Assembly (NCBI RefSeq): GCF_009193135.1
Contig: NZ_VUKC01000006.1
Coordinates: forward strand, 1 to 64,000
Source: Georgenia satyanarayanai
GTDB lineage: Bacteria > Actinomycetota > Actinomycetes > Actinomycetales > Actinomycetaceae
Direction: 5' to 3'
Length of the DNA stretch: 64,000 nucleotides
Below are positions 1 through 64,000 of the stretch, piece after piece (positions within the stretch are counted from its first letter, which is position 1; each line of letters begins with the position of its first letter). The notes under the pieces are model-generated. The model did not search any database. It saw only the letters and a program-made list of their open reading frames with translations, and was not told the origin of the DNA. The position numbers and the translations under genes are program-made.

Positions 1-111
1 CGCCTGCACGGCGAGATCGGCCTCCTCCCACCCGCCGAGCTCGAAGCAACCTACTACCGTCAGATCAACGCCCCGGTGAAGGCCGAAGCGTCAGTTCCGA
101 GCCTCCACTAA
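1..111 (+). mobile_element. IS3-family transposase (OrfB), C-terminal 36 residues only
   Basis: The window opens inside a reading frame that ends with TAA at 109-111. The visible 36 residues (RLHGEIGLLPPAELEATYYR then a short tail) match the usual end of IS3-family OrfB integrases, where an arginine-leucine-histidine stretch is followed by a PPAE(F/L)E-x-YY motif. The gene start, the catalytic DDE residues and the left inverted repeat lie outside the window, so I cannot tell whether the element is intact. It borders the first tandem-repeat block, which begins about 12 bases after the stop codon. Recognition rests on a short motif, so confidence is moderate. Confidence 0.7.
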
Positions 112-122
112 ACCCGGCACGA

Positions 123-250
123 GACAGAGTTACCGCCGACAGCTGAGTTGTCGCCGACAGCCGACTCGCCGGCGACAGCCGACCTACCCCCGACAGCCGA
201 CTTGCCGGCGACAGCCGACCTACCCCCGACAGCCGACTTACCGGCGACGG
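123..250. repeat. 18-bp tandem repeat block A, about 7 degenerate units
   Basis: A degenerate 15-base unit is followed by six 18-base units, each beginning GACAGCCGA or GACAGCTGA on the plus strand, with variable 3' halves (for example CTTACCGGC or CCTACCCCC). It is the most diverged block of a family that recurs at 438-650, 54150-54316, 55691-55820 and 63807-63868. Units on this strand are the reverse complement of those in blocks B and D. No protein-coding role is supported. Confidence 0.85.
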
Positions 251-437
251 AGGGTTATCGCGGTACACGTGCCGCAGAAAGCGCACGCGTCGCCGGGCCC
301 ACGCTCCAGTGACCCTCAGCATCCGGCCGGCGGGCGGGCGGATGCGGCATCCGGTGCAGACGCGGGCGTGACCGCGCGCCGTGTCACCGGACGCTGGGCG
401 ACAGTGCAACGCGTGCGCCCGTCGCGGCACGCGCGAT

Positions 438-650
438 CGGCGACAACTTGGGTATCGGCGGCAACTCGGCTGTCGGCGACAACTCGGCTGTCCGCAACTC
501 AGCTGTCGCCGACAACTCGGCTCTCGGCGACAACTCGGCTGTCGGCGACAACTCGGCTGTCGGCGGCAACTCGGCTGTCGGCGACAACTCGGCTCTCGGC
601 GAGAACTCGGCTGTCGGCGACAACTCGGCTGTCGACGACAACTCGGCTCT
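438..650. repeat. 18-bp tandem repeat block B, 12 units
   Basis: Twelve head-to-tail units of consensus CGGCGACAACTCGGCTGT. The fourth unit is shortened to 15 bases; the others differ at a few positions, mainly A/G at base 6 and G/C at base 17. The block lies 62 bases beyond the rbpA stop codon. Because 18 bases is six codons, reading frames stay open across it (NSAVGD, LSATTR and RRQLGC repeats), but these are by-products of the repeat and not genes. The stretch 251-437 between blocks A and B shows no gene or recognisable element. Confidence 0.92.
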
Positions 651-711
651 CGGCGTCTGGGGCGGCCGGCGGCCGCCGAGAGCTGAGGGGAAGAGCTGGG
701 AGCCGCGCTGG

Positions 712-1068
712 TCAGCGCGTGCTGCCGCCGCGGCGGGCGCGCAGGGCGGTGAGGGCCTCCTCGAGGAGGGCCTCACCGTCGGCGTCGGTGCGACGCTCCT
801 TCACGTACGCGAGGTGCGTCTTGTACGGCTCGTTGCGCGGCGGCTCCGGCGGCGCCTCGCGGTCCTGGCCGGCGGGGAGCCCGCAGCGGGGGCAGTCCCA
901 GGTCTCGGGGATGACGATCTCCGGCTCCTTGGCGAAGCTCGGGCTCGTCTCGTGGCCGTTGGCGCACCAGTAGGACATCCGCACCCGCGGGGCGGCCTCG
1001 CCGCGCTCGGCCTCGCCCATGGGCCCCGCACCGACGCGGGACCCCCGGATCGCACTTCCTCCAGCCAT
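712..1068 (-). CDS. rbpA: RNA polymerase-binding protein RbpA
   Basis: RbpA is an actinobacterial transcription factor that binds the principal sigma factor and the RNA polymerase beta subunit and stabilises the open promoter complex. The 118-residue product starts MAGGSAIRGSRVGAGPMGEA, the typical N-terminal tail and core, and keeps C35, H39, C59 and C62 as a probable zinc site, as in the Streptomyces coelicolor protein. The C-terminal helix (about 82-112) is the sigma-binding part. The ATG follows an AGGGAGA ribosome binding site. It is the last gene of the minus-strand cluster that starts at uvrC and lies 15 bases behind secG. Confidence 0.96.
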   Translation of the reverse strand: MAGGSAIRGSRVGAGPMGEAERGEAAPRVRMSYWCANGHETSPSFAKEPEIVIPETWDCPRCGLPAGQDREAPPEPPRNEPYKTHLAYVKERRTDADGEALLEEALTALRARRGGSTR

Positions 1069-1083
1069 GGTGGTTCTCCCTGC

Positions 1084-1326
1084 TCAGACGAAACGCTGCA
1101 TGAGGCCGAGCAGGACGATGGTCATCCCCCACAGCAGGGAGATGCCGATCGTGATGCGGTTGAGGTTCCGCTCGGCGACCCCGGAGGAGCCGATCGAGGA
1201 GCTGATCCCGCCACCGAACATGTCGGAGAGGCCACCGCCCTTCCCCTTGTGCATGAGGATGGACAGGATGAGGAAGATGCTGGTGAGGACCAGCAGCACC
1301 TCGAGAACGATCCGGAGGGCATCCAC
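1084..1326 (-). CDS. secG: Preprotein translocase subunit SecG
   Basis: SecG is the small membrane subunit of the SecYEG channel. The 80-residue product has two membrane helices (about 3-25 and 56-76) joined by the conserved loop MHKGKGGGLSDMFGGG. I chose the GTG at 1326 because AAAGGAG stands about 10 bases upstream and the protein then begins at the first helix. The longer frame up to 1431 adds a 35-residue extension that does not look like SecG. The gene sits between the tpiA terminator and rbpA, a common actinobacterial order. Confidence 0.95.
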   Translation of the reverse strand: MDALRIVLEVLLVLTSIFLILSILMHKGKGGGLSDMFGGGISSSIGSSGVAERNLNRITIGISLLWGMTIVLLGLMQRFV

Positions 1327-1430
1327 GAGCCGGAGGCTCCTTTCGGTGAACGGGCGGGCGGCGGCGCAGCCGCACAACTCGTCAAGGATAGGTGATGACG
1401 GCCTCGTCGTGGACCAACTTGGCCGAGACA

Positions 1431-1473
1431 CGCCACGGTCCCCGGTCGCGGGACGCGCCCGGGGACCGTGGCG
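1431..1473 (-). terminator. Intrinsic terminator hairpin after tpiA
   Basis: A perfect 15-base inverted repeat (CGCCACGGTCCCCGG and its complement, 1431-1445 and 1459-1473) with a 13-base loop begins four bases after the tpiA stop codon. It probably ends the gap-pgk-tpiA transcript and separates it from secG. There is no strong U tract, which is usual for actinobacterial terminators. Confidence 0.85.
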
Positions 1474-1477
1474 GGTG

Positions 1478-2263
1478 TCAGGCGTGCTGCTGGTAGCGGA
1501 CGATCGCCGCGAACTCCTCGGCCTGGAGGCTCGCGCCCCCGACGAGCGCGCCGTCGACGTCGTCCTTGACCATGATCGAGGCGACGTTGCCGGACTTCAC
1601 CGAGCCGCCGTACAGGACGCGGACGGAGTCGGCGACCTCCTGGCCGTAGAGCTCGGCGAGGCGGCCGCGGATCGCGCCGCAGACCTCCTGCGCGTCCTCC
1701 GGGGTGGCGACCTCCCCGGTGCCGATCGCCCACACGGGCTCGTAGGCGATGACCGTCTTGGCGGCGGCCTCCGCGTCGAGCCCGGCGTAGGCGCCGTCGA
1801 CCTGCGCGAGGGTGTAGGACACCTGGTCGCCCGCCTGACGGACGTCCAGGCCCTCGCCCACGCAGATGATCGGGCAGATGCCGTGGGCCAGGGCGGCCTT
1901 GGCCTTGGCACCCACGAGGGCGTCGTCCTCGGCGTGGTACTGACGACGCTCGGAGTGCCCGACGACGGCGTAGCTGACGCCGAGCTTGGCGAGCATCGCC
2001 GCGGAGATCTCGCCGGTGTAGGCGCCCTTCTCGTGCGCGGAGACGTCCTGGGCGCCGTAGCGGACCTCGAGCTTGTCGCCGTCCACGAGGGTCTGCACGG
2101 AGCGCAGGTCGGTGAACGGCGGCACGACGACGACCTCGACGGCCGAGTAGTCGTGCTCCTTGTCCTTGAGCTCCCAGGCGAGCTTCTGCACGAGGTGGGT
2201 GGCCTCGTGGTGGTCGAGGTTCATCTTCCAGTTGCCCGCCATGAGCGGGGTGCGGTTCGTCAT
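1478..2263 (-). CDS. tpiA: Triosephosphate isomerase
   Basis: This enzyme interconverts dihydroxyacetone phosphate and glyceraldehyde 3-phosphate in glycolysis and gluconeogenesis. The 261-residue product has the full set of signatures: substrate-binding N11 and K13 in AGNWKMN, catalytic H103 in VVGHSERR, catalytic E175 in [11 protein letters not shown], and the phosphate-binding YGGSVK motif. The ATG at 2263 is four bases behind the pgk stop, implying translational coupling in a gap-pgk-tpiA unit. Length and motifs are normal for the family. Confidence 0.98.
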
Positions 2264-2267
2264 GGGC

Positions 2268-3458
2268 TCAGTCTTCCAGAACCGCGACGCCGGGCAGGAC
2301 CTTGCCCTCGAGGAACTCGAGGCTGGCGCCGCCACCGGTGGAGATGTGGTCGAACCTCTCCTCGTCGAACCCGAGCACGCGGACCGCGGCGGCGGAGTCG
2401 CCGCCGCCGACGATCGTGAAGCCGGCGGCGTCCTGCATCGCCTGCGCGACGGCCTTGGTGCCGGCCGAGAAGGCGTCGAACTCGAAGACACCCATCGGGC
2501 CGTTCCACACGATCGTCTTCGCGTCGGCGATCTTCTCGGCGAACAGGCGGCCGGAGTCGGGTCCGATGTCCAGGCCCATCTGGTCGGCGGGGATCGCGTC
2601 GGCGGGGACGACGGTGGCGGGGGCGTCGGCCTTGAACTCCGGCGCCACGACGATGTCGGTGGGCAGGACGATCTCGACGCCGTTGGCCTCCGCGTCGCGC
2701 AGGTAGCCCTTGACCGTCTCGACCTGGTCCTCCTCGAGGAGGGACGTGCCGACGTCGTAGCCCTTGGCGGCGAGGAAGGTGAAGACCATGCCGCCACCGA
2801 TGAGGAGGCGGTCGGCCTTGGTGAGGAGGTTGCCGATGACGCCGAGCTTGTCGGAGACCTTCGAGCCACCGAGGACGACGACGTAGGGCCGCTCCGGGTC
2901 ACCGGTCGCGCGGCTCAGCGAGTCGATCTCCTTGAAGACGAGCTGCCCGGCCGCGTGCGGGAGGCGCTGGGCGACGTCGTAGACGCTCGCCTGCTTGCGG
3001 TGGACGACCCCGAAGCCGTCCGAGACGTAGGCGTCGGCGAGGAGGGCGAGCTCGTCGGCCAGCGCGCCGCGCTCGGCGTCGTCCTTGGAGGTCTCCCGGG
3101 CGTCGAAGCGGATGTTCTCCAGGAGGAGGACCTGGCCCTCCTCGATGTACTGGGCCTTGGCCTTGGCGTCCTCGCCCACGGTGTCCTCCGCGAGGAGCAC
3201 CTCGCGGCCGAGCAGCTCCCCGAGGCGCTTGGCGACGGGCGCGAGGGAGTACTTCGGCTCCGGCGCGCCCTTGGGGCGCCCGAGGTGTGCCGTGACGATG
3301 ACCTTCGCCCCGGCGTCGAGCAGGGCGGTGAGGGTGGGGAGGGCGGCGCGGATGCGGCCGTCGTCGGTGATGGTCGCCCCGTCGAGCGGGACGTTGAAGT
3401 CGGAGCGGACGAGGACGCGCTTGCCGCGCAGGTCGCCCAGGGTGTCGATGGTCTTCAT
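2268..3458 (-). CDS. pgk: Phosphoglycerate kinase
   Basis: Pgk transfers phosphate from 1,3-bisphosphoglycerate to ADP, giving ATP and 3-phosphoglycerate. The 396-residue product has the N-domain substrate motifs [10 protein letters not shown] (about 18-27) and HLGRPKG (about 59-65), the nucleotide-domain [11 protein letters not shown] stretch, and the C-terminal GGGDSAAAV phosphate loop. Length is typical. It lies between gap and tpiA. A large hairpin in the 96-base gap to gap may set the relative levels of the two messages. Confidence 0.98.
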
Positions 3459-3489
3459 GGCTCTCCTAGGAGTCGGTGCGGACGCACGA

Positions 3490-3524
3490 ACGTCCGCGCG
3501 CCGCGTTCGGCGGCACGCGGACGT
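3490..3524 (-). promoter_or_regulatory. Intercistronic stem-loop between gap and pgk
   Basis: ACGTCCGCG (3490-3498) and its exact complement (3516-3524) enclose an inner GCCGC/GGCGGC stem with a GTTC-like loop. The structure lies between the gap stop (3555) and the pgk start (3458). It could be a partial terminator or a processing or stability element that separates gap from pgk message. The pairing is seen directly; the role is inferred. Confidence 0.6.
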
Positions 3525-3554
3525 CCGTGTTCACTGCTGGGTGGAGGCGAAGCC

Positions 3555-4787
<1,233 letters not shown>

Positions 4788-5768
4788 TCAAAGGTCGTAC
4801 ATGTCCGGTGTGAGGACGGCCTCGGTGTCGCCGATGCCGAGCTCCTGGGCGCGCTTGTCCGCCATGGCGAGCAGCCGGCGGATCCGGCCCGCGATCGCGT
4901 CCTTGGTGAGCGGCGGGTCGGAGAGGGCGCCGAGCTCCTCGAGACTCGCCTGCTTGTGCGCCAGACGCAGCTGACCGGCCTGGAGGAGGTGGTCGGGCAC
5001 ACCCTCGCCGAGAATCTCGAAGGCCCGCTCGACGCGGGCGCCGGCCGCGACGGCCGCGCGGGCCGAGCGGCGCAGGTTCGCGTCGTCGAAGTTCGCCAGG
5101 CGGTTGGCGGTCCCGCGCACCTCTCGGCGGGTGCGGCGCTCCTCCCAGATGAGGACGGCGTCGTGCGCGCCCATGCGGGTGAGGAGGGCGGAGATGTCGT
5201 CGCCGTCGCGGACGACGACGCGGTCGACGCCGCGGACCTCGCGCGCCTTGGCGGACACGTCCATCCGGCGGGCGGCGCCGACGAGCGCGAGTGCGGCCTC
5301 CGGGCCCGGGCAGGTGATCTCGAGCGCCGAGGAGCGCCCGGGCTCGGTGAGCGAGCCGCGGGCGATGAAGGCCCCGCGCCATGCGGCCACGGCCTCACCC
5401 ACGCCGCCGGACACGACGCCGGGCGGGAGCCCGCGGACGGGTCGGCCGCGGCCGTCGAGCAGGCCGGTCTGGCGGGCCAGGGACTCCCCGTCCTTGACGA
5501 CGCGCACGACGTAGCGGTTGCCGCGCTTGAGCCCGCCGCCGGAGACGACGACGACGTCGCTGGAGTGGCCGTAGATCTCCGCCATCGACTGGCGCAGGCG
5601 GCGTGCCGCCACGCCGAGGTCGAGCTCGGCCTCGATGACGATGCGTCCGGAGATGATGTGCAGCCCGCCCGCGAAACGCAGCGTGGCCGCGATCTCGGCC
5701 TTGCGCGCGGACATCTTGTCCACCTGCAGCCTGGCCAGCTCGTCCTTGACGGACGCCGTCAACGACAT
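4788..5768 (-). CDS. whiA: Sporulation/cell-division regulator WhiA
   Basis: WhiA is a DNA-binding protein of Gram-positive bacteria. In Streptomyces it controls cell-division and developmental genes together with WhiB. The 326-residue product starts [14 protein letters not shown], has the degenerate LAGLIDADG homing-endonuclease-like domain in its N-terminal two thirds, and ends with a helix-turn-helix region (about 225-310). I chose the ATG at 5768 by family length; the frame is open far upstream but that part overlaps yvcK. It follows yvcK and rapZ in the conserved order. Confidence 0.96.
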
Positions 5769-5859
5769 GGCCGACTTCCTCCCGCTCACCGTGCTCCCTC
5801 GTCCCACGGCCCCCGGTCGGGGGCCAGCCTGCACCTTCTCATGCCCTGCGGCCCGATCC

Positions 5860-6858
5860 TCACGGGGACCCCGTGGCCTCGCCCACATCGCCCAGCACGT
5901 CGTCGAACGCGTCGCGGTAGGCAGCGGCGAGCCGCAGGGGGTCGTGGCGGGGCGTCCCGTCGCCGGCCCGCACCTGCCGCAGCAGCACCCGCGCCCCCAG
6001 CGCCCGCGCGGCGGAGAGCAGCCCGTCGATGTCGTCGACGGCGGCCGGGTCGGCGAGGACGACGTCGATGCGCAGGTCCGGCGCGTGCTCGACGAGCGTG
6101 CGCAGGTGGTCGGCGGCCGACATGCCCTCCGTCTCCCCCGGCTGCGTCGAGAGGTTGAGCGTGACGGCGCGCCGCGCGTCGGTCTCGGCCAGCGCCCGGG
6201 CGAGGTCGGGGACGAGGAGGTGCGGGATGACCGACGTGTACCAGGAGCCGGGACCCAGGACGACCCACTCGGCCTCGCGCACGGCACGGACGGCCTCCGG
6301 GTGGGCCGGCGGCTCGTCGGGGATGAGGCGGACCGAGCTGATGTTGCCGCTGGTGACGGCGACCCGGGACTGGCCGCGCACCACCCGCTCCTGCTCCGAG
6401 CCGCCCATCCGGACGCGCGCCTCGATGTCGAGCGGGACCGCCGCCATGGGCAGCACCCGGCCCCGGGCGCCGAGGAGCCGGCCCACCCAGTCCAACCCGG
6501 CGACCTCGTCGCCCAGCAGGTCCCACAGGGCCACGATGAGGAGGTTGCCCAGCGCGTGCCCGTCGAGCGGGCCGGACGAGCTGAAGCGGTGCTGGAGGAC
6601 GTCACGCCACGTGAGGCCCCACTCCGAGTCGTCGCAGAGGGCGGACAGCGCCATGCGCAGGTCCCCGGGAGGCAGCGCGCCGAGCTCGTGGCGCAACCGG
6701 CCGGAGGACCCGCCGTCGTCGGCGACGGTGACGACGGCGGTGAGGGCGCTGCACACGTGGCGCAGCGCCCCGAGGGTGGCGGCCAGGCCGTGCCCGCCCC
6801 CCAGCGCCACGACGCGTGGCCCCCGCCCGCCCGCCGAGGGCCACTGCTCGGCGCTCAC
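5860..6858 (-). CDS. yvcK: Gluconeogenesis factor YvcK/CofD-like protein
   Basis: YvcK-type proteins (CofD-like fold) bind UDP-sugars and affect cell-wall synthesis and growth on gluconeogenic carbon sources. The 332-residue product has the N-terminal loop [14 protein letters not shown], then [13 protein letters not shown] and the [11 protein letters not shown] stretch of the family. It starts with GTG at 6858, and that codon overlaps the rapZ stop in a GTGA arrangement, so the two are translationally coupled. It is followed by whiA after 91 bases. Confidence 0.94.
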
Positions 6859-7823
6859 TCCCGCCCCACGTCGCGGTGGAGGGTGCGCACCTGCAGCCCG
6901 CGGCTGCGCAGCTCCTCGCCCATCGCCTCGGAGACGGCCACCGACCGATGGCGCCCGCCGGTGCAGCCGACGGCGATCGTCACGTTGCTCTTCAGCTCGC
7001 GCTCGTAGCCGGCGAGCACGGGCTCGAGGGCGTCGACGTAGCGGTCGATGAACTCCTGGGCGCCGGGCTGGTCGAGGACGTACCGGTTGACCGCCTCGTC
7101 CTTGCCGGAGAGGTGCCGCAGCTCGGTCACCCAGTACGGGTTGGAGAGGAAGCGGACGTCGACGACGTGGTCCGCGTCGAGCGGCAGGCCGTGCTTGAAG
7201 CCGAAGGAGACCAGGGTGATCTGGACGGGCTGGGCCCCCGCCTCCCCCACGCGCTGGCGGATGTGCCGGGCGAGGTCGTAGGGGCTGAACGTCGTCGTGT
7301 CGATGATCGCGTCGGCGCGGCGACGCAGCTCGGCGAGCAGCTCGCGCTCCTCGGCGATGCCGTCGAGGATGCGTCCGTCACCCTGCAGGGGGTGGGTGCG
7401 GCGGACCTGCTCGTAGCGGCGCACGAGCTCGGCGTCGTCGGCCTCGAGGAAGATGATGCGGTAGTCCAGGCCGTGGTGGCGCAGGTCGTCGAGGACGCTG
7501 AGGAGCTCGGCGAAGAACTCCCCGCTGCGGACGTCGACGACGGCGGCGAGCCGCTTCACCCCGCCCCCGGAGGCGGTCATGAGGCGGGCGAGCGGCTCGA
7601 GCATCCGCGGCGGCAGGTTGTCGACGACGAACCAGTCCATGTCCTCGAGGGTGTTGGCCACCCGGGTGCGGCCGGCCCCGGACATCCCGGTGATGATGAG
7701 GAGCTCGCGTCGGTCCGCCTCGGGCGGCGCCGTCTCCGCCTCGAGCAGCGGGATGCCCTCCGGGACGGTCTGCGGTGCTCGCTCGTCGCCCTCACCCGGG
7801 CGCTGTCCTCCTGAGGTGCTCAT
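6855..7823 (-). CDS. rapZ: RNase adapter protein RapZ (P-loop NTPase family)
   Basis: The RapZ/YvcJ family are nucleotide-binding proteins. In E. coli RapZ steers RNase E to the sRNA GlmZ and senses glucosamine-6-phosphate; the actinobacterial role is not settled. The 322-residue product has a Walker A loop GMSGAGRT (46-53), a DMDWFVVDNLP segment, and the C-terminal GCTGGRHRSV motif. I chose the ATG at 7823, four bases behind the uvrC stop, because upstream codons lie inside uvrC. The first 40 residues are a nonconserved acidic extension. Confidence 0.94.
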   Translation of the reverse strand: MSTSGGQRPGEGDERAPQTVPEGIPLLEAETAPPEADRRELLIITGMSGAGRTRVANTLEDMDWFVVDNLPPRMLEPLARLMTASGGGVKRLAAVVDVRSGEFFAELLSVLDDLRHHGLDYRIIFLEADDAELVRRYEQVRRTHPLQGDGRILDGIAEERELLAELRRRADAIIDTTTFSPYDLARHIRQRVGEAGAQPVQITLVSFGFKHGLPLDADHVVDVRFLSNPYWVTELRHLSGKDEAVNRYVLDQPGAQEFIDRYVDALEPVLAGYERELKSNVTIAVGCTGGRHRSVAVSEAMGEELRSRGLQVRTLHRDVGRE

Positions 7824-7827
7824 CACC

Positions 7828-9933
7828 CTAGGATGCCAGGCCCGGCCCGTCCCCGTCGGCGTGCTCGGCGGCTGGGGCCCCGTCCGCGGCCTCGGCACCG
7901 GTGTCCGTGGCCGCGGCGTCGGGCGTGGCCCCGGTGGGCGCGCTCACCTCGTCGGCCGAGGGGCCCGTCGGCGCGGTGGGCGCCGTCCGCAGCGCGTCGA
8001 CGACGGCCTGCGCCGTGCGTGGACCGACGCCCTTGACGGCCGCGATCTCCTCCGCCGTCGCCCTGCGCATGCCGGCGACCGACCCGAACTGGGCGAGGAG
8101 CGCCTTGGCCCGGGTGGGGCCGAGCCCGGGGACGTCGTCGAGGACCGAGCGGGTCATCGCCTTGCTCCGCCGTCCGCGGTGCGCGGCGATGGCGAAGCGG
8201 TGGGCCTCGTCGCGCAGCCGCTGGAGGAGGAAGAGCCCGGGACTGGTGCGGGGCAGCACGAGGGGGAAGTCCTCGCCCGGCAGCCACACCTCCTCGAGCC
8301 GCTTGGCCAGACCGACGAGGGCGACGTCCTCCACCCCGAGCTCCTCGAAGACCCGCTGCGCCGCCGCGACCTGTGGCTGACCGCCGTCGACGACGACGAG
8401 GTTGGGCGGGTAGGCGAAGCGGGTGGGACGCCCCGTCTCGGGGTCGACGGGGCCGGACACGAGCGGCTTGCCGTCGTCGTCGACCGCGCCCTCGCGCGCG
8501 GCGCGGTAGTGGCGGAAACGGCGGGTGAGCACCTCGGCGATGGCCTCGGTGTCGTCCCGCGCGCCGCTGCCGTCCGCGCCGCGGACGACGAACCGGCGGT
8601 AGGCGTTCTTCCGCGGCAGGCCGTCCTCGAAGACGACCATGGAGCCCACCTGGTGGGTGCCCTGGGTGTGGGAGATGTCGTAGCACTCGATGCGGAGGGG
8701 TGCCTCCTCGAGGTCGAGCGCCTCGGCGAGGTCGGCCAGCGCCTGCGACCGGGTGGTGAGGTCACCGGCCCGCCGGGTCTTGTGGAGCACGAGGGCGTGC
8801 TCGGCGTTGCGCTGCACGGTCTGCGCGAGGGCCCGCTTGTCCCCGCGCTGCGGCACCCGCACCGACACGGCAGAACCGCGCAGCCCGCTGAGCCAGTCCG
8901 TCACCTGCGGGAGGTCGGCGGGCAGGACGGGCACGAGCACCTCCCGCGGGACGGCCGAGGTGCGGGCCGACTCGGCCTCGTCGTCGGCGTCCGCGCCGAG
9001 GTCGCCGTAGACCTGCTGGAGGAGCCGCTCGACGAGCTCCGCGTCGGTGGCCTCCTCGACCTTCTCCACCACCCAGCCGCGCTGGCCGCGGACCCGTCCG
9101 TCACGCACGTGGAAGACCTGGACGGAGGCCTCGAGCTCGTCGGAGGCCATCGCGAAGACGTCGGCGTCCGTCCCGTCGGGCAGGACGACCTCGTTCTTCT
9201 CCACGACCCGCTTGAGCGCACCGAGGTCGTCGCGCAGGCGGGCGGCGCGCTCGAAGTCGAGCTCGCCGGCGGCGGCTTTCATGTCGCTCTCGAGACGGCG
9301 CACGAAGGGGCGGGTCTGACCACCCATGAACGCGCAGAAGTCCTCCGCGAGGCGGCGGTGGTCCTCCACGGAGATCCGCCCGACGCAGGGCGCCGCGCAC
9401 TTGTCGATGTAGCCGAGGAGGCAGGGGCGCCCGGAGCGCTCGGCGCGCCGGTACACGCCGTTGGAGCACGTGCGGACCGGGAAGACCCGGAGCATGAGGT
9501 CGACGGTCTCGCGGATCGCCCACGCGTGGCCGTAGGGGCCGAAGTAGCGGTTGCCCTTGCGGCGTGCGCCGCGCATCACCGTGGCGCGAGGCACCGTCTC
9601 GGACATCGTCACCGCGAGGTACGGGTAGGACTTGTCGTCGCGGTACTTGATGTTGAAGCGCGGGTCGTACTCCTTGATCCACGAGTACTCGAGCGCGAGG
9701 GACGCGACCTCGGTCTCGACGACCGTCCACTCGACGGAGGCGGCCGTCGTCACCATCTGCCGGGTCCGCGGGTGGAGGTTGGCGATGTCCTGGAAGTAGC
9801 TGCCCAGACGCGAACGGAGGTTCTTCGCCTTGCCGACGTAGATGACCCGGCCGTGCGCGTCGCGGAAGCGGTAGACCCCGGGCGATGTCGGGATCTCCGA
9901 CGGGCGAGGGCGGTAGGTGGACGGGTCGGCCAT
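7828..9933 (-). CDS. uvrC: Excinuclease ABC subunit C
   Basis: UvrC makes the two incisions around damaged DNA in nucleotide excision repair. The 701-residue product has an N-terminal GIY-YIG nuclease ([18 protein letters not shown], about 17-35), the cysteine cluster typical of the family ([20 protein letters not shown] and CAAPC), a UVR segment, the RNase H-like 5' nuclease (CYDISHTQG and VVVDGGQPQ) and tandem helix-hairpin-helix motifs (about 585-650). The C-terminal 60 residues are an Ala/Asp/Thr-rich tail. First gene of the uvrC-rapZ-yvcK-whiA run; uvrA and uvrB lie within 8 kb. Confidence 0.97.
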
Positions 9934-9938
9934 GCCCC

Positions 9939-10424
9939 TCAGCCTACGTGCGCCTCCCGGGCGGGCGGCGCCGGCTGCACCCGCACGGGGCAGCTGAGGG
10001 AGCGGGCGATGTGGTTCTGCACGCGGGCGTCCTCGTGGAGGCGAGCGGCCGCCTCCTCGCTGATGGGATCGGCGTAGGTCACCCGCGGGCGCAGCACGAC
10101 GTCGGAGAACGGACCCGAGTTGGCCCCCTCGACGCGCTCGGTGGCCGTCGCGACGTCGGTGTAGCCGACGACGACGACGCCCCGCGCCGCCGCGGTGCGC
10201 AGGAACCACAGCATCTGCGACTGGGAGACGGCCCCGACGAAGAGCTCCTCGGCACGGTACCGGGACACGTCGGCAGCCACCTTGCGGTCGGAGGTGGCGA
10301 GCAGGGTCGGCTTGCCCTCCACCCGCACCTCGTGGTCGCGGGAGTAGGAGGTGTAGCTCCGCGTCCCGGTGTCGTCCGCGCCGGTCCAGTCGACGGTCAC
10401 CGTGTAGGTGTGGAGTGCGCCCAT
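9939..10424 (-). CDS. OsmC family peroxiredoxin-like protein
   Basis: OsmC/Ohr proteins detoxify organic hydroperoxides through a pair of conserved cysteines. This 161-residue product begins [23 protein letters not shown] and has the OsmC-like alpha/beta layout, including the PTLLATSDR segment and the long helix [24 protein letters not shown]. Only one cysteine is visible (in SLSCPVRV near residue 144), and the normal first Cys position in the helix reads QSQML. It may therefore lack classical peroxidase chemistry. It ends five bases before the uvrC start (same strand). Confidence 0.85.
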
Positions 10425-10471
10425 GGTGTCACCCTAGCCCGGGGTGACCGTCGTCACGTCGGCTTCGCGGC

Positions 10472-13312
<2,841 letters not shown>

Positions 13313-13345
13313 CCGGCGATGATACGAGCACCGCCGCTCGCGCGC

Positions 13346-13361
13346 CTGTACGTGTGTTCGA
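13346..13361. promoter_or_regulatory. Candidate LexA (SOS) box upstream of uvrA
   Basis: CTGTACGTGTGTTCGA read on plus, or TCGAACACACGTACAG on the uvrA strand, matches the Gram-positive and mycobacterial SOS consensus TCGAAC-N4-GTTCGA with mismatches only in the distal half (GTAC for GTTC). It sits 22-37 bases upstream of the uvrA -10 element TATCAT (13319-13324), where LexA would block RNA polymerase. uvrA is a classical SOS gene. The divergent gene at 13397 could share the site. Confidence 0.6.
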
Positions 13362-13396
13362 CGTCACGGGCGTGCCGCGACTGGCAGGATCGGGTC

Positions 13397-14038
13397 ATGA
13401 CCGACTCGACCCCGCTGGGCACCGCCAGGCTGGAGCGGCTGGCCGTCTCCGCCATGGACAACAACGTCTACCTCGTCGTCGCGCGGACCGGTGAGCAGCT
13501 GCTCGTCGATGCCGCGGACGACGCCGAGGCGATCCTCGCGATGCTCGGCGCGGGGCCGCTGCGGACGGTCGTCACCACCCACGGCCACTGGGACCACCAC
13601 CGCGCGCTGGCCGCCGTCGTCGCGGCGACGGGAGCCCGGACGGCGGCGGGGGCCGCTGACGCACCGGACCTCCCGGTGCCCGTCGACGTCCCCCTCGCCC
13701 ACGGTGACCGCCTCGCCGTCGACGCGGCCGGTGAGCTCGTGCTCGACGTCGTCGCGCTACGCGGCCACACCCCCGGCTCCGTGGCCCTCGCCCTCACGGA
13801 GCCGCACGACGCGCCCCGGCCCGGCCGGGTCCACCTGCTCACCGGGGACAGCCTCTTCCCGGGCGGGGTCGGCAGGACGACGAGCCCGGCCGACTTCACC
13901 AGCCTGCTCGACGACGTCGAGGAGCGGCTCTTCGGCGTCTTCCCCGACGACACCGTCGTCTGGCCGGGCCACGGGCTCCCGACGACGCTCGGGGCGGAAC
14001 GGCCCCACCTGGCGCGGTGGCGGGAGCGCGGCTGGTAG
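13397..14038 (+). CDS. Metallo-beta-lactamase-fold hydrolase (glyoxalase II-like)
   Basis: A 213-residue MBL-fold hydrolase. The metal motif HGHWDH is at 62-67, a further metal His is in LRGHTPGSV (about 120), an Asp in LTGDSLFPG, and the last His in VWPGHGLPTT. This set fits glyoxalase II or related thioester/ester hydrolases, but the substrate is not predictable. The gene is divergent from uvrA with 84 bases between them; in several actinobacteria an MBL gene stands next to uvrA. ATG 13397 is preferred over an upstream frame because the protein then starts just before the fold. Confidence 0.9.
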   Translation: MTDSTPLGTARLERLAVSAMDNNVYLVVARTGEQLLVDAADDAEAILAMLGAGPLRTVVTTHGHWDHHRALAAVVAATGARTAAGAADAPDLPVPVDVPLAHGDRLAVDAAGELVLDVVALRGHTPGSVALALTEPHDAPRPGRVHLLTGDSLFPGGVGRTTSPADFTSLLDDVEERLFGVFPDDTVVWPGHGLPTTLGAERPHLARWRERGW

Positions 14039-14040
14039 CG

Positions 14041-14079
14041 CGACGGCCCGGCACGCCCTCGGGGCGGGCCGGGCCGTCG
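14041..14079. terminator. Bidirectional terminator between the MBL gene and terC
   Basis: CGACGGCCCGGC (14041-14052) and its perfect complement (14068-14079) form a 12-base stem. It begins two bases after the plus-strand MBL stop and lies seven bases beyond the minus-strand terC stop, so one hairpin serves both convergent genes. Confidence 0.85.
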
Positions 14080-14086
14080 GCGGAGG

Positions 14087-15097
14087 TCAGCGGGAGACCT
14101 GGTCTGCCTCTGCCTCGCGGGCGTCCTTCTTGTTCTTCGCGATGCTTGCCAGCACCGTGATCGTCAGGACGCCGACGATCCAGACGAGCGACACCGCGAT
14201 ACCCGGCTCGGGCAGGCCGTGCCACTCGTCGCCGCCGTTGATGAAGCCCAGCTCGTTGGTGTGCAGGGCGTGGATGATGAGCTTGACGCCGATGAAGCCG
14301 AGGATCGCCGCCAGGCCGTAGTGGAGGTAGACGAGCTTCTCGAGGAGCCCGTCGATGAGGAAGTAGAGCTGGCGCAGACCGAGCAGCGAGAAGGCGTTGG
14401 CCGCGAAGACGAGGTACGGCTCCTGGGTGAGACCGAAGATCGCGGGGATCGAGTCGACCGCGAAGAGGATGTCCGCGCTGCCGATGGCGAGGATCGCCAG
14501 GAGCATCGGGGTGATCATCCGCCTGCCGTCGATCTTGGCGACCAGCTTGCCGCCGACGTAGTCCTCGGTGACCGGCATGAAACGGCGCACGAGGCGCACG
14601 AAGCCGTTCTCCTGGTACTCCTCGTCCTCCGAGACCGTCTCCACGCCCTGGCGGGCCTGGGAGATCGCGGTCCAGACGAGGAACGCACCGAAGATGTAGA
14701 AGACCCAGGAGAAGTTGTCGATCGCGGCGGCACCGAGGGCGATGAACACGCCGCGCAGGACGATGGCGATGACGATGCCGGCCAGCAGCACCTCCTGCTG
14801 GTAGTTCCGTGGCACACGGAAGGCCGCGATGATGATGACGAAGACGAAGAGGTTGTCGACCGACAGGCTCTTCTCGGTGATGTAGCCGGCGAAGTACTCC
14901 CCGCCGTACGTCGAGCCCCAGACGAACCACACGATGACGCCGAACACGAGCGCCATGGCGACGTACGCGACCGACCACCAGGCGGCCTCACGCATCGTCG
15001 GTGCGTGGGGGGTCTTGACGTGGCCGACGATGTCGACGGTGATCATGACGAGGATGATGCCGATGAGAGCGATCCAGCCGAGAGCGTGGACGTCCAC
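14087..15097 (-). CDS. TerC family integral membrane protein (probable Mn2+ exporter)
   Basis: TerC-family proteins (Alx of E. coli, YkoY/MeeY of Bacillus) are membrane proteins linked to manganese export or metallation of secreted enzymes. The 336-residue product has about nine membrane segments and the family motifs SVDNLFVFVII and SADILFAVDSIPAIFG, whose acidic residues lie in membrane helices. I chose GTG 15097 because GGAGG stands four bases upstream and the protein then starts at the first helix. The leader carries a yybP-ykoY riboswitch, which supports a manganese role strongly. Confidence 0.93.
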   Translation of the reverse strand: MDVHALGWIALIGIILVMITVDIVGHVKTPHAPTMREAAWWSVAYVAMALVFGVIVWFVWGSTYGGEYFAGYITEKSLSVDNLFVFVIIIAAFRVPRNYQQEVLLAGIVIAIVLRGVFIALGAAAIDNFSWVFYIFGAFLVWTAISQARQGVETVSEDEEYQENGFVRLVRRFMPVTEDYVGGKLVAKIDGRRMITPMLLAILAIGSADILFAVDSIPAIFGLTQEPYLVFAANAFSLLGLRQLYFLIDGLLEKLVYLHYGLAAILGFIGVKLIIHALHTNELGFINGGDEWHGLPEPGIAVSLVWIVGVLTITVLASIAKNKKDAREAEADQVSR

Positions 15098-15101
15098 TGC
15101 G

Positions 15102-15132
15102 CCTCCGGTACGTAGGTTTGGGGTACCGGAGG
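15102..15132 (-). promoter_or_regulatory. Expression platform: hairpin sequestering the terC ribosome binding site
   Basis: The RNA strand reads CCTCCGGTAC (15132-15123), an 11-base loop, then GTACCGGAGG (15111-15102). The arms are perfectly complementary over ten bases, and the second arm contains the GGAGG Shine-Dalgarno sequence four bases before the GTG start. The first arm includes the 3' strand of riboswitch stem P1, so P1 formation and RBS sequestration exclude each other. Metal binding should free the RBS and turn translation on. Confidence 0.85.
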
Positions 15133-15240
15133 TCTCTTCCGCGCACGTGGCGACGGGTCCGCCGGCGTGCGCCGGTGGCACCGAGCGGGCACTGACCCGC
15201 TGTGATGACGACACCACCGTTGGGGAATACTCCCCTCCGC
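15126..15240 (-). ncRNA. yybP-ykoY (Mn2+) riboswitch aptamer
   Basis: The leader of the terC gene shows the family's two signature loops: GGGGAGTA (15235-15228 on the RNA strand) and GGAAGAGACC (15140-15131). They are brought together by P1, CGGAGG paired with CCTCCG. Between them are a GTCGTCATCACA stretch and GC-rich helices. This architecture, in which the first two G of GGGGAGUA and last two C of GAGACC close P1, is diagnostic of the manganese-sensing yybP-ykoY class. TerC-family genes are among its usual targets. Exact ends are approximate. Confidence 0.88.
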
Positions 15241-15296
15241 CGCGTCACCTTACGCCAGGTCGGGCACCCCGGCACACAGCGGTCCGGTGAGCGTTG

Positions 15297-17390
15297 TCAC
15301 TGCGCGGCCTGCATCTGGCGCAGCTCCTTCTTGAGGTCGCCGATCTCGTCGCGCAGCCGGGCCGCGAGCTCGAACTGGAGCTCCTCCGCGGCGCCGCGCA
15401 TCTGCTGGTCGAGCTGGTGGATGAGGTCGGCGAGGTCGCTCGCGGCGGCGGTCCCCAACCGGTCGCGCACGGCCGAACCGGTGGCCTGCCGCTCCTTGGA
15501 GCCGGGGCCCTTGCCCGCCTTGCGGTAGCCGCCCTCGAGGAGCTCGGCGGTGTCGACGGCCTCGCGGGCAAGCATGTCGGTGACGTCCGCGATGCGCTTG
15601 CGCAGCGGGGTCGGGTCGATCCCGTGCTCCTCGTTGTAGGCCACCTGCTTGTCGCGACGCCGGTTGGTCTCCTCGATGGCCTCGGCCATCGCGGCCGTGA
15701 TCGAGTCCGCGTACATGTGGACCTCGCCGGACACGTTCCGGGCCGCGCGCCCGATCGTCTGGATGAGGGAGGTGGCCGAGCGGAGGAAGCCCTGCTTGTC
15801 CGCGTCGAGGATCGCGACGAGGGACACCTCGGGCAGGTCGAGGCCCTCCCGCAGGAGGTTGATGCCGACGAGGACGTCGACGGTGCCCAGGCGCAGCTCG
15901 CGCAGGAGCTCCACGCGCCGCAGCGTGTCCACCTCCGAGTGGAGGTACTGGACCTTCACGCCCCGCTCGAGGAGGTAGTCGGTGAGGTCCTCGGCCATCT
16001 TCTTCGTCAGCGTCGTCACGAGCACGCGCTCGTCGCGCTCGGTGCGCGCCCGGATCTCGCCGAGGAGGTCGTCGATCTGGCCCTGCGTCGGCTTGACGAC
16101 GACCTGCGGGTCGACGAGGCCGGTGGGGCGGATGATCTGCTCGACGACGCCGTCGGACTGGGACAGCTCGTAGGCGCCGGGGGTGGCGGAGAGGTAAACG
16201 GTCTGGCCGATGCGCTCGAGGAACTCCTCCCACCGCAGCGGACGGTTGTCCATCGCGCTGGGCAGCCGGAAGCCGTGCTCGACGAGCGTGCGCTTGCGCG
16301 ACATGTCGCCCTCGTACATGGCCCCGATCTGCGGGACCGTCACGTGCGACTCGTCGATGACGAGGAGGAAGTCCTCGGGGAAGTAGTCGAGGAGCGTGTG
16401 CGGCGCGGTGCCCGGGCCACGGCCGTCGATGTGCCGGGAGTAGTTCTCGATGCCCGAGCACGTGCCGATCTGGCGCATCATCTCGATGTCATACGTGGTG
16501 CGCATGCGCAGCCGCTGCGCCTCGAGCAGCTTGCTCTGGGACTCCAGCTCCTCCAGCCGCTCGCCCAGCTCCTGCTCGATGGTGGCGATGGCGCGCTCCA
16601 TGCGCTCCGGGCCCGCGACGTAGTGGCTGGCCGGGAAGAGGTGGATCGACTCCTCGCGCCGGACGACCTCCCCGGTGAGGGGGTGGAGGGTGTAGAGCGC
16701 GTCGATCTCGTCGCCGAACATCTCGATGCGGATCGCGAGCTCCTCGTACACCGGGATGATCTCGATCGTGTCCCCCCGGACCCGGAAGGTGCCGCGGGTG
16801 AAGGCGAGGTCGTTGCGGGTGTACTGCATCTGGACGAAGCGCCGCAGGAGGTCGTCGCGCTCGATCTGGTCGCCGACCTTGAGCTGGACCATCCGGTCGA
16901 CGTACTCCTGCGGCGTGCCCAGGCCGTAGATGCACGAGACGGACGCGACGACGACGACGTCGCGGCGGGTGAGGAGGTTGTTCGTCGCGGAGTGGCGCAG
17001 CCGCTCGACCTCGTCGTTAATCGAGGAGTCCTTCTCGATGAAGGTGTCCGTGCTCGGGACGTACGCCTCCGGCTGGTAGTAGTCGTAGTAGGAGACGAAG
17101 TACTCGACGGCGTTGTTGGGCAGCAGCTCGCGGAACTCGGTGGCGAGCTGGGCGGCGAGGGTCTTGTTCGGCGCCATGACGAGGGTGGGGCGCTGGACCT
17201 GCTCGATCAGCCACGCCGTCGTCGCCGACTTGCCGGTCCCGGTCGCACCGAGGAGGACGATGTCCTTCTCCCCCGCGTTGAGACGCCCGGCGAGCTCGGC
17301 GATGGCCGTGGGCTGGTCGCCGGAGGGGGTGTACTCGGAGACGACCTCGATCGGCGCGACGGACCGCTGCAGGTCGGTGACGGGACGCAT
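15297..17390 (-). CDS. uvrB: Excinuclease ABC subunit B
   Basis: UvrB is the damage-verifying helicase-like subunit that receives DNA from UvrA and recruits UvrC. The 697-residue product begins [20 protein letters not shown], then has Walker A GATGTGKS, the [12 protein letters not shown] beta-hairpin segment, helicase motifs VIDESHVT and QTIGRAARN, and a C-terminal UVR coiled-coil motif ([20 protein letters not shown]). Start ATG 17390; the open frame continues upstream without similarity. The bases between its stop and the riboswitch (15241-15296) hold no obvious feature. Confidence 0.97.
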
Positions 17391-17439
17391 GGCACCACGG
17401 TACGTCGGGCCACCGACATCGGCGGGGCGACTTCGCGAG

Positions 17440-17746
17440 GGGCGGACGCGGCGCAGCGGGGGCGCAGCACCCGGCACCAGCCGCCCACGGCCATGCCCCA
17501 GGGGAGGAGCACAGCAGCGCGGTGACGAGCATCGCGGCGGGGACGAGCGAGAGCACGCTGTCGAGCCAGGCGTGCCGCCGGGTGGCCACGGGCTCGTCGG
17601 CCGGGAAGCGGGTGGCGTGCTCGTCGGCCGGTCCGTGCTCCGACTCCGCCTCGGTGCCCGCGTCCGAGGCGTGGGCACGGGTCTCCGCGCGGACGCCCGA
17701 GACCGCGGGCAGCGAGCCGCAGGTACCTAGGTACGTCGGCAGGACC
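17440..17746 (-). pseudogene. Possible decayed or frameshifted small membrane protein between coaE and uvrB
   Basis: The 355-base spacer between coaE (stop 17746) and uvrB (start 17390) has no intact gene. One minus-strand frame, open from just after coaE, reads an acidic stretch and then [20 protein letters not shown] and a second hydrophobic patch, which looks like the start of a small two-helix membrane protein. A GTG at 17589 could start it, but the frame runs on into uvrB with poor composition, so a frameshift or decay is likely. It could also be chance. The spacer also holds the 12-base palindrome at 17723-17734. Confidence 0.3.
17723..17734. repeat. Perfect 12-bp palindrome GTACCTAGGTAC
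   Basis: A fully self-complementary 12-base sequence containing CTAG, which is rare in this GC-rich DNA, lies 11 bases beyond the coaE stop. It could be an operator or regulatory site for a small gene that precedes uvrB. No role can be shown from sequence alone. Confidence 0.45.
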
Positions 17747-18348
17747 TATCGTCGTGCGTCGGGCAGGAGCCGCTCGTGCCACAGCCGACGCACCTGGGAG
17801 AGCAGCGCCTCCGGGCTGCCGGAGTTGTCCAGCCACACGTCGGCCACCGCCCGCCGCTCGGCGTCGGTGGCCTGGGCGTCGATCCGGGCCCGCGCATCCT
17901 CGCGGGACATGCCACGGTCCCGGACGAGCCGCTCGAGGCGCACCTCCTCGTCCGCGCCGACGACGGCGACGAGGTCGTAGCGGTCGGCCAGGCCCCGCTC
18001 GACGATGAGCGGCACGTCGTGGACGACGACGGTCCCGGCCGGCAGGCCCGCCACCCGGCGCGCGGTCTCGGCGGCGATGAGCGGGTGGGTGATCTCCTCC
18101 AGGCGGGCGCGGGCCGCGGGATCGGCGAAGACGATGCGGCCGAGGGCCGCACGGTCGAGCGCGCCGTCCGCCGCGAGCACTCCCTCGCCGAACTCGGCGA
18201 CGACGGCGGCCAGACCGGCCGCGCCGGGGGCGACGACCTCACGGGCGATCATGTCGGCGTCGACGACGACGGCGCCGAGCCGCTCGAGCTCGCGGGCGAC
18301 GGTCGACTTCCCCGCCCCGATGCCACCGGTGAGCCCGAGCCGCAGCAC
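17746..18348 (-). CDS. coaE: Dephospho-CoA kinase
   Basis: CoaE phosphorylates dephospho-CoA in the last step of coenzyme A synthesis. The 200-residue product starts LRLGLTGGIGAGKSTVARE after GTG 18348, with the Walker A loop at about 6-14, the DADMIAREVV motif, and the HDVPLIVERGLADRYD stretch of the family. The GTG lies one base behind the pcp stop codon, so the genes are coupled. The longer open frame upstream lies inside pcp. Length is normal for CoaE without the C-terminal UPF0157 extension seen in some actinobacteria. Confidence 0.96.
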   Translation of the reverse strand: MLRLGLTGGIGAGKSTVARELERLGAVVVDADMIAREVVAPGAAGLAAVVAEFGEGVLAADGALDRAALGRIVFADPAARARLEEITHPLIAAETARRVAGLPAGTVVVHDVPLIVERGLADRYDLVAVVGADEEVRLERLVRDRGMSREDARARIDAQATDAERRAVADVWLDNSGSPEALLSQVRRLWHERLLPDARR

Positions 18349-18349
18349 C

Positions 18350-18964
18350 TCAGTCCTCCCTGCCGCCGGGGACGACGACGTCCACCGGGGTCGTGAGGAC
18401 GGTGTCGAGCACGAGGGCCAGGGCCCGGGCGACGTCGGCGACGGGGACGACGTCGGCGGGCGGGACGTGGACGAACCCGGCGGGGACGCCCTCGGGCACC
18501 GCCTCCAGCGCGGCGTACATGACGGCGTTGCACACGTAGGTCCCGGCGGAGAGCGACAGCTCGGCCGGCAGCCCGGCGTCACGGAGGGCGGCGAGGGCCG
18601 CCTTGACGGGCAGCGTCGTGCCGCGGGCGAGCGGCGCCCCCGGCACGACCGGGACGTCCACCGGCTGGGCGCCGTCGACGTCGGGGATGCGGGCGTCGAG
18701 GAGGTTGAGGGCGACCCGCTCGAGGGAGATCCGGTCCCGCCCCGCGGCGAGCCCGGCACCGACGACGACGGCGGGCCGGTGCTCGGCGACCAGTGCCCTC
18801 ACGCGCGCGGTGGCCCGGGCGAAGGAGACGGGGAGGGCCTCGGCGACGAGCGTGACGCCGTCGGGAGCGGACCACTCGCGGGCGAGGGCGTCGACGGCGA
18901 GGGCGGACGGGTTGTCCGCGTGGTCGGAGAACGGGCCGAAGCCGGTGACGAGGACGGTACGCAC
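18350..18964 (-). CDS. pcp: Pyroglutamyl-peptidase I
   Basis: A C15-family cysteine peptidase that removes N-terminal pyroglutamate from peptides. The 204-residue product starts MRTVLVTGFGPFSDHADNPS, the family signature. The catalytic triad is visible as E82 (RISLERVALN), C145 (SAGTYVCNAVMY) and H166 (AGFVHVPPA). The usual length is about 200-215 residues. It overlaps nothing and is coupled to coaE downstream by a one-base gap. An rpsA terminator lies upstream. Confidence 0.93.
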   Translation of the reverse strand: MRTVLVTGFGPFSDHADNPSALAVDALAREWSAPDGVTLVAEALPVSFARATARVRALVAEHRPAVVVGAGLAAGRDRISLERVALNLLDARIPDVDGAQPVDVPVVPGAPLARGTTLPVKAALAALRDAGLPAELSLSAGTYVCNAVMYAALEAVPEGVPAGFVHVPPADVVPVADVARALALVLDTVLTTPVDVVVPGGRED

Positions 18965-18993
18965 CGGCCGAGCGTAACCCTCGGCCGGACAGG

Positions 18994-19031
18994 CCAGCGG
19001 CCCGCCACCCTTTCGGGTGACGGGCCGCTGG
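18994..19031 (-). terminator. Terminator after rpsA
   Basis: CCAGCGGCCC (18994-19003) and GGGCCGCTGG (19022-19031) form a perfect ten-base stem, extended inward by an imperfect GCCACCC/GGGTGAC pairing around TTTC. It begins ten bases beyond the rpsA stop codon. Confidence 0.85.
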
Positions 19032-19041
19032 TCAGCTCGGG

Positions 19042-20544
19042 TCAGTTGCCCGTGAGCTTCTCACGAAGCGCGGCGAGCGCCTCGTCGGAGGCCAGCGTGC
19101 CCGCCGCCTCGACCGGGGCCGAGGTGTAGGACGTGGCCGAGCCGGCGCCGGCAGCGGAGCTGCTGGAGCTGGAGCTGGAGCTGGAGCTCGTGGTAGTCGA
19201 CGCCTCGACGTCGGCCTCCATCGCAGCGGCGACCTGCTGCTTGTGGGCCTCCCAGCGGGAGTGGGCCTCGGCGTACTGCGCCTCCCAGGCCTCGCGCTGG
19301 GTGTCGTAGCCCTCGAGCCACTCGTTGGTCTCCGGGTCGAAGCCCTCGGGGTACTTGTAGTTCCCCTGCTCGTCGTACTCCGCGGCCATGCCGTAGAGCG
19401 ACGGGTCGAAGTCGTCGCTGCTCGGGTCGACGCCCTCGTTGGCCTGCTTGAGGGACAGCGAGATCCGGCGACGCTCGAGGTCGATGTCGATGACCTTGAC
19501 GAAGACCTCGTCACCGACCTTTGCGACCTGCTCGGGCACCTCGACGTGGCGCACGGCCAGCTCGGAGATGTGGACGAGGCCCTCGATGCCGTCCTCGACA
19601 CGCACGAAGGCGCCGAAGGGGACGAGCTTGGTGACCTTGCCGGGGACGACCTGCCCGATCGCGTGGGTGCGGGCGAAGGCCTGCCACGGGTCCTCCTGCG
19701 TCGCCTTGAGCGACAGGGAGACACGCTCGCGGTCCATGTCGACGTCGAGGACCTCGACGGTGACCTCCTGGCCGACCTCGACGATCTCGCTCGGGTGGTC
19801 GATGTGCTTCCAGGACAGCTCGGAGACGTGGACGAGACCGTCGACGCCACCGAGGTCGACGAACGCACCGAAGTTGACGATCGAGGACACGACGCCGGAG
19901 CGGACCTGGCCCTTCTGCAGGGTCTGCAGGAAGGTGGAGCGGACCTCGGACTGGGTCTGCTCGAGCCACGCACGACGCGAGAGCACGACGTTGTTGCGGT
20001 TCTTGTCGAGCTCGATGATCTTGGCCTCGAGCTCCTTGCCCACGTAGGGCTGCAGGTCGCGGACGCGGCGCATCTCGACGAGCGAGGCGGGGAGGAAGCC
20101 ACGCAGGCCGATGTCGAGGATGAGGCCACCCTTGACGACCTCGATGACGGTGCCGGTGACGACGCCGTCCTCCTCCTTGATCTTCTCGATCGTGCCCCAG
20201 GCCCGCTCGTACTGCGCGCGCTTCTTGGACAGGAGCAGACGACCCTCCTTGTCCTCCTTCTGGAGGACGAGCGCCTCGATCTGGTCACCGACGGAGACGA
20301 CCTCGTCGGGGTCGACGTCGTGCTTGATCGACAGCTCGCGGGAGAGGATGACGCCCTCGGTCTTGTAACCGATGTCGAGGAGGACCTCGTCCCGGTCGAC
20401 CTTGACGACGGTGCCCTCGACGATGTCGCCATCGTTGAAGTACTTGATGGTCTCGTCGATAGCGGCGAGAAGCTCCTCGGCCGACCCGATGTCGTTGATC
20501 GCGACCTGCGGGGCAGTCGGCTGAGTGGGCGTAGTGATGGTCAT
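19042..20544 (-). CDS. rpsA: 30S ribosomal protein S1
   Basis: S1 binds mRNA on the small ribosomal subunit. The 500-residue product has four S1 domains of the actinobacterial type (about 35-105, 120-190, 208-280 and 295-365), with motifs such as SIVNFGAFVDLGGVDGLVHV and LVPFGAFVRVEDGIEGLVHI. The C-terminal 120 residues are a low-complexity tail that includes an unbroken run of 11 serines coded by a GGAGCT hexamer repeat at 19165-19188. ATG 20544 begins MTITTPTQPTAP. The 172-base 5' spacer to pfkA probably carries its promoter. Confidence 0.97.
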   Translation of the reverse strand: MTITTPTQPTAPQVAINDIGSAEELLAAIDETIKYFNDGDIVEGTVVKVDRDEVLLDIGYKTEGVILSRELSIKHDVDPDEVVSVGDQIEALVLQKEDKEGRLLLSKKRAQYERAWGTIEKIKEEDGVVTGTVIEVVKGGLILDIGLRGFLPASLVEMRRVRDLQPYVGKELEAKIIELDKNRNNVVLSRRAWLEQTQSEVRSTFLQTLQKGQVRSGVVSSIVNFGAFVDLGGVDGLVHVSELSWKHIDHPSEIVEVGQEVTVEVLDVDMDRERVSLSLKATQEDPWQAFARTHAIGQVVPGKVTKLVPFGAFVRVEDGIEGLVHISELAVRHVEVPEQVAKVGDEVFVKVIDIDLERRRISLSLKQANEGVDPSSDDFDPSLYGMAAEYDEQGNYKYPEGFDPETNEWLEGYDTQREAWEAQYAEAHSRWEAHKQQVAAAMEADVEASTTTSSSSSSSSSSSAAGAGSATSYTSAPVEAAGTLASDEALAALREKLTGN

Positions 20545-20689
20545 GAAGTTACGGACTCCGATGCGGACAGGGAATAGTGCGGATATGGGTTGTCGGCTCG
20601 CACGCCGCGACCCACCACACGCCCGGCGGAGCTCCGTCCACCAAGGTGTCGCCAGCCGCGAGCACACGTCACCTCGGGTGAGCCTACTC

Positions 20690-20707
20690 GTCCCGACCTG
20701 TCGGGAC
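20690..20707 (-). terminator. Hairpin after pfkA
   Basis: GTCCCGAC (20690-20697) and GTCGGGAC (20700-20707) form a perfect eight-base inverted repeat with only two bases between. It begins nine bases beyond the pfkA stop. A two-base loop is tight, so it may act as a palindromic operator for rpsA or as a terminator; the position favours a terminator. Confidence 0.6.
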
Positions 20708-20716
20708 AAGAATCGC

Positions 20717-21742
20717 TCAGGCCAGCGCGTTGGCCACCCGGATGAGCTCCGCGGGCACCGGCTTGGCCCTGCCGGCGACCTCCTCCAGCGGCACGAGGAC
20801 GACCTCCTCGCCGCGGAGGGCGGTCATCACGCTCGTGCGGCCGTGCTGGAGGGCGTCGACGGCCGCGACGCCGAACCGGGAGCCGAGGATGCGGTCGGAG
20901 GGCAGCGGCGTGCCGCCGCGCTGGACGTGTCCGAGCACCGTGACGCGGGTGTCGAAGCCGGTGCGCGCGGCGATCTCCTCGGCGACCCGCTCACTGATGG
21001 CACCCGAGACGATCTCGCCGAACTTCCCGTACTTGGTCTCCCACTCCATCGAGGTGCCCTCGGCCGGGACGGCGCCCTCGGCGACGACGACGATCGAGAA
21101 GGAGGCATGAGCGCGGTGCCGGTGCTTGAGGTAGCGCGTCACCTTGTCGATGTCGAAGGGCTCCTCGGGGGTGAGGACGACCTCCGCGCCGCCGGCGATC
21201 CCCGCCTGCACGGCGATCCAGCCGGCGGATCGGCCCATGAGCTCGATGACCATGACGCGGTTGTGGCTCTCCGCCGTCGTGTGGATGCGGTCGATGGCGT
21301 CGGTGGCGATGTGGACGGCGGTGTCGAAGCCGATCGACCGGTCGGTGCCGGCGACGTCGTTGTCGATCGTCTTGGGGATCGCGACGATCTTGGTGCCCGT
21401 CTCGGCGACCTTGCTCGCGGCGTGGAGGGTGCCGTCGCCGCCGATGCAGATGAGCGCCTCGATCCGCTCGGCCTCGAGGGTGGCACGCACCGCGTCGAGG
21501 CCGCCGTCGGCGGAGTGCGGGTGGTAGCGGGCGGTGCCGAGGAGCGTGCCGCCGGTGTCGAGGACGCCGCGGATGTCGCCGCGGGTGAGCGGCATGACGT
21601 CGCCCTCGGCGACGCCCTTCCACCCGTTGCGGAAGCCGATGATCGAGTGCCCGTACTCCCCCAACCCGCGCTTGACGACCGCTCGGATCGCCGCGTTGAG
21701 GCCGGGGCAGTCACCGCCGCCGGTGAGCAGACCGATTCGCAC
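20717..21742 (-). CDS. pfkA: 6-phosphofructokinase
   Basis: PfkA phosphorylates fructose 6-phosphate to the 1,6-bisphosphate. The 341-residue product starts RIGLLTGGGDCPGLNAAIRA after GTG 21742. It has GGDGTLHAA, where Gly in the third position favours ATP as donor rather than pyrophosphate, and PKTIDNDVAGTD with catalytic Asp. The Lys before TIDND is typical of the actinobacterial group III enzymes, in which donor use varies, so ATP dependence is likely but not certain. The 160 bases upstream (21743-21903) show no feature. Confidence 0.95.
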   Translation of the reverse strand: MRIGLLTGGGDCPGLNAAIRAVVKRGLGEYGHSIIGFRNGWKGVAEGDVMPLTRGDIRGVLDTGGTLLGTARYHPHSADGGLDAVRATLEAERIEALICIGGDGTLHAASKVAETGTKIVAIPKTIDNDVAGTDRSIGFDTAVHIATDAIDRIHTTAESHNRVMVIELMGRSAGWIAVQAGIAGGAEVVLTPEEPFDIDKVTRYLKHRHRAHASFSIVVVAEGAVPAEGTSMEWETKYGKFGEIVSGAISERVAEEIAARTGFDTRVTVLGHVQRGGTPLPSDRILGSRFGVAAVDALQHGRTSVMTALRGEEVVLVPLEEVAGRAKPVPAELIRVANALA

Positions 21743-21903
21743 GTTTGTGGCTCCTGGGTTCGGGGGGTGGCGCGGGGCGCCGGGACCACGAGCAACCCTA
21801 GCGGCGCCTCGTCCCCCGCCCGCCGCCGAAGGTCCCCCGCCGCGCCTCCGCACCCCTCTCGCCTTCGCCCGACGGCCGGACTCCTCCGAGCGCTGGCCCC
21901 GTG

Positions 21904-22695
21904 TCAGGCGCGGCGGGTGACGAAGATGGCGGTGCCCGGGACGTAGCGCCCGCGGTGCGGCCCCCACCCACCCCACACCTGCCGGTTCTGCTCCTGCCAC
22001 TCCGGCTCGACGACGTCGTCGACGAGGAGTCCCGCGGCAGTCACCTCCCGGACGTGGTCCCCCATCGTCCGGTGGTACTCGGCGTAGAGGGGCGCGCCGT
22101 CGTCGTCGGTCTCGACGTACGGGGTGCGGTCGAAGTACGAGCGCAGCACCCGCATGCCCGCGGACGTCGGGTCGTCGGGGAACACCCACCGCACGGGGTG
22201 GACGACGGCGAACACCCACCGGCCCCCGGGCCGCAGCACGCGGGCCACCTCGGCGTGGATGCGCGCGGCGTCGGGGACGAAGGCGATCGCGCCGAAGGAC
22301 GTGAAGGCGAGGTCGACGCTCGCGTCGGCCAGTGGCAGGGCGCGCGCGTCGGCGACGACGGCGGGTACCCGCCGGCCGGTGCGGCGGTCGAGCTCGGCGG
22401 ACTGCGCGACCATGCCGGGGGCGATGTCCGTGGCCAGCACGTGCGCGCCGCGCCCAGTGAGCCACCGGGAGCACTGCGCGGCACCGGCGCCCACCTCGAG
22501 CACGCGGAGGCCGTGGACGTCGCCGAGCAGGCCGGCCTCCTCCTCGCGCAGCCCCTCGGGGCACCAGCGGAAGTCGGCGTCACCGAGGAAGTCGCCGTGC
22601 TCGTCGATGTACTCGGCCGCGTTCTCGCTCCACCACCGGCCGTTCGCCCGCGCCGCGGCGGCCGAGTCCACCTCCCAGAAGCCCACCCCGCTCAT
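21904..22695 (-). CDS. Class I SAM-dependent methyltransferase
   Basis: A 263-residue product with the Rossmann methyltransferase fold: motif I VLEVGAGAAQCSRWL (about 65-79), an acidic turn ATDIAPGM, motif II VVADARALPLADASVD, and a motif IV-like LRPGGRWVFAVVHP. The N-terminal WWSENAAEYIDEHGDFLGDA segment is found in a conserved actinobacterial methyltransferase group often placed beside polA. Substrate unknown. It lies 19 bases behind polA on the same strand and probably shares its transcript. Confidence 0.88.
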   Translation of the reverse strand: MSGVGFWEVDSAAAARANGRWWSENAAEYIDEHGDFLGDADFRWCPEGLREEEAGLLGDVHGLRVLEVGAGAAQCSRWLTGRGAHVLATDIAPGMVAQSAELDRRTGRRVPAVVADARALPLADASVDLAFTSFGAIAFVPDAARIHAEVARVLRPGGRWVFAVVHPVRWVFPDDPTSAGMRVLRSYFDRTPYVETDDDGAPLYAEYHRTMGDHVREVTAAGLLVDDVVEPEWQEQNRQVWGGWGPHRGRYVPGTAIFVTRRA

Positions 22696-22714
22696 GTCCC
22701 CGTCCTCCGGTCCC

Positions 22715-25393
22715 TCAGTGGGCGGCCTCGTGCCAGGAACGACCGTGACCGACGGAGACGTCGAGGGGCACCTGGAGCTCGGCGGCGGCGGCCATCCGCT
22801 CGCGGACGAGGGTCTCGACGGCCTGCTCCTCCCCCGGCGCCACCTCGAGGACGAGCTCGTCGTGGACCTGGAGGAGCAGGCGGGAACGCAGCCCGGCGGC
22901 GAGCAGCCCGCGCTCCACCTCGACCATCGCGACCTTGATGATGTCGGCGGCGCTGCCCTGGATGGGGGCGTTGAGCGCCATCCGCTCGGCCATGTCGCGG
23001 CGCTGCCGGTTGTCGCTCGTGAGGTCGGGCAGGTAGCGGCGCCGGCCCATGATCGTCTCGGTGTAGCCGGTGCGGCGCGCCTCGTCGACCACCCCGCCGA
23101 GGTAGTCGCGCACCCCGCCGAAGCGCTCGAAGTAGTCGTCCATGAGCGTGCGCGCCTCGCCCACCTCGATCCGCAGCTGGCGGGAGAGCCCGAAGGCGGA
23201 CAGGCCGTAGGCCAGGCCGTAGCTCATCGCCTTGATCTTCGCGCGCATCGCGCTGGTCACCTGGTCGGTGGGTACCTCGAAGACGCGCGAGCCGACGTAG
23301 GAGTGGAGGTCCTCCCCGCTGCGGAAGGCGTCGATGAGGCCCGGGTCCCCCGACAGGTGCGCCATGATGCGCATCTCGATCTGCGAGTAGTCGGCGGTGA
23401 GCAGCGAGGCGTAGCCCTCCCCGACGACGAACCCGCGGCGGATGCGCTGCCCCTCCTCGGTGCGCACCGGGATGTTCTGGAGGTTCGGGTCGGTGGAGCT
23501 GAGCCGGCCGGTGGCGGCGATCGTCTGGTGGAAGGTCGTGTGGATGCGGCCGTCGGGCGCGACGGAGCGCAGCAGGCCCTCGACCGTCTGCCGCAGCCGG
23601 ATCGCGTCGCGGTGGGCCAGCAGGTGGGCGAGGAAGGGGTGCTCGGTCTTGGCGAAGAGGTCAGCCAGGGCGTCGGCGTCCGTCGTGTAGCCGGTCTTGG
23701 TCTTCTTCGTCTTCGGCATCTCCAGCTCGGTGAACAGCACCTCCTGGAGCTGCTTCGGGGAGGAGAGGTTGACCTCGTGCCCGATGACGGCGTACGCGGC
23801 GGAGGCGGCGTCGTCGACGGCGGTGCCGAAGCGTGCCTCGAGCTCGCGGAGGTACTCGAGGTCCGCGGCGATCCCCGCCCGCTCCATGCGGGACAGGGCC
23901 CCGAGGACGGGAAGCTCGAGGTCGGCGAGGAGGTGGCCGGCGCCACGGTCCTCGAGCTCGCCCTGGAGCACCGTGGTGAGGTCACGGACGGCGACGGCGC
24001 GCACGCCGGCCTGCCGTCCGGCGGCGGTGTCGTCCAGGACGAGCATGCCCTGGCCGCCGGGGTCCTCCTCGGCGAGGAGCTCCCGGCGCAGGTGGCGCAG
24101 CGTGAGGTCGGCGAGGTCGTAGCGGCGCTGGTCCGGCCGGCACAGGTAGGCGGCGACGGCGGTGTCGAAGGCGATGCCGTCGAGGGTGAGACCGCGCCCG
24201 GACAGCGCGTGGGCGGCGGCCTTGGCGTCGTGGAGGGTCTTGGGGGCGGCTGGGTCGGCCAGCCAGGCCGCGAGGACGGCGTCGTCCTCCGGCGTGACCG
24301 AGGTGAGGTCGAGTGTCACCGCGGTCGCGGCGTCGTCGGCGAGTGCGAGGGCCCAGGCGTCCCCGGTGCCCTGCGCGGCCGTGCCGGTGACCTCGAGGCC
24401 GAGCAGCTGGCCACGGCGGGGCTCGAGCCAGCCGGCGAGCTCGCCGGGACCGAGGGCGGTGACGGCGACGTCGACGCCCTGGTCGGCCGCGGGCGCTGCC
24501 TCGGCGGGCAGGTTGGCGAAGAGCCGCTCGCGCAGCACGGCGAACTCGAGGGCGTCGAAGACCGAGTGCACCGCCTCGCGGTCGACGGCCTTGCGGGTGA
24601 GGTCGTCGACCTTGACCGGCAGCTCGACGTCGGTGAGGAGGCGGTTGAGCTTGCGGTTGAGAGCGACCTGCTCGAGGTTGTCGCGCAGCGACTGCCCGGC
24701 CTTTCCGGAGACCTCCTCGGCGCGCGCGAGGATGCCCTCGAGCCCGTCGTAGGCGCCGATCCACTTCGCGGCCGTCTTGGGCCCCACCCCGGGCACGCCG
24801 GGCAGGTTGTCGCTCGTCTCGCCGACGAGGGCGGCGAGGTCGGGGTACCGCTCGGGCGGCACGCCGTACTTGTCGAGGACGGCCTGCGGGGTCATGCGCG
24901 CGAGGGAGGAGACGCCCTTGACCGGGTAGAGGACGGTGACGTCGTCACGGACGAGCTGGAAGGTGTCCCGGTCCCCGGAGATGACGAGGACGTCGAGGCC
25001 GTCCGCCGCGCCCTGGGTGGCGAGGGTGGCGATGATGTCGTCCGCCTCGAACCCCTCCTTGGTGAGGTGCGGGATGCCCATGGCCTCGAGCACCTCGACG
25101 ATGAGGGCGACCTGGCCGCGGAAGGGCTCCGGCGTCTGGTCACGGGTGGCCTTGTACTCGCTGTACTGCTCGGTGCGGAAGGTGGTCCGCCCGGCGTCGA
25201 ACGCGACGGCGATGTGGGTGGGCTCCTCCGCCGCCAGCAGGTTGATCAGCATCGAGGTGAAGCCGAAGACGGCGTTGGTCGGCTGGCCGGTCGTCGTCGA
25301 GAAGTTCTCCACGGGCAGCGCGTAGAAGGCGCGGAAGGCCATGGAGTGGCCGTCGACGACGAGGAGGCGGGGGCGATCGGTGCTCGTGCTCAC
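22715..25393 (-). CDS. polA: DNA polymerase I
   Basis: PolA fills gaps and removes RNA primers in repair and replication. The 892-residue product has an intact N-terminal 5' nuclease (LLVVDGHSMAFRAFYALP, EADDIIATL, ISGDRDTFQLV, PGVPGVGPKTAAKW), a middle exonuclease-like domain whose catalytic acidic residues appear lost, as is usual in actinobacteria, and a complete polymerase domain (TADYSQIEMRIMAHLSGD, the RRDMAERMALNAPIQGSAAD O-helix region, QVHDELVLEV). It is probably non-proofreading. Divergent from the thioesterase at 25473. Confidence 0.97.
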   Translation of the reverse strand: MSTSTDRPRLLVVDGHSMAFRAFYALPVENFSTTTGQPTNAVFGFTSMLINLLAAEEPTHIAVAFDAGRTTFRTEQYSEYKATRDQTPEPFRGQVALIVEVLEAMGIPHLTKEGFEADDIIATLATQGAADGLDVLVISGDRDTFQLVRDDVTVLYPVKGVSSLARMTPQAVLDKYGVPPERYPDLAALVGETSDNLPGVPGVGPKTAAKWIGAYDGLEGILARAEEVSGKAGQSLRDNLEQVALNRKLNRLLTDVELPVKVDDLTRKAVDREAVHSVFDALEFAVLRERLFANLPAEAAPAADQGVDVAVTALGPGELAGWLEPRRGQLLGLEVTGTAAQGTGDAWALALADDAATAVTLDLTSVTPEDDAVLAAWLADPAAPKTLHDAKAAAHALSGRGLTLDGIAFDTAVAAYLCRPDQRRYDLADLTLRHLRRELLAEEDPGGQGMLVLDDTAAGRQAGVRAVAVRDLTTVLQGELEDRGAGHLLADLELPVLGALSRMERAGIAADLEYLRELEARFGTAVDDAASAAYAVIGHEVNLSSPKQLQEVLFTELEMPKTKKTKTGYTTDADALADLFAKTEHPFLAHLLAHRDAIRLRQTVEGLLRSVAPDGRIHTTFHQTIAATGRLSSTDPNLQNIPVRTEEGQRIRRGFVVGEGYASLLTADYSQIEMRIMAHLSGDPGLIDAFRSGEDLHSYVGSRVFEVPTDQVTSAMRAKIKAMSYGLAYGLSAFGLSRQLRIEVGEARTLMDDYFERFGGVRDYLGGVVDEARRTGYTETIMGRRRYLPDLTSDNRQRRDMAERMALNAPIQGSAADIIKVAMVEVERGLLAAGLRSRLLLQVHDELVLEVAPGEEQAVETLVRERMAAAAELQVPLDVSVGHGRSWHEAAH

Positions 25394-25472
25394 GCCCCAA
25401 CCCTAGGTGGCGCCACCGACACCGCGCTCCAGCGGCGGCCGGTGGGCGGGGGCGCCGTGGCAGGCTGGAGCC

Positions 25473-25907
25473 ATGACGAGCACCGACCCCGACATCCTCG
25501 CGCGCCTCCAGGACACCGTCGGCGGGCTGGGCACGCTCACCGAGCGGCTCGGCATCGAGTTCCTCACCGCGAGCCCCGAGCACGTGTCGGCCCGCATGCC
25601 GGTGGAGGGCAACACGCAGGTCGTCGGGCTGCTCCACGGGGGCGCGTCGGCCGCGCTGGCCGAGACGATCGGCTCGGTGGCGGCGACGCTCCACGCCGGT
25701 GAGGGCCGCGGCGCGGTCGGCGTCGACCTCAGTGCCACGCACCACCGCGCGGTCCGCTCGGGCTTCGTCACCGCCGTCGCGACCCCGCTGCACCTCGGCG
25801 GGCGGCTGGCGACCTACGACGTCGCCGTGACCGACGAGGACGGGCGGCGCGTGTGCACCGCCCGTCTCACGTGCATGCTCGTCGACCGCCCGGAAGCGGC
25901 CGACTGA
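25473..25907 (+). CDS. Hotdog-fold thioesterase (PaaI/YdiI type)
   Basis: A 144-residue hotdog-fold acyl-CoA thioesterase. The signature VVGLLHGGASAALAETIGSV (about 52-71) contains the HGG turn and the helix Glu of the PaaI/YdiI family; SATHHRAVRSGFVTA follows as the second strand pair. The substrate is not predictable; menaquinone-pathway DHNA-CoA and phenylacetyl-CoA enzymes share this fold. ATG 25473 gives the normal length. It converges on the ANTAR regulator with three bases between the stop codons. Confidence 0.88.
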   Translation: MTSTDPDILARLQDTVGGLGTLTERLGIEFLTASPEHVSARMPVEGNTQVVGLLHGGASAALAETIGSVAATLHAGEGRGAVGVDLSATHHRAVRSGFVTAVATPLHLGGRLATYDVAVTDEDGRRVCTARLTCMLVDRPEAAD

Positions 25908-25910
25908 TGA

Positions 25911-26582
25911 CTACTTGGCGCCGACCTGGTCGATGACGGCGTCGGCGACCTCACGCATGGTGAGGCGGCGGTCCATCGACGTCTTCTGGATCCAGCGGAA
26001 GGCCTCGGGCTCGGACAGGCCCATCTTGGTCATGAGCAGGCCCTTGGCGCGGTCGACGCGCTTGCGGGTCTCGAAGCGCTCGTTGAGGTCGGCGATCTCC
26101 GACTCGAGGGAGCTGATCTCCTGGAAGCGCGAGATGGCGATCTCGAGCGCCGGCAGGAGGTCCGCCGTCGTGAAGGGCTTGACGACGTAGGCCATCGCAC
26201 CGGCGTCGCGGGCGCGCTCGACGAGCTCGGCCTGGGAGAAGGCGGTGAGCATGACGACGGCGCAGGTGCGGTCGGCCATGATCTTCTCGGCGGCGGAGAT
26301 GCCGTCCATCCCGGGCATCTTGACGTCCATGACGACGACGTCGGGCTCCAGCTCGGTGACGAGCCGCACCGCGGTCTCCCCGTCCGGCGCCTCGCCGACG
26401 ACGTCGAAGCCCGCCTCCTTGAGGGTCTCGACGATGTCGAGACGGATCAGGGTCTCGTCCTCGGCGACGACGACGCGCCGCGCGTCACCCTCGGGAGCCT
26501 TCGGCACGTCCTCGCGGACGGGCAGGACGATGTCATCAGCGGTGGCAGCCTCGACGGGGCCGGCCTCGTTGTTCTCACTCAC
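25911..26582 (-). CDS. pdtaR: ANTAR-domain response regulator (PdtaR-like)
   Basis: ANTAR regulators act after transcription starts: phosphorylation activates an RNA-binding domain that melts dual-hairpin terminators. The 223-residue product has a 35-residue acidic N-terminal tail, a receiver domain with E41/D42, phospho-acceptor D86 in VVMDVKMP and Lys in YVVKPF, then a coiled linker and the C-terminal ANTAR domain (FETRKRVDRAKGLLMTKMGL). It starts with GTG 26582. No kinase gene lies beside it. In mycobacteria the PdtaS partner is encoded elsewhere. Confidence 0.94.
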   Translation of the reverse strand: MSENNEAGPVEAATADDIVLPVREDVPKAPEGDARRVVVAEDETLIRLDIVETLKEAGFDVVGEAPDGETAVRLVTELEPDVVVMDVKMPGMDGISAAEKIMADRTCAVVMLTAFSQAELVERARDAGAMAYVVKPFTTADLLPALEIAISRFQEISSLESEIADLNERFETRKRVDRAKGLLMTKMGLSEPEAFRWIQKTSMDRRLTMREVADAVIDQVGAK

Positions 26583-26673
26583 GGCGTCAACACTACTCGC
26601 CCGCCCGCCCGGACCGCCCGGCGGCGCCCCGGCGGGTGGCGTGATCCACCGCATCATCCGGCGGGCGGGTGGC

Positions 26674-26703
26674 TTGGGCCGGGGCGGACGCGCCCGCTAA
26701 GGT
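26674..26703 (+). promoter_or_regulatory. Promoter for the tRNA gene
   Basis: TTGGGC (26674-26679) and TAAGGT (26698-26703) are separated by 18 bases, close to the sigma-70-type consensus. The likely start site is around 26710, six bases before the mature tRNA. Confidence 0.6.
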
Positions 26704-26715
26704 GACGGTGCGCTC

Positions 26716-26792
26716 GCCCCGGTAGCCCAATTGGCAGAGGCGGTTGACTCAAAATCAGCACAGTGCGGGTTCGAGTCCCGCCCGGGGCACCA
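26716..26792 (+). tRNA. tRNA with anticodon CAA (Leu), CCA encoded, short variable arm
   Basis: The 77-base gene folds into a clean cloverleaf: acceptor GCCCCGG with CCGGGGC, D arm GCC...GGC, anticodon stem GTTGA with TCAGC around loop CTCAAAA (anticodon CAA), and T stem GCGGG with CCCGC around TTCGAGT. A73 and an encoded CCA follow. CAA reads the leucine codon UUG and A73 is a leucine identity element, but the variable region is only five bases (ACAGT), whereas normal bacterial tRNA-Leu is class II with a long arm. Leucine identity is therefore the best call, not a proven one. Confidence 0.85.
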
Positions 26793-26804
26793 CGCGCGCG
26801 ACGC

Positions 26805-27986
26805 TCAGACCTTCCCCCTGAGCAGCCGCCGGTAGTAGACGACCGGCTCGACGTAGCGGTCGAAGAACCACAGCGGTCGCCGCGGGACGGTGAGGTCGAT
26901 CGCGCTGACGCTCGGCGTCGGCGTGCCGTGCCGGTCGAACTCCGCGAGCGAGAGGCGCCGGCGGTCGACGGTGACCGGGATGACGGTGTAGCCGTCGTAG
27001 CGGCTCAGCGGCCGACCCGTGCGGGCGGCCCGGATGTTGTCGGCGAGGACGCCGACCTGGCGGCGCAGCGCGCCACCTGACGGACGGGTGCCGGTGTCGG
27101 CGACGTCGCCCAGGCTCCACAGCCGGGGGACGCTGCGGTGCGCGAGCGTCTCGGGGTCGACGTCGACGAGCCCCGCGGGGTGCTCCCCCGCGAAGGGACG
27201 CACCCACTCCGGGGCGCGGTAGCGCGGCACGACGGACGCCCACCGGACGTCGGCGAGCTCCCGCGTGCCGTTGTCGCTCGACAGCGTCACGGCACGGCCC
27301 CGGGCATCGACGGCCGAGACCGTCGCGCGGTGGTGGACGGTGACGCCGAACCGCTCGAGGGCCGGCTCCAGGTGCCGGTCGACGAAGGGCAGGTCGAGGA
27401 CGTCCTCGTAGGGCGTGACGAGGTGGACGTCGATGCGGTCGAGCACACCGCGGGCCCGCCAGTGGTCGCAGGCGAGGAAGAGCGGCTTGAGGGCGGTCCC
27501 GCCGGCCGGTGCCGGCTCCGGCGGGACGGTGAAGACGACGCGTCCGCTCCCGGTCTCACGGATGGCGTCCCACGTCGTCTCCGCCGTGCGGCGGAGGTAG
27601 GAGGTCCGTGCCCAGCCGAGGTCGATCGCCTCCCCCAGTCCCGGCGTCGCCGCGATGTCGGGCTCCAGGCCGGGGGCGAGCACGAGGTCGGTGTACCCGA
27701 TGCGGGTGCCCGACGCGAGCGTCACCTCGCGGGCCTCGGGGTCCACGGCGACCGCGGGGCTCGCCTCCCAGGTGCACCCCTCGGGGATGACGTCCCGCAT
27801 GGGACGGGTGAGCCGGTCGAGGGACACCTGGCCACCCGCGACGAAGTTGAGCAGCGGGCGGTAGAGGTGGTCCTGGTCCGGGGTGATCACGCAGACGTCG
27901 GGGCACCCGAGCCGGCGCAGGCGCGCCGCCAGCGAGATGCCGGCGTTCCCGCCGCCGACGACGACGACGTCGTGCCGTCTGGTCAT
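26805..27986 (-). CDS. FAD-dependent NAD(P)/quinone oxidoreductase (sulfide:quinone reductase-like)
   Basis: A 393-residue flavoprotein of the SQR/type II NADH dehydrogenase superfamily. It has the FAD-binding VVVVGGGNAGISLAARLRRLG motif at the N terminus, the YTDLVLAPGLEPD ATG-like motif, and the second FAD motif SVPRLWSLGDVADTGT, followed by LRRQVGVLADNI. The redox cysteines that define true sulfide:quinone oxidoreductases are not evident, so the substrate is open. It lies 70 bases downstream of the manganese catalase on the same strand, suggesting an oxidative or sulfur-stress unit. Confidence 0.85.
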   Translation of the reverse strand: MTRRHDVVVVGGGNAGISLAARLRRLGCPDVCVITPDQDHLYRPLLNFVAGGQVSLDRLTRPMRDVIPEGCTWEASPAVAVDPEAREVTLASGTRIGYTDLVLAPGLEPDIAATPGLGEAIDLGWARTSYLRRTAETTWDAIRETGSGRVVFTVPPEPAPAGGTALKPLFLACDHWRARGVLDRIDVHLVTPYEDVLDLPFVDRHLEPALERFGVTVHHRATVSAVDARGRAVTLSSDNGTRELADVRWASVVPRYRAPEWVRPFAGEHPAGLVDVDPETLAHRSVPRLWSLGDVADTGTRPSGGALRRQVGVLADNIRAARTGRPLSRYDGYTVIPVTVDRRRLSLAEFDRHGTPTPSVSAIDLTVPRRPLWFFDRYVEPVVYYRRLLRGKV

Positions 27987-28055
27987 GGGTGCTCCTGTCC
28001 TCGGGTGGTGACGGGGGCCGCTCGGCGCGGACCGGCCCCCGTCCACCGGTGGGTC

Positions 28056-28937
28056 CTACTCGCGGTGCAGCTTGTCCTGCACCGTGCCGGCGATCTTCTC
28101 CACGCGGTTTGGCACGTCGGTGGTGCCGTAGAAGCGCGCGTCCGGCCGGGTGGGCGGCGGCATGGGTGCCGACGTCGTCGGGCCGTCGTGGTAGGTGTGC
28201 TCGCCCTTGCCGTCGATGGACGGCCCCGAGGCCCAGCTGCCCTCCTTGGCGTGCTCGCCGTCGGAGAAGTTGAGGTACTGGTAGGAGACCTCGGTGTGCT
28301 CCTTCTTCTGCGGGAAGTTGCTCGGCGTGGGCAGCTCCTCCAACCCGTCGGCCTTGAGCTCCTCGACCGCCCGCAGCCACTGGTTCTGGTGCATGGTGTC
28401 GCGGGCGAGGAGGAAGGCGAGCATGTCCCGCACTCCGGAGTCGTCGGTCATGTGGTAGAGCCGGGCCACCTGGACCCGGCCCTGCATCTCGGCGTTGGCG
28501 TTGGCCGTGAAGTCGGCGAGCAGGTTGCCGCTCGCGGTGATGTACGAGCCCTGCCAGGGGTTGCCGTTGGAGTCGACCGGGCGGGCACCGGCCCCGGCGA
28601 CGATGGCGTGCTGGACGTCCGTCCCACCGATGACCGCGGCGACCGTGGGGTCCGCCTGGACGGCGTCGGTCGTGATCCCGAGCGGCGACTTCTCGAGGAG
28701 CTGGGCGATCATGACGGCGAGCATCTCGACGTGGCCGAACTCCTCGGCCCCGATGCCGAACACGAGATCGCGGTACTTTCCGGGGATGTGCATGTTCCAG
28801 CCCTGGAACGCGTACTGCATGGCGACGCTGATCTCGCCGTACTGGCCGCCGAGCACCTCCTGGAGCTTGCGGGCGTAGACGGCGTCGGGCTTGTCCGGTG
28901 TGGCGCTGAACTGCAGCTCTTGCTTGTGGAAGAACAT
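28056..28937 (-). CDS. Manganese catalase
   Basis: Non-heme manganese catalases use a di-manganese centre in a four-helix bundle to split hydrogen peroxide. The 293-residue product starts MFFHKQELQFSATPDKPDAV, then has the metal-ligand helices GQYGEISVAMQYAFQGWN (Glu), GAEEFGHVEMLAVMI (Glu and His), and ANANAEMQGRVQVARLYHMT plus ARDTMHQNQWLRAVEELK (Glu and His). The C-terminal tail wraps the hexamer in known structures. GAGGAGGCAG gives a strong RBS for ATG 28937. Confidence 0.95.
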   Translation of the reverse strand: MFFHKQELQFSATPDKPDAVYARKLQEVLGGQYGEISVAMQYAFQGWNMHIPGKYRDLVFGIGAEEFGHVEMLAVMIAQLLEKSPLGITTDAVQADPTVAAVIGGTDVQHAIVAGAGARPVDSNGNPWQGSYITASGNLLADFTANANAEMQGRVQVARLYHMTDDSGVRDMLAFLLARDTMHQNQWLRAVEELKADGLEELPTPSNFPQKKEHTEVSYQYLNFSDGEHAKEGSWASGPSIDGKGEHTYHDGPTTSAPMPPPTRPDARFYGTTDVPNRVEKIAGTVQDKLHRE

Positions 28938-29015
28938 CCTGCCTCCTCGTGAGTCCACCCGGTCGGCGGTGTGGGCCGGGTTGTGGCCCTGCTCACTATC
29001 ACGCGGGCGTCCGGG

Positions 29016-29729
29016 TCACGCACCCGGGCGGCGACGCCAGCGCGACGACGGGGACCACTGCCGCGACCGGACGTAGGCGGGGTCACGCACCAGCCGTACC
29101 CACGGGTACTGGCTCACGCCGGCGGGCAGGTGGCGCACGGGGTCGAACCGCAGCGGCGGGTCCGGGTCCGGCCGCACCGGCTGCGCCGTGGCGACGAGAC
29201 GGCCTACGGGTTCCCAGGGACCACGCCCGCGAGCCGCGCTCAGCAGCCAGGTCCGGGCGGCGCCGTCGGGGGCGACCGGCGTGAGCCGCAGCTGGAGAGC
29301 GCCGGTGGGGGTGCGGACGGGGAGCAGCGACGTCATCGGCCGGCGTTCCGTGCGGCGCGGGATCAGGACGAACCGGGTGAGCGGGCCGACGCCGGTCGTC
29401 GAGACGAGGAGGTCGACCGTGCCCGTCGGCTCCTCGAGGCGGAGCGCCAGGCCGCGGGCGTCCGGGAGGGGTGGGGGCAGCCCCGCCGCTCGTGAGACGC
29501 GGACGACGCACCGGTGCTCGCCGGCGCGGTCGAGGAGCGGGACTCCCCACGGGCGCTCCGCTCCCCAGACGGTGAGGACCGCCTCGTGGACGGTGCCCCG
29601 CGGGTGCAACGACCTGCCCCGGCGGACCCGGCCGAGCGCGCCCAGCGCGACGCCGAGGACCTGACCAGTGGCCGCTGCGGCCGCGCGTGCCGCGGTGGCG
29701 GGGACGGAGGTGGGCACTCCTGCTGCCAT
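29016..29729 (-). CDS. Catalase-fold-related protein of unknown function
   Basis: A 237-residue protein with an Arg/Pro-rich composition. The middle part (HRCVVRVSRAAGLPPPLPDA then RGLALRL) and the PLTRFVLIPRR segment resemble the core of catalase-related proteins that are often annotated as phosphodiesterase in actinobacteria; the family is not well characterised. No heme-ligating Tyr motif is evident. ATG 29729 is preferred; the frame remains open further upstream but has no matching composition. It lies 78 bases upstream of the manganese catalase, same strand. Confidence 0.65.
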   Translation of the reverse strand: MAAGVPTSVPATAARAAAAATGQVLGVALGALGRVRRGRSLHPRGTVHEAVLTVWGAERPWGVPLLDRAGEHRCVVRVSRAAGLPPPLPDARGLALRLEEPTGTVDLLVSTTGVGPLTRFVLIPRRTERRPMTSLLPVRTPTGALQLRLTPVAPDGAARTWLLSAARGRGPWEPVGRLVATAQPVRPDPDPPLRFDPVRHLPAGVSQYPWVRLVRDPAYVRSRQWSPSSRWRRRPGA

Positions 29730-29834
29730 CGGGCCAGGATCGGCTGCTCCGGCATGGTCCGCACCCGCACCGCGCGTCCGTGGGGTGCGGGAACCCGTAC
29801 CAGGCTGCGCCCGGGTGTGGAACGATTTGGCGTG

Positions 29835-31073
29835 ATGGACCTCATGCACCGTCTTCGCGGCACGACCGCACGCGCCGCGTCCAGGCTCGGCCGAGAGCCC
29901 GACGTCAAGACGCGGTGGGCCCGGCGCGCCCGCCTCCTCCTCTACGTCGGCGTGACGCTCCTGCTGGGCTGGGAGCTGTACGTCAGCGAGGTCGACAACC
30001 TGCCGACGGCGCTGACGCTCGTCCAGGTGGCGGCGGTCCTCATTCTCTACGGCCTGGCGCGCTGGCCGGTGATCGCCGCCGCGCTGTCCCTGCCGCTCGT
30101 CGTCGCCGAGGTCGTTCTCGGTTTCCACCCCTTCTCCCTGACGATCGTCGCCTCGATGCTCATCGCCGGTGTGCTCATCGCCTCACGGCCGCGGCAGATC
30201 GGCTACCTCTACGTCCTGTCCGTCGTCGTCATCCTCACGGTTGTGCAACCGACAGACATCCCGCTCGCCGATCTCGTGACCTGGCTGACGATCTTCCTGC
30301 TCCCCTGTGTCATCGGCGAGGCCGTCCGCTCGATGCTCAGATCCGTCGACCGTTTCCAGCAGAACTCGATGGTGCAGCTGGCGCGCCAGCGCCGTGATCT
30401 CGCGCGGGAGCTGCACGACACCTCGATCCACGACATCACCTCGATCATCATGGCGCTCGAGCGCGCGAAGCTGACCGGCATCCAGGACCCCCGGGTGCTC
30501 GAGGAGATCGACCACGCGATCGCCATCGGCCGCCAGTCGGTCGTGAGCATGCGCGGTGTGCTCAAGATCCTGCGCACCGAGGACAGCGGCGTGCGGCGGC
30601 CCGGCACGGAAAACGTGCCGGCGGCGATCGCCGCCGCCGCCCCCACCCTCCAGCGCGCGCTCGACGATGCCCGGGCCTCCCTCGAGCGCGCGGGCCACAG
30701 GCTCCAGGTGCACGTCGAGGACCACGTCGACCTCCCGCTGCCATTCTCCGTGCGCACCGCGCTCGTGCGCGTCATCCAGGAGTGCACGGCCAACATGGCG
30801 AAGTACGCCCGCCCCGGTGCGCCGTGCACGGTGATGATCGAGCGCACCGACGTCGAGACCCGCGCCCTGTTCCTCAACGACGCCCGCGAGGGCGCCGAGG
30901 CGGACAGTGCGCTCAGCTCGGGCGTGGGCCTCATCGGCGTGCGGGAACGTGTCGAGGCGGTCGGAGGCAGCCTGGTCGTACGCCATCATGATGGGAGATG
31001 GATCATCCAGGCATCCATCCCGACGATCAGTTCCGCGACCGAAGGACAGGTAGAGCGTGCCGCACAGCACTGA
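29835..31073 (+). CDS. Sensor histidine kinase, NarL/DesK (HisKA_3) type with polytopic sensor
   Basis: The 412-residue product has five or six membrane helices (about 35-165) with almost no extracytoplasmic loop, then the HisKA_3 box DLARELHDTSIHDITSII with phospho-acceptor H194, an N-box-like ECTANMAKYA and the G box GVGLIGVRERVEAVGG. A sensor made only of membrane helices is typical of kinases that sense membrane state, antibiotics or small peptides. The last 17 bases overlap the regulator gene. ATG 29835 starts MDLMHRLRG; an exported-peptide gene follows the pair. Confidence 0.92.
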   Translation: MDLMHRLRGTTARAASRLGREPDVKTRWARRARLLLYVGVTLLLGWELYVSEVDNLPTALTLVQVAAVLILYGLARWPVIAAALSLPLVVAEVVLGFHPFSLTIVASMLIAGVLIASRPRQIGYLYVLSVVVILTVVQPTDIPLADLVTWLTIFLLPCVIGEAVRSMLRSVDRFQQNSMVQLARQRRDLARELHDTSIHDITSIIMALERAKLTGIQDPRVLEEIDHAIAIGRQSVVSMRGVLKILRTEDSGVRRPGTENVPAAIAAAAPTLQRALDDARASLERAGHRLQVHVEDHVDLPLPFSVRTALVRVIQECTANMAKYARPGAPCTVMIERTDVETRALFLNDAREGAEADSALSSGVGLIGVRERVEAVGGSLVVRHHDGRWIIQASIPTISSATEGQVERAAQH

Positions 31074-31743
31074 GGGTGCCGAGGGACCCACCGACAAGGC
31101 CACGATCCGCGTGCTGCTCGTGGACGACGACCCCATGGTCCTCGCGACGCTCCAGAGCTACGTGGCGACCGCGGACGACATCGACGTCGTCGGGACCGCC
31201 GACGACGGGTCGCAGGTACGCGACCTCGTGCGCGCGCACGACCCGGACCTCGTCATCATGGACATCCAGATGCCGGTCATGACGGGGATCGAGGCGACCG
31301 TCCAGCTCCGCAAGGAGTTCCCCCAGCTGCGCATCGTCCTCCTCACGACCTTCGACGAGGACGAGTTTCTCCTCGAGGCGCTCGACGCCGGGGCAGCCGG
31401 GTTCCTGCTCAAGAACACGAGCCCCCAGGACCTCGTCCAGTCGATCCGCCGGGCGCACAGCGGCAACCGGGTGGTCTCCCCCGGGCCGACCGACCGCCTC
31501 ATCGACAACTACCTGCTGCGGACGCCGAGCTCCGCCGAGGCCGCGGACATCGGCCTCTCCTCGCGCGAGCACGAGGTCCTCGAGCTGCTCTGCCGCGGCC
31601 GGTCCAACGGCCAGATCGCCGAGGAGCTCTTCGTCGCCGAGACCACCGTGAAGACCCATGTCTCGTCAATCATGCGAAAGATGGGGGTCGGCTCGCGGCT
31701 CGAGATCGTCGTGTACGCCTACGAGCGGCGCCTTGTCCGCTGA
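31057..31743 (+). CDS. LuxR/NarL-family response regulator
   Basis: The 228-residue regulator has a receiver domain (about 17-130) with D69 in VIMDIQMPVMTG as phospho-acceptor and DDD acidic pocket residues at 23-25, then a LuxR-type helix-turn-helix (LSSREHEVLELLCRGRSNGQ and EELFVAETTVKTHVSSIMRK, about 163-205). It starts at GTG 31057 inside the end of the kinase gene, so the two are coupled and surely cognate. A half-palindromic ATCCT/AGGAT element lies at 31777-31800, upstream of the exported peptide, as a candidate target. Confidence 0.94.
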   Translation: MPHSTEGAEGPTDKATIRVLLVDDDPMVLATLQSYVATADDIDVVGTADDGSQVRDLVRAHDPDLVIMDIQMPVMTGIEATVQLRKEFPQLRIVLLTTFDEDEFLLEALDAGAAGFLLKNTSPQDLVQSIRRAHSGNRVVSPGPTDRLIDNYLLRTPSSAEAADIGLSSREHEVLELLCRGRSNGQIAEELFVAETTVKTHVSSIMRKMGVGSRLEIVVYAYERRLVR

Positions 31744-31776
31744 TCGGCACCTGACCACAAACCCTCCTCATGGCGG

Positions 31777-31800
31777 ATCCTCTTCCTACTTCCGAAGGAT
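31777..31800 (+). promoter_or_regulatory. Candidate regulator site upstream of the exported-peptide gene
   Basis: ATCCT (31777-31781) and AGGAT (31796-31800) form an inverted repeat around CTTCCTACTTCCGA, 69-92 bases upstream of the peptide start. NarL-family regulators often bind such short inverted arms. I do not see a clear -35/-10 pair nearby, so promoter position is unknown. Weak evidence. Confidence 0.3.
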
Positions 31801-31868
31801 GACTGCCGCGACGTTGGGCGGGGACGATGTGGGAAACCTCCACCCTTTCTCCAGAGAATGAGGATCTG

Positions 31869-32087
31869 ATGAAGCGCACCATCGTCCGCACCGCGGCCGT
31901 CGCCCTCGCGGTCGTCGGCCTGTCCGTGGCCCCGGCCGCGGCGTCCGTGCCCGGGAGCCACGAGCTTCCTGGCGGCACGACCCCCGTCGTCACGCAGCCC
32001 GTGGTGTCGGCGCCCGGCGGCAGTGAGATCACCCCGCAGGTTTCCTTCTGCACCGCGGTGCCGTGGTGGATCTGGTGCCGCGTCTGA
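31869..32087 (+). CDS. Small exported peptide with Trp/Cys-rich C terminus
   Basis: A 72-residue product unlike any family I recognise. Residues 1-25 are a classic signal peptide (MKRTIVR, a hydrophobic core, then APAAA before the likely cleavage site). Residues 26-57 form a Pro/Gly/Thr/Val-rich linker. The end is FCTAVPWWIWCRV: two cysteines, C61 and C70, frame a loop with three tryptophans. GAATGAGG gives a moderate RBS. It directly follows the kinase/regulator pair and ends at a strong terminator, so it is probably a real, regulated gene. A pheromone or membrane-active peptide is the leading guess. Confidence 0.75.
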   Translation: MKRTIVRTAAVALAVVGLSVAPAAASVPGSHELPGGTTPVVTQPVVSAPGGSEITPQVSFCTAVPWWIWCRV

Positions 32088-32099
32088 GCTGACAGGGAG

Positions 32100-32135
32100 A
32101 CGACCGCGGAGCCGTGAGGACGGCTCCGCGGTCGT
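32100..32135. terminator. Strong bidirectional terminator after the peptide gene
   Basis: A perfect 15-base stem (ACGACCGCGGAGCCG, 32100-32114, with its complement at 32121-32135) and a six-base TGAGGA loop, followed by TT. It lies 12 bases after the peptide stop and 12 bases beyond the stop of the convergent minus-strand gene, so it ends both transcripts. Confidence 0.92.
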
Positions 32136-32147
32136 TGCCGTCCGAGC

Positions 32148-33023
32148 TCAGGGCTCCCGGCTCGGCGCAGGCCTCGCCTGGCCGGGGGAACGGGCGAGCA
32201 GCGGGGACCACGTGATCCGCGCCGTCGGCGCCGTCTCCTCCACGGGGCGCCCGGGGCCGGCCACCGGCTCCTCCCCCAGCTCGACGACGACGCGCACGAG
32301 AGTCGTGACGACGATGACGACGACGACCGGTGGTGCCGCGACGAGCACGAGCCCGCACGCCCCCACCAGGCCGCCGAGGCTGTCGGCCCGGACGTGCGCT
32401 CGCCCGTCGTCCCCCTCCTCGACGCCGGTCACGACGAGGGCGGCGAGCAGGGCGGCCGCTGCGGTGATGACGGCCGCCAGCGCGATCGCGGGAGCCGTCA
32501 GCCAGCCACCCAGCGCGAGTGCGCCGACCGCGAGCAGCACCACTCCCGTCACCACGAGCGGGACGACGACCACCGGGCTGCCGAACGTCCGCACCCCCGC
32601 CCACATGAGCCACTGCCGCACCGGTCCCGCCCCGGTGTCGCGCAGGGTGAGGCGGAACAGGGTGTCCGCCTCCCGGCGCAGGCGCCGGGTGCGGGGGGCT
32701 CGGGGAGCGGCGCGTGCGGCGGCGTAGAGCGTGGCGTGGAGGACAGCGGGCAGGGTCTGGCGACCGTAGCTCGCGATGACGCCCCACAGCACCGCCGGCA
32801 CCGAGGCGAGGTCAGTGACGAAGCCGGGCGGTACGACGTGCTCGACGGCCGCCCGTGACCACGTGGGACCGGCGGCATCGCGTCCGTCCGGCGGCAGCCG
32901 GGTGTACCCGAACTCCTCGAGGACCTCGAACCGCGTCCGGGTCCGGTGCCGCTCGGGCAGCTGGCGCAGGTCCACGGTGGCGCACACGTGCCACCGACCC
33001 TTGGACTCCCTCACGAACGGCAT
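32148..33023 (-). CDS. DUF1353 protein fused to a C-terminal membrane domain
   Basis: A 291-residue two-part protein. Residues about 1-125 match the DUF1353 layout (EEFGYTRLPP, VVPPGFVTDLASVP and the ASYGRQTLPAVLHATLY helix), a family found in phage and bacterial genomes with no settled function. The C-terminal half carries three membrane helices (VVVVPLVVTGVVLLAVGALA, IALAAVITAAAALLAALVV and GACGLVLVAAPPVVVVIVV) and an acidic/Pro tail. ATG 33023 is well placed. It converges on the peptide gene. Confidence 0.75.
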   Translation of the reverse strand: MPFVRESKGRWHVCATVDLRQLPERHRTRTRFEVLEEFGYTRLPPDGRDAAGPTWSRAAVEHVVPPGFVTDLASVPAVLWGVIASYGRQTLPAVLHATLYAAARAAPRAPRTRRLRREADTLFRLTLRDTGAGPVRQWLMWAGVRTFGSPVVVVPLVVTGVVLLAVGALALGGWLTAPAIALAAVITAAAALLAALVVTGVEEGDDGRAHVRADSLGGLVGACGLVLVAAPPVVVVIVVTTLVRVVVELGEEPVAGPGRPVEETAPTARITWSPLLARSPGQARPAPSREP

Positions 33024-33101
33024 GCCCCCACCCCCTTCGCCGTCGAGGCTACGGGGGCGCACCGACATCCACCCGTGCACCCCGTCGCTACACTCCCGAC
33101 C

Positions 33102-33812
33102 GTGACCTTCTTCGAGTTCGTGGGCGCGTACTGGTGGCTCGTGTTCCCGCTCGGGGCGGCGTTCGGCGGCTCGGTCGGGGCGGTCGCGAAGAACGTGCGC
33201 ACGTGGGACGAGCGGCGCCGTCGCGACCGGCTCGAGCTCGCCCGGATCAAGTACGGGGCCCGCGCCGCGGCGACCGACCAGGCCGCCGCCACGCGCACGG
33301 AGGTGGAGCGGACACTCGCCCGCCACGACGCCGTCAACGCCCGCTGGCTGCGTTACGAGCTCGACGTCGCCGCGCTCATCGACTACCCCCTCATCACCGA
33401 CATGCGTGAGCCGCTCACCGTGGACTTCCACCGCGCGCGGCGGGACGCCGAGGCGGCCCGCCCGGACGACCCGGCCCTGCTCCTCGCCGAGCCGGCCGAC
33501 CTCGCCGCCTACCGGGAGGCGGTCCGCCGCTACGAGACGGCGTTCGACCGGGCCGAGCAGGAGGCCCGCCGGCGGCGCGCCTCCGACTTCTCCCCGGGCG
33601 AGCAGCAGGCGCTCCTGCGCGCCAAGCGCTTCCTCGCGCTGGCGGAGGACCCGGCCGCCGGTCACGCCGAGCGGCAGTCGGCCTACCGTCGTGCCACGCG
33701 GGAGCTCGAGGGCCTCGTCGTCCTGCCCACGGCCGCCACCGACGCCGTCGAGCAGCGCATCGCAGGCGCACTCGGTGCGCCCCCCGCCGCCGGCGAGGCC
33801 ACCACCGCCTGA
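33102..33812 (+). CDS. Hypothetical membrane-anchored coiled-coil protein
   Basis: I do not recognise this family. The 236-residue product has one N-terminal membrane helix (YWWLVFPLGAAFGGSVGAV), followed by a strongly charged, Arg/Ala/Glu-rich helical cytoplasmic part likely to form coiled coils. GTG 33102 is chosen because TACACT at about 33089-33094 makes a good -10 element seven bases upstream, implying a leaderless message. Codon use agrees with its neighbours. It diverges from the DUF1353 gene with 78 bases between. Confidence 0.7.
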   Translation: MTFFEFVGAYWWLVFPLGAAFGGSVGAVAKNVRTWDERRRRDRLELARIKYGARAAATDQAAATRTEVERTLARHDAVNARWLRYELDVAALIDYPLITDMREPLTVDFHRARRDAEAARPDDPALLLAEPADLAAYREAVRRYETAFDRAEQEARRRRASDFSPGEQQALLRAKRFLALAEDPAAGHAERQSAYRRATRELEGLVVLPTAATDAVEQRIAGALGAPPAAGEATTA

Positions 33813-33871
33813 GCGCGGCGTCGCGCCGGCGTCCTCGTGCGGCGTGCCGACGTCCCCGTGGGACGACTCAA

Positions 33872-33895
33872 CCCCGCCGGGCGAACCCGACGGGG
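33872..33895. terminator. Terminator shared by the hypothetical gene and pyk
   Basis: CCCCGCCGGG and CCCGACGGGG around a CGAA loop form a stem with one mismatch (33872-33895). It lies between the plus-strand stop at 33812 and the minus-strand pyk stop at 33919 and can serve both. Confidence 0.75.
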
Positions 33896-33918
33896 CTGAG
33901 ATCGGTGGGTGACGCGGG

Positions 33919-35343
33919 TCAGCTGGGGCTCGGGAGCTCGCCGACCTTGTGGACCCGGATGGAGTTCGTGCTGCCGACCTGGCCCGGGGGCATGCCCGCG
34001 ACGATGACGATGCGGTCACCGTCCTCCGCGAGGCCCGAGCTGGTGAGGACCTTGTCCACCTGCGCGACCATCTCGTCGGTGTGGGCGACCTCGGGGACCT
34101 CGTAGGTCTGCACACCCCAGCTCAGCGCCAGCGTGCTGCGCGTGGCCGTGAGCGGCGTGAAGGCAAGCAGCGGGATCGAGGAGCGCAGGCGCGACATGCG
34201 GCGCGCGGAGTCCCCGGACTGGGTGAAGGTGACGAGGTACTTCACGCCGAGCAGCTCACCGATGTCGGCGGCGGCCCTGGTGATGACACCGCCGCGGGTG
34301 TGCGGGGTGGTGCCCAGCGGCGCGATGCGCTCACCGCCCTCCTCCTCGGTGTGCTCGACGATGCGGGCCATCGTGCGGACGGCCTCGATCGGGAACTGGC
34401 CCACCGAGGTCTCACCGGAGAGCATGACCGCGTCGGCGCCGTCGAGGATGGCGTTGGCGCAGTCGGAGACCTCCGCGCGGGTGGGGCGGGGGTTGGTGAT
34501 CATCGAGTCGAGCACCTGGGTGGCGACGATGACCGGCTTCGCGTTGCGGCGGGCGAGCTCGACGGCGCGCTTCTGGACGATCGGCACCTCCTCGAGCGGC
34601 AGCTCCACGCCGAGGTCGCCGCGGGCGACCATGATGCCGTCGAAGGCGTCGACGATCTCGACGAGGTTCTCCACGGCCTGCGGCTTCTCGATCTTGGCGA
34701 CGACCGGGACGCGGCGTCCCTCCTCGTCCATGATCGCGTGGACGTCGTCGATGTCCGCGGCGAAGCGGACGAAGGACAGCGCGATGACGTCGGCGCCGAG
34801 GCGCAGCGCCCAGCGCAGGTCCTCCTTGTCCTTGTCGGACAGGGCCGGGACGCTGACGGCGACACCGGGCAGGTTGAGGCCCTTGTTGTTGGAGACGGGG
34901 CCGGCGACCTCGACGCGGGTGACGACGCGGGGGCCGTCGACCTCGAGGATCCGCACGGCGACACGGCCGTCGTCGATGAGGATGCGGTCACCGGGGGTGC
35001 AGTCGCCCGGGAGGCCCGCGTACGTCGTCGACGCGATCTCGGCGGTGCCGGGGACGTCCTCGGTGGTGATGGTGAAGGTCTGGCCCTCGCTGAGCTCGAC
35101 CTCCCCCTCGACGAACCGCCCGAGGCGGATCTTCGGCCCCTGCAGGTCGACGAGGACGGCGACGGCGCGGCCGGAGGCCTGCGCGGCGTCCCGCACGCGG
35201 TGGTAGACGGCCTCGTGCTCGGCAGCGGAGCCGTGGCTTCGGTTGATCCGGGCCACGTCCATGCCGGCGTCGACGAGCGCCTGAATCTGGTCGGCCGACT
35301 CTGTAGCCGGTCCAAGGGTGCACACGATCTTTGCTCTACGCAT
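33919..35343 (-). CDS. pyk: Pyruvate kinase
   Basis: Pyk converts phosphoenolpyruvate and ADP to pyruvate and ATP. The 474-residue product starts MRRAKIVCTLGPATESADQI and has the B-domain insert, the catalytic VVAKIEKPQAVENL (Lys), MVARGDLGVELP (metal and substrate), and VATQVLDSMITNPRPTRAEV. The K+/phosphate site reads INRSHG where many bacteria have NFSHG. A TAGGCT -10-like element lies seven bases before the ATG, suggesting a leaderless message. It follows the gltBD terminator. Confidence 0.97.
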   Translation of the reverse strand: MRRAKIVCTLGPATESADQIQALVDAGMDVARINRSHGSAAEHEAVYHRVRDAAQASGRAVAVLVDLQGPKIRLGRFVEGEVELSEGQTFTITTEDVPGTAEIASTTYAGLPGDCTPGDRILIDDGRVAVRILEVDGPRVVTRVEVAGPVSNNKGLNLPGVAVSVPALSDKDKEDLRWALRLGADVIALSFVRFAADIDDVHAIMDEEGRRVPVVAKIEKPQAVENLVEIVDAFDGIMVARGDLGVELPLEEVPIVQKRAVELARRNAKPVIVATQVLDSMITNPRPTRAEVSDCANAILDGADAVMLSGETSVGQFPIEAVRTMARIVEHTEEEGGERIAPLGTTPHTRGGVITRAAADIGELLGVKYLVTFTQSGDSARRMSRLRSSIPLLAFTPLTATRSTLALSWGVQTYEVPEVAHTDEMVAQVDKVLTSSGLAEDGDRIVIVAGMPPGQVGSTNSIRVHKVGELPSPS

Positions 35344-35374
35344 GGTGATCAGCCTATAGCCCGATTCGTCGTCG

Positions 35375-35409
35375 CGAGAGGGACGTTCGCCCGGCGAACG
35401 CCCCTCTCG
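35375..35409 (-). terminator. Terminator after gltBD
   Basis: A 17-base stem (CGAGAGGGACGTTCGCC, 35375-35391, with 35393-35409), which includes one G-U type mismatch and a one-base apparent loop; the real loop will open a few pairs. It lies six bases beyond the gltD stop and upstream of the pyk promoter. Confidence 0.88.
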
Positions 35410-35414
35410 GCCGG

Positions 35415-41475
<6,061 letters not shown>

Positions 41476-41542
41476 GGTGCTTTTCCCCTTGTTCCGTGAT
41501 GACTTGACCAGAAGTGGGGCGCCGTTGACCCAGCGAGCGGGA

Positions 41543-41571
41543 ACTTTACTCCCCGGTGACTCGATGGTGAA
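41543..41571 (-). promoter_or_regulatory. Candidate gltB promoter
   Basis: On the gltB strand TTCACC (41571-41566) and TAAAGT (41548-41543) are 17 bases apart, close to sigma-70-like consensus, and lie about 68-96 bases upstream of the ATG. The rest of the 41476-41783 spacer holds the nusB terminator at its far end and nothing else I can recognise. Confidence 0.55.
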
Positions 41572-41735
41572 CTCATCGGCCCCCGACACGCGCGCTGTCT
41601 TGCATGTTGGACGGTGTACGTGTGACCGCCCTGGACAGCATTCTGTGCACAGACACGGCCGCGTGGGAAGACGTCGGGCGCGGAGGTGCCGCCGACCCCG
41701 CGCCACCGACGACGCGGCCGACAGGTCCGACCGCG

Positions 41736-41772
41736 GCCGGAGCCGGGCCCCCACGGGGATCCCGGCTCCGGC
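41736..41772 (-). terminator. Terminator after nusB
   Basis: GCCGGAGCCGGG (41736-41747) and CCCGGCTCCGGC (41761-41772) form a perfect 12-base stem with flanking CGACCG/CGGTCG pairing. It begins 11 bases beyond the nusB stop. Confidence 0.85.
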
Positions 41773-41783
41773 TCGGTCGCGGC

Positions 41784-42212
41784 TCAGCGGCCGCCGGCCT
41801 CCAGCTGGAGGATGCGGCCGAGGAGGCCGTTGACGAAGCGGGGCGACTCGTCGGTCGACAGCTTGGTGGCCAGGGCCACCGCCTCGTCGACCGCGACGGC
41901 GCCCGGCACGTCGTCGTTGAACATGACCTCCCACACGCCCAGGCGCAGGATGGCCCGGTCGACCGCAGGCATCCGCGGGAGGGTCCAGTCCTGGGCGTAG
42001 GTCGTGATGAGCTCGTCGATCTCGGTGGCATGGTCGGCCACGCCCTCGACGATCTCCACCGCGTACTGCGGCAGCGCGGTCTGGGCCGCCGTGTGCTGCA
42101 GGCGCTGGGTGAGCAGCTCGCGCAGCTCGACCTCCCAGCCGGCCAGCGCGCGCTGGTCGGCCTCGTAGAGGACGTCGACGGCGCGGGTGCGCGCCTTGGA
42201 GCGTGCCGCCAT
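41784..42212 (-). CDS. nusB: Transcription antitermination factor NusB
   Basis: NusB, with NusE/S10, binds boxA RNA and supports antitermination on rRNA operons. The 142-residue all-helical product begins [20 protein letters not shown], has the conserved ARxxALxxLY-like first helix with RNA-binding Arg/Lys, and the [15 protein letters not shown] and [20 protein letters not shown] segments of the family. It follows efp by one base, the usual actinobacterial efp-nusB pair. Confidence 0.96.
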
Positions 42213-42213
42213 G

Positions 42214-42777
42214 TCAGTCGTTCACGCGGCCGAGGTAGTCCCCGGTGCGCGTGTCGACCTTGACCTTGGTCCCCTGCTCGAGGAAGAGCGGCACCTGGAT
42301 CTCGTAGCCGGTCTCGACGGTGGCGGGCTTGGTGCCGGCGGAGGAGCGGTCGCCCTGGAGACCCGGCTCGGTGTAGGTGATCTCGAGGACGACGGAGGCG
42401 GGCAGGTCGATGTACAGGACCCGGCCCTCGTGCGTGGCGACGGTCGCCATCTGCCCCTCGAGGAGGAAGTTCGCGGCGTCCCCGACGATGTCCGCGCCGA
42501 TGAGGATCTGGTCGTACGTCGACGTGTCCATGAACACGTAGTCGTCACCGTCCTGGTACAGGTACTGCATGTCGCGGCGGTCCACCGTGGCGGTCTCGAC
42601 CTTGACGCCGGCGTTGAAGGTCCTGTCGATCGTCTTGCCGGAGAGCACGTTCTTGATCTTGGTGCGCACGAAGGCGGGGCCCTTGCCGGGCTTGACGTGC
42701 TGGAACTCGACGACGGACCAGAGGTTCCCGTCGATGACGAGGACCATGCCGTTCTTGAGGTCGTTCGTGGTGGCCAC
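42214..42777 (-). CDS. efp: Elongation factor P
   Basis: EF-P rescues ribosomes stalled at consecutive prolines. The 187-residue product has the three beta-barrel domains, with K32 at the tip of the loop [10 protein letters not shown]. The PGKGPA loop belongs to the actinobacterial subfamily reported to work without lysine modification, and no modification enzyme gene is present here. Domain III ends [22 protein letters not shown]. Upstream of nusB; AAAGGAACACC gives the RBS. Confidence 0.97.
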
Positions 42778-42805
42778 TGAGGTGTTCCTTTCGAGAGAGC
42801 GGCAG

Positions 42806-43177
42806 TCAGCCTATCGCGTCGAGCGCCCACAGACCCAGCACGGCGCACGCCCCGGCCCACGTGTAGGAGATGAGCGTGCCGATGATGAACCGCTCGGCGG
42901 CCGGGCTCACCTTGTCGGGGTGGCTCTCGCGCAGCTCCGGGTAGCGGCCCAGGCCCTTGACCGCGAGGACGACGGCGACACCCTCCGGGAACCCTGCCAG
43001 GACGGCGCCGGTGATGGCCGCACGCTCGAGCATCCCGATCCAGGTGCCGCCGCGGAGCACCCCGTTCGCGGGCGGGGCCGACTGCACGCGGCGCAGGACG
43101 AGGCCGGTGACGACGCGCCCGAGGAGGATGGAGACGACGAGCGCCGCGACGACGACACCTGCACCGGCCCAGCTCAT
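42806..43177 (-). CDS. Small membrane protein, partner of the HTH gene
   Basis: A 123-residue membrane protein with about three helices: [20 protein letters not shown] (N terminus), [29 protein letters not shown] (middle) and [23 protein letters not shown] (end). The [12 protein letters not shown] segment and the hydrophobic layout occur in membrane partners of SatD-like genes. Function unknown. ATG 43177 overlaps the upstream gene's stop as ATGA, so the two proteins are translated together and probably act together. Confidence 0.8.
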
Positions 43178-43791
43178 GAGGACCCCTCCTCGGCGGCGAC
43201 GAGCAGCCGGGCTGCCAGCGGGTGCAGCCGCACCTCCTCCTGCCACAGCGCGGCGTCGAGCCGCTGGCTGACGGCCTGGGCGCTGATGCCCAGACGCTCG
43301 GCGGCCGCGCGCTGGGTGCCGCCCTCCGCGACGAGGTCGACGACCTCCCAGCCGGCGCCACTGCGGCGGCGGACCACCGCGGCGAGCAGCTGGAGCAGGG
43401 CCTCGGCCTCCTCCGCGGCCCCGGGGGCGGCGCCGTCGACGGCGAGGGGCACGCTCGCCGACCGCCCCCGGGCCCGCTCGACCGCGGTGCGCGCGAGGAT
43501 GAAGGCCTCCCCGGAGCTGGCCGGCGCCGACTCGGCGAGCGGCTCGACGACCGGGCCCGCACCGATGCCCACGCTCCAGCCACCCAGCCGCTGGAGCAGC
43601 AGGGCGAGCGCGACCACGGCGCGCGCGTCGGAGAGCACACCCTGCACCTCGTCCCCGACGGTGCGCTCGACCGGCAGGACGAAGGGGTCGGACGGCTGCC
43701 GGTCGCGCCACGCCGCGACGGCGTCGAGGAGCCCGGGCACGGCGTCGCCGCGCCGGCGGCTGGACTTCTGGTCGGCGGTCATGACGAACAT
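43174..43791 (-). CDS. SatD-like HTH protein (probable autoregulator)
   Basis: The 205-residue product starts MFVMTADQKSSRRRGDAVP and contains PFVLPVERTVGDEVQGVLSDA, the conserved core of SatD-related proteins, then a C-terminal helix-turn-helix (GGTQRAAAERLGISAQAVSQ, about 159-178). Its function is not established. The gene has a textbook promoter with a palindrome over the -35 region and is leaderless, so I infer that it represses itself. It is coupled to a small membrane protein by a four-base overlap. Confidence 0.78.
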   Translation of the reverse strand: MFVMTADQKSSRRRGDAVPGLLDAVAAWRDRQPSDPFVLPVERTVGDEVQGVLSDARAVVALALLLQRLGGWSVGIGAGPVVEPLAESAPASSGEAFILARTAVERARGRSASVPLAVDGAAPGAAEEAEALLQLLAAVVRRRSGAGWEVVDLVAEGGTQRAAAERLGISAQAVSQRLDAALWQEEVRLHPLAARLLVAAEEGSS

Positions 43792-43797
43792 GAGACA

Positions 43798-43827
43798 AGG
43801 CTAGACTCTTGATACGGCGAGATCAAG
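43798..43827 (-). promoter_or_regulatory. Leaderless promoter with palindromic operator for the HTH gene
   Basis: On the gene strand TTGATC (43826-43821), a 17-base spacer and TAGCCT (43803-43798) lie six bases before the ATG, so transcription should start at the start codon. CTTGAT (43808-43813) and ATCAAG (43822-43827) form a perfect inverted repeat with an eight-base spacer that covers the -35 hexamer, a classical repressor position. Confidence 0.75.
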
Positions 43828-43838
43828 GCCTCACCCTT

Positions 43839-44918
43839 TCAGAGCGCGAGTGCGGCGTAGGCCGTCTCGAGGAGGCCAGGGGCGGGACCCTCGAGCCGTC
43901 CGGGCCGCCCGATGCCGTCGAGGACGACGAAGCGGAGGGTGGCGCCGCGCGTCTTCTTGTCCCGGCCCATCGCCTCGAGGAGCAGCGGCCAGCGGTCCTG
44001 GCGGTAGCCCACGGGCAGGCCGAGGGACCGCAGGACGTCACGGTGCCGGGCGACGTCCGCGTCGGGGAGCCGGCCGGCGGCGCGGGCCAGCTCGGCCGCG
44101 AACACCATGCCGACGGCGACGGCGTCCCCGTGGCGCCAGCGGAAGTCCTCGCTCAGCTCGATCGCGTGGGCGAGCGTGTGCCCGTAGTTGAGGAACTCCC
44201 GGCGCCCCGCCTCGCGGAGGTCGTCGGAGACGACCTCCGCCTTCACCTGGACCGCCCGGGTGACGAGCTCGGCGAGCTCCGGGGAGCGGGCGTCGCGCGC
44301 GGCGGCGCCGGAGTCGGCCTCGACGAGCTCGAGGATCCGGGGGTCAGCGATGAAGCCGGCCTTGACGACCTCGGCGAGCCCGGCGGCGTGGTCCTCGGCC
44401 GGCAGCGTGAGGAGCGCGTCGAGGTCGCAGACGACGGCGCGCGGGGAGTGGAAGGCACCGACGAGGTTCTTGCCCTCGGGGGTGTTGATCGCGGCCTTGC
44501 CGCCGACGGCGGCGTCGACCATCCCGAGCAGCGTGGTGGGCACGTGGACGACCGCGACCCCGCGCAGCCACGAGGCGGCGACGAAGCCGGCGAGGTCGGT
44601 GGCGGCGCCGCCACCGAGGCCGACGACGAGGTCCTGGCGGGTGAATGCCGCGCGGCCCAGGCGCGACCACAGGTCGGTGAGGACGGCCGCCGTCTTCGCC
44701 TGCTCGCCGTCCGGCACGAGCGCGAGGTGGACCTCGTGACCGGCGGACTCGAGCGTGGCGCCGAGCCGGCCGGCGCGCTCGGCGAGGGGTGCCTGGTGGA
44801 CGAGGAGCACACGCCGCTGCTCGGCGCCGACGGCGCCGGCCACCTCGCCGTCGAGCCCGCGGCCGATGACGACCTCGTAGTCGTGCTCGGCCCGCACCGG
44901 CACGCGCGCCTCGATCAC
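43839..44918 (-). CDS. aroB: 3-dehydroquinate synthase
   Basis: AroB closes the carbocyclic ring of 3-dehydroquinate, the second shikimate-pathway step. The 359-residue product has NAD-binding DLVVGLGGGAATDLAGFVAA, the VPTTLLGMVDAAVGGKAAIN motif with catalytic Lys, metal ligands in LNYGHTLAHAIE, and RWRHGDAVAVGM. It starts with GTG 44918, which overlaps the aroK stop in a GTGA arrangement. The open frame further upstream lies in aroK. Confidence 0.97.
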   Translation of the reverse strand: MIEARVPVRAEHDYEVVIGRGLDGEVAGAVGAEQRRVLLVHQAPLAERAGRLGATLESAGHEVHLALVPDGEQAKTAAVLTDLWSRLGRAAFTRQDLVVGLGGGAATDLAGFVAASWLRGVAVVHVPTTLLGMVDAAVGGKAAINTPEGKNLVGAFHSPRAVVCDLDALLTLPAEDHAAGLAEVVKAGFIADPRILELVEADSGAAARDARSPELAELVTRAVQVKAEVVSDDLREAGRREFLNYGHTLAHAIELSEDFRWRHGDAVAVGMVFAAELARAAGRLPDADVARHRDVLRSLGLPVGYRQDRWPLLLEAMGRDKKTRGATLRFVVLDGIGRPGRLEGPAPGLLETAYAALAL

Positions 44919-45460
44919 GCGTCGCTCCTCGGGCGCAGGTCGCCACGCTCGAGCGCCTCGGCGACGAGGGTCGCGAGCCGCTCGACCGGCTCGGTGTCGG
45001 TGTCGACGACGAGGCCGGCGACCTCCTGGTAGAGCGGGCGGCGGGCGTCCATGAGGGCCTTCCACCGGGCGCGCGGACTCTCGACGAGCAGCGGCCGGGC
45101 GCCGGACAGCCCGACGCGCGGCAGCGCCTTGGCCATGGAGACCTCGAGGTAGGCGACCGGCACGGTGAGCAGGGCCGCGCGCGTGTCGGGGTGCTCGACC
45201 GCTCCCCCGCCCAGGGCCACGACGCCGTCGTGCTCGGCCAGCGCCCGGAGGACCTCGGCGTGCTCGAGCTCACGGAAGTACGGCTCGCCGTCCTCGATGA
45301 AGATGTCGCTGATCGTGCGGGCCTCGCGGCGCTCGACGGCGTCGTCGGTGTCGAGGAGCTCGACGCCGAGCAGGCGGGCGAGCACCTGGCCGACCGTGGA
45401 CTTCCCCGCACCCGGTGGGCCGACGAGGACGACGCGGGCACGGGAGACGCGGCTACTCAT
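44915..45460 (-). CDS. aroK: Shikimate kinase
   Basis: AroK phosphorylates shikimate with ATP. The 181-residue product has the P-loop [13 protein letters not shown] (about 12-24), [12 protein letters not shown] (shikimate-binding Asp), [20 protein letters not shown] and the lid Arg in [15 protein letters not shown] 45460 overlaps the aroC stop by four bases (ATGA). Candidate earlier starts lie inside aroC. Confidence 0.96.
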
Positions 45461-46668
45461 CGCATGCCCTCGGGGATCGACTCGAGGTAGGTGGCGAGGT
45501 TGCGGGAGCACTCGGCGACGGAGTCGCCGCCGGTCTTCTCCAGGAGCGCTTCGGCGAGGACGAGCGCGACCATCGCCTCGGCGACGACGGCGGCCGGCGC
45601 CACCGCGCAGACGTCCGAGCGCTGGTGGATGGCTGTGGCGGCCTCCCCGGTGGAGACGTCGATGGTGCGCAGCGCGCGGGGCACGGTGGAGATGGGCTTG
45701 AGCGCGGCGCGCACGCGGAGCACCTCGCCGTTGCTCATGCCGCCCTCGACGCCGCCGGCCCGGTTGGTGGTGCGCTGCACCCCGCCGTCCTCGCGGACGA
45801 TCTCGTCGTGCGCGACGGACCCGCGGCGGCGCGCGGTGCGGAAGCCGTCCCCGACCTCAACCCCCTTGATCGCCTGGATGCCCATGACGGCGCCGGCCAG
45901 GCGGGCGTCGAGCTTGCGGTCGCCGTGGACGAAGGAGCCGAGGCCCGGCGGCAGGCCGTAGGCGAGGACCTCGACCACGCCGCCGAGGGTGTCCCCGTCC
46001 TTGCGGCAGGCGTCGATCTCCTCGACCATCGCGGCCGACGTGGAGGGGTGGAAGCAGCGGATCGGGTCGGCGTCGAGCGCCGCGACGTCGTCCGGGCCGG
46101 GTGCGGGGGCGTCGTCGGGCACCTCGACGGGGCCGACGGCGACGACGTGGGACACCAGCCGCACCCCGGAGACCTGCTCGAGGACCGCCGCGGCGACGGC
46201 GCCCAGGGCGACACGTGTGGCGGTCTCGCGCGCGCTGGCGCGCTCGAGGACGGGGCGGGCGTCGTCCAGCGCGTACTTCGTCATGCCGACGAGGTCGGCA
46301 TGGCCGGGCCGCGGCCGGGTGAGGGGTCGGTTGCGGGCGATCTCGCGCTGGTCACCGGTGCCGGCGTCGACCTCGAGGAGGCTGGGGTCCACCGGGTCCG
46401 CCGACATCACCGTCTGCCACTTGGGCCACTCGGAGTTGCCGATCTCGATGGCGACGGGCCCGCCCATCGTGCGGCCGTGGCGCACCCCGCCGAGGAGGCG
46501 CACCTCGTCCTGCTCGAACTTCATCCGCGCGCCGCGGCCGTACCCGAGACGCCGCCGCGCGAGCACGGCGCGCAGCTCCTCGGTGCCGAGCTCGACGCCC
46601 GCCGGCACGCCCTCGACCACGCCGACGAGGGCCTCGCCGTGGGACTCCCCTGCTGTCAACCAACGCAT
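45457..46668 (-). CDS. aroC: Chorismate synthase
   Basis: AroC removes phosphate from EPSP to make chorismate using reduced FMN. The 403-residue product starts [20 protein letters not shown] and has the signatures [37 protein letters not shown] and [11 protein letters not shown] with family-typical histidines and arginines. A second ATG a few codons upstream (MPGMRWLTA) is possible, but [11 protein letters not shown] is the usual start. Head of the coupled aroC-aroK-aroB run. Confidence 0.97.
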
Positions 46669-46727
46669 GCCTGGCATCCTGCCACGGCCCGCCCACACGC
46701 CCGGGAGGCGTCCGGCAGGCGGCGCGC

Positions 46728-47315
46728 TCACAGACCCAGCACGGGCCCCAGCCGGACGGTGAGGGCGCCGGCCACGGCGGCCCCGAGGAGCATCCACGGA
46801 CCGAACGCGATCGCCGTCGTCCGGGTCGCTCGCCCCGCGACGAGGAGGACGAGCCCCGCCACCCCGCCGAGGACGAAGCCGGCCAGCACCCCGAGCACGA
46901 CGGCTCCCCACCCGAGCCACCCCAGCCAGGCCCCGAGCAGCGCCCCGAGCTTGACGTCGCCCATCCCCAGACCCGCCGGGCGCAGCAGGGCGAGGGCGAG
47001 GTAGCCGAGCGCGCAGGCCACGGCGGCGACGGCGGCGCGCACCAGCCCGTCCCAGGCGCCGGAGACGAGCGTGGCGACGAGGAGCAGCAGTGTGAGCGCG
47101 AGGCCGGTCGGTGCGAGCACCGCGTTGGGCAGCCGGTGGCTGGCGAGGTCCTCGGCCGCGAGGAGCACCCCGGCGACGGCGAGGACGAGGGCGGCGGGCA
47201 GGTCGGCGCGCCAGCCGTGGACCAGCACGGTGAGGACGACGGCGAGCACGCAGGCTCCCGCGAGGGGACGCGGTGCCCGCCACCGGCGCGCGGTGGCGGC
47301 CGGCTCAGCCGCCAC
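46728..47315 (-). CDS. Prepilin peptidase (A24 domain only)
   Basis: A24-family aspartic peptidases process type IV prepilins and Flp pilins in the membrane. The 195-residue product has about six helices and both catalytic aspartates: D56 in [12 protein letters not shown] and D120 in [14 protein letters not shown]. It lacks the N-terminal methyltransferase domain, so it is a short TadV/CpaA-like form. It sits between aroE and aroC; its first codons overlap the last codons of aroE by 11 bases. No pilin gene is in the window. Confidence 0.88.
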
Positions 47316-48240
47316 GGCGGGCGAGGGCGTCGGTGAGCGCCCCCCGCATCGCCTCGAGCGGGGCCGCGCGCCCGGTCATGAGGCGCACCTGCTCGGCGGC
47401 CTGGTGGAGGAGCATCGCCCAGCCCGGCGCCACGGTGCCTCCCCCGGCGGTGAAGCCGGCAGCCAGGCGGCTGGGCCACGGGTCGTAGGCGACGTCGAGG
47501 AGGACGCGTCCGGACGTGCCGCCGCCGGAGGCGAGGTGGTCACCGAGCTCGTCGCCCGCGCCCGCGGGGAGGGTGGAGACGGTGACGTCGGCCGAGGTGA
47601 CGGCGTCGGCGGCCTGCTTCACCGTGGACCAGCGGCGCAGGGTGGCGTGGACACCCATCCGGTGGGCCGCACGCTGCAGCGCACCGGCGCGGGCAGGGTT
47701 GCGGACGAGGACGAGGGAGTCGGTGATGCCCAGCTCGGCGAGCGCGGCGAGGGTGGACGCGGCGGTGGCCCCTCCCCCGAGCACGACGGCGCCCGTGGGC
47801 CGCCAGCCCGCCGTCCCCGCGGCCTCGCGCAGGGCGGCGACGATGCCGTGGACGTCGGTGTTCGCCCCGACGACCAGCCCGCGCCCGGGACCGGGCTGGA
47901 CGATGAGGGTGTTGACCGCGCCGACGACCTCCGCGAGCGGGTCGACGACGTCGGCCACCTCGAGCGCGACGTGCTTGAGAGGCATGGTGAGCGAGAGGCC
48001 CGCCCACTGCGCGTCGAGGGACGCGACGACGCCGGCGAGCTCGTGCGCGTCGACCTCCGCCAGCCCGTACACCCACTCCAGCCCCAGGGCCGCGTAGGCG
48101 GCGCCGTGGAGGACGGGTGAGAGGGAGTGGCGCACCGGCTTGCCGAGGACGGCGGCCCGCCGGGCCCCGGCCGGCAGCGCGCCGGCCGGGAGCACGTCGT
48201 AGGTGGGCAGCGCGGGGCCGCCCGGCTCACCGCCGTTCAC
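47305..48240 (-). CDS. aroE: Shikimate 5-dehydrogenase
   Basis: AroE reduces 3-dehydroshikimate to shikimate with NADPH. The 311-residue product has the substrate site RRAAVLGKPVRHSLSPVLHG and the catalytic Lys in SLTMPLKHVALE, the nucleotide loop VVLGGGATAASTLAALAEL, and ANTDVHGI. A 25-residue N-terminal extension precedes the fold. Starts with GTG 48240, one base behind the mltG stop, so it is part of the alaS-ruvX-mltG-aroE run. Confidence 0.95.
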   Translation of the reverse strand: MNGGEPGGPALPTYDVLPAGALPAGARRAAVLGKPVRHSLSPVLHGAAYAALGLEWVYGLAEVDAHELAGVVASLDAQWAGLSLTMPLKHVALEVADVVDPLAEVVGAVNTLIVQPGPGRGLVVGANTDVHGIVAALREAAGTAGWRPTGAVVLGGGATAASTLAALAELGITDSLVLVRNPARAGALQRAAHRMGVHATLRRWSTVKQAADAVTSADVTVSTLPAGAGDELGDHLASGGGTSGRVLLDVAYDPWPSRLAAGFTAGGGTVAPGWAMLLHQAAEQVRLMTGRAAPLEAMRGALTDALARRGG

Positions 48241-48241
48241 G

Positions 48242-49411
48242 TCAGCCCTCGTCGTCGCTCGGGTTCGTCGCCAGCCACTCGCGGAAGAGCTCCTGGTTCT
48301 GCAGGTGCTCGGAGTAGTCGCCGGTGAAGCGTGTCTCGCCGGTGTCGAGGTTGACGGTGACGAAGTAGCACCAGTCGCCCTCGGGCGGGTCGAGGACGGC
48401 CTCGATGGCCGCGACGCCGGGGGCGCCGATCGGCGTGGGCGGCAGCCCGGGGTGGATGCGGGTGTTGTAGGGGTTGTCCGCGTTGTCCAGCTCCGAGCGC
48501 TCGGGCACGCCGCCGGAGCGGCCCACGCCGTAGTTGATCGTCGAGTCCATCCCGATGAGGCCGTCGTCGCTGCAGTTCTGCAGGCGGTTCTCCAGGACGC
48601 GGGCGACCTTCCCCTGGTCCTCCTCCCGGTTGACCTCGTGCTCGATGATCGAGGCGCGGGTGAGGACGTCGTGCTGCTGGTCGGCGGGCACGTCGAGGGA
48701 CTCGAGCGTGGTCCTCGTCTGCGCGACCATGGCGGCGAGGATGGCGGTGGCGTCCGCGTCGGGCTCCAGGGTGTACGTCGCGGCGGCGAACCAGCCCTCG
48801 GGGTTGTCCGCGGCCTGCTCGGGCAGGCCGATCGCCTCGCGGTCCGCGGCGGCGGCCTCGACCTCCTCGAGGGGGATCTGGGCGACGCTGGCGATGCGCT
48901 CGAAGATCTGCTCGGCCCGCCAGCCCTCGGGCACGGTGATCCGCAGCTCGGACTTGTTCGCGGGGTTGAGGAGCGCGGTGACGGCGTCCTCCGCGCGCAT
49001 CTGACCGAGGAGCTCGTAGGTGCCGGGCTGGATCTGCGCGGCGTCGGGGTTGGCGCTGAAGGCCTGGACGAAGGCCTGCTGGGAGGCGACGACACCGGCC
49101 TCGACGAGGGTGCTGCCCATCGCGGCCCCGGTGGCGCCCTCCTCGATGACGACGGGCACGCTGCCCGAGCCCGGGCCGGGGTAGTCCTCGGCGACGGGCG
49201 CGTCGGAGCCGTCGAAGAGGGGCCGCAGGACGAGGAAGCCGCCGACGCCGAGGGCCACGACGAGCAGGAGGCTCAGGACGACGGCGACGGCGGTGCGCCG
49301 ACGGCGACGACGCTTGCGCTCGGCCCGGTCGCGTCGAGCGGAGCGTCGCTCGACGGACGAGCGGGGCTCTGGCTCGTCGGCCAGCAGGGCCTGGTCGAAG
49401 AGGTCGCTCAC
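48242..49411 (-). CDS. mltG: Endolytic murein transglycosylase MltG
   Basis: MltG is a membrane-anchored transglycosylase that cuts nascent glycan strands. The 389-residue product has a basic cytoplasmic N terminus (ERKRRRRRR), one membrane helix (TAVAVVLSLLLVVALGVGGFL), a LysM-like region and the catalytic YceG domain with the family glutamate in TRASIIEHEVN. The HPGLPPTPIGAPGVAAIEA signature follows. GTG 49411 overlaps the ruvX stop (GTGA). This ruvX-mltG-aroE order is conserved in actinobacteria. Confidence 0.94.
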   Translation of the reverse strand: MSDLFDQALLADEPEPRSSVERRSARRDRAERKRRRRRRTAVAVVLSLLLVVALGVGGFLVLRPLFDGSDAPVAEDYPGPGSGSVPVVIEEGATGAAMGSTLVEAGVVASQQAFVQAFSANPDAAQIQPGTYELLGQMRAEDAVTALLNPANKSELRITVPEGWRAEQIFERIASVAQIPLEEVEAAAADREAIGLPEQAADNPEGWFAAATYTLEPDADATAILAAMVAQTRTTLESLDVPADQQHDVLTRASIIEHEVNREEDQGKVARVLENRLQNCSDDGLIGMDSTINYGVGRSGGVPERSELDNADNPYNTRIHPGLPPTPIGAPGVAAIEAVLDPPEGDWCYFVTVNLDTGETRFTGDYSEHLQNQELFREWLATNPSDDEG

Positions 49412-49902
49412 GCCTCAGCCTCCATTCCGTGGTCGACGAGCTCCCCCGCCGGCTGACCTGTCCGGCGCTCCTGGTCCAGGGCTGCCTGGAGGATCATGAC
49501 GGCGGCGACCTGGTCGACCACCGCCCGGTGGCGTCGCCCCGGCCGGCCCGACCGGTGCAGCGCCTGGTGGGCGCTGACGGTCGTCAGCCGCTCGTCGACG
49601 AGCCTGACGGGCACGGGGTCACACACCCGCGCCAGCTCCCCAGCGTACTCCCGCGCCAGCGCGGCAGCATGCCCTTCGCCGCCGGAGAGCTGGCGGGGCA
49701 GGCCGACGACGACGGCCACCGCCTCCAGCTCCCGGACGATGTCGGCGACCCTCCGCAGCTGGACGGGGCGGTCACCGGTCACCGTCTCGACCGGGGTGGC
49801 GAGCAGACCGTCCGCGTCGCTGCGTGCGAGGCCGACCCGCACCGCACCGACGTCGACGCCGATCCGCGTGCCGCGGACGAAGGCCGAGGCCTGGTCACTC
49901 AT
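49408..49902 (-). CDS. ruvX: YqgF/RuvX-type Holliday junction resolvase-like protein
   Basis: YqgF/RuvX proteins have an RNase H fold; roles in 16S rRNA maturation and junction resolution have been reported. The 164-residue product has the catalytic start RGTRIGVDVGAVRVGLARSD, VVVGLPRQLSGGEG and the DERLTTVSAHQAL motif, with the last Asp in VVDQVAAVMIL. ATG 49902 overlaps the alaS stop (ATGA). Confidence 0.93.
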   Translation of the reverse strand: MSDQASAFVRGTRIGVDVGAVRVGLARSDADGLLATPVETVTGDRPVQLRRVADIVRELEAVAVVVGLPRQLSGGEGHAAALAREYAGELARVCDPVPVRLVDERLTTVSAHQALHRSGRPGRRHRAVVDQVAAVMILQAALDQERRTGQPAGELVDHGMEAEA

Positions 49903-52595
49903 CGAGCGACCACGCCCCGCACGTCGTCCACGACCCCGTCGAGGGCAACCGGGACCGCGGCCGGGTCGGTGCCACCGCCCTGCGCGACGTCGTCCTTGCC
50001 GCCGCCCCCGCCGCCGAGCCGGCCGGCAGCACCGCGGACGAGCTGCCCGGCCCGGAGGCCGGCCTCGCGCGCCGGGGCGTTGGTCGCGATGACGACGGCC
50101 GGGCGGCCGTTGCTCGTGCCGGCGACGGCGACGACGGCGGGACGGGAGTCACCGAGACGTCCCCGGACGTCGAGCACGAGGGTGCGCAGGTCGTCTCCCC
50201 CGGCGACCTCGCCGGCGTCGTGGGCGACGACGAGGGTGCCGTCGACGTCCCGGGCGCTGTCGGCCAGAGCCCCGGCGCCGGCCAGGAGCTGCTGGCGCCG
50301 GACGGCGGCCAGCTCCTTCTCGGCGGCCTTGAGGCGGCTCATGAGGGAGGAGACACGCTCGGGCAGCTCCTCGGGGCGACCGCCGAGCAGGCTCGTGACC
50401 TGCCCGACCAGAGCGTGCTCCCGGGCCTGGAAGCCGTAGGCACCCGCCCCGACGAGGGCGTCGACGCGGCGCACACCGGAGCCGATGGAGGACTCCCCGA
50501 GCAGCGTGATGCGGCCGATGTTGCCGGTCCGCGGCACGTGGGTCCCCGCGCACAGCTCGCGAGACCAGTCCCCGCCGATCGACACGACGCGTACCCGCGA
50601 GCCGTACTTCTCCCCGAAGAGCGCCATCGCGCCCGAGGCCTTGGCGTCCTCGATGTCCATGACCTCGTCGGTGACGTCGAGGTCCTCGGCGAGCTGGCTG
50701 TTGACGCGCTCCTCGATCTCGCCGATGACCGCGGACGGCACCTGGGCTCCGTGCCGGAAGTCGAGGCGCAGCCGCGAGGGAGCGTTCTCCGAACCGGCCT
50801 GCGTGGCCTGCTCGCCGAGCGACTCGTGCAGCGCCTTGTGGACCATGTGGGTCGCCGAGTGCGCGCGCGCGATCGCGGTGCGGCGGGCGGTGTCGATGCT
50901 CGCGACACCGGTCTCGTCGACCGTGACGGTGCCCTCGGTGAGGCGGCCGCGGTGGACGACGAGGCCCTTGACCGGGGCCTGGACGTCGTCGACCGCGACG
51001 ATGCCGCCGCCCTGGAGGCTGATGGTGCCCTGGTCGGCGAGCTGGCCGCCCGCCTCGGCGTAGAACGGCGTGCGGTCGAGGACGACCTCGACGTCGGCGG
51101 GTGCCGTGGCGGCGGGCACCGGCTGCCCGTCGACGAGGAGGCCGACGAGGCGGGCCTCCGCCGTCGTGTCGGTGTAGCCGAGGAAGAGCGTGCTGCCGCC
51201 CAGGCGGTCCTGCAGCTCGCGGTAGTGGGCCGGGTCGACGTGACCGGACTTCTTCGCCAGCGCGTCGGCGCGCGCACGCTCGCGCTGCTCGGCCATGAGG
51301 TCCCGGAAGCCCTGCTCGTCGACGGCCACGCCCTGCTCGGCGGCCATCTCGAGGGTGAGGTCGATGGGGAAGCCGTAGGTGTCGTGGAGCGCGAAGGCGT
51401 CGGTGCCGGGCAGCTGCGCGCGGCCGGTGTCCCGGGCGGCGGCCTTGGCGCGGCTCACCGCGGTGTCGAGGATCGTCGTGCCGGCGACGAGGGTGCGGCG
51501 GAAGGCCTCCTCCTCGCCGTAGGCGACGTCGCTGATGCTCGCGAAGTCACGCTCGAGCTCGGGGTAGGACGGGGACATCGCGTCCTTGACCACGGGGAGC
51601 AGCGCGGGCAGGACGGGCTCGTCGACCCCGAGGAGGCGCACCGAGCGCACCGCGCGGCGGATGAGGCGGCGCAGGACGTAACCGCGCCCGTCGTTGCCCG
51701 GGCGCACGCCGTCGCCGATGAGCATGAGGGCCGAGCGGACGTGGTCGGCGACGATGCGCATCCGGACGTCGTCCTCGCCGTCGGCGCCGTAGCGGCGGCC
51801 GGTGAGCTCCTGGGTCGTCGCGATGAGCGGGTAGACCTCGTCGGTCTCGTACATGTTCGCCTTGCCCTGGAGGAGGTAGGCGATGCGCTCCAGGCCGGCG
51901 CCGGTGTCGATGCTCTTGTGCTCGAGCTCGCGCAGCAGCGGGTAGTCCTTCCCGGTGCCCTCACCGCGGAGGTACTGGTCGAAGACGAGGTTCCAGATCT
52001 CGAGGTACCGGTCACCGCCCGGGTCGACCGTGCCGCCCTCGGCCTCCGGGCCGAACTCGGGACCGCGGTCGTAGTGGAACTCCGCGCAGGGGCCGGCGGG
52101 GCCGGGCTGACCGGTGTCCCAGAAGTTCTCCTCGCGGGGCAGGCGCACGATGTGCCGCTCGTCCACACCGATGTGCTGGAGCGCGGCGTGGGCCTCGGTG
52201 TCCTGGTCCCACGTGGTCACCCACAGGCGGTCCCCGTCCAGCCCGTAGCCACCGTCGGCCTGGGACGTGGTGAGGAGGTCCCAGGCGAAGCCGATCGCGC
52301 CCTCCTTGAAGTAGTCACCGAAGGAGAAGTTGCCGTTCATCTGGAAGAACGTGCCGTGGCGCGTGGTGCGCCCGACGTTCTCGATGTCGTTGGTGCGCAG
52401 GCACTTCTGGACCGAGGCGACGCGCGGCCACGGCGCCTCCTGCGTCCCGACGATGTAGGGGATGAAGGGCACCATGCCGGCGATCGTGAAGAGGATCGAC
52501 GGGTCCGGCGACACCAGCGGCACGCTCGGCGCGATGTGGTGGTCGTGCTTGGCGAAGTACTCGAGCCAGCGGGAGCGGATCTCGGCGGTGCGCAA
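49899..52595 (-). CDS. alaS: Alanyl-tRNA synthetase
   Basis: AlaS charges tRNA-Ala and edits misacylated serine. The 898-residue product starts RTAEIRSRWLEYFAKHDH and has class II motifs (QKCLRTNDIENVG, WNLVFDQYLR), the editing site HSATHMVHKAL, the CAGTHVPRTGNIG metal motif, and a C-terminal DHHA1 domain with a glycine-rich GGGGGGKDDVAQGGG. The start codon that fits the family is an unusual TTG at 52595, with GAGG about seven bases before it. Cotranscribed with ruvX. Confidence 0.97.
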   Translation of the reverse strand: MRTAEIRSRWLEYFAKHDHHIAPSVPLVSPDPSILFTIAGMVPFIPYIVGTQEAPWPRVASVQKCLRTNDIENVGRTTRHGTFFQMNGNFSFGDYFKEGAIGFAWDLLTTSQADGGYGLDGDRLWVTTWDQDTEAHAALQHIGVDERHIVRLPREENFWDTGQPGPAGPCAEFHYDRGPEFGPEAEGGTVDPGGDRYLEIWNLVFDQYLRGEGTGKDYPLLRELEHKSIDTGAGLERIAYLLQGKANMYETDEVYPLIATTQELTGRRYGADGEDDVRMRIVADHVRSALMLIGDGVRPGNDGRGYVLRRLIRRAVRSVRLLGVDEPVLPALLPVVKDAMSPSYPELERDFASISDVAYGEEEAFRRTLVAGTTILDTAVSRAKAAARDTGRAQLPGTDAFALHDTYGFPIDLTLEMAAEQGVAVDEQGFRDLMAEQRERARADALAKKSGHVDPAHYRELQDRLGGSTLFLGYTDTTAEARLVGLLVDGQPVPAATAPADVEVVLDRTPFYAEAGGQLADQGTISLQGGGIVAVDDVQAPVKGLVVHRGRLTEGTVTVDETGVASIDTARRTAIARAHSATHMVHKALHESLGEQATQAGSENAPSRLRLDFRHGAQVPSAVIGEIEERVNSQLAEDLDVTDEVMDIEDAKASGAMALFGEKYGSRVRVVSIGGDWSRELCAGTHVPRTGNIGRITLLGESSIGSGVRRVDALVGAGAYGFQAREHALVGQVTSLLGGRPEELPERVSSLMSRLKAAEKELAAVRRQQLLAGAGALADSARDVDGTLVVAHDAGEVAGGDDLRTLVLDVRGRLGDSRPAVVAVAGTSNGRPAVVIATNAPAREAGLRAGQLVRGAAGRLGGGGGGKDDVAQGGGTDPAAVPVALDGVVDDVRGVVAR

Positions 52596-52631
52596 TGGGA
52601 CCTCGGGGGAAGGGTCGGGAGGGACGGAGGG

Positions 52632-52865
52632 TCAGTGCTGGCCGTCGCGGGCGCGGGCCGCGGCCTCGACGACGGCGTCGTCGGGCAGCAGCCGCTCGCG
52701 CAGCTCGGCCTCGCGGGCGGCGTAGTCGGCGCGGAAGCCCTCGACCCGGGCCCGCACGCCGGCGGCGACGGCATCGAGCCGGGCGCCGACACCGCGGCGC
52801 ACGGCGGGGGTGGCGAGGACGACGACGGCGACGAGCGTGACGCCGACGGCAGCGGTGCGACGCAT
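52632..52865 (-). CDS. Hypothetical small membrane-anchored protein
   Basis: A 77-residue protein with one N-terminal hydrophobic helix (TAAVGVTLVAVVVLATPAV) and a charged helical tail (REAELRERLLPDDAV). I do not recognise a named family. Short proteins of this kind occur between DUF948 and alaS genes in other actinobacteria. Its start overlaps the stop of the upstream DUF948 gene by one base (TGATG), and alaS follows 36 bases later, so it is probably real and cotranscribed. Confidence 0.7.
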   Translation of the reverse strand: MRRTAAVGVTLVAVVVLATPAVRRGVGARLDAVAAGVRARVEGFRADYAAREAELRERLLPDDAVVEAAARARDGQH

Positions 52866-53212
52866 CAGGCGCCCCGCCGGAAGGCCCGCCGCACGGCGTA
52901 GGAGAACGCGGCCACCTTGATGAGCGGTCCCCCGACGGTCGCGGAGACGAGCGTGGTCAGCGCCGAGACGTTCTGGGACACCTCGGTCGCGGCCGTGGTG
53001 ACGGCGTCGACCTTCACCAGCTGGGCGTTGCTCGCCGCGATCGTGGCGGCGGCCTCGTCGACGACGGGCAGGGCGTGGGCGGTGACCTCACGGACCGAGT
53101 CGGTCGCGGCGTCGAGCACCTTGCCGACCTTGAGGAGGGGGACGGCGAGGAAAGCCACGAGCGCGAGGAACGCGACGGCTGCCACGATCCCGGCGATGTC
53201 GCCGATGTTCAT
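52865..53212 (-). CDS. DUF948 domain membrane protein
   Basis: A 115-residue DUF948 protein with one N-terminal membrane helix (IAGIVAAVAFLALVAFLAVPL) and a long helical tail of hydrophobic heptads that probably forms a coiled coil (VREVTAHALPVVDEAAATIA). The family is widespread in Gram-positives without a firm role. Its place between rpsD and alaS is conserved in actinobacteria. ATG 53212. Confidence 0.85.
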   Translation of the reverse strand: MNIGDIAGIVAAVAFLALVAFLAVPLLKVGKVLDAATDSVREVTAHALPVVDEAAATIAASNAQLVKVDAVTTAATEVSQNVSALTTLVSATVGGPLIKVAAFSYAVRRAFRRGA

Positions 53213-53265
53213 CTGCAGGCTCCTAGGTCTGGCGGGTGCTGCGGGAAGGCTACCCGGAAATGTCC

Positions 53266-53302
53266 GCGCCCCGGGTACCGGCGTGGCCGGCGCCCGGGGC
53301 GC
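53266..53302 (-). terminator. Terminator after rpsD
   Basis: GCGCCCCGGG (53266-53275) and CCCGGGGCGC (53293-53302) form a perfect ten-base stem, with a further CCGG/CCGG pairing inside the 17-base loop. It begins 18 bases beyond the rpsD stop. Confidence 0.85.
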
Positions 53303-53320
53303 GGTGTCGTGCAGGGTGGG

Positions 53321-53953
53321 TCAGCGCGAGTAGTACTCGACGACCAGCTGCACGTCACAGGTGACGGGGACCTCGTCGCGCTTGGGGCGACGGACGAGCT
53401 GGACCCGGAGCTTCTCCAGCGCGACGTCGAGGTAGCCCGGGACGTCGGGCAGGACGTCGCGGTGGGCACCGGCGGCAGCGATCTGGAACGGCGTCATGGT
53501 CTGGCTCTTCGGCTTGACCTGGATGACCTGGCCCGGCTTCACGCGGAAGGAGGGGCGGTCGACGAGCTTGCCGTCCACGAGGATGTGGCGGTGCACGACG
53601 GCCTGGCGGGCCTGGGCGATCGTGCGGGCGAAGCCGGCGCGGAGCACGAGGGCGTCGAGGCGCATCTCGAGCAGCTCGACGAGCGACTCACCGGTCAGGC
53701 CGGACTCCTTGCGGGCCTCCTCGAAGACGCGGGTCATCTGGGCCTCGCGCAGGCCGTACTGCGCGCGCAGACGCTGCTTCTCCTTGAGCCGGACGGCGTA
53801 GTCGGACTCGGTCCGACGACGGGCGCGGCCGTGCTCACCGGGCGGGTAGGGACGCTTCTCGAAGTGCTTGACCGCCTTGGGGGTCAGCGCGATGCCGAGG
53901 GCGCGGGACAGGCGCACCTGGCGGCGCGACCGTGCCTGGTTGTTCTTGCTCAT
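53321..53953 (-). CDS. rpsD: 30S ribosomal protein S4
   Basis: S4 nucleates assembly of the 30S body and binds 16S rRNA. The 210-residue product begins MSKNNQARSRRQVRLSRALG, lacks the N-terminal zinc cysteines (the C-minus form), and has the S4 RNA-binding fold (MRLDALVLRAGFARTIAQAR and QAVVHRHILVDGKLVDRPSF). A standalone rpsD outside the alpha operon is usual for actinobacteria. The long 5' leader contains a UUCG-capped stem-loop. Confidence 0.96.
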   Translation of the reverse strand: MSKNNQARSRRQVRLSRALGIALTPKAVKHFEKRPYPPGEHGRARRRTESDYAVRLKEKQRLRAQYGLREAQMTRVFEEARKESGLTGESLVELLEMRLDALVLRAGFARTIAQARQAVVHRHILVDGKLVDRPSFRVKPGQVIQVKPKSQTMTPFQIAAAGAHRDVLPDVPGYLDVALEKLRVQLVRRPKRDEVPVTCDVQLVVEYYSR

Positions 53954-54039
53954 GCGTGTACTTCCTGTCGTTGTGACGTCACGCGAGCGGGAGAGCTCCC
54001 GCCGCGCGGGGCCGACCATCAAAGGCTGGGACCCCAGGT

Positions 54040-54057
54040 GGCTGCCCGAAGGCAACC
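54040..54057 (-). promoter_or_regulatory. UUCG-capped stem-loop in the rpsD leader
   Basis: On the rpsD strand GGTTGCC-TTCG-GGCAGCC forms a seven-base stem (one G-U) closed by the very stable UUCG tetraloop. A TAGTCT -10-like element lies at about 54062-54067, so the transcript would begin near this stem and have a 5' leader of about 100 bases. S4 proteins repress their own mRNA in several bacteria, so an autoregulatory leader is plausible. Function is inferred only. Confidence 0.5.
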
Positions 54058-54149
54058 GGTCCAGACTACCAGCGCCCTCCCGCCGCCGACGTAGCCGCCC
54101 TGTGACCTCCGCCGCACCCCGGCACCCAGGCACCCACCCCGATGGCACC

Positions 54150-54316
54150 GACAGCCGACTTACCGCCCACAGTCGAGTTCTCGCCGACAGCCGACTTACC
54201 GCCCACAGTCGAGTTCTCACCGACAGCCGACTTACCGCCCACAGTCGAGTTCTCACCGACAGCCGACTTACCGCCCACAGTCGAGTTCTCACCGACAGCC
54301 GAGCTGTCGGCGACGG
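54150..54316. repeat. 18-bp tandem repeat block C, nine units in alternating pairs
   Basis: Nine 18-base units alternate in two types: GACAGCCGACTTACCGCC and CACAGTCGAGTTCTCACC. The array is therefore four copies of a 36-base composite plus one final unit, GACAGCCGAGCTGTCGGC, that is self-complementary (CCGACAGC around CGA). Except for one base the four composites are identical, so they expanded recently. The array ends at the base before the rarA stop codon triplet. Confidence 0.93.
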
Positions 54317-55654
54317 TCAGCCGCTGCCGAGTATGTCGCGGATGCGCTCGAGCCGGGTGGCGATGTCCCGCTCCAGTCCGCGGGGGCGCGGCTCGTAGTA
54401 CCGGCGCCCGACCAGCTCGTCGGGCAGGTACTGCTGGGAGGCGATCGCGTGCGGGACGTCGTGGGCGTAGACGTACTCGGTGCCGTGGCCGAGCTTCTTC
54501 GCCCCTGCGTAGTGCGAGTCGCGCAGGTGCGGCGGCACCGGCCCAGCCTTCCCAGCTCGAACATCGGCAATGGCCTCGCCGATTGCCCGGTAGGAGGCGT
54601 TGGACTTGGGCGCCGTCGCGACGTGGACCACGGCCTGCGCCAGGACGAGGCCACCCTCGGGCATGCCGATGAAGGCTACGGCCTCGGCGGCGGCGACGGC
54701 GGTGTGGAGCGCGGTCGGGTCGGCCATGCCGACCTCCTCGGACGCGGCGATGACGATGCGCCGGGCGATGAACCGGGGGTCCTCGCCCGCGACGATCATT
54801 CGGGCGAGGTAGTGGAGCGCAGCGTCGACGTCGGAACCGCGCATCGACTTGATGAACGCGCTCGTGACGTCGTAGTGCTGGTCGCCGTCGCGGTCGTAGC
54901 GCACGGCCGCGACGTCGATGGCGCGCTCCATCGTCGGCAGGTCGATGTCGCCGTCGTCGTCCGCGGCACCGGCGGCGGCCTCGAGGATCGTCAGCGCCTT
55001 GCGGGCGTCGGCCCCGGCGAGGCGCACGAGGTGATCGAGCGCGTCGTCGGCCAGCTCGTACCGGCCGTTCAGGCCGCGCTCGTCCTCCAGCGCTCTGGCG
55101 ACGAGGGCGCGGATGTCCTGCTCCTCCAGCGGCTGGAGGGTGAGGAGGAGGGACCGGGAGAGAAGCGGGGAGATGACCGAGAAGCTCGGGTTCTCCGTCG
55201 TCGCCGCTACGAGGGTGACCCAACCGTTCTCGACGGAGGGCAGGAGCGCGTCCTGCTGCGTCTTGGAGAAGCGGTGGACCTCGTCGATGAACAGGACAGT
55301 CTCCCCGCCGGTGCTCACGAGCCGGCGTCGGGCGTCCTCGACGACCTGCCGGACGTCCTTGACGCCGGCCGTCACCGCGGAGAGCTCGACGAAGCGGCGC
55401 CCGGAGGCGTGGGCGACGAGGTAGGCCAGCGTCGTCTTCCCCGTCCCCGGCGGCCCCCAGAGGATGACCGAGGACGCCCGCGAGCTCCCGCCCGGCTCGA
55501 CGAGCCGCCGCAGCGGCGCGCCCGGCTTCAGGAGGTGCTCCTGGCCGACGACCTCGGCGAGCGAGGCGGGACGCATCCGCACGGCGAGCGGCGCGTCCGG
55601 ACGGGCGGCGGGGGTGCCGGCGTCGTCGGCGCCCACGGAGTCGAAGAGGTCCAC
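54317..55654 (-). CDS. rarA: Replication-associated recombination protein A (RarA/MgsA)
   Basis: RarA is a AAA+ ATPase related to clamp loaders and acts at stalled replication forks. The 445-residue product has Walker [16 protein letters not shown] (about 66-80), Walker [21 protein letters not shown], sensor 1 [18 protein letters not shown], and the C-terminal tetramerisation domain ([26 protein letters not shown]). ATG 55654. It is bracketed by repeat block C at its stop and block D 36 bases before its start. Confidence 0.96.
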
Positions 55655-55690
55655 GACCGGAGCCTACGTCGGGCTGCCGGGTGGGGGCGC

Positions 55691-55820
55691 CGACGGTAAG
55701 TAGGCTGTCGGCGACAACTCGGCTGTCGGCGACAACTCGGCTGTCGGCGACAACTCGGCTGTCGGCGACAACTCGGCTGTCGGCGACAACTCGGCTGTCG
55801 GCGACAACTCGGCTGTCGGC
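55691..55820. repeat. 18-bp tandem repeat block D, six perfect units plus one degenerate
   Basis: Six identical copies of CGGCGACAACTCGGCTGT (55709-55816) follow one degenerate unit (55691-55708), and a truncated CGGC follows. It is the cleanest array of the family. It lies between thrE (stop 55840, minus) and rarA (start 55654, minus), so it sits both behind a stop and in front of a gene. Confidence 0.95.
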
Positions 55821-55839
55821 AGGGAGGGGGCGGCGGCGG

Positions 55840-57306
55840 TCAGATGCGGGCGCCGCGGGCGCGGCTGCGCACCCGGCGCTCCCAGCGGTCCATCTCCGAC
55901 CGCAGCGGGGAGGCGAGGAACTCCCCCAGCGTGACCCCCGCCGCCAGCGCGAGGCCCACTGAGAGCGCCCGGATCGCGAGCTGGCCTCCACCGATGACGT
56001 CACCGCCCTCGATGAAGTCGAACATCGCGGCGTAGATCGACAGGCCGGGCAGCATCGGGGTGACCCCGCACACCGACACGACGAGGCTGGGCAGGCGCCC
56101 CCGGTCCCCGATGACGCCGGCGAGCAGGCCGACGAGGAGGGCGGCGAAGAAGGCGGCTCCCGCCGGCCCCAGCCACAGGGCGTCGACGGCGTAGTAGACG
56201 CCGGCCGCGACCGCGCCGACGAGCGAGATCAGCCAGATGTTGGACGCCCGCGTGTAGGACGCCACGGCCCAGGAGCCGGCGATGACGCCGCCGCAGACGA
56301 TCTGGACGAGGCCCGGCGGCGCGTTGCCGAAGACGTCACCGATGTACAGCGGCACGCCCAGCCGCCGTCCGAGGTCGAGCACGAACCCGATGCCCACGAC
56401 GAGACCGACCGTGTAGAGCGCCACCTCGAAGGACTTGGCGGCCGCGGTGAGCGGGTAGCCCGAGATCGCGTCCTCGGCGGCGCCGACGAGCTGCATCCCG
56501 GCGAGCAGCACGACCATGCCCGAGGCGACGACGAGCGACGGCGGCAGCACTGCCCGGTCCCAGCCGAAGGTGTCCTGGCCCCACAGCAGCGCGATCGCCA
56601 CGAGTGTGGCGATGCCCGCGCCCATGGCCTGCTGGAACAGGTATGGCAGGCCCCAGCGGCGCAGCACCCGCAGCGCCCGGTCGATGAGCGCCGTCGTGCC
56701 GGCGGCCACGACGGCGACCTGCCACCCACCCCCGAGCAGCCCCGCCACCCCGGCCGCCATGACGCCCAGCGCGAGCGTGACGACCCAGCGGCGGTAGGGG
56801 TGCGGCGAGTCGAGGACCTCCTCGAGGCGCGCGTGGGCACGCTCGAGCGGGAGCCGGCCCGCGGCCGCCGCGTCGACCATGGCGAAGAGGTCGGCCAGAC
56901 GGCTGTAGTCGGAGGTGCGGACGTTGATGACCCGCATCTTGGTGATCGGGTCGTCGTCGCGGTCGATGGACGCCGAGATCGAGATGAAGGTGATGTCGAC
57001 GTGGCAGTTCGTCACTCCGTAGGCGGCGGCCAGCCGGAGCAGCGCCGCGGTGACGTCGGCGACGGGGGCACCGGTCGCGATCATCGCCTCCCCGACCCGC
57101 AGGACGAGGTCGAGGACCGAGCGCTCGGTCTCCGCGGCGAGGTCGGACTGCCGACGGCGCGCGGACAAGGCGAGCGTGGGCGGGCCGCTCCCGGCCACCA
57201 CCCGGCGCGCGCGTTCCCGCAGGATCGACTCGCGGCGGACGTGTCCCGCGGCGCGCGGCGGGCCGTGGGACACGGTGTCGGGTTCGGGAGTCGTCGCCAC
57301 GACCAC
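55840..57306 (-). CDS. thrE: Threonine/serine exporter, ThrE-like
   Basis: ThrE-type proteins export threonine and serine in actinobacteria. The 488-residue product joins an N-terminal cytoplasmic ThrE domain (LRVGEAMIATGAPVADVTAA, about 68-90, plus the ATG-like NCHVDITFISISASIDRDD) to ten membrane helices in two ThrE-type halves. The first 55 residues are a charged tail. Start ATG 57306; it diverges from the MMPL gene with 79 bases between. Confidence 0.9.
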   Translation of the reverse strand: MVVATTPEPDTVSHGPPRAAGHVRRESILRERARRVVAGSGPPTLALSARRRQSDLAAETERSVLDLVLRVGEAMIATGAPVADVTAALLRLAAAYGVTNCHVDITFISISASIDRDDDPITKMRVINVRTSDYSRLADLFAMVDAAAAGRLPLERAHARLEEVLDSPHPYRRWVVTLALGVMAAGVAGLLGGGWQVAVVAAGTTALIDRALRVLRRWGLPYLFQQAMGAGIATLVAIALLWGQDTFGWDRAVLPPSLVVASGMVVLLAGMQLVGAAEDAISGYPLTAAAKSFEVALYTVGLVVGIGFVLDLGRRLGVPLYIGDVFGNAPPGLVQIVCGGVIAGSWAVASYTRASNIWLISLVGAVAAGVYYAVDALWLGPAGAAFFAALLVGLLAGVIGDRGRLPSLVVSVCGVTPMLPGLSIYAAMFDFIEGGDVIGGGQLAIRALSVGLALAAGVTLGEFLASPLRSEMDRWERRVRSRARGARI

Positions 57307-57385
57307 GACGCTACGTCACCGTCGCGCCCCGCGACGAGCGTCGACGACCCGCTGTGACGGCGTCCACGGTGAGAGACTGACCGCC

Positions 57386-59647
57386 GTGTTCGATGCACTC
57401 GCCCGCGGCGTCATCCGTCGCCCCCGAACGACGCTCGCCGTGTGGGCGGTCCTCGTCGTGTCCTGCCTCGCGCTGGCCCTCGGAGCGGTCGGCGACGGCC
57501 TCTTCCCGAGCCTCCACTCCGGGGAGCCGAGGGTGCCCGGGGCGGAGAGCCAGGAGGGACGCGACATCCTCGTGTCCTCCGCGGTGGGCGGTGAGGAGGT
57601 GACGCTGCTCGTCCAGGGCACCGACCTCGCCGACCCCGACGTCACCGCCGGCCTCGCCACGGCGCTCATCCCGGTGCGCCAGGACGTCGAGGGCCTCGAC
57701 GGCGTCGCCAGCGTCATCGACCCCTTCCTCGCCCCGGAGGGGCCGCAGGACCCGCTCGTCGCCTCCCTCGTCTCCACGTCGGGTGACGGGTTCCTCCTCA
57801 TCGCCGAGCTCGAACCGGGGCTCGACGACGTCGGTGCGGTCCGCACCGCCGTCGAGGAACGCCTCGAGGAGGTCCCCGCCGAGCTCGCCGAGGTGGCACC
57901 GGACGCGAACGGCATCGTCTCGAGCACGGAGCGGGTGGTCTCGGCCATCACCGAGCGGGTGGAGGCCGACCTCGCCCGGGGCGAGGTCATCGCGCTGCCG
58001 CTGTCCCTCCTCGTCATGGTCGTCGTCTTCGGCGGTTTCCTCGCCGCGAGCATGCCGCTCGTCGGTGCGCTCGCCTCCATCGCCGGCGGGCTCGGCGTGC
58101 TCCTCGGCTTCGCCCAGGTCATCGAGCTCGACGCCGTCGTCGTCAACGTCGTCACGGTGCTCGGGCTGGGCCTGTCGATCGACTACGGCCTCCTCATCGT
58201 CTCCCGCTACCGCGAGGAGGCAGCCGGCCTCGTCGCCTCGACCGCGAGCACCGGCCTGCCGCTACGGCGCCGCCGGCGCCGCACGCACGGGCGGGCCGTC
58301 GTCGAGGAGGCCGTGCGCCGCACCGTGCGCACCGCCGGCCGCACCGTCACCTTCTCCGCCGTGACCATCGCGGTCGCGATCAGCGCCCTCATGCTCCTGT
58401 CGCCGGACATCCTGCGCTCGCTCGGCGCCGCCGGGGTGTCCGTCGTCGTCATCGCCCTCGCGACGGCGCTCGCGCTCGTGCCCGCTCTTCTCGTCCTGCT
58501 CGGAGGACGGCTGCAGCGTCCCTCGGTCCTGTCTCGCGTGCCCGCCTTCGACCGGCTGCTCGGGCGCCTCGGTGACGTCGCCCCGGAGGACGGGGTCTTC
58601 TCGCGCCTCGCCCGTGTCGTCCACCGCCGCCCCTGGTGGGTCATCGTCGGCACGGTCGCCGTCCTCGGGCTGCTGGCCTCCCCGGTCCTGGGGCTCCAGC
58701 TGCGCAACTCGACGACCGACCTCATCCCCGCCAGCTCCGACCAGCGCGAGTTCATCACCGTCCTTGGCGAGGACTACCCGGCCGCGACGACCCCGCCCGT
58801 CCTCGTCGTCGCCGAGACGGACGTCGCCACCGCGCAGGCCTGGGCGCAGGACGTCGCCGCGCTCCCCGACGTCACGGGCGTGGGTGAGGTGACGCCGACG
58901 GAGTCCGGCGAGCACGTCGTCCTCGGTGTCGACATCGCGTCCACCGACGCCGGCGGTGAGGTCGCGACCGACGTGGTCCACGCGGTGCGCGACCTCGACC
59001 CCGGGTTCCCCACGTGGGTCGTGGGCCAGGCCGCCAACCAGATCGACTTCCTCGGGGCCGTCGCCGACGGTCTGCCGCTGGCCGGCGGCCTCGTCCTGCT
59101 CGCCGTCGGCGTGCTCCTGTTCCTCATGACCGGCTCGGTGCTGATCCCGGTCAAGGCAGTCCTCGTCAACGCGCTCGGGCTCGCCGCGGCACTCGGCGTG
59201 ACGACGTGGGTCTTCCAGGAGGGGCACCTGTCAGGCCTCCTCGGCTTCACGCCGATCGGCGGCCTGGAGACCTACGTCGTGGTCGTCGTCGTCGCCTTCG
59301 GCTTCGGCCTGGCGATGGACTACGAGGTGTTCCTCCTCGCCCGCATCAAGGAGTACTGGGACGCCGGGCACGACAACGACGCCGCCGTCGAGCACGGCCT
59401 GCAGCGCTCGGGCCGGATCATCACCTCAGCGGCGCTCATCATCACCCTCGTGTTCCTCGGCTTCGTCGCCGGGGAGCTCATGGTCATCAAGCAGGTGGGT
59501 CTCGCGCTGGCGGTCACCGTGCTCGTCGACGCGACCCTCGTGCGCATGCTCCTCGTGCCCGCGACGATGACCGTCCTCGGCAGGTGGAACTGGTGGGCCC
59601 CGGCGCCGCTGCGCCGCCTCCACGAGCGCATCGGGATCACCCACTGA
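57386..59647 (+). CDS. MMPL family (RND) transporter
   Basis: A 753-residue RND-superfamily membrane protein of the MMPL type, which moves lipids or other hydrophobic compounds using the proton gradient. It has about 12 membrane helices in two halves, each preceded by an extracytoplasmic domain. The proton-relay motifs GLGLSIDYGLLIVSRYREE (about 255-275) and GFGLAMDYEVFLLARIKEYW in the second half are intact. GTG 57386 is chosen at the first conserved residues VFDALARGVIRRP. Cargo unknown; alone in a divergent slot with thrE. Confidence 0.93.
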   Translation: MFDALARGVIRRPRTTLAVWAVLVVSCLALALGAVGDGLFPSLHSGEPRVPGAESQEGRDILVSSAVGGEEVTLLVQGTDLADPDVTAGLATALIPVRQDVEGLDGVASVIDPFLAPEGPQDPLVASLVSTSGDGFLLIAELEPGLDDVGAVRTAVEERLEEVPAELAEVAPDANGIVSSTERVVSAITERVEADLARGEVIALPLSLLVMVVVFGGFLAASMPLVGALASIAGGLGVLLGFAQVIELDAVVVNVVTVLGLGLSIDYGLLIVSRYREEAAGLVASTASTGLPLRRRRRRTHGRAVVEEAVRRTVRTAGRTVTFSAVTIAVAISALMLLSPDILRSLGAAGVSVVVIALATALALVPALLVLLGGRLQRPSVLSRVPAFDRLLGRLGDVAPEDGVFSRLARVVHRRPWWVIVGTVAVLGLLASPVLGLQLRNSTTDLIPASSDQREFITVLGEDYPAATTPPVLVVAETDVATAQAWAQDVAALPDVTGVGEVTPTESGEHVVLGVDIASTDAGGEVATDVVHAVRDLDPGFPTWVVGQAANQIDFLGAVADGLPLAGGLVLLAVGVLLFLMTGSVLIPVKAVLVNALGLAAALGVTTWVFQEGHLSGLLGFTPIGGLETYVVVVVVAFGFGLAMDYEVFLLARIKEYWDAGHDNDAAVEHGLQRSGRIITSAALIITLVFLGFVAGELMVIKQVGLALAVTVLVDATLVRMLLVPATMTVLGRWNWWAPAPLRRLHERIGITH

Positions 59648-59688
59648 CCGGTGTGTCCCCCGTGGACGGCCAGCGCGAGGGCGAGGCC

Positions 59689-59733
59689 TGGGTGTGGACT
59701 TGTCGACCTCTGGGGTTCACACGTCCACACCCA
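59689..59733. repeat. Inverted repeat between the MMPL and GNAT genes
   Basis: TGGGTGTGGAC (59689-59699) and GTCCACACCCA (59723-59733) are perfectly complementary over 11 bases around a 23-base centre that contains TGTCGAC. It lies between convergent genes and could be a terminator, but the long centre and clean arms also resemble a small dispersed repeat. Confidence 0.6.
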
Positions 59734-59751
59734 AGCCGGAAGCCGTCGGGC

Positions 59752-59775
59752 GCGTCAAGGGTTGAGCCTTGACGC
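59752..59775. terminator. Terminator between the MMPL and GNAT genes
   Basis: GCGTCAAGG (59752-59760) and CCTTGACGC (59767-59775) form a perfect nine-base stem with a GTTGAG loop, just beyond the minus-strand GNAT stop at 59784. AAGCCGGA (59733-59740) also pairs with TCCGGCTT inside the end of the GNAT gene (59791-59798). Confidence 0.75.
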
Positions 59776-59783
59776 AGTGCGAT

Positions 59784-60509
59784 CTAGGCCTCCGGCTTGC
59801 CGACGACGTTCTCGACCTCGTGGCCGACGGCGTAGCCCAGGCGCGTGTAGATGCTCCGGGCGGCGTCGTTGTCGGTCCAGATGCCGTAGTGGACGAGCGG
59901 GTGCTCCCCGAGCGCCCAGCGGGTGACACCGGCCATCATCGCGCTACCGACGCCGCGGCGGCGCCAGCTCGTGTCGGTGCCCAGCCCGGACAGGTGGACG
60001 GGCCCGCCGGGGGGCGCGTTGACGGCGACGACGCCGCGCAGCACACCGGCGTCGTCGCGGTACCCCCACCACGTGAGGTCGGGGTCGGCGGGGTCGGCGC
60101 TCGTGTCCGGGTTGGCGCGCGACAGGCAGGCGCGCACCTCCTCGGCGGCGTCAGGCCCTGTCACCGGGCCGACGCGCTCCTCCCCCGGCTGGCGCGGGGG
60201 CACGGTGCGCGACCACATCCAGTCCCAGACGGGACCGGCCTCCAGGGCCAGGTGCTCCCGGGCGGCCAGGTCGACGAGGTGCCACGTGCCGCGGGTGAGC
60301 AGGCCGAAGCCGACGGGCGGCACCCCGTCCGTCGCGGCCTGCGCGGCCGCGGCGGCGAGCGGCGCAGGCTCGCCGGCACCGACGAGCTGGAGGCGTTCCC
60401 CGGAGGCACGCCGCACCCGCACGAGGAGGAGCGTGGCGCCGTCGGCGTCCCACGCGGCCTCCTCGTGCCAGCGGTCGGCGTTGGCGCGGAGGAAGAGCGG
60501 GCGCTCCAC
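59784..60509 (-). CDS. GNAT-family N-acetyltransferase
   Basis: A 241-residue protein. The C-terminal half (about 115-235) is a GNAT domain: VVAVNAPPGGPVHLSGLGTD, the acetyl-CoA loop WRRRGVGSAMMAGV and the final NDAARSIYTRLGYAVGHE. The N-terminal 110 residues look like a diverged second GNAT-like or substrate-binding region. Substrate unknown. GTG 60509 lies one base behind the aspS stop, so it is coupled to aspS; a role tied to translation is possible. Confidence 0.87.
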   Translation of the reverse strand: MERPLFLRANADRWHEEAAWDADGATLLLVRVRRASGERLQLVGAGEPAPLAAAAAQAATDGVPPVGFGLLTRGTWHLVDLAAREHLALEAGPVWDWMWSRTVPPRQPGEERVGPVTGPDAAEEVRACLSRANPDTSADPADPDLTWWGYRDDAGVLRGVVAVNAPPGGPVHLSGLGTDTSWRRRGVGSAMMAGVTRWALGEHPLVHYGIWTDNDAARSIYTRLGYAVGHEVENVVGKPEA

Positions 60510-60510
60510 C

Positions 60511-62301
60511 TCAGGAAGCGGTGGGAGCGGCCGGCTCCGCCTTCTTCGGCCTGGCGTCCACCCCGGCCTCGCGGCGCTGCTCGGGGGTGATCGGCGCGGG
60601 CGCCTGGGTGAGCGGGTCGTAGCCGCCGCCGGACTTCGGGAACGCGATGACCTCGCGGATCGAGTCCGACCGGGTGAGCAGGGCGACGATCCGGTCCCAG
60701 CCGAAGGCGATGCCGCCGTGCGGCGGGGCGCCGTAGGCGAAGGCGTCGAGCAGGAAGCCGAACTTCTCGCGCGCCTCCTCCTCGCCGATCCCCATCATCG
60801 CGAAGACTCGCTCCTGGACGTCGCGGCGGTGGATACGGATGGACCCGCCGCCGATCTCGTTGCCGTTGCACACGATGTCGTAGGCGTAGGCCAGGGCGTT
60901 GCCCGGGTCCTCCTCGAAGCGGTCGACCCACTCCGGGGTCGGGGACGTGAACGCGTGGTGGACGGCGGTCCAGGAACCGGAGCCGACCGCGACGTCGTCG
61001 TCCTCGCCCGTGGGCTTGAAGAGCGGCGCGTCGACGACCCAGACGAAGGACCAGGCGTCCTCGTCGATGAGCCCGGTGCGGCGACCGATCTCCAGGCGCG
61101 CGGCGCCGAGGAGGGCGCGGGCCTCGCTCTGCTTGCCGGCGGCGAAGAAGATCGCGTCGCCCGGCTGCGCGCCGGTGGCGGCGGCCAGACCGGCGCGCTC
61201 CTCGTCGGTGATGTTCTTCGCGACCGGCCCGCCGAGGGTGCCGTCCTCACCCACGGTGACGTAGGCGAGTCCCTTGGCGCCGCGCTGCTTGGCCCACTCC
61301 TGCCACGCGTCGAACTGGCGGCGGGGCTGGCTCGCGCCTCCGGGCATGACGACGGCGCCGACGTACGGGGCCTGGAAGACCCGGAACGGCGTCGCGGCGA
61401 AGTACTCGGTGAGCTCGGTGAGCTCCAGGCCGAAGCGCAGGTCGGGCTTGTCGCTGCCGTAGCGGGCCATCGCGTCGGCGAACGTCATCCGCGGGATGGG
61501 GGTCGTGATCTCGTGACCGATGAGCGCCCACAGCTCGCGCAGGACCTCCTCGGCGACACCGATGACGTCCTCCTGGTCGACGAAGCTCATCTCGACGTCG
61601 AGCTGGGTGAACTCCGGCTGGCGGTCGGCACGGAAGTCCTCGTCCCGGTAGCAGCGGGCGATCTGGTAGTAGCGCTCCATGCCGGCGACCATGAGGAGCT
61701 GCTTGAACAGCTGCGGGGACTGCGGCAGGGCGTACCAGGCGCCGGGCGACAGCCGCGCGGGCACGAGGAAGTCGCGGGCACCCTCGGGGGTGGAGCGGGT
61801 GAGGGTGGGGGTCTCGATCTCGACGAAGTTCTGGTCGTCGAGCACGCGGCGGGCGGCCTGGTTCACCTTGGCCCGCAGGCGGAGGGCGTGCGCGGGGTCC
61901 TTGCGGCGCAGGTCGAGGTAGCGGTACCTCAGGCGTGCCTCCTCGCCCACCTGGCCGCCGTCCTCGGCGTGCTCGGAGACCTGGAAGGGCAGCGGGGCGG
62001 CCGCGTTGAGGACGACGACGTCGCTCGCGATCACCTCGATCTCACCGGTCGCCAGGTTGGGGTTGGCGTTGCCCTCGGGCCGCTGGGCGACCTCCCCGGT
62101 GACCTGGATGACGAACTCGGCGCGCAGCTCGTGGGCCACGTCCTCGTCCCGGATGACCACCTGGGCGATGCCCGAGGCGTCTCGCAGGTCGATGAAGGCG
62201 ACCCCGCCGTGGTCACGGCGGCGGTCCACCCACCCGGCGAGGGTGACGGTGGTGGCGATGTCGGCGGAACGCAGCGAACCTGCGTCGCGAGTGCGGAGCA
62301 C
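60511..62301 (-). CDS. aspS: Aspartyl-tRNA synthetase
   Basis: AspS charges tRNA-Asp and, in many actinobacteria that lack AsnRS, also tRNA-Asn. The 596-residue product starts [20 protein letters not shown] after GTG 62301 (RBS AAGGGAAGGA), has the anticodon-binding OB fold, class II motifs ([39 protein letters not shown]) and the GAD insertion. A C-terminal Ala/Pro/Lys tail extends about 25 residues past motif 3. The first eight residues of the longer frame are not used. Confidence 0.96.
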
Positions 62302-62426
62302 GAGGATCCTTCCCTTGGTCGGGCGCACCGCTAGACGGGCGGGCGCTCGGGCAATCCTAGTTGGCCCGCCGGGCCCGGCGACCACCCGGTTACCGCGGGT
62401 GGCGCCCGAGGCGGAATGATCCGGGT

Positions 62427-63806
62427 ATGACCCGCCCGTCCGCCCGGACGACCGCTCCGCCCGACCTCGTGCGGCTCCTGCTCGTCGCCTCCGTCACCCT
62501 CATCACGCTCGTCGCCTTCGAGAACCTGGCCGCCAGTGCCGCCCTGCCCGCCGTGAGCGAGGAGCTGCGGGGCCTGCGGCTCTACCCGGTCGCGGCCGGT
62601 GCGCCCCTCGCAGCGCAGCTCGTCGCGACGGCGGTGGCCGGCCGGTGGGCCGACGCCCGCGGCCCGCGGCCGGTCCTCCTGCTCGGGCTCGTCCTGTTCC
62701 CCCTCGGCCTCGTGCTCGCGGGCACCGCCCCGACGATGGAGGCCCTCGCCCTCGGGCGGGGCGTGCAGGGGCTGGGCGGCGGGTTCCTCATCGTGCCGCT
62801 GTACGTGCTCGTCGGTGCCATCGTGCCCGCCGCGCGCCAGCCGGGGTTCTTCGCGTGGTTCTCGGCGGCGTGGGTGCTGCCGGCGCTCGGGGGTCCGGCC
62901 CTCACTGGGCTCGTCGTGGACCACGCCTCGTGGCGGTGGGTGTTCCTCGGCGCGGCACTTCTCGTCGCGGCGGCCGCACTCGCCTTCGCCCCGCTCCTGC
63001 GTCACATGCCCGGCCGCGGGACCGCACGCGCGGCCGGCGCCGCCGCGCGCGGCCTCGTCCTCGCCGCCACCGGCGCGGGTGCCGCCGTCGCCGTCCTCCA
63101 GGTGGCCGGCAGCGCCCAGGACGAGTGGTCGCTGCCCGCCGTGGGGGTGGCGCTCGTCGTCCTCGCCCTGTGCCTGCCGCGGCTGCTGCCGGCCGGGACC
63201 GTGCGGCTGCGGGCCGGCGTCCCGGCCGCCGTCGCCTGCCGGGCGCTGCTCAACGCGACGTTCATGACGAGCCAGACGTTCCTGCCGCTCCTCCTCGTGC
63301 GGGAGTACGGGTGGTCGGTGACGGCGGCCGGCTTCGTCGTCGCGGCCTCCTCCCTCACCTGGGCGGTCGGCGCCTTCGTCCAGGGGCGCGTGACGAGCGC
63401 CGCGGGACGGGCGCGGCTCACGTGGGCCGGGCCGCTCGTCCTCGCGCTCGGGACGCTCGTGACGGCGGGCGCGGCGCTCCCGGGCGCGAGCCCGTGGCTG
63501 GCGGTGCCGGGCTCCGCCGTCGCCGGCCTCGGTATCGGGTTCGTCTACCCGGCACTCACCGTGCTCGCGCTCGGGCTGACGCCTGCTGAGCAGCACGGTG
63601 AGGTCAGCGCCTCCCTCCAGGTGGCCGACGCTCTCGGTGCGGCCACTGGCCTGGCGGCGTCGGGGGCGATCGTCCTCGCGCTCATCGACTCGGGCGGGAC
63701 GGTCGCCTACCTCGCCGGCCTGCTCCTGGCCACCGCCGTCGGGCTCCTCGCCACCGCCGCCGGTGCCCGTGCTCCGGGGAAGAGCCCCGCTCTCGGCGCC
63801 AGGTGA
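62427..63806 (+). CDS. Major facilitator superfamily transporter
   Basis: A 459-residue membrane protein with about 12-14 helices. The first half has the MFS loop motif [19 protein letters not shown] (motif A) and [19 protein letters not shown] (motif C-like), as in drug:H+ antiporters of the DHA group. Substrate cannot be predicted. ATG 62427; divergent from aspS with 125 bases between. Repeat block E begins at the base after its stop codon. Confidence 0.88.
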
Positions 63807-63868
63807 GCTGTCGGCAAGTCGGCTGTCGGCGGCAAGTCGGCTGTCGGCGGCAAGTCGGCTGTCGGCGG
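63807..63868. repeat. 18-bp tandem repeat block E, about three units
   Basis: Starting at the base after the MFS stop codon, three units read CGGCAAGTCGGCTGT once (15 bases) and CGGCGGCAAGTCGGCTGT twice, flanked by partial copies. This is the block with the fewest units and a distinct AAG variant. The remaining 63869-64000 contain a TAGGCT -10-like element at 63935-63940 and probably the leader of a gene beyond the window; no coding region can be supported. Confidence 0.88.
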
Positions 63869-64000
63869 AGGGGGTGGTCGGGCGTGTGCGGAGGGTCACC
63901 GCGGTCTCTCCCGCCGCTCGGGGCACCGTGCCGGTAGGCTGGGGGCTTCCTGGAGTGTGTAAGTGCCGCCTCAGGTCCCGTGCGGAAGTGTCGCTGGTCG

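Follow-up and report, generated by a model that had tools for sequence, protein, structure and literature searches.

What is a small, apparently exported peptide for when its gene lies directly behind those of a sensor kinase and a response regulator? The question is raised by a 64 kb stretch (here called the window) of the 3.44 Mb Georgenia satyanarayanai genome, where the kinase and regulator genes overlap by 17 bases (31057-31073) and a short reading frame follows after a gap of 125 bases (31744-31868). The features of the locus are listed in Table 1. In Pfam searches the kinase matches HisKA_3 (E 1.6e-9, above the cut-off), with HATPase_c below the cut-off, and H194 is invariant among 17 aligned relatives. 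Its first ~185 residues have no Pfam match and, by hydropathy, its N-terminal part consists only of hydrophobic segments, five to six in number, which bears out the sensor made solely of membrane helices proposed in a first-pass annotation. The LuxR-type regulator overlapping the kinase gene, also named there, is confirmed by its Response_reg and GerE domains.

Table 1. Features of the kinase-regulator-peptide locus (window coordinates) and of related loci
Feature	Position	Strand	Basis
Sensor histidine kinase, HisKA_3 type, 412 aa, H194 in ELHDT	29835..31073	+	Pfam; aligned relatives
Kinase codons 53-165, membrane sensor segment; two allele types track two peptide tips	29991..30329	+	Informative sites 50:2:2
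NarL/LuxR-type response regulator, 228 aa	31057..31743	+	Response_reg + GerE
Dyad TCCTACTTCCGAAGGA, putative regulator binding site, 85 bases 5' of peptide ATG	31784..31799	+	Pattern match, genus loci, enrichment
Exported 72-residue precursor peptide (predicted), ATG 31869, stop 32087	31869..32087	+	ORF, conservation, purifying selection
Signal peptide, codons 1-25, cleavage APAAA/SVPG placed by eye	31869..31943	+	Sequence; hydropathy criterion
Peptide tip, codons 58-72, C61-x8-C70; proposed mature signal	32040..32084	+	Invariant residues; informative sites 5:0:0
Strong hairpin 3' of peptide gene, without T run	32099..32136	+	Fold
Peptidase_S8 genes beside divergent regulator	L149:5389-6702, L142:3342-4037		Pfam

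The N-terminus of the peptide resembles a signal peptide that closes, by eye, with an AxA site, and its tail is SFCTAVPWWIWCRV. Under a fixed criterion (an ATG or GTG frame of 45-100 aa with a hydrophobic N-terminal segment and a Cys pair no more than 28 residues from the C-terminus), no frame but this one qualifies on either strand of the window. This, the coordinates and the purifying selection described below uphold the earlier call of a 72-residue signal-peptide ORF. No Pfam family matches the peptide, and the only NCBIfam match is to rodlin (E 0.084, below the cut-off), inside the signal peptide. The gene had also been said to end at a 15-base perfect terminator. A hairpin is indeed present (fold of 32085-32145: -42.4 kcal/mol, z -5.2), its core being seen in 4 of 5 aligned loci, but the stem has 17 pairs with a 4-base loop, no run of T follows, and it is absent from the terminator-scan calls. 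Immediately upstream of the locus, on the opposite strand (26805-28958), Pfam recognises a Mn catalase and a pyridine nucleotide-disulphide oxidoreductase. Elsewhere in this genome (contig 12; L044, about 4425-4555), a unit resembling GCCGACAGCCGA is repeated in a brief tandem array immediately 3' of a gene.

Within the genus (Georgenia/Oceanitalea) the peptide is found in five of six genomes at 66-100% identity, the sixth (G139) being 57% complete, and kinase, regulator and peptide are co-located in all four relatives, so that the conservation anticipated in the first-pass annotation is present. Among named records, the kinases of two Georgenia satyanarayanai strains and of Oceanitalea stevensii are the closest. 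All four relatives keep the divergent Mn catalase, and three of them also the pyruvate kinase beyond it, the fourth locus, L042, being a contig of 5.9 kb. Ten pairwise comparisons of the whole peptide give dN/dS values of 0.11-0.39, indicating purifying selection. The tip residues S59, F60, C61, V64, W66, W67, W69, C70 and R71 are invariant in all five peptides, and the linker carries indels. The kinase of L042 (G137:C6) is split over two frames at about residues 262-270, so that either the gene is broken or the assembly is at fault. A second cassette is present in G140 and G138 (L187 in G140, L238, and L239 with G138:C175:159134-159328), with an exported peptide of 61-65 aa, ending in FLGDLACQVLGDFFEKC, just 5' of another HisKA_3 kinase; no cassette of the L238/L239 type was found in the window's genome.

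The pairing of kinase and peptide recurs outside the genus. A kinase-only search of 213 family genomes (E 1e-30 or better) gave 13 more kinases, 29-34% identical and from 12 genomes, ten of which adjoin a different exported peptide, 60-94 aa long, whose C-terminal part holds two Cys (examples of the ends are FLCTWFPFLRPLCGPLNK, SWLCRAKVWFCRSGY, SPCFNYGGLLIGVCW and PGCHNIWFWKCLS). The remaining three are accompanied by a single-Cys peptide (L080), a contig edge (L084) or no peptide (L085). A 17-row kinase profile (cut-off E 1e-40) finds relatives in 43 genomes out of 396 drawn from the order and in 55 out of 213 drawn from the family; the two draws overlap. The wider survey covered 129 kinase stretches out of 132 loci, tandem copies and kinase fragments being counted separately. 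A Cys-pair peptide lies on the kinase strand in 36 stretches and on the opposite strand in 7; by kinase score the former are 26/69 (at least 200 bits), 6/38 (150-200) and 4/22 (below 150), and the latter 4, 3 and 0. Among the closer stretches (at least 200 bits), 43 of the 69 have no peptide meeting the criterion. The count of 36 omits the peptides of L222, L127 (single-Cys), L123 and L146, and includes three (L167, L201, L210) that resemble out-of-frame translation and were excluded from the motif and correlation tests. In loci above 7 kb, mainly of weaker kinase relatives, the density of Cys-pair ORFs near the kinase is 0.74 per 10 kb, against 0.35 both at greater distance and on the opposite strand; when an ATG and a ribosome site are required, the three values are 0.35, 0.05 and 0.14, respectively.

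Altogether, the tally of Cys-pair cassettes comes to 35 genomes, from 10 genera belonging to 2 families, with tip spacings from C-x5-C to C-x13-C and no shared composition. Of the Cys-x8-Cys with Trp proposed as a search target near homologous kinases, the Trp residues are a trait of the genus; what recurs generally is the pair of Cys towards the C-terminus. The exact Cys/Trp pattern occurred, among 394 class genomes, in the organism's own genome only, the other genus members lying outside that draw. A peptide profile (A1) run on 396 order genomes gave, besides the four genus genomes, 21 more at E 0.01; all of these are at E 2e-4 or weaker, most fall inside long unrelated frames, and they were discounted. 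A profile of peptide-first kinases (A4) had no match in 158 class genomes at E 1e-60, which is uninformative because this cut-off is overly strict.

The gene order of these cassettes varies. The order kinase-regulator-peptide (layout a) is found in the window's genus, in the genera labelled g6, g9 and g28, in some of genus g3, in one genome of family f5 and in L222. In layout b the peptide follows the kinase, and the regulator lies upstream on the opposite strand. Here a Peptidase_S8 gene adjoins, recognised by Pfam in L149 and L142 and by its serine motif in L157, L159 and L201; the secreted subtilase beside the regulator would be a candidate for the protease that matures the peptide. The peptide lies 5' of the kinase in layout c, with the regulator farther upstream, on the opposite strand in L107, L172, L209 and L221 and on the same strand in L187. 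Since the kinases of this layout bear a more ordinary HDIVAH box, it may represent a separate lineage. Layout d combines tandem kinases with a regulator and a peptide, and an ABC-2 permease is nearby in L146 and L162. Kinases of the same type stand side by side as tandem copies in L146, L147, L148, L150, L162, L164, L161 and L166; possibly they form sensor pairs for one peptide, or are duplicates drifting to new specificity. In L185, a 94-residue exported ORF about 1.9 kb past the kinase has, by eye, the look of a lactococcin-972-type bacteriocin.

Sensor and tip are inherited together within the genus. The main test used four loci: the window, L040 (G138), L041 (G140, O. stevensii) and L042 (G137, G. 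satyanarayanai CGMCC 1.10826). There are two tip types, FCTAVPWWIWCR in the window and L040, and FCGAVPWWLWCR in L041 and L042, and sensor residues 53-165 are 88-89% identical within these types and 64-68% between them. The residues preceding the sensor segment instead group L040 with L041 (96%), and the kinase domains of the window, L040 and L041 are 97-99% identical. Informative DNA sites, counted as those favouring the type grouping against each of the two other branching orders, are 50:2:2 in the sensor and 5:0:0 in the tip, 1.7 kb away. The flanks give 12:8:23 (catalase side), 5:9:41 (upstream gene) and 4:10:22 (downstream), the rest of the kinase 1:1:6 (codons 1-52) and 16:8:5 (codons 166-412), the regulator 7:4:10, the intergenic DNA 0:2:4 and peptide codons 1-57 3:4:2. 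Fisher tests for the type grouping put the sensor at 4e-24 and the tip at 2e-4; sites within a tract are not independent, and the tip contributes 5 sites in 4 codons, with 3 amino-acid changes. Matched alleles 1.7 kb apart, with most of the surrounding and intervening DNA in another order, are the pattern expected from selection for a match between ligand and receptor.

Pairs of loci outside this set give a mixed picture. In L157/L159 (g3), a replicate of the pattern, DNA identity falls in two places only, to 0.71 at the sensor and to 0.63, with 6 gaps besides, at the tip; elsewhere it is 0.86-0.97. In L149/L141 both tip (0.96) and sensor (0.95) are shared. L119/L120 have a common tip at the protein level and sensors at 0.92, a small contrast in DNA. 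The last 20 residues are unchanged in L238/L239, the second cassette of G140 and G138, where the linker has diverged and the sensor windows are at 0.90-0.97, with 0.83 beside the H box. In L148/L147 the tip is at 0.63, the lowest sensor windows of the tandem kinases at 0.70-0.81 and the kinase parts at 0.90-0.96, but the downstream DNA is equally divergent (0.44). One pair, L124/L126, breaks the rule, with a tip at 0.74 despite a sensor at 0.97. Across 31 cassettes, partial kinases and the broken G137 kinase being excluded, the partial Mantel correlation of peptide with sensor beyond the kinase is 0.29 (p 0.0002); in non-redundant cassettes it is -0.03 (p 0.65, n=22) or -0.08 (p 0.78, n=17). 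Either remote tips are too unlike to carry a signal, or the sensor-tip rule is only local. The peptide-signalling interpretation offered in the first-pass annotation is supported by the conservation, by the coupling of Cys-pair peptide and kinase, and by the co-inherited alleles, and the tip is likely the ligand of the neighbouring kinase in a signalling circuit.

A dyad, TCCTnCTTnCGnAGGA, is located 85-93 bases 5' of the peptide ATG in all five genus loci, and in the window's genome no second site fits the degenerate pattern exactly. Loosely similar stretches occur 5' of peptides in other genera: TCCTACTTTCGGGGGA (L125), TCCTACTTTTGGGGGA (L122) and TCCGACTAAGGTAGGA (L162, L148). For the 28 upstream stretches from outside the genus (the two Georgenia stretches being left out of 30), the best dyad matches total 157 mismatches, where 200 dinucleotide shuffles give 197.4 +- 4.2; for 20 representatives the total is 110, and the shuffles give 140.9 +- 3.7. 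Four or fewer mismatches are seen in 5 of the 28, where 0.15 would be expected; for single stretches p is below 0.05 in 9 and above 0.25 in 11. From its position and recurrence, the dyad is probably the site of the regulator, and from such a site autoinduction would follow. Autoinduction and action between cells are likely, with less certainty than the role of the tip as ligand. A dyad regulon elsewhere in the genome was considered and rejected, as 12 sites with at most one mismatch compare with 27 for a reversed control pattern; a near match (L229) has no clear target, and the genome scan gave no further target genes.

What the DNA shows directly is that the genes exist and are conserved, that a kinase with a Cys-pair peptide recurs, that sensor and tip alleles are inherited jointly and that the dyad is common to the loci. 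The best reading of these facts, as the most economical mechanism, would be an autoinduced peptide pheromone of the quorum-sensing type. We infer export, cleavage, disulfide formation, binding, the direction of regulation and action between cells as follows. The 72-residue precursor would leave the cell by the general secretion route, with removal of its signal peptide, and a protease would free a C-terminal piece holding the C61-x8-C70 loop. This loop peptide would be recognised by the membrane-embedded sensor of the adjacent kinase, which would phosphorylate the regulator. The regulator would then bind the dyad (31784-31799), raise expression of the peptide (autoinduction) and switch other target genes.

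Tip-sensor matching might also reflect autoregulation of the kind found in lantibiotic loci, the peptide being antimicrobial (bacteriocin-like) and sensed by its own kinase-regulator pair for control of production, with killing as the output. A tip rich in Trp and Cys would suit such a role, as would the ABC-2 exporter genes by the tandem-kinase loci L146 and L162 and the subtilases by others, since both kinds of gene occur in bacteriocin loci. However, none of the neighbouring genes looked at in the window, where annotation is not exhaustive, resembles an exporter or immunity gene, and tips ranging from C-x5-C to C-x13-C without common composition would be odd for a single killing mechanism. 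The analysis gave no positive evidence for this reading; a primarily antimicrobial peptide is unlikely.

Matched sensor and tip are compatible with any direct contact, and hence with a peptide that is an accessory of the cell's own kinase, for example a secretion or extracellular redox probe read by the sensor, with no signalling between cells. The Mn catalase and pyridine nucleotide-disulphide oxidoreductase just upstream in the window would fit a redox probe, but they are missing from the other-genus layouts scanned (nine proteins). Moreover, the matched allele types have been exchanged across species, a known pattern of pherotypes that is unexpected for a housekeeping probe, and an accessory of this kind appears quite improbable. 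The dyad 5' of the peptide, taken alone, would suit a peptide that is a mere target gene of the regulator, unconnected to the stimulus of the kinase. Yet sensor and tip follow one branching order and the intervening DNA another, and kinases with such peptides, their tips dissimilar, turn up in ten genera, making a simple target gene very improbable.

The pheromone reading invites comparison with known systems, in which, as here, a small exported precursor is generally encoded beside a kinase and a regulator. Their joint variation of signal and sensor is seen in the genus and in L157/L159, not in L124/L126, and the broad correlation disappears in the non-redundant sets. ComX-ComP-ComA of Bacillus has a multi-helix sensor, a LuxR-type regulator and a signal and sensor that diversify jointly, and the present locus resembles it in all of these, in having a peptide signal, and in the HisKA_3 class of its kinase; by Pfam, the window pair matches the ComQXPA classes (HisKA_3, LuxR-type). 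ComX has no ordinary signal peptide and is cut and isoprenylated by ComQ, whereas the precursor here begins with what resembles a signal peptide and carries a Cys pair, and among the genes adjoining the unit none was recognised as coding for a modifying enzyme. An excerpt of one paper places ComP in HPK7 (PMC8895600).

The staphylococcal agr system (AgrBDCA) is similar in its small looped peptide, the membrane helices of its kinase and the allele types of signal and sensor. It uses the processing protease AgrB, a thiolactone, a kinase of another class and a LytTR regulator; here the loop is probably a disulfide and the regulator is LuxR-type (Response_reg + GerE). No AgrB (PF04647) was found in the organism's own genome, and in 14 control genomes there was one match, never above the cut-off, so the control says little about search power. 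Membership in agr fails because of the regulator class and AgrB. The roles of AgrB, AgrD and AgrC are covered in passages of PMC13220807. Lantibiotic and bacteriocin autoinduction loci are alike in their exported precursor, subtilase and two-component pair, a subtilase adjoining some of the related loci; they differ in that export here is predicted to use an ordinary signal peptide and that the pair is of HisKA_3 and LuxR classes. Such loci hold precursor, subtilase and two-component pair together. The only solved structures matching the kinase by sequence are of DesK type, over the ATPase part (E 7e-5, query residues 310-395), and the DesK sensor parts have no match to the kinase here. The DesK sensor consists of membrane helices, and we know of no exported peptide partner for it.

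A literature search by title and start of abstract, with coverage that leaves most subscription papers and preprints outside, returned no such system, and the available passages of PMC8895600, PMC4748050, PMC12849477 and PMC13220807 do not mention one. According to an excerpt of a 2016 review, quorum sensing had been reported for 25 of 342 actinobacterial genera, nine of them with experimental evidence (PMC4748050). On balance the cassettes probably belong to a large undescribed class of actinobacterial pheromones, which would be exported by ordinary signal peptides, end in a disulfide loop made with no dedicated cyclase, and be sensed within the membrane by HisKA_3 kinases; exchange of tip and sensor as matched pairs, with the rest of the kinase, the regulator and the signal peptide left as they are, would create pherotypes that cross species. 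Candidate signals, receptors and operators are now available from 35 genomes of 10 genera, and a simple rule, a small exported ORF with a C-terminal Cys pair adjoining a HisKA_3 kinase, can be used to search for more. As two natural receptor-ligand types exist within one genus, the specificity of this putative signalling is directly testable.
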